Positions 1 to 38,640 of a stretch of DNA of 38,640 bases are shown here, piece after piece. The stretch lies in assembly GCA_019751915.1 (NCBI GenBank), contig JAIEMS010000016.1, forward strand, positions 1 through 38,640, given 5' to 3'. The notes under the pieces are model-generated. The model had not been told where the DNA came from and did no database searches. It worked only from the letters and a program-made list of their open reading frames with translations. Within the stretch, counting starts at the first letter, position 1; each line of letters starts with the position of its first letter. Source of the stretch: Burkholderiaceae bacterium. GTDB taxonomy: Bacteria > Pseudomonadota > Gammaproteobacteria > Burkholderiales > Burkholderiaceae_C. Position numbers and translations under genes: made by a program.

Positions 1-76
1 TATTCACCAAGCGTTACTGACATTGGCCGCTGCCATCATCTGCTCTCGGTTCGTGGATAGGTTGTGTTAGCCACTC

Positions 77-157
77 TTAATCAGAAACTGACCCTGCCCG
101 ATGATGCCCTTGGGCTTTAGCCCGGTACAAGCAGGCATCTGCGCTGGTCAGCAGGGC
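77..157 (-). pseudogene. C-terminal remnant of a GGDEF (diguanylate cyclase) domain
   Basis: Read on the minus strand from 157 to the TAA at 77-79, this stretch encodes ALLTSADACLYRAKAQGHHR and a short tail. That is the typical end of a GGDEF domain (pattern LLxxADxALYxAKxxGRN). The frame is open only a short way upstream and hits a TGA at about position 214; the upstream part has no GGDEF similarity that I can see, and no GGDEF active-site motif occurs. It is therefore a broken tail fragment, not a gene. The rest of positions 1-250 holds nothing I recognise. The AT-rich gene next to it may have arrived at this decayed site. Confidence 0.6.
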
Positions 158-250
158 ATAAATAAATGGTTTACGGAAAGTGCAAAAACGCTCTAAACCT
201 ATTCATTCAGTGTATGTGGCGCTCCAGAGCCAAGCCCGATGCGGGCAAGT

Positions 251-1057
251 TCAGTCCGCTATGTTCGTATTTTTAGATAAACTATAAATGTTAATTTTAA
301 ATTTTAAATCTTTTGGCGCATCATATAAAGTAGATCTTTTCACCTCTGCACTCAACCCAAGTTTTGCAATAGCTTTAGCATAAGAAGAAATTAAAGATTC
401 CTCCATTCTTGGGTCAAAAATGACCCTGTCAAATAATTCATTTGGATTTATCTGATAGTCAAAAATATCACTATGGCATTTGTCGTTGTCACCGATATAT
501 ATCAATCTAACTTCTTTCTCATGACTAAATTGAGGTCTTTTGTATAGAATAGATTCGGCTGCACCTAAATTTGAGGCATCCAATAAGTCTATTTTAGAAA
601 ATGATTCAATCATATTGGTTTTATTTTTATAGCTCACCTTCCCGATAAAGCATTGAGTATTTGATTTAGCCCCTATGACATCACTTAGAGATTTTAGTAG
701 TTTTCTTGGTGTAGTCATTAATTTTACACCATCTTTGTTTTGAGAATAAATTCTCCACATTGCGTCTGTTTCACGGTGTAAAGTCCAGCATTGACCATAG
801 ATAGAATCTTTTGCTGGAATTTTGCAATCTTCCAAACCAAATTTAAATACAGATGACAAGAGTGCATTCTCAAATGGGTCGTCCCATTTCTCAGGCTTGA
901 CTAACGTCAGTTGATTTGTTGTAAGCATTTGAATCAATCTTCCAATAGGAAAAATTCTATATATTGGTTTATCAATTTCATTTTCTCTAATGCCAATAAA
1001 ATTACCATTTTTCATATTATTTGCAAATTTTAACTTATTTAGATAAACAATTGTCAT
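251..1057 (-). CDS. DUF2971 family protein, AT-rich, probably acquired
   Basis: A 268-residue protein. The motif KPEKWDDPFENALL (about residues 55-68), then YGQCWTLHRETDAMWRIYS (about 88-106) and an RPQFSHEKEVRLIYIG block (about 174-189) are the hallmarks of DUF2971. This family has no settled biochemical role; members are often found in variable or defence-rich regions (family knowledge). The gene is markedly AT-rich, as is the flank up to about 1200, unlike all other genes in the window, which suggests horizontal transfer. The first ATG at 1057 is used; there is no convincing Shine-Dalgarno, and an alternative start lies at 1015. It stands alone: the next genes on the same strand start well upstream, with about 150 AT-rich bases between. 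Function unknown. Confidence 0.75.
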   Translation of the reverse strand: MTIVYLNKLKFANNMKNGNFIGIRENEIDKPIYRIFPIGRLIQMLTTNQLTLVKPEKWDDPFENALLSSVFKFGLEDCKIPAKDSIYGQCWTLHRETDAMWRIYSQNKDGVKLMTTPRKLLKSLSDVIGAKSNTQCFIGKVSYKNKTNMIESFSKIDLLDASNLGAAESILYKRPQFSHEKEVRLIYIGDNDKCHSDIFDYQINPNELFDRVIFDPRMEESLISSYAKAIAKLGLSAEVKRSTLYDAPKDLKFKINIYSLSKNTNIAD

Positions 1058-1138
1058 GCGTCCATTGGAAGGACGTTGTTGGGGTTGTTTGGCTTTTCTG
1101 CATAAATAAATTCTAAATTATTGATTTATAAAGATATA

Positions 1139-1152
1139 CTTAAAAATTTAAG
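1139..1152. promoter_or_regulatory. AT-rich palindrome upstream of the DUF2971 gene
   Basis: CTTAAAAATTTAAG is a perfect 6-bp-arm inverted repeat with a 2-base centre. It lies about 80 bases upstream of the DUF2971 start, in an AT-rich stretch that probably also holds its promoter. It could be an operator or simply a product of low complexity. Confidence 0.25.
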
Positions 1153-1206
1153 CAAGAAAAATATCATTACAAATCAGCAGCTTAGCAATTTGTGCAACAA
1201 CGCATT

Positions 1207-2466
1207 TTATAAACCAACATGGCACTCCCGGCGCAACAATGCCAGAGCATCGTGTAGTTGATAATCTAAATCACTGCACAAAGTTTTGCGCGACTCTTCG
1301 ACAAAATGTTCCCACAACTGGCACCAAGCGTCTTGGTGCATGCTGGGGGCGTGGCTGCGAATAAAAGCACTCGCCCGCTCGGGGTGCAAGCCGGTTTTGT
1401 GAATTTGCCGCACCAAGCGTGTGGCAGCCGCCTCGGTCAAGGTGGTTTTATCGCTGGGAATGTATTGTTTTGCCGCACCGACCGACAGGTACAAAAACAA
1501 AGTCAGCAGGGCGTGCTCGTCTTCTTGGCCTTGGGTCACGCGCTGCCACGTTTTGCTGCCGGGCTGCTGGGGCTCTTCGTGGGCAAAGCTGCGGTGGTAG
1601 TGATCGACCTCGCTCAGGGGGTCTTCGATCCAAAAGTAGCGCCCCATAAAGGCCGATTTTTGCAGCAGTGCGCGCACGTTTTGGCTGGCATCGCGCAAAT
1701 TGGGCAGGTCGGCCTGCACACTGCGGCGCACTTTTTCCACCGCTTCGTGCAACGGTGCGGGCAGGCTCTGCGGCCATGCCAGCGCCAGCGGGCCTTTCTT
1801 TTGGCGCAGCGCCCCGATCATTTTTTCAAAGGCCACAGCATCGGGCCATTCGCGGGCTTGGGGTGCCACCGTGTGCAGTAGCAACGCAGTGCGGATGACG
1901 GCTTCGGCATCGGTACCGGCCTCTTCCAAATCGTCGGCATCCAAACCCCAACGCTGGGCCAACCACAGGGCAGCCTCAATGGCTTGCACCACCGGCAAGC
2001 GCCGCGCCAGTTCAGCGCGGTATGCGGCGTGGCTTTTGAGCGACCACTTGGCCAGCAGCGGGATTTGATCGTCGGTAAAACCGCCGCGCTCGTGCATGGC
2101 AAAGTGGCTGTTTTGCGGCATGGCAATCAGCTTTTTGAGCATGTCCGAGCCGCCTTTGGAGCGCGACAAAAAAGAATGTTCGGCCAGCGATTGCGCCGCT
2201 TGGCGCAGGTCGCCATGGGAACTTTCTTCCAAATACAAGCTGACCAAATTGACGATGCGCTGGCGTGCTTTTTCTAACTCCGGGCGCAGGTGTTCGCTGC
2301 CAAAGTAGCGGGCAATTTGCACCATGCCCTTGGGGGCATCGGCGGCAATAGCGGCTAGTTTTTCCGCCGAAATCAGGCCGTGCTGGACACCGTAAGTCAG
2401 CGCTTTTTCAAAAAATGGGCGATCGTCGTGCAGCGACAGGGCATGGGCGGTGCGGGGTGGGGTCAT
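1207..2466 (-). CDS. Uncharacterised helical protein, last gene of the J-domain cluster
   Basis: A 419-residue protein that I do not recognise. It has no signal peptide or membrane segment and looks largely alpha-helical and cytoplasmic. Features that may help a search are a charged stretch with DDLEEAGTDAEAVIR near residue 180, an aromatic block GRYFWIEDPLSEVDHYHR near residue 275, and a C-terminal segment rich in Trp and His (DAWCQLWEHFVEESRKTL) near residue 380. The ATG at 2466 is only 2 bases from the stop of the preceding gene (2469), so the two are very probably translationally coupled. It is the fifth and last gene of a compact minus-strand run that includes a J-domain protein. Function unknown; a structural or adaptor role is only a guess. 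Confidence 0.8.
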   Translation of the reverse strand: MTPPRTAHALSLHDDRPFFEKALTYGVQHGLISAEKLAAIAADAPKGMVQIARYFGSEHLRPELEKARQRIVNLVSLYLEESSHGDLRQAAQSLAEHSFLSRSKGGSDMLKKLIAMPQNSHFAMHERGGFTDDQIPLLAKWSLKSHAAYRAELARRLPVVQAIEAALWLAQRWGLDADDLEEAGTDAEAVIRTALLLHTVAPQAREWPDAVAFEKMIGALRQKKGPLALAWPQSLPAPLHEAVEKVRRSVQADLPNLRDASQNVRALLQKSAFMGRYFWIEDPLSEVDHYHRSFAHEEPQQPGSKTWQRVTQGQEDEHALLTLFLYLSVGAAKQYIPSDKTTLTEAAATRLVRQIHKTGLHPERASAFIRSHAPSMHQDAWCQLWEHFVEESRKTLCSDLDYQLHDALALLRRECHVGL

Positions 2467-2468
2467 TG

Positions 2469-3224
2469 TCAGATGGCCGATTCTTCGTCAGATTCGCGCG
2501 CCGCTGGGGTGGCTTTGCCCCGGTCGGTATCGCTGGTTTCAAATTTGCCGTCGTCTTCTTCTACGTCGTCGCTGTCGCCTTGGCCCATGTCGTGGGCACG
2601 CGCTTTGGCACGCAGCACCAGCAGGGTTTCGACGAACAAATCGCGGCATTCGTAACGCAGCAACCATGCCAACTGCATCCAGTCGCGGTCGGCCACTTCG
2701 TCTTGGTCGATGCGGGGGCGCACGTACAGCGATGCCAGCAGATCATCTTCTGACAGCATTTCGCCATCGTCTTCAAACGATTCAAAGTGGCCGGTGCGGG
2801 CAAAGGCCTCGATGCGGCTCCATTTTTCGGCAAAGTAGTTCGCCAGCGCTTCGCTGCCACCTTCGAGGTCGCCAATGGCGGTCAAAAATTCCAGCGTGTC
2901 GGCACCGTCACGAAAGATCACCGCGTTGACCATGTTGCGCAGGTGGGTGTGCGTGAGGTCTTTATATTGCTTTTCTAGCACCATCGCCCGGGCAAATTGC
3001 TCGGGTGTGACCAGCAAGTTGACCACCGATTCTTTCGAGTCGTCGTACTCGCGCATCACGGCCAAAATGTCTTTCGGCGGCAGTTGCTCTAGCACCACCA
3101 TCAGGGCGTTGTCGCCTTCGGTATCGGCCAGTTCTGCCAGCGCTGACTCGGCACCGCTGATGTCGCCAGCGGCAATCAGACTGTGGGTTTTGCTGATCAG
3201 GGCAAGGTGGTTTGGGTTGTCCAT
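2469..3224 (-). CDS. Uncharacterised protein with acidic C-terminal tail
   Basis: A 251-residue protein starting MDNPNHLALISKTHSLIAAG. I chose the ATG at 3224 over an upstream in-frame start at 3323 because the longer form would run deep into the preceding gene, and an AAGG lies about 7 bases before 3224. The body (residues 1-205) is predicted helical and includes LPPKDILAVMREYDDSKES and a LTHTHLRNMVNAVIFRDG segment. The last 45 residues are low-complexity and strongly acidic (GQGDSDDVEEDDGKFETSD and onward). No catalytic motif or membrane segment is visible. It lies 13 bases after the preceding gene and 2 bases before the next, so it is surely co-transcribed. Not recognised. Confidence 0.8.
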   Translation of the reverse strand: MDNPNHLALISKTHSLIAAGDISGAESALAELADTEGDNALMVVLEQLPPKDILAVMREYDDSKESVVNLLVTPEQFARAMVLEKQYKDLTHTHLRNMVNAVIFRDGADTLEFLTAIGDLEGGSEALANYFAEKWSRIEAFARTGHFESFEDDGEMLSEDDLLASLYVRPRIDQDEVADRDWMQLAWLLRYECRDLFVETLLVLRAKARAHDMGQGDSDDVEEDDGKFETSDTDRGKATPAARESDEESAI

Positions 3225-3237
3225 AGTGGCAGTACCT

Positions 3238-3819
3238 TTAGTCTTTGCGCTCAAAGCCTTGATCGGCCAGCCAGTCGGCGCTGGCATCTTCGCGGCTTTG
3301 CTCGTCTTGTCGGTCGGTGGCATCGTCAGCGCTCAGGGGGTGTGCGTTGTCGTCGTCGCTGTCATCGCTGTCGGTGGTCTCTGCGTCGGCATCGTCGTAT
3401 TCGTTGCTGGCACTGTGGGCTTGGCCTAAGCGGGGGTGGTGTTGCAGGTATTCCAGGCCCACGGCCACGGCCATAAACCATTCGCCCAACGGGTCGCGCA
3501 GCACTACTTGGGCCAAACTTTGCGCCCACGGCTCCAGCGTGATGGCTTGGGCTAAATCGGCCCAATCAGGGAACTCGGCTTCGTCCAGCGTCAGCAAGCG
3601 CTCTAGCACCGGCGGGGCGGTAAAACGGAATGCTTGGTGAAACACCACAGCCACCATCTCGGGGCTGATGCCCATCATTTGCACCAAAAATCCCATTTCT
3701 TTGCGCTTATCGGCCAAACGCCGACGCAGTACGTCTTTGCCTTCACTGTCTTGGGTCAGGTCGTCCAGCTCGGCTTGGTAGGCCGAACGCAGGTTGCGAA
3801 AAAAGGGCGAAATGTTCAT
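3238..3819 (-). CDS. Uncharacterised protein with acidic C-terminal tail, next to J-domain gene
   Basis: A 193-residue protein starting MNISPFFRNLRSAYQAELDD. The ATG at 3819 is 10 bases after the stop of the J-domain gene; an upstream in-frame start would overlap that gene heavily and is rejected. Residues 1-135 look like a compact helical domain (DVLRRRLADKRKEMGFLVQM, then PPVLERLLTLDEAEFPDWAD). From about residue 145 the chain becomes acidic and disordered (EYDDADAETTDSDDSDDDN, then DRQDEQSREDASADW). The acidic tail resembles that of the next gene product in composition but not in sequence. No function assigned. Its place directly behind the J-domain gene suggests a partner or client, which is inference. 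Confidence 0.8.
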   Translation of the reverse strand: MNISPFFRNLRSAYQAELDDLTQDSEGKDVLRRRLADKRKEMGFLVQMMGISPEMVAVVFHQAFRFTAPPVLERLLTLDEAEFPDWADLAQAITLEPWAQSLAQVVLRDPLGEWFMAVAVGLEYLQHHPRLGQAHSASNEYDDADAETTDSDDSDDDNAHPLSADDATDRQDEQSREDASADWLADQGFERKD

Positions 3820-3829
3820 GTCGTAGCAA

Positions 3830-4123
3830 TCAGTGCGCGGTGTGGGCAGGAAGGATGTTTTGAAAATACGCTTGCCAAATGGCTTGTGCAGTCTCGAGTG
3901 GATCGTCAAGCAGGTTGCGGCGGCGGTTGTCGTCGTAAGCTTGGCGCAGGGCCGGGTCAGACAGCACTTCATAGGCTTTTTGCACTGCCTGAAACCGCGT
4001 GGCCGCATTGGTAGCGGTGCTTTTGTCGGGGTGGTGCAGCGAGGCCTGTTGGCGAAAGGCTTTTTTAATGTCGGCCAGCGACGCAGCGCTGCCCAATCCG
4101 AGGGCGGCGTAGTGATCGATCAT
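3830..4123 (-). CDS. Small J-domain (DnaJ-like) protein
   Basis: A 97-residue protein that is little more than a J-domain. Residues 2-64 carry the helix pattern DHYAALGLGSAASLADIKKA, the HPD motif (HHPDKS), then FQAVQKAYEVLSDPALRQAYDD. HPD is what J-domains use to stimulate the ATPase of DnaK-type Hsp70s (established). There is no Gly/Phe region, zinc finger or substrate-binding domain as in DnaJ or CbpA, so substrate choice must come from the 30-residue tail or from partner proteins, perhaps those encoded next door. The ATG at 4123 begins the J-domain; an upstream in-frame start at 4189 would add 22 residues encoded by an intergenic repeat and is rejected. It is the second gene of the minus-strand cluster 4618-1207. 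Confidence 0.85.
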   Translation of the reverse strand: MIDHYAALGLGSAASLADIKKAFRQQASLHHPDKSTATNAATRFQAVQKAYEVLSDPALRQAYDDNRRRNLLDDPLETAQAIWQAYFQNILPAHTAH

Positions 4124-4142
4124 GGGGGTTGTTGCTTGGTTG

Positions 4143-4193
4143 TAAAAATGAGAGCTGTCAGCGCTTTGATAGCAAGCACTGCGGGCCAAAAGT
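4143..4193 (+). repeat. Two-hairpin intergenic repeat, copy 1
   Basis: Contains AGCGCTTTGATAGCAAGCACT (second hairpin) preceded by a degenerate first hairpin and followed by GGGCCAAAA, the shared tail of the family. It lies in the leader of the J-domain gene. A GCACTGCGGGC word is repeated just after it (about 4175 and 4199). Confidence 0.6.
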
Positions 4194-4249
4194 ATGCAGG
4201 CACTGCGGGCGACTCTACCAACAGGTGCCCGCGCACCTGTTGCAGCGCA

Positions 4250-4618
4250 CTAATCTAGCGCGAACTGGGCGCGCAAGGCTTGGCTGAAGGCGGGTGTGCC
4301 ACTGAGCGACAAGGTGACGGTGTTGCGCGGCATACCCGGTGGGTATTTTTGCAGTTGAATTTGGCGCGTGTCTTCGTCGTAGTGCAGTTGTAAAGTGCAC
4401 AGCACTTCTTGGATGCCTTGCAAATCGTAGTCCCACTCGCCGCCTTCTTCCATCGGGCCGCGTGGGCCGGGGAAGCTGTTGTGGGCCCAGTCCAGCACCA
4501 GTGCCAGTTCTGCCAGCACTGCCGGTAGGTGCGACGGTGTCACAGAGGCCATCGCATCCCAAGTGCCTGTGCCCTCAGCGTCTTCGCTGTAGTCAAAATC
4601 GAGGTAACGCAATGTCAT
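4250..4618 (-). CDS. Uncharacterised small protein, first gene of the J-domain cluster
   Basis: A 122-residue protein from the ATG at 4618, starting MTLRYLDFDYSEDAEGTGTW. The frame stays open to an ATG at 4720, which would give 156 residues and would overlap the start codon of the divergent ABC gene. I prefer 4618 because the conserved-looking part begins there and it leaves room for a promoter; no Shine-Dalgarno decides the matter. The protein has an acidic, aromatic N-terminus, a PGPRGPMEEGGEWDYDLQG loop (about residues 50-68), and a beta-rich second half (TLQLHYDEDTRQIQL). No signal peptide or membrane segment. Function not recognised. Confidence 0.7.
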   Translation of the reverse strand: MTLRYLDFDYSEDAEGTGTWDAMASVTPSHLPAVLAELALVLDWAHNSFPGPRGPMEEGGEWDYDLQGIQEVLCTLQLHYDEDTRQIQLQKYPPGMPRNTVTLSLSGTPAFSQALRAQFALD

Positions 4619-4718
4619 GGCGGGCATCAATAGAGGGGTGATGGAATAGGCATTGTCCTGCAAACTGCTGCGCAAGTGGCTTGCGTGGCTTTTTTCAAGA
4701 GTAGAAAAGAAAGTGTCC

Positions 4719-5351
4719 ATGATAGAGAAAACAACGCCGGTGTTGCAGGTCGATCACCTGCACTTTAGCTACCCACAACGGCCACTGTTTACCGATTGGT
4801 CTGCACGCATTGGCAGCGGTGTGACGCTGGTGCTGGGCGGCGATGGCAGTGGCAAGACGACGCTGCTGCGCTTGCTGGCGGCGGCGTGCCGCCCCGATCA
4901 AGGCCATTTGGTATTGGCTGGCACAGCTCTGGCCGATGCACCACAGGCCTACCAGCAGCAATTGTTCTGGCAAGACCCGCGCTCCGATGCCCTCGATGCC
5001 CTGAGCGCGCACGCTTGGTTCGACACCCTGCCCGAGCGCTACCGCGCTTGGAGTGCCCCGGCACTGGCAGCCCATGTGGAGGGTTTTGCACTGACCGCGC
5101 ACCTTGAAAAGCCGCTGTACCAGTTGTCGGCGGGCAGCAAACGCAAAGTGCTGATGGCCGCTGCCTTGGCCTGTGGCGCAGCCCTGACGTTGATCGACGA
5201 GCCAGTGGCCGGGCTGGACCGGCCCTCGGTGCTGTATCTGCAACGGGCGCTGACCGAGGCGAGCACACAGCCGGGCCGGGCGACGGTGGTGGCGCACTAC
5301 GAGCGACTCGATGGTGTGCCTTGGAGCGATGTGATCGAATTGCCCGATTGA
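4719..5351 (+). CDS. ABC transporter-type ATP-binding protein, stand-alone
   Basis: A 210-residue nucleotide-binding domain with every ABC motif: Walker A GGDGSGKT (residues 40-47), Q-loop Gln85, signature LSAGS (136-140), Walker B TLIDEP (157-162), D-loop AGLD (164-167) and switch His193. It is short and CcmA-like in size. No permease is encoded beside it, so the partner must lie elsewhere, or the protein works outside transport. The ATG at 4719 is chosen because it begins the conserved beta-strand LQVDHLHFSY; an upstream in-frame ATG at 4653 would add 22 residues lying in the divergent gene region. The start codon overlaps a possible start codon (4720) of the minus-strand neighbour. Confidence 0.85.
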   Translation: MIEKTTPVLQVDHLHFSYPQRPLFTDWSARIGSGVTLVLGGDGSGKTTLLRLLAAACRPDQGHLVLAGTALADAPQAYQQQLFWQDPRSDALDALSAHAWFDTLPERYRAWSAPALAAHVEGFALTAHLEKPLYQLSAGSKRKVLMAAALACGAALTLIDEPVAGLDRPSVLYLQRALTEASTQPGRATVVAHYERLDGVPWSDVIELPD

Positions 5352-5362
5352 GCAAAGATTTC

Positions 5363-5422
5363 GGGCCAAAAGTGCCAATAGCCCTTGGACAGAAAGCATT
5401 TTTAGCTATCAATTAAATAGCA
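5363..5422 (-). repeat. Two-hairpin intergenic repeat, copy 2
   Basis: GGGCCAAAAGTGCC, then AGCCCTTGGACAGAAAGCA and TTTTTAGCTATCAATTAAATAGC: the family read in reverse orientation. It fills the gap between the ABC ATPase gene and uppP and could stop transcription from the former. Confidence 0.75.
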
Positions 5423-5490
5423 TAAAACAACACGGGTGCGCCGCGAGGATAATTCGCGGTTTTTGGCCCGACTGGGCCTGAAGGACGCGC

Positions 5491-6318
5491 GTGGACACCG
5501 TTTTGCTCATCAAGGCTGCCATCATGGGGGTGGTCGAAGGTTTGACCGAATTTTTGCCCATTTCATCGACCGGGCACCTGATTTTGGCTGGCTCTTTGCT
5601 CGGCATGACCGATGCCAAGGCCAAAGTGTTTGACATCGCCATCCAAACCGGCGCTATCTTTGCCGTGATTTTGGTTTACTGGCAAAAAATCCGCACGACG
5701 CTGCTCAATTTGCCGCACCAGCGCCAAGCGCAACGTTTAGCGCTGAATGTGCTGATTGGCTTTTTGCCTGCGGTCGTCTTGGCGCTGCTGTTTGGCAAGC
5801 TGATTAAGGCACACCTGTTCACGCCGGTCGTGGTCGCTAGCACGTTCATCGTGGGGGGCTTTGTCATTTTGTGGGCTGAACGCCGCCCAGCGACGGCCAC
5901 GCGCGTCTATTCGGTCGATGACATGACGGCGCTGGACGCGCTCAAGGTCGGACTGGTGCAATGCCTTGCCATGGTGCCGGGCACCAGCCGCAGCGGGGCC
6001 ACCATCATCGGCGGTATGTTGCTGGGCTTGTCGCGCACTGCCGCCACCGATTTTTCGTTCTTTTTGGCGATCCCGACCCTGATTGGTGCCGGGGTTTACA
6101 GCCTCTACAAAGAACGCGCCTTGCTCTCGCTGGCCGATATTCCGATGTTTTCGGTCGGGCTGGTGTTTTCGTTTCTGAGCGCTTGGCTGTGCGTGCGCTG
6201 GCTGCTGCGCTACATCAGCACGCACAGCTTTGTGCCGTTTGCGTGGTACCGGATTGTCTTTGGCGTGGTGGTCTTATGGACAGCATGGAACGGACTGGTG
6301 TCGTGGTCGGGCGGATAA
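5491..6318 (+). CDS. uppP: Undecaprenyl-diphosphatase (UppP/BacA)
   Basis: A 275-residue integral membrane enzyme that dephosphorylates undecaprenyl diphosphate to the carrier lipid used for peptidoglycan and other envelope polymers; family members confer bacitracin tolerance when overproduced (established). The two diagnostic motifs are present: [14 protein letters not shown] near residues 14-27 and [10 protein letters not shown] near residues 162-171, with the catalytic Glu, Ser and Arg in place. About eight hydrophobic segments are visible. The start is a GTG at 5491, with AAGGA at 5481-5485 spaced 5 bases before it. The length matches the family. The next gene follows after 7 bases and may be co-transcribed. 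Confidence 0.95.
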
Positions 6319-6325
6319 TGTTTTC

Positions 6326-7183
6326 ATGACCAAATACTGCACCTTTCCCGGTTTCAGCGCGGGGCTTTGCGCTCTCGGGCTGACACTGAGCACTGCGGGT
6401 TGGGCAGAAAATGCCACCCCCGACCCACCCGCTGCGGCCCCGCATCTGCAAAAGGAATTCAGCGGGGTACTGGGGAGCACCTTCAACAACAGCACCAACT
6501 ATGCCGGCGGCGAGCAGCGCAGCACCAGCGCCAGTCCGGTATTGGGGTTGGCGCTGGGCCGCTACACCCTGAGCACCGGCGGGGGTGGTGCTTTGCTCGA
6601 CCGCGATTTGGACAAGCGCGATTCGGGCCTGAATGCCCAACTGATGAGCCAAGACAGTTGGCGCTTGACCGGATCGCTGCGCATCGATGGTGGCCGCAAA
6701 AACAGCGACGAGCCGATGCTGCGCGGCCTGCCCGAGGTGCGCCGCACCCTGCGCGGTCGTTTGGGCGTGGTCTACGATGCCAACGAAGACCTGTCGCTCC
6801 GCTCCTCATGGAGCCAAGATTTGCTTGGGCACCAAGGCGGGGCCATGCTCAACAACACCGTGCGCTACGAAATATCGCTGCCCGGTCGCACCGAGCTGAC
6901 CTTGGTTGCAGGCGTGCATTTGGCCAGTTCCACCTATATGCGCAGCTACTTTGGTGTGCCCGCAACGGCAGCAGGCAGCACCTCAGCACTGCCGCGTTTT
7001 CAGCCCCAAGGCGGGCTGCACAGCACCGAAGTGGGCTTTGATGTACGCAAAGACCTGTCCGAACACTGGATTTTGATCGGCAGCATGCGTTATGGTCAAT
7101 TGCGCGGCGATGCCCGGCGCAGTCCGCTGGTACTCAAGCCCGACAACTACAGTGCCTCTATCGGGCTGGCTTATCGCTATTGA
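6326..7183 (+). CDS. MipA/OmpV-like outer-membrane beta-barrel protein
   Basis: A 285-residue protein with a signal peptide (residues 1-27, ending STAGWA before ENATP) followed by alternating beta-strand-like segments typical of a small barrel, and ending in the aromatic IGLAYRY, a usual C-terminal outer-membrane signature. Spacing of motifs such as GRYTLSTGGGG and LRGRLGVVYDANEDLSLRSS fits the MipA/OmpV family, whose members interact with murein machinery or act as porin-like proteins. It starts at 6326, 7 bases after uppP, so an envelope operon with uppP is likely. Its 3' end overlaps the end of the convergent hydrolase gene by 26 bases. The family call is moderately sure; the exact role is unknown. 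Confidence 0.7.
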   Translation: MTKYCTFPGFSAGLCALGLTLSTAGWAENATPDPPAAAPHLQKEFSGVLGSTFNNSTNYAGGEQRSTSASPVLGLALGRYTLSTGGGGALLDRDLDKRDSGLNAQLMSQDSWRLTGSLRIDGGRKNSDEPMLRGLPEVRRTLRGRLGVVYDANEDLSLRSSWSQDLLGHQGGAMLNNTVRYEISLPGRTELTLVAGVHLASSTYMRSYFGVPATAAGSTSALPRFQPQGGLHSTEVGFDVRKDLSEHWILIGSMRYGQLRGDARRSPLVLKPDNYSASIGLAYRY

Positions 7184-8015
7184 TCCGTGCGCTGGGGCTG
7201 TGTTCGCCCAATGATTGCTGGTTCAGCAACGCCGCCTCAATCGCAGCAGCGGTGGTCAAGGGTTGCTCCATTGGGAACAAGTGCCCCCCGTCGAGCATCA
7301 TGGTGCGCCCGTGCGTGACGCGCTGGGTCAGCGCCATGCCCACTTGGCGCATCTCCACCGAAGAACGCGCTCCGATAAAGCTGGCCGGGCAGCGCAGCGG
7401 GTGCTTGCGCAGCAGGCTTTCGAGGTTGTGCGGTAGGGTGTTGTAGATGGCCGTTTCGATATCGCGGTCAAAAACCAGTGTGCGCTGGCCGTTTTCGTCA
7501 TCGCACAAGCCGTGGGTCACATAGTCTTGCAGCACCTCGGGGTGCCAGCGCGCAAAGGCCTTTTTCTTGGAAAAGTGCTCTAGCGCCTCGGCGGTGCTGG
7601 CCCAACTGTGGCGGCGTTTGCGGCTGATGCGCCCCGGCGAAACGGCCCCGACCATCTGGGTGCGCTTGACCACATCCACCGTGGTGGCACGCCAACCACT
7701 GACCAAGGGCGAATCGAGCATGACCACGCCCCGGGCCAGTTCGGGGTGGCGCGCCGCCGCCATCACGCTCAACATACCGCCCAGCGAGTGCCCGACAAAA
7801 TACACCGGCGCACCGGTGCGTTGCACCTGCTGCTGGGCAAAATCGGCCAATTGCTGCACCAGATGCGGCCAATTGTTGGTCACCGGATACTTGGGATCAT
7901 GGCCAAAGCGATCTACCGCGCAGACCTCAAAACCACGCGAGCGCAGGTGGTTGAACAAGACCCGGTAGGTGCTGGCCGGAAAGCTGTTGCCGTGGGAAAA
8001 AACAAGGGTGTTCAT
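7158..8015 (-). CDS. Alpha/beta hydrolase
   Basis: A 285-residue cytoplasmic alpha/beta-hydrolase-fold enzyme. It opens with the strand and oxyanion loop LVFSHGNSFP (residues 4-13), has the nucleophile elbow GHSLGG with Ser77, and near the C-terminus the LDGGHLFPMEQP segment that supplies the catalytic His. The acid residue is not certain from sequence alone. Substrate unknown; such enzymes range from esterases to haloalkane and lactone hydrolases. The ATG at 8015 starts the fold directly; an ATG 42 bases upstream would add residues encoded by an intergenic repeat and is rejected. It is convergent with, and overlaps by 26 bases, the MipA-like gene. Confidence 0.85.
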   Translation of the reverse strand: MNTLVFSHGNSFPASTYRVLFNHLRSRGFEVCAVDRFGHDPKYPVTNNWPHLVQQLADFAQQQVQRTGAPVYFVGHSLGGMLSVMAAARHPELARGVVMLDSPLVSGWRATTVDVVKRTQMVGAVSPGRISRKRRHSWASTAEALEHFSKKKAFARWHPEVLQDYVTHGLCDDENGQRTLVFDRDIETAIYNTLPHNLESLLRKHPLRCPASFIGARSSVEMRQVGMALTQRVTHGRTMMLDGGHLFPMEQPLTTAAAIEAALLNQQSLGEHSPSARINSDKPAR

Positions 8016-8024
8016 GGTGAATGC

Positions 8025-8078
8025 TTCAAAAATGATAGCTATTGGCGCAGACAGCATAGGTGCAATCGGCCCAAATCA
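8025..8078 (+). repeat. Two-hairpin intergenic repeat, copy 3
   Basis: AAAAATGATAGCTATTGGCG, then AGCATAGGTGCAATCGGCCCAAAT. A degenerate copy that lies between the divergent hydrolase and lipase genes, in the region that should hold their promoters. Confidence 0.5.
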
Positions 8079-8124
8079 CCTGACACTTATGATTCACCCA
8101 TCCGTTTTTTTGAAAGTTCTTGCG

Positions 8125-9327
8125 ATGTACAAAACAATTCCGCAGTGGTCGCGTCGGGCCGCTGCGCTGGTGCTGGTCGCTTGCCTGAGCGCGTGCGGCG
8201 GTGGCAGCAGCAGCAATGCACCCGTGGTGCCCCCCAAGCCGGTGCAACCCGCCGATCCCGCCAGTGCCGGTGAACTCAAGGCTGCGACCCCCTTGGGCAC
8301 CATTGCGGTGGCCGATATTGCAGCGGCTGTTGCCGCCAAAGATTCACGGGTGCAGAGCCTCAAGCCGCTCTACCCTGTGACCTCGTACCGTATCGAGTAC
8401 ATGACTTCGGGCGTTCAGGGCGAGCCGGTGCGAGCCTCGGGCTTGGTCAGTATTCCGGTCAAAAGTCTGGGCAGCAAAAGCCCGGTGTTGAGCTACCAGC
8501 ACGGCACCATCTTCCGCGATGCCCAAGCACCGAGCAACAACGCTGTGGCCTCAGAGGTGTCGGTGGTCATGGCATCGCTGGGCTACATTGTGGTGGCCGC
8601 AGACTATGTGGGTTACGGCGTCTCCAAGGGCCAGCCCCACCCTTATTTGCTGTCGGCCCCTTCAGCGGCGGCGGCCATTGACTTGCTGACGGCAGCCAAA
8701 ACGTGGCGCAGCAAAAACAGCGTTGCCGACAACAACCAATTGTTCTTGGTGGGCTACTCCGAAGGCGGCTACGTGACCATGGCGACCCACCGTGCGCTGC
8801 AACAGAGCAACTCACCCCACTTGCAGCAACTGCGCTTGGTCGTGCCCGGCGCAGGCCCGTACAACGTGCAAGCCACGATGGACAGTTTGATTGACTTGGT
8901 GCGCGACCAATATCCCGTGCTGGGCGCGCTCATCAATCCGGGTTTCCTGCAACATTTGGGCGGCAGTGCACAGCGCGAGGTGCGCCGCCAACTGCTCAAG
9001 CAGCTGTTGCCCGACGATACCGATGTGGTGATTGATTCGACCTTTATCGACAACTTCCTCTCGGACGACGTTGCCAATCTCAACCGCCTGAGCAATGTCC
9101 ACGACTGGAAGCCCAACCTGCCGGTACGTTTGTTCCACGGCAAGGACGACCGCACCGTGCCCTATGCCAGCTCGGTCAGTACGTTGCAAGCCATGCAACA
9201 ACGCGGTGCTGGTGATTTGGTCAGTTTGACCCCATGCCCGGCAGTACCCGCCAGCCATGTCGGTTGTGTGCCAGACTTTTTGACGTACATGTTGGGCTTA
9301 TTGGCCCAGCAAGCCCAAGATTTGTAA
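8125..9327 (+). CDS. Secreted lipase-like alpha/beta hydrolase, lipoprotein
   Basis: A 400-residue exported hydrolase. Residues 1-24 form a lipoprotein signal peptide with lipobox LSAC (Cys24 lipidated), followed by a Gly/Ser and Pro-rich linker. The catalytic domain has QHGTIF (125-130), VGYGVSKGQPHPY (162-174), nucleophile elbow GYSEGG with Ser212, HGKDDRTVPY with the probable acid Asp341 or 342, and a probable catalytic His378 between two cysteines (CPAVPASHVGC) that may form a disulfide. This matches the secretory lipase (LIP) family, whose members split lipids or esters outside the cytoplasm. The ATG at 8125 is preferred because it begins the signal peptide; upstream in-frame starts run through the repeat at 8025-8078. 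Confidence 0.8.
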   Translation: MYKTIPQWSRRAAALVLVACLSACGGGSSSNAPVVPPKPVQPADPASAGELKAATPLGTIAVADIAAAVAAKDSRVQSLKPLYPVTSYRIEYMTSGVQGEPVRASGLVSIPVKSLGSKSPVLSYQHGTIFRDAQAPSNNAVASEVSVVMASLGYIVVAADYVGYGVSKGQPHPYLLSAPSAAAAIDLLTAAKTWRSKNSVADNNQLFLVGYSEGGYVTMATHRALQQSNSPHLQQLRLVVPGAGPYNVQATMDSLIDLVRDQYPVLGALINPGFLQHLGGSAQREVRRQLLKQLLPDDTDVVIDSTFIDNFLSDDVANLNRLSNVHDWKPNLPVRLFHGKDDRTVPYASSVSTLQAMQQRGAGDLVSLTPCPAVPASHVGCVPDFLTYMLGLLAQQAQDL

Positions 9328-9344
9328 CGCCCCAGCACAGAATG

Positions 9345-9423
9345 CAAAACAGCTATCAAAAAGATAGCTGCCAGTGCTTTCTGGACAAGGGCTAGTGACC
9401 CATTGAGGGCATTTTTTGCCCCA
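9345..9423 (+). repeat. Two-hairpin intergenic repeat, copy 4 (most complete)
   Basis: AGCTATCAAAAAGATAGCT (9351-9369) forms hairpin 1; AGTGCTTTCTGGACAAGGGCT (9373-9393) forms hairpin 2; then a tail with AGGGCATTTTTTGCCC. It lies between the convergent lipase and trpS ends and may end transcripts from both sides. Confidence 0.85.
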
Positions 9424-9442
9424 ATCGGCCTCTCAGACCCTG

Positions 9443-10741
9443 TTACACCGCCTCGGCCAATGCTTGCAGCGCAGCAGCGACCTCGGGGGTGCCGACACCT
9501 TCGAGCGGCAACAGTCGGTCGGCCAAGCTGGTCAAGGCCGATACACCCTCTTTTTGCAACTTGGCAATGGCTTGCCCAGCCTCTTTCGGCGCAGCAAAGC
9601 CGGTGCTTTGCAGCAGCAATCGGCCATCGGCGGCTACCAGCTTGAAGTAAAACTGGCCATCGGCTTCGCGGTATTGCTTGAAAGCAGGCAGCGCCGCTTT
9701 GCTGGCCTTGGCTGGTTTGGGCGCAGCCGCCACCTGCACCAAACTGCGCAGGCCCACCGCAGAACGCACCTCGCGGATGAACGGCGTTGCCAGTGCCCGG
9801 GCACGGTCGGCACCGGCCAGCAGGGTTTGTTCGATGCGGGCTGGGTTTTGTAGCAGTTCCTCGTAGTGCGCGCGCATGGGGGCTACCACCTGATCGACGC
9901 GCTCTAGCAGCAGCTGCTTGGCATCGCCCCAAGCAATGCCCTCTGCATACTGCTGGCGCAGGGCCGCAGTTTCAGCTTCGGTGGCAAATGCTTGGTAAAT
10001 CTGAAACAGCGCCGAACCCTCGACCTCTTTGGGTTCGCCGGGCGCGCGCGAATCGGTCAAGATGCCGCCAATCAGCTTTTGGAGTTGCGCCCGCGACGAA
10101 AACAGCGGAATGGTGTTGTCGTAGCTTTTGCTCATCTTGCGGCCATCCAGACCGGGCAAGGTGGCTACGTTGTCGTCAATCACCGCCTCGGGCAAAACAA
10201 AATGTTCGCCGTACAAGTGGTTAAAGCTGGCGGCCATGTCGCGCGCCATCTCAATGTGCTGGATTTGGTCGCGGCCCACGGGCACCTTGTGGGCCTTGAA
10301 CATCAAAATATCTGCGCCCATCAGCACCGGGTACATGAACAAGCCCGCAGTCACGCCCTCATCGGCATCACGGCCTGCTGCGGCATTTTTGTCGCCTGCG
10401 GCCTTGTACGCATGGGCGCGGTTGAGCACCCCTTTGCCTGTGACGCAGGTCAAAAGCCAGCACAGCTCGGGGATTTCAGGAATGTCAGACTGGCGGTAAA
10501 ACACCACGCGCTCGGGGTCTAGCCCGGCAGCGAGCCAACTGGCAGCGATTTCGAGCGTTGAGCGCTGGATGCGTGCGGGGTCTTCGCACTTGATGAGCGC
10601 ATGGTAATCGGCCAGAAAGTAAAAACTCTGCACCCCGGGGGTGCGGCTGGCGGCCACCGAAGGGCGAATCGAACCCACAAAATTACCCAAATGGGGCGTG
10701 CCGGTGGTGGTAATGCCGGTCAAAAAGCGCGTGGAACTCAT
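9443..10741 (-). CDS. trpS: Tryptophanyl-tRNA synthetase
   Basis: A 432-residue class I synthetase that charges tRNA-Trp. The HIGH-type signature is TPHLGN (15-20) and the KMSKS loop is KMSKS (202-206) followed by YDN. The specificity region AGLFMYPVLMGADILMF (132-148) is standard. About 90 residues beyond the usual bacterial TrpS end (from about residue 345) contain a Lys/Ala-rich linker and a small domain (FKQYREADGQFYFKLVAADG), an extension I believe is common in related betaproteobacteria. It is the last gene of the PHP-yciO-M50-trpS run, with a weak terminator hairpin in the 56-base gap before it. No clear Shine-Dalgarno. Confidence 0.95.
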   Translation of the reverse strand: MSSTRFLTGITTTGTPHLGNFVGSIRPSVAASRTPGVQSFYFLADYHALIKCEDPARIQRSTLEIAASWLAAGLDPERVVFYRQSDIPEIPELCWLLTCVTGKGVLNRAHAYKAAGDKNAAAGRDADEGVTAGLFMYPVLMGADILMFKAHKVPVGRDQIQHIEMARDMAASFNHLYGEHFVLPEAVIDDNVATLPGLDGRKMSKSYDNTIPLFSSRAQLQKLIGGILTDSRAPGEPKEVEGSALFQIYQAFATEAETAALRQQYAEGIAWGDAKQLLLERVDQVVAPMRAHYEELLQNPARIEQTLLAGADRARALATPFIREVRSAVGLRSLVQVAAAPKPAKASKAALPAFKQYREADGQFYFKLVAADGRLLLQSTGFAAPKEAGQAIAKLQKEGVSALTSLADRLLPLEGVGTPEVAAALQALAEAV

Positions 10742-10776
10742 AGAGCAAAAGGAAAAAAGTCAGCCAAAAACAAAGC

Positions 10777-10795
10777 AAAAACCCCGTGCAGGGGT
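10777..10795 (-). terminator. Weak intrinsic terminator or attenuator before trpS
   Basis: On the minus strand, ACCCC-TGCAC-GGGGT followed by four to five T. It sits right after the protease stop codon (10798) and before trpS. The short T-run suggests partial read-through, letting trpS be expressed from the upstream promoter at reduced level. Confidence 0.5.
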
Positions 10796-10797
10796 GA

Positions 10798-11466
10798 TTA
10801 AGACAGCAACGCGGCCAGTGGCATCAGCAACAGTTTGATGCTGCCATAGCCCAGCGCCATCAACGGACGCAGCCAGACTGCCCCGACGGTGCCCAGCATC
10901 ACCAGCGCCATGACAATAAAAAATCCAAACGGCTCAATGCGCGAAACCATGTGCGCCCACTTCCACGGCAGTAGACCCACCAAAATGCGCCCGCCGTCGA
11001 GCGGGGGCAGCGGAAACAGGTTAAAGGCCCACATCACCAAATTGACCAAAATACCGGCCCGCGCCATTTCAAGAAAAAAGCGCTCTTCGGTCTGGAGCCG
11101 CGACAACACCATCAACAGCGCCGCCCACAGCAGGGCTTGGGCAAAATTGGAAGCTGGCCCGGCCAGTGCCACCCAGACCATATCGCGCTTGGGGTTGCGC
11201 AAACGCCCAAACTGCACCGGCACGGGCTTGGCGTAGCCAAACAAAAAAGCGCCCGAGGTAGCAAAGTAAAGCAGCAACGGCATCAAGATGGTGCCGACGG
11301 GGTCAATGTGCTTGAACGGGTTGAGCGTAATGCGCCCCAACATGGCGGCAGTGTTGTCGCCAAAGTAGCGGGCCGCATAACCGTGGGCAGCCTCGTGCAC
11401 GGTGATGGCAAACAACACCGGCAAGGCATAGATCAGGACGGTTTGGACGAGGTTAGAAAAGTCCAC
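10798..11466 (-). CDS. Site-2-type zinc metalloprotease (peptidase M50)
   Basis: A 222-residue membrane protease with five to six hydrophobic segments. The zinc-binding motif HEAAH is at residues 24-28 and the third ligand lies in NLFPLPPLDGGR (149-160, Asp157). It belongs to the short M50 group that has no PDZ or CBS domain; substrates are unknown. The start is a GTG at 11466; MDFSNLVQTVLIY begins just before the first membrane helix, and no better ATG exists. It is 12 bases downstream of the yciO stop, so the genes are co-transcribed. In many betaproteobacteria this gene sits between a YciO/Sua5-type gene and trpS, as here. Confidence 0.9.
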   Translation of the reverse strand: MDFSNLVQTVLIYALPVLFAITVHEAAHGYAARYFGDNTAAMLGRITLNPFKHIDPVGTILMPLLLYFATSGAFLFGYAKPVPVQFGRLRNPKRDMVWVALAGPASNFAQALLWAALLMVLSRLQTEERFFLEMARAGILVNLVMWAFNLFPLPPLDGGRILVGLLPWKWAHMVSRIEPFGFFIVMALVMLGTVGAVWLRPLMALGYGSIKLLLMPLAALLS

Positions 11467-11478
11467 TGCAGCGCCGCT

Positions 11479-12114
11479 TCAAAGACCAATGGCCGATAAG
11501 CTGCCCCGGCCTTGGCGCAGCACCACCGGATCGCCACCTGTGCCCATCGGGCTGAGGTCAAGGACAGTGGTCGGCTCCAGCGGGCAGGCACCGGCATCGA
11601 CCACGGCATCGATTTGGTGTTCGTAGCGTTGGCGAATTTCATCGGCATCGTTGAGCGGCTGCGTCTCGCCTGCCGGAATCAAGGTGGTTGCCAACAACGG
11701 GGCACCGTACTGTTGCAGCAGCAACTGCAACACCTTGTGTTCAGGCACACGCAGACCGATGGTTTTGCGCGAAGGGTGGCTGACCCGGCGGGGCACCTCT
11801 TTGGTCGCTTCGAGGATAAAGGTGTAGGGGCCAGGCGTTGCCAGCTTGAGCAGCCGGTATTGCCGGTTATCGACCAAAGCGTAGTTTGCCAACTCGGACA
11901 AATCGCTGCACAACAGCGTCAGGTGGTGTTTTTCATCCACCTGACGGATGCGACGCAAACGGTCAACGGCTTGCTTGTCGTCAAGGTGGCAGACCAAGGC
12001 ATAACTCGAATCGGTGGGCACCGCCAAAATCGAGCCTTTTTGCAGCAAAGCCACCGCTTGCTTGAGCAGGCGCGGCTGCGGGTTTTCCGGGTGGACTTCA
12101 AAAAGTTGGGCCAT
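11479..12114 (-). CDS. YciO/Sua5-family (threonylcarbamoyl-AMP synthase-like) protein
   Basis: A 211-residue protein of the YrdC/Sua5/YciO fold. Seen in the sequence: a VPTDSSYALVC strand-loop near residues 32-42, the lysine-containing HHLTLLCSDLSELANYA segment (about 82-98), the GPYTFILEAT core near 115-124 and HPSRKTIGLRVPEH (about 132-145), a pattern closer to YciO than to the TsaC enzyme. TsaC/Sua5 make threonylcarbamoyl-AMP for the t6A37 tRNA modification; the role of YciO is less sure. The gene lies 12 bases after the PHP gene and 12 bases before the M50 gene, inside one operon. Assigned as YciO-like with the true TsaC possibly elsewhere in the genome. Confidence 0.85.
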   Translation of the reverse strand: MAQLFEVHPENPQPRLLKQAVALLQKGSILAVPTDSSYALVCHLDDKQAVDRLRRIRQVDEKHHLTLLCSDLSELANYALVDNRQYRLLKLATPGPYTFILEATKEVPRRVSHPSRKTIGLRVPEHKVLQLLLQQYGAPLLATTLIPAGETQPLNDADEIRQRYEHQIDAVVDAGACPLEPTTVLDLSPMGTGGDPVVLRQGRGSLSAIGL

Positions 12115-12126
12115 AGTTGCAGTGTG

Positions 12127-12993
12127 TCAGGCGTTGGGCAAGATGATGCGATCGGCCAGCAATTCCCACACGGGTGTGACGCTGCTGGGCAAAGCAGGCA
12201 AATCGCCCAGATCGGTGTGGGACTCATCAGGGCTGTGAAAATCACTACCGCGCGAGGCCGCTAAACCAAAGTCTTGGGCCATCGCTGCGTAGGTGGCGTA
12301 CTCGGGCACCGAATGGCTGCCCGTCACGACCTCGACTGCTTGGCCGCCGTGCTCTTTGAACTCTGAAAACAGGGCAAATTCTTCGTTGGCACTCAAACGG
12401 TAGCGCGCTGGGTGGGCAATCACCGCAACGCCCCCGCCTTGCGTGATCCAGCGCACCGCATCGCCCAACGTGGCCCAGCGGTGCGGCACAAAGCCGGGCT
12501 TGCCCTCAATCAGGTATTTACGAAAGACCTCAGAGGTGTCTTTGCACACGCCCGTTTCGACCAAAAAACGGGCAAAGTGGGTGCGCGAAATCAGTGCTGG
12601 GTTGCCAACGTATTTGAGTGCGCCCTCGTAGGCATTGGCAATACCGACTTGGGCCAGTTGCTCCGCCATCTCCATAGCGCGGTTGCCACGACCGCCACGG
12701 GTGGCGTTCAGGCCGTCGGCCATGCGTGGATCGTCGGCATCAAAGCCCAAACCGACGATGTGGACGGTCTCGCTGGCAAAGGTGACGGAAATCTCGACCC
12801 CGGTTAAAAAAGCCATGCCCTGCGCTTGGGCCGCAGCCCGTGCGCGGTGCAGGCCACCGATTTCGTCGTGGTCGGTCAAGGCCCATAAATCGACCCCTTT
12901 GCCACGGGCGCGCACGGCCAGCGCCTCGGGGGTGAGGGTTCCATCGGAGACCACAGAGTGGCAATGCAGATCAGCGTTGAGGTAGGTAGGCAC
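12127..12993 (-). CDS. PHP-domain phosphoesterase (YciV/RNase AM-like)
   Basis: A 288-residue protein of the polymerase and histidinol phosphatase (PHP) superfamily. The metal-binding set is visible: HCH (10-12), Asp17, TDHDE (40-44), an ARVGIEISV-like block reading TGVEISVTF near residue 64, VAVIAHPARY near residue 194 and GSDFHSP near 255. E. coli YciV (RNase AM) removes 5' nucleotides from RNA and hydrolyses 3',5'-bisphosphonucleotides; this protein has the same layout and length. It heads the run PHP-yciO-M50-trpS. The ATG at 12993 opens straight into the first beta-strand. Its promoter should lie in the 278-base gap shared with the divergent chemoreceptor gene. Confidence 0.88.
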   Translation of the reverse strand: MPTYLNADLHCHSVVSDGTLTPEALAVRARGKGVDLWALTDHDEIGGLHRARAAAQAQGMAFLTGVEISVTFASETVHIVGLGFDADDPRMADGLNATRGGRGNRAMEMAEQLAQVGIANAYEGALKYVGNPALISRTHFARFLVETGVCKDTSEVFRKYLIEGKPGFVPHRWATLGDAVRWITQGGGVAVIAHPARYRLSANEEFALFSEFKEHGGQAVEVVTGSHSVPEYATYAAMAQDFGLAASRGSDFHSPDESHTDLGDLPALPSSVTPVWELLADRIILPNA

Positions 12994-13072
12994 CGAACAA
13001 TTCTAGAGTGTTTGCCGTTGGGGTGCTTTGGTGTTGCCACAGGCGCTGGTGTTGGACTGCGAGATAGGTGAA

Positions 13073-13088
13073 TTTACGTAAACGTAAA
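13073..13088. promoter_or_regulatory. Candidate operator palindrome (LiuR-like pattern)
   Basis: TTTACGTAAACGTAAA, on the other strand TTTACGTTTACGTAAA. The arms TTTACG and CGTAAA are perfect with a 4-base spacer. It closely resembles sites I recall for MerR-family LiuR regulators of branched-chain amino acid breakdown. It lies 80 bases upstream of the PHP gene and about 185 bases upstream of the chemoreceptor gene, so it could serve either. No such regulator gene is in the window. Confidence 0.4.
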
Positions 13089-13271
13089 ATGAACAAATAA
13101 GAAAGGTGTCTTGGGCTGCCGGTCAAGCCACTGTTGCACAGGAGACAGAAAAGAGTCCATCAAAAGCGCACTGTGTGCAGTTTTGATTTTTGATTTTCCG
13201 GAACCAGAACAATCGTCCAAACCATTGGCTCCGAGAGTTTCCGGAGGGTTTTTCCGCCATAGGAATAGACG

Positions 13272-15062
13272 ATGAAGTTGAACAGTATTCGGGTAGCCCA
13301 CAAACTTTGGGCCACGATTATGGGTATGTTGGTCTTGCTGCTGGGGGCTGCAGTTGTCACACAAGACCGGATCACGACAGCGATGGTGTATGCCTTTGCG
13401 GAGACCGATCGCTACGAAGAGGCCATTACCCAAGCGACGGCTTGGCATGGTTTGACCGAGGTGGTGATTGAACGCACCATCGCAGCCATCAACGTGCATG
13501 AAGTTGAGGCCGAGAAGTTCTTGACCCAAAAAACCCGTGCTGACTCAGCCCGCATCAGCCAATTGCAAGCCAGCATGGAAGAAAAGGCTATCTCAGAAGC
13601 TGATAAAAAAGCATTAGAGAAAATCGCTGGTGTTCGCGCTGCTGCTTTGGCCGTTTTGAAGCGGGTGCCTGAAATGAAGGCCGAGGGGGATCGGGCCGCT
13701 ACGTTTCTCTTTACCCAGCAAGAGTTTATTCCGCGCGCCGCTGCACTCACTGAGGCCCTAAAAGAGCTAGTGAAGTTGCAAGAGACGCAGCGCGATGCGG
13801 CACAAAAGGCGGCCCATGCCGCCCGCGAAAACGCCGTTTTGGTGGGCGTGGGGATTGCTGTCGTGGTGGTACTCATCTCCATTGTGTTGGTGGCAGTGTT
13901 GGTGCGCTCCATCACACAACCTTTGGATCTGGTGGTGGCGGTTGCTAAAGCGATCAGCGCGGGCGATTTGACACAGGTCGTCGAAACCGATCGCCAAGAC
14001 GAATTTGGCGATTTGCTGGTTGCTTTTGCCCAAATGTCACAGCGGTTGCGCAGCCTGGTGGCCGATGTGCGCACCGGCGTTGATTCGGTGGCTATGGCGG
14101 CGACGGAAATTGCTGCTGGAAACCACGATCTTTCGGCTCGCACCGAGCAAACCGCTGGCAATTTGGAGCAAACCGCCGCCAGTATCGAGCAACTGACCAC
14201 CACCGTCTCGCAGTCCGCCGATACTGCGCGCCAAGCCAATCAGCTTGCGGGCACAGCCGCCCAAGCCGCAGTGCGCGGCGGCGAAGTGGTGGGCGAGGTC
14301 GTTGCTAGCATGCAAAAAATCACCGACAGCAGCCGCAAAATTGCCGACATCATTGGCGTGATTGATGGCATTGCGTTTCAAACCAACATCTTGGCGCTCA
14401 ATGCTGCGGTAGAGGCTGCCCGTGCGGGCGAGCAGGGCCGGGGCTTTGCGGTGGTGGCCTCTGAAGTGCGCAGTTTGGCTGGTCGCTCTGCTGAGGCGGC
14501 CAAAGAAATCAAGGGCTTGATTGATGCGTCGGTGCAAAACGTCGAATCAGGCTCCTTGCAGGTGGCCCAAGCGGGCCAGAGCATGGCCGAGATTGTCTCG
14601 GGTGTGCAGCGCGTCAGCGACTTGATCGGTGAGATCACCGCTTCGTCCAATGAGCAGCGCGATGGCATCGCTTTGGTCAATCGGGCCATTGGCAACCTCG
14701 ACCAAATGACGCAGCAAAATGCCGCGCTGGTCGAAGAGTCGGCGGCAGCGGCCAGCGCCATGAGCGATCAAGCCCGGCGCTTGACCGAGGTCGTGGCCGT
14801 TTTTAAGGTCGGCTCTATCGGCGCTGGCGCAGGCAGCGCCCTGCGCCCTGCTCCACGTCCTGCAGCAACACCATCGGCCCCACCCCAAGCGGCCCGCCCT
14901 GCACCAGCCAAGCCGGCATCTGTACCCAAGCCCGCCAAGGTTGCGGTAGCCGCACCAAGCACCACCAAGCCGCCAGTCCCTAGCGTGCCACCGCCACGCA
15001 TTGCTGCTGCACCGAAACCCAAATCTACGACGGGTTCTGACGACGATTGGGAAAGTTTCTAA
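13272..15062 (+). CDS. Methyl-accepting chemotaxis protein
   Basis: A 596-residue chemoreceptor. Order: membrane segment 1 (11-30), periplasmic helical ligand domain (about 31-188), membrane segment 2 (about 190-212), HAMP (about 213-268) and a cytoplasmic signalling coiled coil whose tip reads NAAVEAARAGEQGRGFAVVA. A Pro/Ala-rich flexible linker (about 515-585) leads to the C-terminal DWESF, an xWxxF pentapeptide of the kind that tethers CheR/CheB in E. coli Tar and Tsr. The ligand is not predictable. AGGA lies about 9 bases before the ATG at 13272. The gene stands alone, as many receptor genes do; no clear flagellar sigma-28 promoter was found in the leader. Confidence 0.93.
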   Translation: MKLNSIRVAHKLWATIMGMLVLLLGAAVVTQDRITTAMVYAFAETDRYEEAITQATAWHGLTEVVIERTIAAINVHEVEAEKFLTQKTRADSARISQLQASMEEKAISEADKKALEKIAGVRAAALAVLKRVPEMKAEGDRAATFLFTQQEFIPRAAALTEALKELVKLQETQRDAAQKAAHAARENAVLVGVGIAVVVVLISIVLVAVLVRSITQPLDLVVAVAKAISAGDLTQVVETDRQDEFGDLLVAFAQMSQRLRSLVADVRTGVDSVAMAATEIAAGNHDLSARTEQTAGNLEQTAASIEQLTTTVSQSADTARQANQLAGTAAQAAVRGGEVVGEVVASMQKITDSSRKIADIIGVIDGIAFQTNILALNAAVEAARAGEQGRGFAVVASEVRSLAGRSAEAAKEIKGLIDASVQNVESGSLQVAQAGQSMAEIVSGVQRVSDLIGEITASSNEQRDGIALVNRAIGNLDQMTQQNAALVEESAAAASAMSDQARRLTEVVAVFKVGSIGAGAGSALRPAPRPAATPSAPPQAARPAPAKPASVPKPAKVAVAAPSTTKPPVPSVPPPRIAAAPKPKSTTGSDDDWESF

Positions 15063-15068
15063 AGCCAC

Positions 15069-15120
15069 TTTCTAGCTATCAAATGGATAGCTAGAAATGC
15101 TTCATGGCTGCTGGCTTGAC
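15069..15120 (+). repeat. Two-hairpin intergenic repeat, copy 5, with long first hairpin
   Basis: TTTCTAGCTATC (15069-15080), loop AAATG, GATAGCTAGAAA (15086-15097): 12-bp perfect arms, then a diverged ATGCTTCATGGCTGCTGG part. It starts 7 bases after the chemoreceptor stop and probably helps end that transcript. Confidence 0.8.
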
Positions 15121-15148
15121 TGGAATTAGGATGTTTTTTTAGTTGAAT

Positions 15149-15178
15149 TTGATCTTCAGCATAAAAAAACGCTATAAT
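15149..15178 (+). promoter_or_regulatory. Sigma-70 promoter of tRNA-Lys
   Basis: -35 TTGATC (15149-15154), 18-base spacer, perfect -10 TATAAT (15173-15178). Transcription should begin near 15185, about 36 bases before the mature tRNA. Confidence 0.75.
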
Positions 15179-15220
15179 TCGAGGCTTCACTGATTTGATT
15201 TCAATTTTCGGTGAAAAGTT

Positions 15221-15296
15221 GGGACGTTAGCTCAGTTGGTAGAGCAGCGGACTTTTAATCCGTTTGTCGTGGGTTCGACCCCCGCACGTCCCACCA
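15221..15296 (+). tRNA. tRNA-Lys (anticodon TTT)
   Basis: A 76-base cloverleaf with encoded CCA. Acceptor stem GGGACGT pairs with ACGTCCC (15286-15292); D-arm AGCTCAGTTGGTAGAGC; anticodon loop CTTTTAA with TTT at 15254-15256; T-arm GGGTTCGACCCC pattern. Discriminator A15293, CCA 15294-15296. Single-gene transcript with its own promoter and terminator. Confidence 0.98.
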
Positions 15297-15321
15297 AGTT
15301 AAAAGCCTTACGGCGCAACGA

Positions 15322-15354
15322 AACCCTGCTATCTATCTGGTAGCAGGGTTTTTT
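15322..15354 (+). terminator. Intrinsic terminator after tRNA-Lys
   Basis: AACCCTGCTA (15322-15331), loop of 9, TAGCAGGGTT (15341-15350), then a T-run. Ten perfect base pairs and a T tract: a strong rho-independent terminator. Confidence 0.9.
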
Positions 15355-15477
15355 GTTGTTGGCGGCGGCCCATTTCGCCACCGGTATGCACTTGTCAGGA
15401 AAGCGTTTTCAAGAAAAACCACCTACGTCACTTAAAAATAGCGTGGTGATCGCTCGACCCCTGCTTGAGAGTAAAGG

Positions 15478-15690
15478 CGTGTTGTAAAGCATCTGCCAGC
15501 GCCAGCCGTTGTGCTGTCCTGTGCTGGAGCCACCATCAGCCCCGATCAAATTCTTCGGCAAGCCGACGCTGCCATGTACGAGGCCAAAGAAAAGCATGTC
15601 TCTTGGCACAGGCCCCAGCGTGCCATTTGTCACAAAATAATGGTAAAAAGTGCCCGTAGCCCTTTGATATCTAGCCTCATAAGCTATTGA
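15478..15690 (+). pseudogene. C-terminal remnant of a GGDEF domain
   Basis: In the frame of position 15481 the sequence reads VVLSCAGATISPDQILRQAD, then AAMYEAKEKHVSWHRPQ. This is the end of a GGDEF domain (SxG strand, then DxLLRxADxAMYxAKE). The frame is blocked just upstream by TGA (15466) and TAA (15472), and neither the GGDEF motif nor any N-terminal domain is present, so it is a decayed gene tail. Its present TGA stop (15688-15690) lies inside a repeat copy that has landed in or next to it. Between the tRNA terminator and this remnant (15355-15477) I see nothing else. Confidence 0.65.
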
Positions 15691-15699
15691 ATAGATAGC
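15645..15699 (-). repeat. Two-hairpin intergenic repeat, copy 6
   Basis: AAAAAGTGCCCGTAGCCCTT, then ATAAGCTATTGAATAGATAGC; reverse orientation. It overlaps the tail of the GGDEF remnant and precedes the APH/AAA gene by about 20 bases. Confidence 0.7.
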
Positions 15700-15720
15700 A
15701 AATAACCCAAGGTGACCACC

Positions 15721-17298
15721 ATGCCTGATGCCTCCCAGTCGCGCCCCCTTTGGCTAGAGCAGTTTCTGCAAGGCCCCGCCGCCCTCGCTGCCGATGTGCA
15801 GTGCATCGAAACCCATATCTCGTGGGTATTGCTGGCTGGCGAGCATGCCTTCAAGTTCAAAAAACCGCTCAAGCTCGATTTTTTGGATTTCAGCACACTG
15901 GAACAGCGCCGCCTGACCTGCCTAGAGGAGCTTCGCATCAACCGCCGCACTGCAGCGCAGCTCTACCAAACCGTGGTGGCGGTGGTCGGGCCTGCGCAGG
16001 CACCGCGTTTGGTGGCGCTGGCGGACGTGTCGGCGCAAGAGTTGGCCCAAGTGATCGATTACGGCGTGCAAATGCAGCGCTTTGGCCCCGGCCAACTTTT
16101 GGCGCAGCAACTGGCTGCGGGCAGCCTCGATAGCACCCACATGGCAACGCTGGCGGCGCGCGTAGCCCAGCTGCATGCCCAGGCTGCCCCAGCGCCTGCC
16201 AACACCGACTGGGGTAGCCCCGCGCTGGTGCAAATACAGGCGCAAATGAACCTTGAAACATTGGCCCTGCTGCCCCTGCAAGAGGCCGAGCAGCGCGCAC
16301 TCCACGCCCTGAGCGACTGGACAGAGCAAGAAGGCCAGCGCCTGATGGCACTGATGGCGCAGCGCAAGGCCAGCGGCCATGTACGCGAGTGCCACGGCGA
16401 TTTGCACTTGGGCAATTTGGTGCTGCTGGCCGATGGGCCGCAGTTGTTTGATGCGATTGAATTCAGCGAATCGCTGCGCTGGATCGACACCATGGCCGAC
16501 GTTGCCTTTTTGTGCATGGATTTGCAAGCCCAAGAGCGACCCGATTTGGCATGGCATTTTCTCAACGGCTGGTTGGAGCATTCGGGTGATTACGAAGGCC
16601 TAGAGCTGCTGCCTTGGTATTTGGTCTACCGTGCCTTGGTGCGGGCGATGGTGGCGGGCCTGCGCTGGCAACAAGCGCCAGACGGGGCCACGGCTGGCAA
16701 CGCCGCCTTGCAAGAGCTGCGCCGTTACCTCGCGCTGGCCGAACAACTGAGCCAACCGCGCCCGCGCCAACTGTGGCTGGCCCACGGCGTGTCAGGCTCG
16801 GGCAAAAGCCGCCACAGCGCCCAACTGGTAGCCCAGCACGCTATGGTGCGTTTGCGCGCCGATGTGGAGCGCAAGCGCCTGTTTGGTCTGGCGGCCACCG
16901 ACACCAGCACCGGGGTGGTGCCCGGTGGCATCTACACCACCGAGGCTACGCAGCGCACCTACGAGCGTTTGGCGACGCTGGCGGCGCAGGTACTCAGCGC
17001 TGGCTTTGGCGTGTTGGTGGATGCCACCTTCTTGGCGCATTCACAGCGGGCCGCATTCATCGCCTTGGCGGCGCAGCGGCAAGTGCCGTGCCGTATCTTG
17101 GCCTTTGATGCCCCGGTCGAGGTGCTGCGCGAACGGGTGCTGCGCCGGGCAGAAAAAGAAAACCAAGTCTCTGAGGCCACGCTAGAGGTGCTTGAAGCGC
17201 AGTTGGCCCACCGTGAGCCACTCGATGCCGCAGAGCAAGCGCTGGCAGTGCAGATCAATACCGACCAGCCGCTGGACTGGCAAGCCCTGCTGTCTTAA
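15721..17298 (+). CDS. Aminoglycoside phosphotransferase-like / AAA ATPase fusion protein
   Basis: A 525-residue two-domain protein. The N-terminal half is an APH/choline-kinase-like domain with catalytic loop CHGDLHLGN (224-232, Asp227) and metal-binding Asp244 (LFDAIEFSE). The C-terminal part is an AAA_33-type P-loop kinase domain with Walker A GVSGSGKS (356-363). This fusion is a known conserved architecture without proven substrate; the annotation 'bifunctional aminoglycoside phosphotransferase/ATP-binding protein' does not imply drug resistance. I chose ATG 15721 because AAGGTG (15709-15714) is correctly spaced; a GTG at 15712 would add three residues. It is convergent with the YqaA-like gene, 24 bases apart. 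Confidence 0.88.
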   Translation: MPDASQSRPLWLEQFLQGPAALAADVQCIETHISWVLLAGEHAFKFKKPLKLDFLDFSTLEQRRLTCLEELRINRRTAAQLYQTVVAVVGPAQAPRLVALADVSAQELAQVIDYGVQMQRFGPGQLLAQQLAAGSLDSTHMATLAARVAQLHAQAAPAPANTDWGSPALVQIQAQMNLETLALLPLQEAEQRALHALSDWTEQEGQRLMALMAQRKASGHVRECHGDLHLGNLVLLADGPQLFDAIEFSESLRWIDTMADVAFLCMDLQAQERPDLAWHFLNGWLEHSGDYEGLELLPWYLVYRALVRAMVAGLRWQQAPDGATAGNAALQELRRYLALAEQLSQPRPRQLWLAHGVSGSGKSRHSAQLVAQHAMVRLRADVERKRLFGLAATDTSTGVVPGGIYTTEATQRTYERLATLAAQVLSAGFGVLVDATFLAHSQRAAFIALAAQRQVPCRILAFDAPVEVLRERVLRRAEKENQVSEATLEVLEAQLAHREPLDAAEQALAVQINTDQPLDWQALLS

Positions 17299-17322
17299 AA
17301 CATCGGGGCCAGTGCTGCGGCC

Positions 17323-17805
17323 TCAGTGCTGGCCCAGCCCCGGAAACAAAAACAGCAACAGCGTGGTCATGACCAGATAACGGAAAAACTTACCCACGGC
17401 CATGTAGCCCACACAGGGCCAAAACGGTAGTTTCAGCCAGCCAGAGACGGCGCACAGCGGATCGCCCACCACGGGCAGCCAACTGAGCAAGCACGCACGG
17501 GGGCCAAAGCGCTCTAGCCAAGCCAGCGCACGGCCCTCGGTGTGGGGGCCGCGCACTTTGTCCAGCGCCTTGTGCGCGCCCAGCCCCATCCACCAACTCA
17601 CAGCGCCGCCCAGCGTATTGCCCAGCGTGGCAATGCCAATGGTGGGCCAAAACAAATTGGGATTGAGCTTAATCAGTCCAAACACCGCAGGTTCGGAACC
17701 CAATGGCAACAGAGTGGCCGAGATAAACGACACCACAAACACCGTGCTCAGGCCAAACTGCGGCAGCGCCAGCAAATCAAGAAGGTGAAGCAACCAAGTT
17801 TCCAT
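17323..17805 (-). CDS. YqaA-like membrane protein (DedA/VTT superfamily)
   Basis: A 160-residue protein with four to five hydrophobic segments, including a re-entrant-looking stretch FISATLLPLGSEPAVFGLIK (about 27-46), GNTLGGAVSWWMG (about 62-74) and LLSWLPVVGDPLCAVSGWL (about 105-123). These match the YqaA branch of the SNARE-associated/VTT (DedA-like) family, thought to act in membrane lipid movement and homeostasis. The length and the acidic and glycine positions fit the family. Start ATG at 17805. The divergent dusB-fis promoter region lies upstream. Confidence 0.85.
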   Translation of the reverse strand: METWLLHLLDLLALPQFGLSTVFVVSFISATLLPLGSEPAVFGLIKLNPNLFWPTIGIATLGNTLGGAVSWWMGLGAHKALDKVRGPHTEGRALAWLERFGPRACLLSWLPVVGDPLCAVSGWLKLPFWPCVGYMAVGKFFRYLVMTTLLLFLFPGLGQH

Positions 17806-17846
17806 CGTGGGCGCGAGTGTAGTGTGGTGCCCGGAAAAAACGCGAT

Positions 17847-17872
17847 CTGCTCAAAAATTGAGCAGGTACAAT
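17847..17872 (+). promoter_or_regulatory. Palindrome and probable promoter of dusB-fis
   Basis: CTGCTCAA-AAA-TTGAGCAG (17847-17865) is a perfect 8-bp-arm palindrome. It is followed at once by TACAAT (17867-17872), a good -10 candidate for dusB, 47 bases before the start codon. No proper -35 exists; the palindrome covers that place, so a bound regulator could block or replace -35 contact. Confidence 0.4.
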
Positions 17873-17918
17873 CCTGCCTCCTTTTTCAGCACCCGTGGCT
17901 TGCGCGCGCCTTCCTTTC

Positions 17919-18968
17919 ATGCACATCGGCACCATTCCTTTGGCAAACCGCCTCTTTGCCGCGCCCATGGCAGGCGTGACAGACCGGCCTTTTCGCCAGT
18001 TGTGCCGGGCGCTGGGCGCGGGCTACGCGGTCAGCGAGATGGTGACATCGCGCAAAGACCTGTGGAACAGCCTGAAAACATCGCAGCGCACCAACCACGA
18101 GGGCGAGCCCGGCCCGATTGCCGTGCAAATTGCCGGGGTCGATGCCGCCATGATGGCCGAAGCGGCGCTCTACAACATCGACCGGGGCGCACAAATCATC
18201 GACATCAACATGGGTTGCCCGGCCAAGAAGGTCTGCAACAAATGGGCTGGCTCGGCACTGATGCAAAACGAAGCCTTAGCGGTTGAAATTGCCGCTGCCG
18301 TGGTCGCTGCCTGCGCCCCGCGCAACGTGCCCGTGACCCTGAAAATGCGCACCGGCTGGAGCCAAGAGCACAAAAATGCCGTGGCGCTGGCGCGCCAGTT
18401 TGAGGGCGTGGGCATCCAAATGTTGACCGTGCATGGCCGTACCCGCGAGCAAGGCTACCAAGGTCATGCCGAATACGAAACCATTGCTGCGGTCAAAGCC
18501 GCCGTCGGTGTGCCGGTGGTTGCCAATGGCGACATCAGCAGCCCCGAAAAAGCCCGCGACGTGCTGGCCGCTACGGGCGCTGATGCCCTGATGATTGGCC
18601 GCGCCGCCCAAGGCAGGCCGTGGATTTTTCGCGAGATCGGCCACTTTTTGGCCACCGGCCAGCATCTGCCGCCACCGCGCGTGGCCGAGGTGCGCCAACT
18701 GCTGCTAGAGCATTTGCAAGACCACTACCGCTTGTACGGCGAGGCCAGCGGCGTGCGCAGCGCCCGCAAGCACATTGCTTGGTATGTGCGCGCTCTGCCG
18801 GGGGGCGAGGTATTTCGCCAACACATCAACACCCTCGACCACAGCAGCGCCCAATGGCAAGCCGTGGCCGACTACCTTGGTGCTTTGGCCGACCAAATGG
18901 AGCGCTTGCCCGTGGTGGCTTTGCCCAGCGCCAGCGCCGACGATCAACCCGAGAAACTGCCTGCATGA
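17919..18968 (+). CDS. dusB: tRNA-dihydrouridine synthase B
   Basis: A 349-residue flavoenzyme that reduces uridine (position 17 in E. coli) in tRNA to dihydrouridine. The FMN barrel starts LANRLFAAPMAGVTDRPFR (8-26); the catalytic cysteine is Cys100 in NMGCPAKKVCNKWAGSAL; phosphate-binding NGDISSPEKA and MIGRAAQGRPWIF follow. The ATG at 17919 (MHIGTIPL) begins the conserved region; a GTG at 17895 would add eight residues. The stop codon overlaps the fis start (ATGA at 18965-18968), giving the classic dusB-fis pair and translational coupling. Confidence 0.95.
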   Translation: MHIGTIPLANRLFAAPMAGVTDRPFRQLCRALGAGYAVSEMVTSRKDLWNSLKTSQRTNHEGEPGPIAVQIAGVDAAMMAEAALYNIDRGAQIIDINMGCPAKKVCNKWAGSALMQNEALAVEIAAAVVAACAPRNVPVTLKMRTGWSQEHKNAVALARQFEGVGIQMLTVHGRTREQGYQGHAEYETIAAVKAAVGVPVVANGDISSPEKARDVLAATGADALMIGRAAQGRPWIFREIGHFLATGQHLPPPRVAEVRQLLLEHLQDHYRLYGEASGVRSARKHIAWYVRALPGGEVFRQHINTLDHSSAQWQAVADYLGALADQMERLPVVALPSASADDQPEKLPA

Positions 18969-19198
18969 GCAAACAAACGATTGAAGAATGTGTCCGCGAG
19001 AGCTTGCAAGACTACTTTTGCGATTTGGACGGTGAAACCCCCGACGGCATGTACGACATGCTGGTGCGCTTGGTTGAAAAACCGCTGCTAGAGGTCGTGA
19101 TGGCACAGGCCGAGCAAAATCAGTCGCGCGCGGCGCAGTGGCTGGGGCTTAATCGCAACACGCTGCGTAAAAAACTTGTTCTGCACGAATTACTCTGA
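18965..19198 (+). CDS. fis: DNA-binding protein Fis
   Basis: A 77-residue Fis homologue. The C-terminal helix-turn-helix [20 protein letters not shown] (51-70) is the standard Fis recognition unit, and the N-terminal part supplies the dimerisation helices. Fis bends DNA and tunes rRNA, tRNA and recombination sites according to growth (family knowledge). It is shorter than the 98-residue E. coli protein, as is usual for betaproteobacteria. Its ATG lies within the dusB stop (ATGA overlap), so its level depends on the dusB promoter upstream and on coupling. Confidence 0.93.
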
Positions 19199-19235
19199 AA
19201 ATTCTCCTTCCTTTTTAACCCACCGACCCTACGCC

Positions 19236-20822
19236 ATGAACGCACTCCTTTCTGTTTCTGACAAAACCGGCATCGTCGAATTTGCCCAAGCACTGCACGC
19301 GCTGGGCATCAAGCTGCTCTCGACCGGCGGCACCGCTAAATTGTTGGCCGAGCACGGCCTGCCCGTGACCGAAGTGGCTGAAGTCACGCAGTTTCCGGAA
19401 ATGCTCGATGGCCGCGTCAAAACGCTGCACCCCAAAGTCCACGGTGGCCTGTTGGCCCGGCGCGACCTGCCAGCCCACATGGCAGCGCTGCAAACGCATG
19501 GCATCGACACCATCGACCTGTTGGTCGTCAACCTCTACCCCTTTGAAGCGACGGTGCTCAAGCCCGGCTGTACGCTGGCCGATGCCATCGAAAACATCGA
19601 CATCGGTGGCCCCGCTATGGTGCGCAGCGCTGCCAAAAATTGGGCCGATGTGGGCGTGCTGACCGATGCCAGCCAATACCCCGCTGTGCTGGCAGAACTC
19701 CAAGCCGACGGCAAGTTGTCCGATGCGTTGCGCTTTGGTTTGGCCGTGGCCGCATTCAACCGTATTGCTGCCTACGATGGCGCAATTGGCGACTACCTGT
19801 CGGCGATCCATTTTGAAGCCGACAAACTCTCCGACAGCTATGTGCCCGAGCGTGTGCTGTTCCCTAGCCAAGGCAACATGCACGCCACCAAGCTGCAAGA
19901 CCTGCGCTATGGCGAAAACAGCCACCAGCAAGCGGCCTTGTATTGCGACCCACAACCTCTGCCCGGCTCGCTGGTCACAGGGGTGCAGTTGCAAGGCAAA
20001 GAGCTGTCTTACAACAACATTGCCGATGCCGATGCCGCTTGGGAATGCGTCAAGAGCTTTGACTCGCCCGCTTGCGTCATCGTCAAGCACGCCAACCCTT
20101 GCGGCGTGGCCGTGGGTGGCGACGCACTGGAGTGCTACAGCAAGGCCTTCAAAACCGATCCGACCAGCGCCTTTGGCGGCATCATTGCCTTTAACCGCCC
20201 TGTCGATGGTGCAGCCGCTTTGGCAGTGTCCAAGCAGTTTGTCGAAGTGCTGATGGCTCCGGCCTTTACCGCCGAAGCGCTGGAAATTTTCCGTAGCAAA
20301 GTCAATGTGCGCTTGCTGCAAATTGCCCTGCCCGACAACTACCACTTGGCGCGCAACGCCATCGAGATCAAGCGCGTCGGTTCGGGCCTGCTGGTGCAAA
20401 CTGCCGACAACCACGAACTGGCTCTGGCCGACCTGAAGGTCGTCACTATCAAGCAACCCAGCCCTGAAGAACTGCAAGACCTGCTGTTTGCCTGGAAGGT
20501 TGCTAAATACGTCAAGAGCAATGCCATCGTCTTTTGCAAGGGCGGCATGACCATGGGTGTCGGTGCAGGCCAAATGAGCCGCCTCGATTCGGCCCGCATT
20601 GCCAGCATCAAAGCCCAGCACGCCAGCCTGTCTTTGGCGGGCACCGCTGTCGCTAGCGATGCCTTCTTCCCCTTCCGCGACGGCTTGGATGTGGTGGTCG
20701 ATGCGGGCGCGACCTGTGTTATCCAGCCCGGCGGCTCGATGCGCGACCAAGAGGTGATTGACGCTGCCAATGAGCGCGGCGTAGCCATGGTGTTTAGCGG
20801 TGTGCGCCACTTCCGTCATTGA
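19236..20822 (+). CDS. purH: Bifunctional AICAR transformylase / IMP cyclohydrolase
   Basis: A 528-residue enzyme for the last two steps of IMP synthesis. The N-terminal MGS-like cyclohydrolase domain starts [19 protein letters not shown] and includes [11 protein letters not shown] and [14 protein letters not shown]; the C-terminal formyltransferase domain holds [28 protein letters not shown] with the catalytic Lys-His, and [16 protein letters not shown]. The length is normal and all motifs are intact. The ATG at 19236 starts the first conserved strand; an upstream in-frame start at 19176 lies within fis and is rejected. Probably co-transcribed with dusB-fis (37-base gap), and followed by a strong terminator. 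Confidence 0.97.
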
Positions 20823-20850
20823 GATGGCCGCCTGCGCCCTTGTCTGACAG

Positions 20851-20873
20851 AAGCGACCTTCGGGTCGCTTTTT
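20851..20873 (+). terminator. Intrinsic terminator after purH
   Basis: AAGCGACC-TTCG-GGTCGCTT and a T-run (20869-20873). Eight base pairs capped by a UUCG tetraloop, 28 bases after the purH stop. Confidence 0.92.
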
Positions 20874-20907
20874 CATTGCCAGAGCCATGGGACGCAGGTT
20901 TTTCGGA

Positions 20908-20969
20908 TAAAAATGGCATTAGCGCTTATGCGGTAACGATTTTTAGCTATTGTTTTAGGAGCTAAAAAC
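20908..20969 (-). repeat. Two-hairpin intergenic repeat, copy 7
   Basis: AAAAATGGCATTAGCGCTTA, then TTTTTAGCTATTGTTTTAGG and AGCTAAAAAC. Reverse orientation, between the purH terminator and the GGDEF gene. Confidence 0.7.
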
Positions 20970-21028
20970 GAAGGTGTCGGTAGGCAAAAGGTGATGCCAA
21001 TCCCGTACCGTGAAGGCATACTCCCCCC

Positions 21029-23467
21029 ATGCAGTTGCATATTTTCACGCTCTTTGTTGTTGTCATTGTTGTCAGCGCCTTGCTGGCAGGTGCGATTGCG
21101 CTGGTGGCTTACCGCCGTAAAAACGAGTTGTTTATCTGGTCTGGTGCACTGGTGCTGCACACGGCTACATACGTTCTGTTCGGTTTGCGCGGTGTAGTGC
21201 CCGACTTTGTCTCGGTGGTTGTTGCCAATACCTTGTTGGCGACCACGCTGGCGCTGTTTGCTGTGGGCGTTTTTCGCTTTCAGCGCCGGCCTGTGCCCCA
21301 GCGCTGGATTTGGGGGCCAGCGCTGGCGTTGTTTATCGTGTTGCCGTTCATTTACAACGACATCCGAACGCGCACCCTGTTCAATAGCCCGGTTTTTGTT
21401 TTTGAATGTCTGCTGTGCTTGGTCGCCTTGTGGCAGCGCAGGAGGCAAACTCCGGGGCGGGGACAATACTTGCTGATGACCAGTGTGGTGTTTACCACCC
21501 TGACCTTGGCGGTGCGCTGGGCGGCGGTGGGTATGGGCCTGATCTCGATACAGACGCTGACCGACAGCAATACGATCCAATCGGTCACCTTTTTGTCGTC
21601 CGTGATCAGCGTGGTGCTGATGTCGTTTGGTGTGGTGATGATGGACAAAGAGCGCACCGAAGATGCTTTGCTCGAAAGCAAGCGCCATGGCATTTTTCGC
21701 AGCCAGATTTTGGCGATGTTGGCCAATGCCGAGCCGCAGTCCGAAGTGCTCACAGCGATTGTCCAAGGTGTCGAAACACTGCACCCACGCATGCTGTGCA
21801 GCTTGTTGCTGTTAAGTGAAGATGGGCACCATCTGGGGCGGGGGATTGCCCCCAGCCTGCCCGATTTTTACAACCAAGCCATTGAAGGGTTGGCGATTGG
21901 CCCGGGTGTCGGGTCGTGCGGCACAGCGGCCTTCAGCGGCGAGCGTGTGGTGGTCGAGGACATCGCCAGCCACCCCTATTGGGCACCTTTTAAAGCGTTG
22001 GCCGCGCGCGCCGGACTGGGCGCTTGCTGGTCGCAGCCCATTCACTCATCGACCCACCAAGTGTTGGGCACCTTTGCCATTTACCACCACCAATTTCATG
22101 CGCCAGAGCCTAGCGACATTGCCCTGATTGAGGAAGCCGCCCACCTTGCCAGCATTGCCATTGAGCACAGCACCGCTGCCGAAAAATTGCGCGCCAGCGA
22201 AGCCCACTACCGCACCCTGATCGAGAACCTGACCGAGATAGTGTGGCGACAAAGCACCCAGCACTGCGTGACCTACATCAGTTTGGCCGATGAGCACCTG
22301 CGCGGCTTCAAAGCCGAAGAAGTGATTGGGCGGCCTTGGTGGGACACCATGACCGAAGAGGGTGCCGCCATCGTCCGCGCCGCTATGGAGCACCAGCAGC
22401 CGCGCTGCACCACGCAAATGCGCTGCAAAGACGGCAGCACCCTCTGGGTTGAGGTGACCATCTCGCCCGAGCTAGATGCCCAAGGCAACGTTGTGGGTTA
22501 CCAAGGCGTTGGCCGCGATGTCACCCAGCGGGTACAGATACAGCGCCGCCTCCAAGAAAGCGAAGAGCGCTACCGCCTGCTCGTGACGCAGGCCAACGAG
22601 GGCATATCGGTGGTGCAAGACGGTCAATTGTGTTTTGCCAACCCCAAGCTGCTGGAGTTGGTCGGCTACAACCTCCAAGAAGTCAAGGCCAAGCCCTTTG
22701 GACAATTTGTTCACCCTGACGACCGGGCCTTGGTGCAAGAAAACTACCAAAGACGCTTGGACGGTGTGTTGAACCTGCGTTACCAAATACGTTTGCTGAC
22801 ACGCCACCGAGGGATGCGTTGGTTTGAAATCAACGGGGTGCGCATTGAGTGGCAAGGCAAGCCCGCAGCGCTGGCCTTTATGACCGATGTGACCGAACGG
22901 CGGCAGATGGAACAAGAAATTTGGCAACTGGCCTACCACGATGCCCTGACCAAATTGCCCAACCGCCGCCTCCTGAGCGAACGCCTGCAAAGCGAGATGA
23001 CCCGGCAAAAACGCAATGCAATGCACGGCGCATTGCTGTTTTTGGATTTGGACAATTTCAAGCCTCTGAACGATCAGCACGGCCACAAGGTCGGCGATTT
23101 GCTGCTGATCGAAGTCGCCCAGCGCCTGACGCACTGCGTGCGCGAGATGGACACCGTGGCCCGTTTTGGTGGCGATGAATTTGTCGTCATGCTGTGCGCT
23201 TTGAGCAGCGATCCAGCCCAAGCCCAAGAACAAGCCCGCAACGTCGGCCAAAAGGTGCTGCAAGCGTTGTCTGCGCCTTACGCCTTGACGGTGTGCAGCC
23301 TAACGCAAACCCCCAGCGTGGTCGAACACCGCTGCTCGGCCAGCATTGGTGTGTTGGTGTTTCAGGGCGATACGTGCAGCGAAGAAGACCTCATCAAGCG
23401 GGCCGATATTGCCATGTACCAAGCCAAAGAGTCGGGGCGCAATGCCCTGTGCATCGCCAGCGCATAA
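21029..23467 (+). CDS. Membrane diguanylate cyclase with GAF and two PAS domains
   Basis: An 812-residue signalling protein. Residues 1-205 contain about seven hydrophobic segments (a 7TM-like sensor of unknown ligand); a GAF domain follows (about 220-370), then two PAS/PAC units (about 375-500 and 505-630; SEERYRLLVTQANEGISVVQ begins the second) and a GGDEF domain (about 635-805). The active-site motif GGDEF is intact (714-718), preceded by REMD five residues upstream, the RxxD inhibitory site. So the protein should make c-di-GMP and be feedback-inhibited. No EAL domain. Two decayed GGDEF tails in the window (77-157, 15478-15690) are not copies of this C-terminus by eye. Start ATG at 21029; monocistronic. 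Confidence 0.92.
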   Translation: MQLHIFTLFVVVIVVSALLAGAIALVAYRRKNELFIWSGALVLHTATYVLFGLRGVVPDFVSVVVANTLLATTLALFAVGVFRFQRRPVPQRWIWGPALALFIVLPFIYNDIRTRTLFNSPVFVFECLLCLVALWQRRRQTPGRGQYLLMTSVVFTTLTLAVRWAAVGMGLISIQTLTDSNTIQSVTFLSSVISVVLMSFGVVMMDKERTEDALLESKRHGIFRSQILAMLANAEPQSEVLTAIVQGVETLHPRMLCSLLLLSEDGHHLGRGIAPSLPDFYNQAIEGLAIGPGVGSCGTAAFSGERVVVEDIASHPYWAPFKALAARAGLGACWSQPIHSSTHQVLGTFAIYHHQFHAPEPSDIALIEEAAHLASIAIEHSTAAEKLRASEAHYRTLIENLTEIVWRQSTQHCVTYISLADEHLRGFKAEEVIGRPWWDTMTEEGAAIVRAAMEHQQPRCTTQMRCKDGSTLWVEVTISPELDAQGNVVGYQGVGRDVTQRVQIQRRLQESEERYRLLVTQANEGISVVQDGQLCFANPKLLELVGYNLQEVKAKPFGQFVHPDDRALVQENYQRRLDGVLNLRYQIRLLTRHRGMRWFEINGVRIEWQGKPAALAFMTDVTERRQMEQEIWQLAYHDALTKLPNRRLLSERLQSEMTRQKRNAMHGALLFLDLDNFKPLNDQHGHKVGDLLLIEVAQRLTHCVREMDTVARFGGDEFVVMLCALSSDPAQAQEQARNVGQKVLQALSAPYALTVCSLTQTPSVVEHRCSASIGVLVFQGDTCSEEDLIKRADIAMYQAKESGRNALCIASA

Positions 23468-23543
23468 GGCAAGTATCTAGCGTGGCCGGGGTCGGTCTCC
23501 AAAACCTTGCTTGCCGCACAGGGGCGCAAAAGCTATAAGCTGC

Positions 23544-23570
23544 AGCGGCTTTTTGCCGCTTCTCGTTTTT
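23544..23570 (+). terminator. Hairpin with T-rich tail directly before the MFS start
   Basis: AGCGGC-TTTTT-GCCGCT (23544-23560) followed by TCTCGTTTTT and then the ATG at 23571. It could end the GGDEF transcript, attenuate the MFS gene, or be a very diverged member of the two-hairpin repeat (it is preceded by AAAAGCTATAAGCTGC). Confidence 0.4.
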
Positions 23571-24818
23571 ATGGCCCCAACATCCCCCCCACCGCCCCAT
23601 CCTCCCACCGAGTCTTCCACGGTACTTTGGCCGATGCTGTTGGCTTTGCTGTCGGCCTTTGCTCTGAGCCAAGCGTACCGCACCGTCACCGCCATCATTG
23701 CCACGGGCTTGCAGACCGATTTTGGTTTGTCCTCGTCCTCACTGGGCGCATTTGCCGGTTTGTTTGCGCTGGCTTTTGGCGTGACCCAGTTTTTTATGGG
23801 CATTGGCATGGATTTGTACGGCCTGCGCCGCACGGTGCTGACGGCGTTTCCGCTGACGCTGCTGGGCGCGGGCTTGTCGGCGTGGGCACCGCAATACGGC
23901 TGGCTCATGCTGGGCCAGATGCTGATTGGTGTCGGTTGTGCTCCGGCATTTTTGGCGTGCACGGTGTTTATTGCCCGGCATTTTCCGGCCAGCCAGTTTG
24001 CTTTTATGTCGGGCGTGGGTTTGGGCGTGGGGGGCTTGGGGCTGCTATTGACCGGCACGCCGCTGGCGTGGTTGGTGCAGCACTACGGCTGGCGCAGCGG
24101 GTTTTTCTTGCTGGCGGGGTTGTCGGCTGCGTCGTGGCTGTTGATTTGGCACCGCGTCCATGAACCAGCCTTGCCCGGGCCGGCCCCAGAGCGTGAACGC
24201 TGGGGCACGGCGGTACGCCGTTTTGGTGCGCTGTTTGTGTTGCCGCACACGCTGGGCATTTTGCTGTTGAGCATGGTGGCCTACGCCTCGACGCTGGCGC
24301 TGCGCGGCCTGTGGATTGGCCCGATGTTGATCGAGCGCTACGGTTTTTCGTTGGTGCAAAGTGGCAACGTGGCTTTAGCTATGTCGTTGATTTCGCTGTT
24401 TGGCCCGGCCTGTTTTGGCCACTTCGACCCCGGCCCAACACGGCGGCGGCGTTGGGTGGTCAATTTTTCATTGCTGGTGGCGCTGTTGTACCTGTGCATG
24501 GGTGCGGTACACCATGTGGGCCTGAACATTGCGCTGGTGTTGCTGATTGCCAGCCTGTCGGGGTATTCGGTGTTGCAGTATTCCGATGTGCGCGCCTCTT
24601 ACCCGCCCGACCTGACGGGCCGGGCCTTGTCGGTGTTCACGATGGCGATGTTTTTGGGCGTTGGGTTGATGCAGTGGCTCACCGGCTGGGTGGCGGGGTG
24701 GGCGCAAGCCCAAGGGCTAGACACCTACCAAGCCGTGATGGGCACCATTGCCGCGTTGCTGGCACTTGGCTCGACGGCGTTTCGTTGGCTACCTGCGTCC
24801 CCGTTATTGCCAAAATAG
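23571..24818 (+). CDS. Major facilitator superfamily transporter
   Basis: A 415-residue protein with 12 predicted membrane helices. The MFS signature between helices 2 and 3 reads GIGMDLYGLRRTVL (about residues 79-92), and helix 5 has the Gly-rich GVGLGVGGLGLLLTG. Substrate unknown; it could be an efflux pump or a uptake carrier. The N-terminus is Pro-rich (MAPTSPPPPHPPTESS). The start at 23571 has no Shine-Dalgarno: a hairpin and T-run lie directly before it. A later ATG at 23634, just before helix 1, is a possible alternative. Convergent with the monooxygenase gene. Confidence 0.85.
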   Translation: MAPTSPPPPHPPTESSTVLWPMLLALLSAFALSQAYRTVTAIIATGLQTDFGLSSSSLGAFAGLFALAFGVTQFFMGIGMDLYGLRRTVLTAFPLTLLGAGLSAWAPQYGWLMLGQMLIGVGCAPAFLACTVFIARHFPASQFAFMSGVGLGVGGLGLLLTGTPLAWLVQHYGWRSGFFLLAGLSAASWLLIWHRVHEPALPGPAPERERWGTAVRRFGALFVLPHTLGILLLSMVAYASTLALRGLWIGPMLIERYGFSLVQSGNVALAMSLISLFGPACFGHFDPGPTRRRRWVVNFSLLVALLYLCMGAVHHVGLNIALVLLIASLSGYSVLQYSDVRASYPPDLTGRALSVFTMAMFLGVGLMQWLTGWVAGWAQAQGLDTYQAVMGTIAALLALGSTAFRWLPASPLLPK

Positions 24819-24820
24819 GA

Positions 24821-24877
24821 ATCAAAATGACCAGTAGCCCTTGCTCCATCAGCATTTTTAGCTATTGATTAAGTAGC
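24821..24877 (-). repeat. Two-hairpin intergenic repeat, copy 8, overlapping a gene end
   Basis: CAAAATGACCAGTAGCCCTT, then CAGCATTTTTAGCTATTGATT and AAGTAGC. It fills the space between convergent genes and contains the stop codon (24869-24871) of the monooxygenase gene. Confidence 0.75.
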
Positions 24878-26083
24878 AGAAAATTCAGCCGCCAAACCGT
24901 CGCCCCGGTACAACCAAGGCACATCCAACAAGCGTTCACCCAGCAAGCGCAAAGACAGGTCGCGCCCCCAGCGCAGCGGGCCGGTGGCATGAAAAATTTG
25001 CCCATTGCGCTCGGAGCGCGCTTGCACCCGTGCGTTGCGCCGCCAGCGGTTGAGCGCATAGCGGCGCAGGCGCAGTGTCAGCTCAATGTCGTGCATCGCC
25101 AACGATTGCTGCAACTGCGCTGCGTCTTCGATGGCCATGCCCGCGCCCTGCGCCAAGTAGGGGCGCATGGGGTGGGCTGCATCGCCCAGCAGCGCCACCA
25201 GCCCTTGGGCCATTTGCTCGGCGCTGCTGACGGGCGGACGGTCTGACAGCGGCCACAGCCGCCAGCCTTGGCCCGCTGTGGGCACTGCACGCACCAAGTC
25301 TTGCAGAGCCGGGCAAGTGCCCCGCAAGGCTTGCTCCAAATCGGCGGCGTTGGCGGCGTGGTTCCAGTTTTGTAAATCGGCAGGGGCTGGGCCTTGCACA
25401 ATCACCACCAAGTTTTGTAACTCACCGCAGCGCACCGGGTATTGAATAGCGTGCAAACGCGGCCCCAGCCAAGCGGTCACTTGGGTGCTGCGCAGAGCGC
25501 TGGGCAAGGCATTTTGGAGGGCCAAGGCGCGGTAGGCCAAATGGTCGCTGGTGCGCGGTGGGCCGTCGGCCAGCAGCTGGGTGCGGATGCGGCTCCACAG
25601 CCCGTCTGCACCAATGAGCACATCGCCCTCGACCTCTTGACCGGCACTGGTGCGAATCAACACCGCCCCAGACTCTTGCCGGTGCTGTTCGACGGTTTGC
25701 CCCAAGTTTAGTTGCACATCGGCCTGCTCTTGCACCGCCGCCAGCAGCAAGCCTTGCAAATCGGCCCGGTGGATGGTGACGTAGGGTGCGCCATAGCGCT
25801 GCACCGCCCGCTCTGCCAGTGGCAACACGGCCAACGTGCGTCCCGATACGGCGCAGCGCACCTGCAATTGCGTCGGGAACGCCACCACAGACTCCAGTGC
25901 CGATTGCAGCCCCCAGCGGTGCAAATGGCGCACCACGTTCGGCCCCAATTGCACCCCCGCACCCACCTCGCTCAACAGCCCTTGGCGTTCATATAGCCGC
26001 ACATCGCAGCCCGCCTGCGCTGCTGCCAGTGCCGCAGCCAAACCACCGATGCCGCCACCGGCAATCAACACTTGTTTTTTCAT
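24869..26083 (-). CDS. FAD-dependent aromatic monooxygenase (UbiH/salicylate hydroxylase type)
   Basis: A 404-residue flavoprotein hydroxylase. The FAD motif IAGGGIGGLAAALAAAQAG is at residues 7-25; the middle GDVLIGADGLWSRIR matches the DG motif that binds NAD(P)H and FAD; the GD motif is LVALLGDAAHPMRPYLAQGAG (with the usual HPMxPxxAQG). This points to a class A hydroxylase of salicylate, 3-hydroxybenzoate or a similar ring acid; the substrate is not certain. ATG at 26083. It follows acnA by 24 bases on the same strand and may be transcribed with it. Its last four residues and TAA stop lie within repeat copy 8, so the C-terminus has been reset by the repeat. Confidence 0.85.
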   Translation of the reverse strand: MKKQVLIAGGGIGGLAAALAAAQAGCDVRLYERQGLLSEVGAGVQLGPNVVRHLHRWGLQSALESVVAFPTQLQVRCAVSGRTLAVLPLAERAVQRYGAPYVTIHRADLQGLLLAAVQEQADVQLNLGQTVEQHRQESGAVLIRTSAGQEVEGDVLIGADGLWSRIRTQLLADGPPRTSDHLAYRALALQNALPSALRSTQVTAWLGPRLHAIQYPVRCGELQNLVVIVQGPAPADLQNWNHAANAADLEQALRGTCPALQDLVRAVPTAGQGWRLWPLSDRPPVSSAEQMAQGLVALLGDAAHPMRPYLAQGAGMAIEDAAQLQQSLAMHDIELTLRLRRYALNRWRRNARVQARSERNGQIFHATGPLRWGRDLSLRLLGERLLDVPWLYRGDGLAAEFSAT

Positions 26084-26107
26084 GGTGAACCCGTCTGGGC
26101 TGGGCGT

Positions 26108-28933
26108 TTAAGCGTCCAGCAATTGGTGCAGCACGTAGGGCAAGATGCCACCGGCGCGGTAGTAATCGACCTCGATGGGGGTGTCGATGCGCAGCGTCAC
26201 AGAGACCACCTTTTGGGAGCCGTCGGCACGGTGGATGACCAAAACGGCCTCGCTTTGGGGTGTCAGGGCCGGATTGGCCAGCATATCAATCGACTCCTCG
26301 CCGGTCAGCTCCAAGCTTTGCCACGAGTCCGAACCGCGAAATTGCAGCGGCAGCACGCCCATGCCGACCAAATTGGAGCGGTGAATGCGCTCAAAGCTGC
26401 GCGCAATCACAGCCTTGATGCCCAGCAATTGGGTGCCCTTGGCAGCCCAGTCGCGGCTCGAGCCGGTGCCGTACTCCTCGCCAGCAAATACCACCGTAGG
26501 TATGCCCTGTGCCAAATACTGCTGCGCTGCATCAAAGATGAACATCTTCTCGTTTTGTAACGGGCCATCGTGCTGGAACAGCGTGATGCCACCTTCTTCG
26601 CGCGAGCCATCTTCCAGCGGGGGCAGCATCCTATTTTGGATGCGGACATTGGCAAAGGTGCCCCGCACCATGACCTCGTGGTGGCCTCGGCGTGCGCCGT
26701 AGCTGTTGAAGTCGGCGGGGGCCACGCCTTGGGCTTGCAGCCACTGGCCTGCGGGCGAGGTGGCAGGGATGGAGCCAGCGGGCGAGATGTGGTCGGTGGT
26801 GATCGAGTCGCCCAGCAGGGCCATGACACGGGCATTTTTGACCGTTCCAAGGGCTTTTTGCTCGCTAGCGCTTGCCACGCAATCTTTATATGCTATGTTT
26901 TTCATAGCAAAATCGGCGAAAAATGGTGGCTTGGCAATGTAGCTGCTGGTCGGCCAAGTGTAGGTACTGCCGGTGACGCTGGTGATTTTTTGCCACAGCT
27001 TGCCCGGTTTAGACCGAACCTTGGCGTAGTTTTTGCGAAAGGCCTTGCCTTGCATCGCAAACTTCATCAGTTGGTCGATTTCTTCGCTGCTGGGCCAAAT
27101 ATCGCCCAAATAGATATTGCGGCCCTTCTTGTCTTGGCCCACGGGCTGGGTCATCAGATCGGTCAGCACGGTACCGGCAATCGCGTAAGCCACCACCAAC
27201 GGCGGGCTGGCTAAAAAGTTGGCCTTGAGGTTGGGGTGGATGCGCGCCTCAAAATTGCGGTTGCCCGAAAGCACCGCAGCGCAAACCACATCGTTTTGCG
27301 TGATGGCCGCATTCAGGGCGGGGGTTAAGTCACCCGCATTGCCAATGCAGGTGGTGCAGCCATAACCGACCAAGGAGAAGCCGAGTTTTTCGAGGTAGGG
27401 TAAAAGGCCGGTTTCGCGCAGGTACTGGGTGACGATGCGCGAACCGGGGGCCAGCGAAGTTTTGATGTGTGGCTTGACCCGCAACCCCGCCTTGACCGCC
27501 TTTTTTGCCAGCAAACCAGCGGCCAGCAGCACGCTGGGGTTAGAGGTATTGGTGCAACTGGTGATGGCGGCCATCAGCACATCGCCATGGCCCAGTGTTA
27601 AAGCGTCGTCTGTGCTGCTGGGCATGCTCACATTGGTGGAGCCAGCGTTTTGGCTGGCGACCCGGTGGCGCTGCAACAAGCTGCCAGCGTTTTGGCCGAA
27701 ACCGTTGTCTGTCGCTGGCTGGCTGAACAACTGGGAAAACTGGTGGGCCACTTGGCCCAACTCGATGCGATCTTGGGGACGCTTGGGGCCAGCCACGCTG
27801 GGCGTGACGCTGCCCAAATCGAGCGAGACCACTTGCGAATAATCGATATCTCCGTCCAGCGGCACCCCAAACAGCTCTTGTGCACGAAAGTAGGCCTCGA
27901 AGGTCTCGATGTCGGCTTTACTGCGTCCTGTGCCCTTAAAGTAGCTGATTGTTTTCTCATCGACCGGGAAAAACCCCATCGTGGCCCCATATTCGGGTGC
28001 CATGTTGGCGATGGTGGCCCGGTCGGGCAGGGTCAAACGGCGTGTGCCTTCACCAAAAAACTCGACAAATTTGCCGACCACCTTGTGCTGGCGCAACAGC
28101 TCCGTCACGGTCAGTACCAAGTCGGTGGCCGTTACTCCGCCGCGCAACTGGCCTGTGAGCTGCACGCCCACCACATCGGGCGTGAGCAAATACACCGGCT
28201 GGCCGAGCATGGCGGCTTCGGCTTCGATACCACCGACCCCCCAACCGACGACACCCATACCGTTAATCATGGTGGTGTGGCTGTCGGTACCGACCAAGGT
28301 ATCAGGGTAATAAATACGGCCTTTGGATTTGTGAACACCACGGGCCAGATATTCAAGATTGACCTGATGGACAATGCCAAACCCCGGTGGTACAACACCG
28401 AAGGTGTCAAATGCCTGCATGCCCCATTTCATGAATTCGTAGCGCTCGCGGTTGCGCTGGAATTCGAGCTGCATATTCAGGTCAAATGAATCTTTTTGGC
28501 CGTAATGATCGACCATGACCGAATGATCAATCACTAAATCAACCGGTACCAGAGGTTCTATTTTTTCTGGGTTTTTGCCCCACTGTTGGGCTACTGTTCG
28601 CATTGCTGCCAAGTCGGCCAGCAGTGGAACACCGGTAAAGTCTTGCAATACTACGCGTGAAACCACAAAGGGAATTTCGGCATTGCGGGCAGCTTGTGGT
28701 TGCCATTGGGCCAGTTGTGCCACATGCTCAGGCAGTATTTTCTTGCCGTCACAATGGCGCAGTACCGATTCGAGCACAATGCGAATCGACATCGGCAGGC
28801 GCTTTACCGATGGAAATTGCTTTGCCAGTGCGGGAAGTGAATAAAAACGGCCTTCTTTACCCGATGCTGTCTTAAACTTCTGCAGTGTTTTGGAAAAAGC
28901 GTGGCGCGCGGCGCTGTGGGATGACGAGGCCAT
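26108..28933 (-). CDS. acnA: Aconitate hydratase A with a repeat-encoded insert
   Basis: A 941-residue aconitase (citrate to isocitrate, TCA cycle). The [4Fe-4S] cysteines are Cys460 ([10 protein letters not shown]), Cys526 and Cys529 ([10 protein letters not shown]); [19 protein letters not shown] (217-235) and [18 protein letters not shown] (706-723) are typical. It is longer than E. coli AcnA (891). Part of the extra length, residues 674-695 ([20 protein letters not shown]...), is encoded by an in-frame copy of the intergenic two-hairpin repeat. The insert lies in the linker before the C-terminal swivelling domain, a place likely to tolerate it. ATG 28933 has AAGGA (28941-28945) 7 bases upstream; the longer in-frame start at 29032 would include a hairpin region and is rejected. 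Confidence 0.95.
26851..26913 (-). repeat. Two-hairpin repeat, copy 9, inside the acnA coding sequence
   Basis: On the acnA strand: TTTTGCTATGAAAAACATAG, CA, then GCGTGGCAAGCGCTAGCG and AGCAAAAAGCCC. GCTATG/CATAGC forms hairpin 1; the AAGCGCTAG and CAAAAAGCCC tail matches intergenic copies. It is in frame and encodes about 21 residues. Confidence 0.75.
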
Positions 28934-28947
28934 GGGAGATTCCTTGG

Positions 28948-28968
28948 AATGGTGCAACGAGCACCATT
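28948..28968 (-). promoter_or_regulatory. Hairpin in the acnA leader, next to the ribosome binding site
   Basis: AATGGTGC-TCGTT-GCACCATT on the acnA strand: 8 perfect base pairs, 5-base loop, ending 2 bases before AAGGA. It could affect ribosome access or RNA stability. The loop is not that of an animal iron-responsive element. Confidence 0.4.
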
Positions 28969-29004
28969 TTGGCAGCGTTGTGGCCTGTTGCCCACCATTA
29001 CCAA

Positions 29005-29038
29005 GCCTGTGCTGCACACTGGAGTGCAGCACGCAGGC
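29005..29038 (-). promoter_or_regulatory. Long inverted repeat upstream of acnA
   Basis: Core GTGCTGCAC-N6-GTGCAGCAC (29009-29032), extended by GCCTG/CAGGC with a small bulge. It lies between the terminator of the H-NS-like gene and acnA; either an operator near the acnA promoter or a leader structure. Confidence 0.4.
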
Positions 29039-29065
29039 AAAAAAATGTCCGCCGAGGCGGACATT
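29037..29065 (-). terminator. Intrinsic terminator of the H-NS-like gene
   Basis: On the minus strand AATGTCCGCC and GGCGGACATT pair, followed by seven T. It begins 4 bases after the stop codon at 29069. Confidence 0.9.
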
Positions 29066-29068
29066 GCT

Positions 29069-29356
29069 TTAAATTGCGAATTGCGAACGGTCTTGGCCGT
29101 CAATCCACTTAGGTGCCTTGCCACGGCCTGTCCATGTTTTGCCGGTGGCTGGGTCGCGGTATTTGGCAGCCACTTTGGAGCCCAGTGTCACGCCGCGTGT
29201 ACGGCCTGTAGAGAAAACGTCTTTTTGCGTCAATTCAAACTGTTCGACCAGTGCGCGCACTTGGGCTACAGCGGCTGAAATTTCTTCGCGGCGGGCGTTC
29301 AGGATTTCTTTTTCGAGGGCTTCGCGTTGTGCGAGCAGGGATTGGTATTTAGACAT
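29069..29356 (-). CDS. H-NS family nucleoid protein
   Basis: A 95-residue H-NS-like protein. Residues 1-50 form the oligomerising coiled coil (LLAQREALEKEILNARREEI); the C-terminal DNA-binding part has AAKYRDPATGKTWTGRGKAP (63-82) and KWI, the conserved H-NS/BpH3 core with the loop that inserts into AT-rich minor grooves. Such proteins silence AT-rich foreign DNA (family knowledge); the AT-rich gene at 251-1057 is the sort of target expected. ATG at 29356 with no clear Shine-Dalgarno. Own promoter (TATAAT at 29388-29393) and own strong terminator show a single-gene unit. Confidence 0.93.
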   Translation of the reverse strand: MSKYQSLLAQREALEKEILNARREEISAAVAQVRALVEQFELTQKDVFSTGRTRGVTLGSKVAAKYRDPATGKTWTGRGKAPKWIDGQDRSQFAI

Positions 29357-29387
29357 GGTAGAAAAGGAATGGGGTGAAGAAGCCGCG

Positions 29388-29393
29388 ATTATA
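29388..29393 (-). promoter_or_regulatory. -10 element of the H-NS-like gene
   Basis: TATAAT on the minus strand, 32 bases upstream of the start codon. No good -35 is visible at the right spacing. Confidence 0.45.
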
Positions 29394-29466
29394 TTGGAAA
29401 CTTTGATTTGCAGCGTGAATCTTCCACTTATAAAACCACAGTCAGCGCAGTAGATTGTTTGAGCGT

Positions 29467-30768
29467 CTAGGAAAGACCCCGTGAGGGCTGAAATGCTAAA
29501 ACTTTGTCGATGCGCTTTCCATCCAAGTCCATGACTTCAAATATCCATCCTTCACAAACAATACGTTCTGCCAGAGTGGGTAAATGTCCAGAGACCGCCA
29601 TCAATAATCCGGCCAACGTGTTATAGCGTCCCCGTTCTTCTTCGGGTAAATCGCGGATACCCAAACGCGCTTTCAGTTCTGCTACGGGCACTTGCCCATC
29701 GAGCAACCATGAGCCATCTGCGCGCTGTAATGCCCAAGCATCCATATCGGCCCCGGGTTGCAATTCGCCGGTAATGGCTTCTAGCAAATCGCGCGGGGTC
29801 ATGATGCCCTGCACCACACCATATTCATCGACGACAAACACCATGCGCCCCGAACGTGCCCGAAACTGCTCTAGCAATTCCATGCCACTGAGTGTTTCTG
29901 GCAAAAACGAGGCCGGTTGCACATAAGGTGCAATGTTCGGCACCACCTGCGCACGCAACTCCAGCAAATGGGCCACGCTGATGATGCCCACCACATCGTC
30001 GAGCGACCCCCGGCACACCGGATACCACGAATGGACGGCTTTGTCGCTGCGGGCGCTGGCAATGTGCAGGCATTGATCGACGGTAAAGCTGGCATCGAGC
30101 CATTGCACATCGCCGCGCGGCACCATGATCGAAGTCAGGGGCCGGTCATCGAGCCGAAAAACGTTTTGCACCATCTGGTGTTCGTGGTGTTCAATCACCC
30201 CGGCATCGCGGCCCTCTTCTAAGCTGGCGGCAATTTCTTCTTCCGTCACGGCGCGTTCGGCGGTGTTGTCCACGCGCAGCAGTTTGAGCACGCCGTGGGT
30301 CGAGACCGACAGCAAGCGCACGAACGGTTTGGCAATACGTGCCACCCAAACCATAGGCCGCGCCACCCATCGGGCTACCGTTTCGGGGTAGAGCTGACCG
30401 ATGCGCTTGGGCACCAATTCGCCAAAAACGATGGTGACAAAAGTAATGATGGTGATCACAATGGCCGTGGCTGAGATACTGGCGGCAGCCTCGGGAACGC
30501 CCCAGCCTTGCAGCGAGTGGGCCAAGTTGTCGCTGAATGCGGCTTCGCCCAAAATGCCGTTGAGCATGCCGATAGAGGTAATGCCCACCTGCACGGACGA
30601 CAAAAATTGCGTCGGGTCTTCCAGCAGCATCAAAGCTGCCTGTGCACCCTTATCACCGGCCTCCGCCATGGCGGTCAGACGGGCCTTGCGGCTGGATGCG
30701 AGGGCCAGCTCAGACATAGCGAACACGCCATTGAGCAGTGTCAGCAGCGCGATCAGCAGAAAATCCAT
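29467..30768 (-). CDS. CNNM/HlyC-CorC family membrane protein with CBS domains
   Basis: A 433-residue protein. An N-terminal CNNM (DUF21) membrane domain with about four helices (MDFLLIALLTLLNGVFAMSELAL at the start, SARKARL-type motif after helix 1) is followed by a CBS pair (about 205-335, with SIMVPRGDVQWLDAS and EYGVVQGIMTPRDLLEAI) and a CorC_HlyC domain (about 345-425). These proteins are linked to Mg2+ or Co2+ efflux or sensing; 'hemolysin' in their common name is historical and not evidence of toxicity. ATG at 30768 lies only 24 bases from the divergent apaH start, so promoters must be tightly packed or reach into the coding ends. Confidence 0.9.
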   Translation of the reverse strand: MDFLLIALLTLLNGVFAMSELALASSRKARLTAMAEAGDKGAQAALMLLEDPTQFLSSVQVGITSIGMLNGILGEAAFSDNLAHSLQGWGVPEAAASISATAIVITIITFVTIVFGELVPKRIGQLYPETVARWVARPMVWVARIAKPFVRLLSVSTHGVLKLLRVDNTAERAVTEEEIAASLEEGRDAGVIEHHEHQMVQNVFRLDDRPLTSIMVPRGDVQWLDASFTVDQCLHIASARSDKAVHSWYPVCRGSLDDVVGIISVAHLLELRAQVVPNIAPYVQPASFLPETLSGMELLEQFRARSGRMVFVVDEYGVVQGIMTPRDLLEAITGELQPGADMDAWALQRADGSWLLDGQVPVAELKARLGIRDLPEEERGRYNTLAGLLMAVSGHLPTLAERIVCEGWIFEVMDLDGKRIDKVLAFQPSRGLS

Positions 30769-30792
30769 GGATTAAAAGTAAATAGGAACACT

Positions 30793-31635
30793 ATGGCACT
30801 TTACTGTATCGGCGATGTTCAGGGCTGTGATGCCGCATTGCAGCGTTTGCTCGCGCACATTGGGTTCTCCCCCAGCCGCGACACGGTTTATCTTTTGGGC
30901 GATTTGGTCAATCGTGGCCCAGATTCTGGCGCAGTGCTGCGCCGCTGCATGGCGCACGAGGGGGCGATTTACCCTCTGCTGGGCAACCACGATCTGCACT
31001 TGCTGGCCGCAGCGCACGGTGCGCGCAAGCCCTCGCGCCGCGACACCCTCGACAGCGTATTGCAGGCCCGCGACCGCAGCGCTTTGCTCGATTGGCTGCG
31101 CCAGCAGCCACTGGCCCGCCAGCACACCCACCGTGGCCAAGTGCTGCTGATGGTGCATGCAGGCGTTTTGCCCGCGTGGAGCACTGCCGACACACTGGCG
31201 TTGGCCGATGAGGTTCACGCGGTACTGCAAAGTGCCGACCTGCCACATTTTTTGCATCAGATGTACGGCAATGCCCCCGACCGTTGGAGCGACGACCTGA
31301 TGGGCATGAACCGCTTGCGCGTCATCGTCAATGCCCTGACCCGGTTGCGCTTTTGCACGCCGGGCGGAAGAATGGATTTTGATAGCACCGAAAGCGCCAC
31401 CGACACCCCACCGGGGTTGGTACCGTGGTTTGATGTGCCCAGTCGCCGTACCAAAGAGACCTTGGTGGCTTTTGGACATTGGTCTACGCTGGGTTGGCTT
31501 GACCGTCCCCATGTGCTCGGACTCGATACGGGCTGCGTTTGGGGCGGTTGTTTGAGCGCTGTGCGCTTTGGCAAGACGCTGGCCGAACGCGAATGCCTGC
31601 AAGTCAAATGCTTGCAGGCCCAAAAACCGGGCTAG
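30793..31635 (+). CDS. apaH: Symmetrical diadenosine tetraphosphatase
   Basis: A 280-residue phosphoesterase that splits Ap4A into two ADP and, in E. coli, removes Np4 caps from RNA. The metallophosphatase motifs are clear: GDVQGC (7-12), GDLVNRGPDS (about 36-45), LGNHDLHLL (about 62-70), VHAGVLP (about 121-127), and the C-terminal GHWSTLG and LDTGCVWGG. Full length. ATG at 30793 has AGGA at 30784-30787; a longer in-frame start at 30508 lies inside the divergent gene and is rejected. A 9-bp inverted repeat lies in its last codons (31595-31619). Convergent with the helicase gene, 15 bases apart. Confidence 0.95.
   Translation: MALYCIGDVQGCDAALQRLLAHIGFSPSRDTVYLLGDLVNRGPDSGAVLRRCMAHEGAIYPLLGNHDLHLLAAAHGARKPSRRDTLDSVLQARDRSALLDWLRQQPLARQHTHRGQVLLMVHAGVLPAWSTADTLALADEVHAVLQSADLPHFLHQMYGNAPDRWSDDLMGMNRLRVIVNALTRLRFCTPGGRMDFDSTESATDTPPGLVPWFDVPSRRTKETLVAFGHWSTLGWLDRPHVLGLDTGCVWGGCLSAVRFGKTLAERECLQVKCLQAQKPG
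31595..31619. other. Inverted repeat within the end of apaH
   Basis: GCCTGCAAG-TCAAATG-CTTGCAGGC, nine perfect base pairs around a 7-base loop, 15 bases before the apaH stop. No T-run follows on either strand, so it is not a classic terminator, but it may shield the 3' end or act with the convergent helicase gene end. Confidence 0.5.
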
Positions 31636-31650
31636 TCGAGCACCGTCAAT

Positions 31651-33090
31651 TCAAGCGTCCACGGGCGGTACTTCAACCGGCTTGAACAGCGCTGCCATTT
31701 TGCGTTTGGGCTTGATGTGGGTCGATACGCCACGCCCTGCTGGGCTGCGCTCGGCCTCCCATTGTGCGGTGACAGTCTCAGACGACGCTTCGTAGGGCTT
31801 GTCAAAGAAGGGGTCGCGCGAAACCGTGGCGGGCCGAAAACCGCGCTGCGGTGCGCGCGGTGCGGCTGAACGTTCAAAGCGCTCTGGGCGCTCAAAACGC
31901 TCGCTGCGTTCACCCCGACCTTCGTTAAAGCGCCCTTGTGGGCGTTCGTCGTCGTAGGCCAAGGTTTCGATGTTGATTTTGGTTTTCAGCAGCTTTTCGA
32001 TGTCGGCCACCAAGCGCGCGTCGCTGCCCGAGACCAGCGTCACTGCCAAGCCCGAGGCCCCCGCGCGGCCAGTGCGACCAATGCGGTGGACGTAATCTTC
32101 GGCGTTGAATGGCACGTCAAAGTTAAACACCGCTGGCACATCTTTGATGTCCAGACCCCGCGCGGCCACATCGGTGCAGACCAACAAATCGACCTCGCCA
32201 CTCTTGAAGGCTTCCAGAGCTTTGAGGCGCTCATCTTGGCTTTTGTCGCCATGCAGTGCGGTGGTTTTGAGGCCTTCGCGCTCCAAACTGCGGGCCAAGC
32301 GGCCACAGCCGAGTTTGCTGTTGACGAAAATAAACGCCTGTTTGATGCCGCGCGTTTTGAGAACTTGGTGAATGGCGCGGCGCTTATCGTCGTCGCCAGC
32401 GCTGTAAAAGCGTTGCTCGACGGTCGATGCGGTCTCGTTGGGGCGGGCTACTTCAATGGTGACCGGGTTTTGCAGGTAGCTGCCTGCCAAGCGCTTGATT
32501 TCGGGCGAGAAGGTGGCACTGAACAGCAGCGTGGTGCGTTGCTTGGGCAAAAAGCTCAAGATGCGTTGTAGGTCGGGCAAGAACCCGATGTCGAGCATGC
32601 GGTCGGCTTCGTCGAGCACCACATATTCGACCTGATTGAGCACCGCATTTTTTGCTTCGATGTGGTCTAGCAAACGCCCCGGCGTTGCCACCAGTACTTC
32701 GACACCTTTTTTCAGCTCCAGCGTCTGGGGTTTCATGTCCATGCCACCAAACACCACTGCACTGCGCAGTTTGGTGTATTTGGCGTACAGGGCGATTTGC
32801 TGGGCCACCTGATCGGCCAACTCGCGCGTGGGCAACAGCACCAAGGCGCGCACCGGATGGCGCGCAGGGGATGTGGAGCTACTTTCGTGCTTGAGCAAGC
32901 GCTGTAGCAGCGGTAGCGAGAACGCCGCTGTTTTGCCAGTGCCGGTCTGGGCAGCGCCCATCACGTCTTGGCCAGTGAGCACGACCGGAATGGCCTGCTC
33001 CTGAATCGGGGTCATGGACTCGTAGCCCATCTCGGCCACGGCGCGCGCCAGCGGCTCGGCCAGCGATAGATTAGAAAAAGAACTTGTCAT
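31651..33090 (-). CDS. DEAD-box RNA helicase (RhlE type)
   Basis: A 479-residue ATP-dependent RNA helicase. Motifs in order: Q motif MTPIQEQAIP (26-35), motif I AQTGTGKT (47-54), PTRELADQ (87-94), TPGR (136-139), DEAD (160-163), SAT (191-193), and in domain 2 TDVAARGLDIKDV and HRIGRTGRAG. The C-terminal 100 residues are charged and repetitive (ERFERPERFERSAAPRAP), a flexible RNA-binding tail. RhlE-type helicases assist ribosome assembly and RNA decay, especially in the cold. ATG at 33090. Its upstream region also holds repeat copy 10. Confidence 0.93.
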   Translation of the reverse strand: MTSSFSNLSLAEPLARAVAEMGYESMTPIQEQAIPVVLTGQDVMGAAQTGTGKTAAFSLPLLQRLLKHESSSTSPARHPVRALVLLPTRELADQVAQQIALYAKYTKLRSAVVFGGMDMKPQTLELKKGVEVLVATPGRLLDHIEAKNAVLNQVEYVVLDEADRMLDIGFLPDLQRILSFLPKQRTTLLFSATFSPEIKRLAGSYLQNPVTIEVARPNETASTVEQRFYSAGDDDKRRAIHQVLKTRGIKQAFIFVNSKLGCGRLARSLEREGLKTTALHGDKSQDERLKALEAFKSGEVDLLVCTDVAARGLDIKDVPAVFNFDVPFNAEDYVHRIGRTGRAGASGLAVTLVSGSDARLVADIEKLLKTKINIETLAYDDERPQGRFNEGRGERSERFERPERFERSAAPRAPQRGFRPATVSRDPFFDKPYEASSETVTAQWEAERSPAGRGVSTHIKPKRKMAALFKPVEVPPVDA

Positions 33091-33183
33091 TGAGGCCGCT
33101 ATTGTGGCACCAGCACCGACTCGACCCCAGACAATGCTTTAAATCACAGCCTGTAGCCGCCAATAAATGCGCTGTGGTGCCGG

Positions 33184-33250
33184 TATCTATTTAAACTTTT
33201 TGATAGCAACAAAAGCTTGTGGTGCTTGGGCTATAGGCTATTTTGATGGT
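33184..33250 (+). repeat. Two-hairpin intergenic repeat, copy 10, overlapping a gene end
   Basis: CTATTTAAACTTTTTGATAG (hairpin 1 region), then AGCTTGTGGTGCTTGGGCT and a TATTTTGATGG tail. It contains the stop codon (33231-33233) of the TetR gene and its last codons. Confidence 0.65.
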
Positions 33251-33908
33251 TTTTTATGGCTGAAATGCTGTTTCCAGCCTTATGTGCTTGTGCGTGCAAA
33301 CCCAAACCAGTCAAATAGATATCGACGGCAGCTTGGCCGGTATGCACCAAATCAAAAGCACTTTGGTCCACTAACCATTGGTGCACCAGCCCCTCGATCA
33401 GCACTTGCAGGCCAATGGCAGCAGTATCGAGTGCCACTGGCAGCGATTGCCCTGATTCTTGCGCCGCCCGTGCCAGCGCCAGTCGGTTGTGAGCGACGCA
33501 TTGGCCGTGGACGCGCAAGCGCCGTTCTTGCACGGCCCCGAGTTCGTCGGTGAATTCCACTTTGTGCGTGGCAATTTGCAGTACCCGGCGCGTTTGGGCA
33601 TCGTTGGCAATCAGGTGCAGTGCGCTCAACAAAGCGGTACGCAGTTCGGCCAGCGTGTTGCTGCCCGGCGCTTGGCTAGCTTGGGCATGGGCACTTTCCA
33701 ACGGCAAAGTCACGCGCTCCATCATGGCGTTGAACAGGTCGGCCTTGTCCTTGAAATGCCAATAAATCGCCCCGCGCGTGGTGCCTGCAGCGACGGCAAT
33801 GTCGTTGAGCGAGGTGCGCGATACCCCCTGCGCCTCGAACAATTGCTCGGCCGCATCCAGCAACGCACTGCGCGTAGCTTGGGCATCGGCTTTGGTGCGA
33901 CGAGCCAT
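33231..33908 (-). CDS. TetR/AcrR-family repressor of the efflux operon
   Basis: A 225-residue regulator. Helix-turn-helix (about 10-58): ALLDAAEQLFEAQGVSRTSL, NDIAVAAGTTRGAIYWHFKD, the AcrR/TtgR-type signature. The ligand-binding half is variable, as expected for a multidrug sensor. It is divergent from the RND adaptor gene, and the palindrome at 33953-33974 lies between them, so it should repress both itself and the pump until a toxic ligand binds. ATG 33908 begins the conserved N-terminus (MARRTKADA); the longer in-frame start at 34058 would run through the operator and is rejected. Its last residues lie in repeat copy 10. Confidence 0.92.
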   Translation of the reverse strand: MARRTKADAQATRSALLDAAEQLFEAQGVSRTSLNDIAVAAGTTRGAIYWHFKDKADLFNAMMERVTLPLESAHAQASQAPGSNTLAELRTALLSALHLIANDAQTRRVLQIATHKVEFTDELGAVQERRLRVHGQCVAHNRLALARAAQESGQSLPVALDTAAIGLQVLIEGLVHQWLVDQSAFDLVHTGQAAVDIYLTGLGLHAQAHKAGNSISAIKNHQNSL

Positions 33909-33952
33909 GGCATTGACCTCCAAAAAATGCTGTGTAATGCGGCGACTATACA

Positions 33953-33974
33953 ACATACATTCAAGGATGTATGT
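33953..33974. promoter_or_regulatory. AcrR-type operator
   Basis: ACATACAT-N6 (TCAAGG)-ATGTATGT: perfect 8-bp arms. The E. coli AcrR operator has the same arms (TACATACAT and ATGTATGTA) around a 6-base spacer, from memory. It sits midway between the divergent repressor and adaptor genes, 45 bases from the repressor start; a TATACA at 33947-33952 next to it could be the adaptor -10. Confidence 0.8.
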
Positions 33975-34040
33975 ATGATGCCGGTATTCCAATGCTTCAC
34001 CCATCGGGTCTGTTGCCCGATCCTTTCCCAAAGGAACACC

Positions 34041-35327
34041 ATGCCTGCCTTGCGCCATGCTGAGACTGCTTTTGCTTTTCCCCTCACCCCTGTTCGACCC
34101 GCGCGCGCACCCATGCGCTGGGGCATTGCCATGGGGGGGCTATCGGCGGCTTTGCTGTTGCTAGGGTGTGGCGCTGGTGATGCGCCTGCGGGTGCTGCTG
34201 CCGCTGGGGGCAGACCGCCACCGCAAGTGGGCGTGGTTACAGTGGCTTTGGGTGATGTGGGCTTGGTGACGGAGCTGCCGGGCCGCCTTGAGGCCTCGCG
34301 GGTGGCGCAGGTGCGGGCCAGAGCCACTGGCATTTTGCAAAAGCGCTTGTTCCGTGAGGGCAGCGATGTCAAAGCAGGTCAGGCGTTGTTTGCCATTGAT
34401 CCCGCACCCTACGTGGCGGCCCAGCAAACAGCCAATGCCCAGCTAGCACGGGCACAGGCCAATTTGTCGCAGGCAGCGGCGCTGGCCGAACGCTACCAGC
34501 CGCTGGTCGATGCCAACGCCATCAGCCAGCAAGAGTACGCCAACGCTGTGGCTGCCCACAAGCAGGCCCAAGCCGATGTGGCCGCAGGCAATGCGGCGGT
34601 GCAAACGGCCAGCATCAACCTGAACTACGCCAGCGTCACGGCCCCGATCTCTGGGCGCATTGGCCGGGCGCTGGTGACCGAGGGCGCACTGGTGAGCCAA
34701 ACCGAAGCGACCCCGCTGGCGGTGGTGCAGCAAATCAACCCGATGTATGTCAATTTCACCCAATCGGCCGACGAGGTGATGAAGCTGCGCCGGGCCATGG
34801 AAGCGGGTCAATTCAAACGCGCTTCGGGGGCCGAGGCCGCCAGCGTGCGCGTGTTGCTCGAAGATGGCAGCGAATACGCCCACCCCGGCAAGCTGTTGTT
34901 TTCTGACCTGACGGTCGATGCCAGCACCGGCCAAGTCACGCTGCGTGCTGAAGTGCCCAACCCCAAAGGCGAGTTGTTGCCCGGCCTGTATGTGCGGGTG
35001 CAACTGGAACAAGCCCAAGTCGGCAACGCCATCACCCTGCCGCAACAGGCCGTCACACGCACCCAGCAGGGTGACAAGGTGATGCTGGTCGATGCGCAGG
35101 GGAAAATCAGCCCGCGCATGGTCAAAATTGGCGCGGCACGCAACCAGCAATGGGTGGTGCTCGAGGGCCTGAAGGCGGGCGATCAGGTGATGGTCGATGG
35201 TTTTCAAAAACTGCAAATGATGCCGCCCGGCGCACCCGTGAAGGCCGTGCCGTGGCAAGCGCCGGGCAGCGCTCCTGCCCCTGCTGCCTCGGCAGCGACA
35301 GCGCCTGCCAGCGCAGCCCGTCCGTAA
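34041..35327 (+). CDS. RND efflux periplasmic adaptor (AcrA/MexA type)
   Basis: A 428-residue membrane-fusion protein that links the inner-membrane pump to an outer-membrane channel. It has a signal segment ending in lipobox LLGC (about residue 41), so it is a lipoprotein anchored in the inner membrane. Then come the lipoyl half-motif (VRARATGILQKRLFREGSDV), a coiled-coil hairpin (about 105-160, NAQLARAQANLSQAAALAER), the second half-motif (NYASVTAPISGRIGRALVTE), and beta-barrel and membrane-proximal domains. The C-terminus is Ala/Pro-rich. ATG at 34041 has AAGGA (34031-34035) 5 bases upstream. First gene of the efflux operon; its stop is 10 bases before the pump gene. Confidence 0.93.
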   Translation: MPALRHAETAFAFPLTPVRPARAPMRWGIAMGGLSAALLLLGCGAGDAPAGAAAAGGRPPPQVGVVTVALGDVGLVTELPGRLEASRVAQVRARATGILQKRLFREGSDVKAGQALFAIDPAPYVAAQQTANAQLARAQANLSQAAALAERYQPLVDANAISQQEYANAVAAHKQAQADVAAGNAAVQTASINLNYASVTAPISGRIGRALVTEGALVSQTEATPLAVVQQINPMYVNFTQSADEVMKLRRAMEAGQFKRASGAEAASVRVLLEDGSEYAHPGKLLFSDLTVDASTGQVTLRAEVPNPKGELLPGLYVRVQLEQAQVGNAITLPQQAVTRTQQGDKVMLVDAQGKISPRMVKIGAARNQQWVVLEGLKAGDQVMVDGFQKLQMMPPGAPVKAVPWQAPGSAPAPAASAATAPASAARP

Positions 35328-35337
35328 GGAGCGCCCA

Positions 35338-38300
35338 ATGGCCAAATTCTTTATTGACCGCCCCATTTTTGCGTGGGTGATTGCTTTGTTTGTGATGGTG
35401 CTGGGTGGGGTTTCCATCAGCCAACTGCCCATTGCCCAATACCCTTCAGTGGCCCCGCCGAGCATTGTGGTTTCGGCGGCCTACCCCGGCGCTTCGGCGC
35501 AAACACTCGAAGACAGCGTGTTGGCGGTGATTGAGCGCGAAATGAACGGCGCGCCCGGCTTGGCCTACATGGAAGCCGTGAGCCAAGCCAACGGCACCGG
35601 CACCATTACCTTGAGCTTTGAGCCGGGCACCAGCCCCGAGCTGGCGCAGGTGGAGGTGCAAAACCGTTTGGCCCGTGCTACGCCGCGTTTGCCCTCCGTG
35701 GTCAATCAGCAGGGTGTGCGCGTCGAGAAATCGCGCACCAACTTTTTGCAGTTTGTCATGCTGTCGTCGTCTGACCCCAAAACCGACGTGACGGCCCTGA
35801 GCGACTACGCCTCGCGCAACGTGATGCCCGAGTTGCAGCGCTTGCCCGGTATTGGTCAAGTGCAGTTGTTTGGTTCTGAGCGCGCCATGCGCGTTTGGGT
35901 CGATCCGGCCCAATTGCAGGGCTATAACCTGTCGGCAGCCGATGTTGCCAATGCCATTCAAGCGCAAAACGCACAGGTCTCGGCAGGCAGTTTGGGCGAG
36001 TTGCCTAACCTGAGCGGCCAGACCATCTCGGCCACCATCGTGGTTCCCGGGCAAATCAGCAGCACGACAGAGTTTGGCAACATCGTTTTGCGCGCCAACG
36101 CCGATGGCTCGGCAGTGCGGCTCAAAGATGTGGCCCGCATTGAGTTGGGCGCGCAGTCTTACGCCACCAGCGCCCGCCTGAACGGCCAACCTGCCGCTGG
36201 CATGGGCTTGCAGCTTTCGCCTTCTGGCAACGCGCTGGCAGCGGCCACTGCCGTGAAAAAGCGCATGGCCGAGTTAGAAAAATACTTTCCGCCCGGTATG
36301 GCTTGGACGGTTCCCTACGATAGCTCCAACTTCATCAAAATTTCGATCCAGCAAGTGGCGCAAACCCTGCTGGAAGCCATCGTGCTGGTGTTTTTGGTGA
36401 TGTTTGTCTTCTTGCAAAATTTTCGCTACACCATCATCCCGACCATCGTGGTGCCGGTGGCCTTGCTGGGCACTTTTGGCGCGTTGCTGGCGATGGGTTT
36501 TTCGATCAACGTGCTGACCATGTTTGGCATGGTGCTGGTGATTGGTATCGTCGTGGACGATGCCATCGTGGTGGTCGAGAACGTCGAGCGCATCATGGGC
36601 GAGGAGGGTTTGTCGCCCCTCGAGGCCACCCGCAAGGCCATGGGCCAAATCTCTGGGGCCATCATCGGCATTACCGTGGTGTTGATTGCGGTGTTTGTAC
36701 CGCTGGCCTTTTTTGCCGGTTCGGTGGGCAACATTTACCGCCAATTTTCGGCAGTGATGGCGGTGTCGATTGCCTTCTCGGCCTTTATGGCGTTGTCGCT
36801 GACCCCGGCGCTGTGCGCCACGCTGTTGCAGCCGGTCAAGGCCGGTCATGCCCACGCCAAAACGGGGTTTTTTGGCTGGTTCAACCGGGGCTTTGCCCGC
36901 AGCACGAAAAGCTACGAGGGTTGGGTCGCCAAATTGCTGCGCCGAGGTGGCCGGATGATGGTGGTCTATCTGGCGCTGGTTGCCGCTGTCGGGGTGCTGT
37001 ATTTGCGTCTGCCGACCTCGTTCTTGCCCAACGAAGACCAAGGTAATTTGCTGGTCAATATCCAACTTCCCCCCGGCGCGACGCTGGAGCGCACCAAGGC
37101 TGTGGTCGAAAAGGTTGAAGGCTTCATGCTGGCCCAGCCCGAAGTCAAGAGCATGGTGGCGGTGATGGGCTTTAGCTTCTCGGGCCAAGGGCAAAACGCG
37201 GGGTTGTCGTTTGTCACGCTCAAGGATTGGTCAGAACGCCCTGGCCCCCAGCATTCGGCAGAAGCCATCGCTGGCCGGGCCATGGGGGCGCTGATGGGGG
37301 TGCGCGATGCGTTTATTTACCCGCTGAGTCCGCCGCCCATTCCAGAATTGGGCACCAGTTCGGGCTTTACCTTCCGCCTGCAAGATCGAGGGGGTAACGG
37401 CCACGATGCGCTGGTGGCAGCGCGCAACCAGATGCTCGGTATGGCATCGCAAAACAAAGTGCTGGCAGGGGTACGCCCCGATGGTTTGGAAGATGCGCCG
37501 CAGTTGCAGGTCGATATCGACCGCGAGAAAGCCAGCGCCCAAGGGGTTAGCTTTGCTGCCATCAACAGCACCATCTCGACGGCGCTGGGTTCGAGCTATG
37601 TCAACGACTTTCCGAATGCTGGTCGTTTGCAGCGGGTGGTGGTGCAGGCGCAGGCGCAGGCCCGGATGCAGCCCGAGGATATTTTGAAACTCACTGCCAT
37701 CAACACCCAAGGCAAGGCCGTGCCGCTGTCGTCGTTTGCCAGCACCCGCTGGACCAGCGGCGCGATGCAAACCGTGCGCTACAACGGCTATCCGGCCATG
37801 CGTATCTCGGGCGGTGCCGCGCCCGGCCACAGCACCGGCGAGGCCATGGCCGAGATGGAACGCATGGCGGCGCAACTGCCCGCCGGTTTTGGCTTTGAAT
37901 GGACGGGCCAGTCGCGTGAAGAAAAGCTGGCAGGCTCACAGGCCATCGTGCTCTATGGCTTTGCTATCTTGGCGGTGTTTTTGTCTTTGGCAGCGCTGTA
38001 CGAAAGCTGGTCGATTCCGCTGGCAGTGATTTTGGTGGTGCCGCTGGGGGTGCTGGGGGTGTTGCTGGGCATTACCGGGCGCGGTATGGCCAACGATGTG
38101 TACTTTCAGGTTGGCCTCATCACCATCATTGGCTTATCGGCCAAGAACGCTATTTTGATTATTGAGTTTGCCAAAGACCTGCACGCGCAGGGCAAGAGCG
38201 TGTTGGAGTCGGCGCTGGCGGCTGCGCATCTGCGGTTTCGGCCCATTGTCATGACCTCGCTGGCCTTTATTTTGGGCGTGGTGCCGTTGGCTTTGGCCTC

Positions 38301-38583
38301 GGGGGCCAGCTCGGCCAGCCAACGCGCTATTGGTACCGGCGTGATTGCCGGAATGCTGGTGGGTACCTTTTTAGCGGTGTTTTTTGTGCCGGTGTTTTTT
38401 GTCGTGGTGCGCAGTGTGTTCAAAGACAGCGCACGCCAGCACGAACGCTTTGTGCAACACGCCCAAGAAGCAGGCATCACCGCCGCCGCTAGCGATGCCC
38501 TGTTGGCGCAGGCAGAAGCGGGTCTGTCGGACGACGATAAACGCGCCTTGCACCAAGGCAGCAGCCCTTCTAAAGAAAGTTAA
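35338..38583 (+). CDS. RND multidrug efflux pump (AcrB/MexB, HAE1 family)
   Basis: A 1081-residue proton-driven inner-membrane pump. It starts MAKFFIDRPIFAWVIALFVM like AcrB, has about 12 membrane helices and two large periplasmic loops. The proton-relay pair Asp407-Asp408 falls in GIVVDDAIVVVENVERIM, at the same numbering as E. coli AcrB, and Lys936 lies in IGLSAKNAILIIEF. The periplasmic segments FLPNEDQGNLLVNIQLPPGA and PPPIPELGTSSGFTFRLQDR match HAE1 pumps for hydrophobic drugs, dyes and bile-like compounds. AAGGA (35326-35330) overlaps the adaptor stop codon. The C-terminal 35 residues are extra, charged and Ala-rich. Regulated through the AcrR-type operator upstream. Confidence 0.96.
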   Translation: MAKFFIDRPIFAWVIALFVMVLGGVSISQLPIAQYPSVAPPSIVVSAAYPGASAQTLEDSVLAVIEREMNGAPGLAYMEAVSQANGTGTITLSFEPGTSPELAQVEVQNRLARATPRLPSVVNQQGVRVEKSRTNFLQFVMLSSSDPKTDVTALSDYASRNVMPELQRLPGIGQVQLFGSERAMRVWVDPAQLQGYNLSAADVANAIQAQNAQVSAGSLGELPNLSGQTISATIVVPGQISSTTEFGNIVLRANADGSAVRLKDVARIELGAQSYATSARLNGQPAAGMGLQLSPSGNALAAATAVKKRMAELEKYFPPGMAWTVPYDSSNFIKISIQQVAQTLLEAIVLVFLVMFVFLQNFRYTIIPTIVVPVALLGTFGALLAMGFSINVLTMFGMVLVIGIVVDDAIVVVENVERIMGEEGLSPLEATRKAMGQISGAIIGITVVLIAVFVPLAFFAGSVGNIYRQFSAVMAVSIAFSAFMALSLTPALCATLLQPVKAGHAHAKTGFFGWFNRGFARSTKSYEGWVAKLLRRGGRMMVVYLALVAAVGVLYLRLPTSFLPNEDQGNLLVNIQLPPGATLERTKAVVEKVEGFMLAQPEVKSMVAVMGFSFSGQGQNAGLSFVTLKDWSERPGPQHSAEAIAGRAMGALMGVRDAFIYPLSPPPIPELGTSSGFTFRLQDRGGNGHDALVAARNQMLGMASQNKVLAGVRPDGLEDAPQLQVDIDREKASAQGVSFAAINSTISTALGSSYVNDFPNAGRLQRVVVQAQAQARMQPEDILKLTAINTQGKAVPLSSFASTRWTSGAMQTVRYNGYPAMRISGGAAPGHSTGEAMAEMERMAAQLPAGFGFEWTGQSREEKLAGSQAIVLYGFAILAVFLSLAALYESWSIPLAVILVVPLGVLGVLLGITGRGMANDVYFQVGLITIIGLSAKNAILIIEFAKDLHAQGKSVLESALAAAHLRFRPIVMTSLAFILGVVPLALASGASSASQRAIGTGVIAGMLVGTFLAVFFVPVFFVVVRSVFKDSARQHERFVQHAQEAGITAAASDALLAQAEAGLSDDDKRALHQGSSPSKES

Positions 38584-38585
38584 TC

Positions 38586-38640
38586 ATGGCCTTGACTTTG
38601 TCTTTACCCCTTTCTTTGGCCCGTTTGCGTTGGGGTGCTG
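38586..38640 (+). CDS. Start of a third efflux-operon gene, probably the outer-membrane channel (partial)
   Basis: An ATG 2 bases after the pump stop opens a frame reading MALTLSLPLSLARLRWGA to the window edge. It looks like the start of a signal peptide. By position in RND operons this should be an OprM/NodT-type outer-membrane factor; only 18 codons are visible, so the identity is inferred from context. Confidence 0.5.
   Translation, partial: MALTLSLPLSLARLRWGA

Follow-up and report, generated by a model that had tools for sequence, protein, structure and literature searches.

The window analysed here, i.e., the whole stretch of 38,640 nucleotides from a Burkholderiaceae bacterium, carries on its minus strand (26108-28933) the gene acnA for an aconitate hydratase of 941 amino acids, which matches cytoplasmic aconitase 3sn2 in phmmer with an E-value of 8.5e-272. 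Its start is placed at 28933, and the reading frame is open upstream to 29032. Within the AcnA linker, after the PPFF block and before the last conserved block, profile matches place an in-frame copy of a two-hairpin repeat (26858-26908, minus strand), which comprises 17 codons (residues 676-692); its translation is predicted from the reading frame. The first hairpin (GCTATG AAAAA CATAGC) was read directly at 26892-26908 (minus strand), where the covariance model of the repeat matches with its positions 2-18 (E 0.19). Concerning the second hairpin, the 5' arm is decayed and one clean arm is left, namely the 3' arm AAGCGCT, read from the sequence at 26867-26873 (minus strand). On the acnA strand, GCTATGAAAAACATAGC is followed 18 nt later by AAGCGCTAGCGAGCAAAAA.

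A profile of six intergenic copies of the window, from which the acnA copy was excluded, hits 26862-26912 on the minus strand (E 0.0015, 14.0 bits), and matches in relatives reach 9.4e-10, which confirms the recognisable repeat copy that a sequence-only reading had reported on the acnA strand. The reading frame given there also held. The copy spans residues 676-692, and the net gain at the insert site relative to the 3sn2 chain is 13 residues. In the window, the copy is a poor match (clean broad profile described below, E 0.053; the covariance model detects the first hairpin alone), and the case therefore rests on the matches of relatives at the same AcnA codons. A structure model of AcnA has a pLDDT below 50 at residues 670-695 and a mean pLDDT of 70.9; as the model is mediocre, we draw on it solely for the low order of this segment.

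The repeat is around 55 nt long and consists of two hairpins, with the consensus TGCTATTAAAAAAATAGCTGCCAGCGCTTGCCCAGCAAGCGCTAGAGGCCATTTT (iterated profile, 37 matches). The clean profile was obtained by iterating the six-copy window profile over 871 kb, after masking all 99 acnA linkers and removing duplicate loci (37 training matches), and the covariance model was built on 33 copies that include no acnA insert. G+C content is 35-47% in the five best covariance-model matches of the window. Pairing covariation (score 0.128 vs 0.106 in shuffled alignments, equalled by 24 of 500 shuffles) adds no clear support for the pairing beyond sequence conservation. At the gathering score, the sole match of Rfam 15 in the window is a tRNA, and the repeat falls into no Rfam family.

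The five best covariance-model copies of the window are situated at 9351-9405 (plus strand, E 5.9e-15) and 15646-15700 (minus strand, E 4.8e-10), both intergenic, at 5368-5422 (minus strand, E 1.2e-14), probably intergenic, at 24824-24878 (minus strand, E 3.1e-13), between genes and extending 10 nt into the 3' end of the ORF at 24869-26083 (minus strand), and at 20909-20963 (minus strand, E 1.7e-10), between the ORFs at 19215-20888 (minus strand) and 21029-23467 (plus strand). The last of these is also open in a 303-aa frame, largely antisense to the ORF at 21029-23467, which is probably not a gene. Degenerate copies, all on the plus strand, are situated at 4138-4192 (E 9.4e-5; probably between genes), 8022-8076 (E 2.8e-4), 15074-15140 (E 0.0042) and 33194-33244 (E 0.017; overlapping the 3' end of the minus-strand ORF at 33231-34058). 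The copy at 8022 is open in the frame of a longer ORF, but was ruled out as a second protein-embedded copy, since it precedes the likely lipoprotein start (MYKTIPQ...). A tRNA gene at 15221-15293 is flanked by the copies at 15074-15140 and 15646-15700.

The linker in related aconitases

In an alignment of 99 AcnA sequences (near-copies: L021/L105, L030/L111 and L018/L095), the stretch from PPFF to ARI is either long (32-44 aa, n=53) or short (23-31 aa, n=46). The clean profile matches 36 of the 53 long linkers, 23 of them with E <= 0.01 and the best with 9.4e-10, but none of the 46 short linkers at E <= 10, which supports the earlier view that the insert derives from the repeat. All 36 matches are in sense orientation and in a single register; those in L101, L102, L104 and L108 span the second hairpin only. 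The insert is found at the same codons in records of Acidovorax, Giesbergeria, Simplicispira, Rhodoferax and Ottowia, and weak matches (E 0.39 to 3.5) are present in records of Polaromonas and Xylophilus.

Whether the same residues also occur in genomes free of the repeat, as the sequence-only reading had asked, was evaluated in 49 of 80 named genomes, for which repeat counts range from 0 to at least 116. The linker matches in none of the 21 genomes with at most 10 copies and in 13 of the 28 with more, an outcome that does not refute the origin from the repeat; the corresponding Fisher p of 1.7e-4 is optimistic because the genomes are related. At least 116 copies exist in many records of Acidovorax, Polaromonas and Rhodoferax as well as in Ottowia, whereas the count is zero or near zero in the searched records of Hydrogenophaga, Variovorax, Rubrivivax and Ideonella and in most of those of Ramlibacter. 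Within the genus of the window, the covariance model gives at least 150 matches in 23 of 26 genomes, and 2, 6 and 5 in the remaining three. These three repeat-poor genomes (G001, G016 and G022) are also without an AcnA of the window type: at E <= 1e-100, two of them yielded none and G001 only a relative of 45% identity. A further genome, G023, likewise lacks such an AcnA match, yet bears the repeat.

AcnA possesses a second variable linker at around residues 413-449 (window 27587-27697, minus strand), where many Comamonadaceae carry extra GC-rich residues that are absent from the window protein; the repeat profile has no match there at a meaningful E-value. That AcnA gains such unrelated inserts, together with the weakness of the window copy, the poor order of the linker in the structure model and the 17 of 53 long linkers without a profile match, would fit an ordinary variable linker that resembles the repeat by chance or convergence. 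However, the match at the same codons was obtained with acnA linkers masked in training, it separates long from short linkers, and it is lacking in all repeat-poor genomes. Furthermore, the codons of the insert are AT-rich and those of the second linker are not, mean third-codon G+C in these genes being 0.42 for the 53 long-linker inserts and 0.84 for the second linker. On the third-codon G+C and the clean-profile results, chance likeness was rejected, and we regard it as extremely improbable.

On an acnA tree built from columns outside the linker (the partial rows L081, L094 and L095 were left out), the side containing Rubrivivax, Ideonella, Roseateles and one Variovorax has short linkers in all of its 27 rows. 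The other, mostly Comamonadaceae side comprises 69 rows, of which 33 carry the repeat, 17 are otherwise long and 19 are short (the 33 repeat rows were picked with an earlier profile, and all match the clean one too). A clade of 33 rows reaching from Acidovorax to Simplicispira exhibits the long linker throughout. Overall, the label long or short requires 10 changes on the tree, and several rows of Polaromonas, Hydrogenophaga and Ramlibacter are without the insert. Four Polaromonas rows (L031 and L036-L038) possess a short linker (AAGGQKDAVSV and similar) with a third-codon G+C of 0.73-0.87, which looks like a shortened, GC-adapted remnant and suggests loss after an old gain.

The AcnA linker is thus homologous to the repeat, with shared register and place, and a single old insertion behind all copies is supported but not proven. 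Many independent, recent insertions into the same linker, with young copies that match the current variant of their genome, would account for the patchy distribution on the tree as well as for the AT-rich codons and the genome-specific variants of the embedded copies (see below). They are unlikely, however, given the one orientation and register in every match, the long linker in each row of the Acidovorax-Simplicispira clade, and the apparent remnants in Polaromonas.

Copies in other genes and proteins

The sequence-only reading had reported the insert in the aconitase of this genome; the case is real and extends further, to other genera and to other proteins. The clean profile finds, in 400 kb of genome G006, 51 copies (around 128 per Mb), of which 37 are intergenic, 4 lie at gene edges and 10 inside genes, with around 84% of the sequence called coding by a home-made gene finder run on these 400 kb. 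Six of the in-gene copies are sense and four antisense (E 7.1e-10 to 0.0048). Frames and orientation in this genome were taken from the earlier profile, in which 4 of 42 training matches were acnA inserts. According to these counts, five of the six sense in-gene copies use the acnA frame (that in-gene copies are stop-free is a consequence of the gene-calling method), 19 of 38 intergenic copies are stop-free in that frame, and the two orientations occur 15 vs 13 and 7 vs 19 times in two 200-kb segments.

With a profile of the insert peptide (E <= 10), each of the 23 repeat-rich genomes has 32-120 matches and each of the three repeat-poor ones has 3-4; as translated intergenic copies are included, these counts reflect the abundance of the repeat no less than the number of copies in proteins. 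Forty candidates in long stop-free frames were chosen among the matches listed and are not a random sample; 25 of these ORFs were scanned against NCBIfam or Pfam, and the rest were assigned by eye as orthologues. By NCBIfam or Pfam matches, the copy is internal to penicillin-binding protein 1C (PbpC), sigma-54 RpoN, YgiQ, the formate dehydrogenase alpha subunit, aminopeptidase N (PepN), UvrA, a FemAB-like protein, an AroA-cytidylate kinase fusion, a biotin carboxylase/carboxyltransferase and an ABC-F protein, and in several of these it falls between two matched domains. In Era, LolD, CysN and NtrB it is situated near the N terminus, where the true start is less sure. For lolD (candidates L276 and L308; locus G006:C2:3074450-3075190), an ATG within the repeat (GCTATGAAT) may be the start codon.

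Alignments to PDB chains reveal a net gain at the insert site in PepN and in AroA, where the insert overlaps a native SYFLAAAAI-like stretch. LeuS (L294) is a weak example, its loop being replaced and not lengthened. Six candidates without a Pfam match (L271, L275, L279, L280, L284 and L287) were taken as chance frames, L291 was discarded since the copy is positioned before the likely start of Mpl, and L270 has weak family matches only.

Codon make-up and genome-specific variants

The insert is the strictly lowest of around 910 windows of 17 codons in third-codon G+C in 36 of the 53 genes with a long linker; the acnA of the window itself is an exception, with 86 windows equally low. Among 30 inserts picked by DNA profile (an earlier version; all match the clean one), alanine codon 1 is GCT in 29 of 29 cases vs 8.9% gene-wide, and glycine codon 5 is GGA in 13 of 13 vs 2.8%. 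This selection favours repeat-like codons, and the effect is weaker in the unselected 53 inserts. Third-base conservation over the 17 sites tracks that of the intergenic copies, both in acnA (rho 0.72) and in the other proteins (rho 0.77), the copies of which were found by amino-acid search, such that third bases were not directly selected.

Two results on pairwise identity weigh against the explanation preferred below. Identity among acnA inserts (0.62, 210 pairs) does not exceed that of inserts taken from different genes and different genomes (0.644); for the 17 strongest acnA copies, it is 0.72 among themselves and 0.68 to those in other proteins. Inserts of the same genome show only a small excess (0.671 vs 0.649 shuffled, p 0.0085).

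The second arm of the repeat occurs in three forms (AAGCGCT, GGGCGCT and AAGGGCT), which are represented differently among genomes: whole-genome counts are, in this order, 202, 3 and 0 in G003, 22, 9 and 153 in G014, and 78, 73 and 4 in G017, with at most one match of the reversed control pattern per genome and strand. In the genome of the window (G000), at least 150 covariance-model matches exist, yet the three core forms number just 8, 1 and 2. Since model matches are many and core forms few, it probably holds a diverged subfamily, represented by ATAGCTAAAAAT in three window copies.

Allowing one mismatch, a form could be assigned to 57 of 58 embedded copies (20 in acnA and 37 in other proteins). 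These forms fit the counts of their own genome to a degree that was reached by none of 5000 within-gene label shuffles for all 57 copies, by none of 5000 for the acnA copies alone, and by 2 of 5000 for the other proteins. A misfit is seen in G005, the genome of which is rich in AAGGGCT and the acnA copy of which carries GGGCGCT. The genomes are related and the acnA variants cluster in a few clades, such that the number of changes behind the test is small, perhaps four to six as estimated by eye. For recent insertions, a fit to the variant of the genome is expected; as the long acnA linker is common to the whole clade, the fit there suggests replacement or co-selection, and it is a sign of concerted evolution between coding and intergenic copies.

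Where AAGGGCT repeats prevail, AGC is changed to AGG in the acnA frame, which replaces serine by arginine; this change is not explained by base composition, since the transversion leaves G+C unchanged. It bears on the view that the insert is a functional peptide, e.g., a docking or regulatory segment, which is kept by selection on the protein and owes its DNA likeness merely to ancestry. Such a peptide would be consistent with the retention across genera and with the invariance of A1, A6 and A9, and near invariance of A14, in 22 inserts (chosen for repeat likeness). We nevertheless consider it distinctly unlikely, because third bases show the conservation pattern of intergenic copies, with codons rare elsewhere in the gene, linkers and N termini of unrelated proteins contain the same peptide, several rows of Polaromonas, Hydrogenophaga and Ramlibacter do without it, and the serine position follows the genomic repeat. 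As to the alternative of a DNA-level process behind the concert, by which amino-acid changes in AcnA, PbpC, the FemAB-like protein and other core proteins would be driven by a selfish or structural repeat and not by the protein, we put its chances at slightly short of even.

Relation to known palindromic repeats

The repeat is short (55 nt), palindromic with two hairpins, present in many copies and mainly intergenic, i.e., a REP in the broad sense. Neither GTAG nor CGTC is present at the ends of the 55-nt consensus, which may differ from the true ends of the element, and the repeat as delimited here thus lacks the mark of the GTAG/CGTC REP superfamily. A protein similar to Y1 transposases is encoded in 21 of the 26 genomes of the genus (L187-L189, L191-L201; frames of 234-268 aa, one of 373). 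At 30 Y1 loci among the 42 matches listed, several of which end at contig ends, none has the repeat on both sides, and no Y1 gene flanked by inverted copies, as in REPs or REPINs with a RAYT, was found. The repeat resembles REPs in its size, its hairpins, its copy number and its presence inside genes, which would suit a GTAG/CGTC REP mobilised by a RAYT transposase of its own and maintained at the DNA level by transposition alone. In addition to the deviating ends, however, the Y1 loci are not enriched in the repeat (the 30 loci, around 90 kb, contain 8 match rows or 7 distinct copies, confined to 6 loci, where around 12 copies are predicted from the density in G006), and we hold this origin to be improbable.

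Concerning copies inside proteins, the sequence-only reading had named Rickettsia as the known case, which is correct, but they are also described beyond that genus. Rickettsia palindromic elements (RPEs) are known both from intergenic positions and, in frame, from within conserved proteins (PMC2229807), and the same combination is found here, with one repeat both intergenic and in frame within unrelated conserved proteins. Compared by description only, RPEs are 105-146 bp long in Rickettsia, whereas the present repeat is around 55 nt long and resides in free-living Comamonadaceae, where several genera have one insertion in common and there are signs of upkeep at the DNA level. Intragenic GTAG/CGTC REPs, likewise short palindromic repeats inside ORFs, are described from Thauera, O. 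terrae, Xanthomonas and S. maltophilia; over half are dimers or groups encoding 20-30 aa, uvrA and tRNA synthetases are among the genes concerned, and those of one gene category lie at different sites except in recB of two Xanthomonas species (PMC3733652). The Comamonadaceae repeat differs from them by the missing GTAG or CGTC end, and the main text of that publication contains no occurrence of Acidovorax, Polaromonas, Burkholder or betaproteobact.

Beta-proteobacterial repeat elements (BREs) are repeated in Comamonadaceae and other groups, with some copies wholly within coding sequences; they have 75-91 bp and 63.7-78.9% G+C in Bordetella and a maximum of 29 copies, in Polaromonas JS666 (PMC3110155). 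Compared by description only, the present repeat has 55 nt, 35-47% G+C and at least 150 matches in 23 of 26 genomes, and is unlikely to be identical to BRE. Small non-autonomous MITEs with open frames (ERIC/RU-1; Correia, 107 bp) are also reported as fused in frame to genes (PMC2229807); MITEs have around 100-200 bp and mostly terminal inverted repeats, whereas the Comamonadaceae repeat consists of two separate short hairpins. A further paper considered as a precedent (PMC2755013) proved to be a false lead, the palindromic repeats in the part seen being CRISPR. The open-licence literature yielded no description of the repeat or of its position in AcnA, in agreement with the sequence-only reading, which knew of none. 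In-frame palindromic repeats in proteins are thus known already from Rickettsia and several other bacteria; as far as our searches reach, the repeat family itself, the old insertion common to several genera and the sign of concert between coding and intergenic copies are new.

Taken jointly, a REP-like repeat that spread in Comamonadaceae, an early in-frame insertion into AcnA and a copy then held near its DNA consensus form the explanation that we prefer, with a probability of roughly 85%. A non-autonomous, two-hairpin element would have reached high copy number in Comamonadaceae and, early in this family, would have inserted once in sense orientation into the flexible linker preceding the last block of AcnA. 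The frame in which it landed would be one of those in which the element is often stop-free, and around 20 residues would have been added, presumably tolerated because the linker is a surface tether; later losses and decay would account for the remainder of the distribution. As long as the repeat family is abundant in the genome, the embedded copy would be held near the DNA consensus and follow the variant of that genome; once this holding ends, it would decay, take on the G+C content of the genome, or shorten. The likeliest holding force would be a DNA-level process that acts on all copies alike and not a need for the peptide; candidate processes are replacement or conversion from the pool of copies, or a trans-acting factor that selects sites.

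The host family of the repeat consists of water and soil bacteria. Since the repeats are numerous and sister genomes have different variants, the question of overwriting of coding copies from the pool vs their selection as DNA sites is directly testable here. The findings suggest that a repeat can enter core enzymes of free-living bacteria, persist across genera and keep shaping their sequence. They also caution that the conservation of a linker peptide across genera may have reasons other than its use to the protein.
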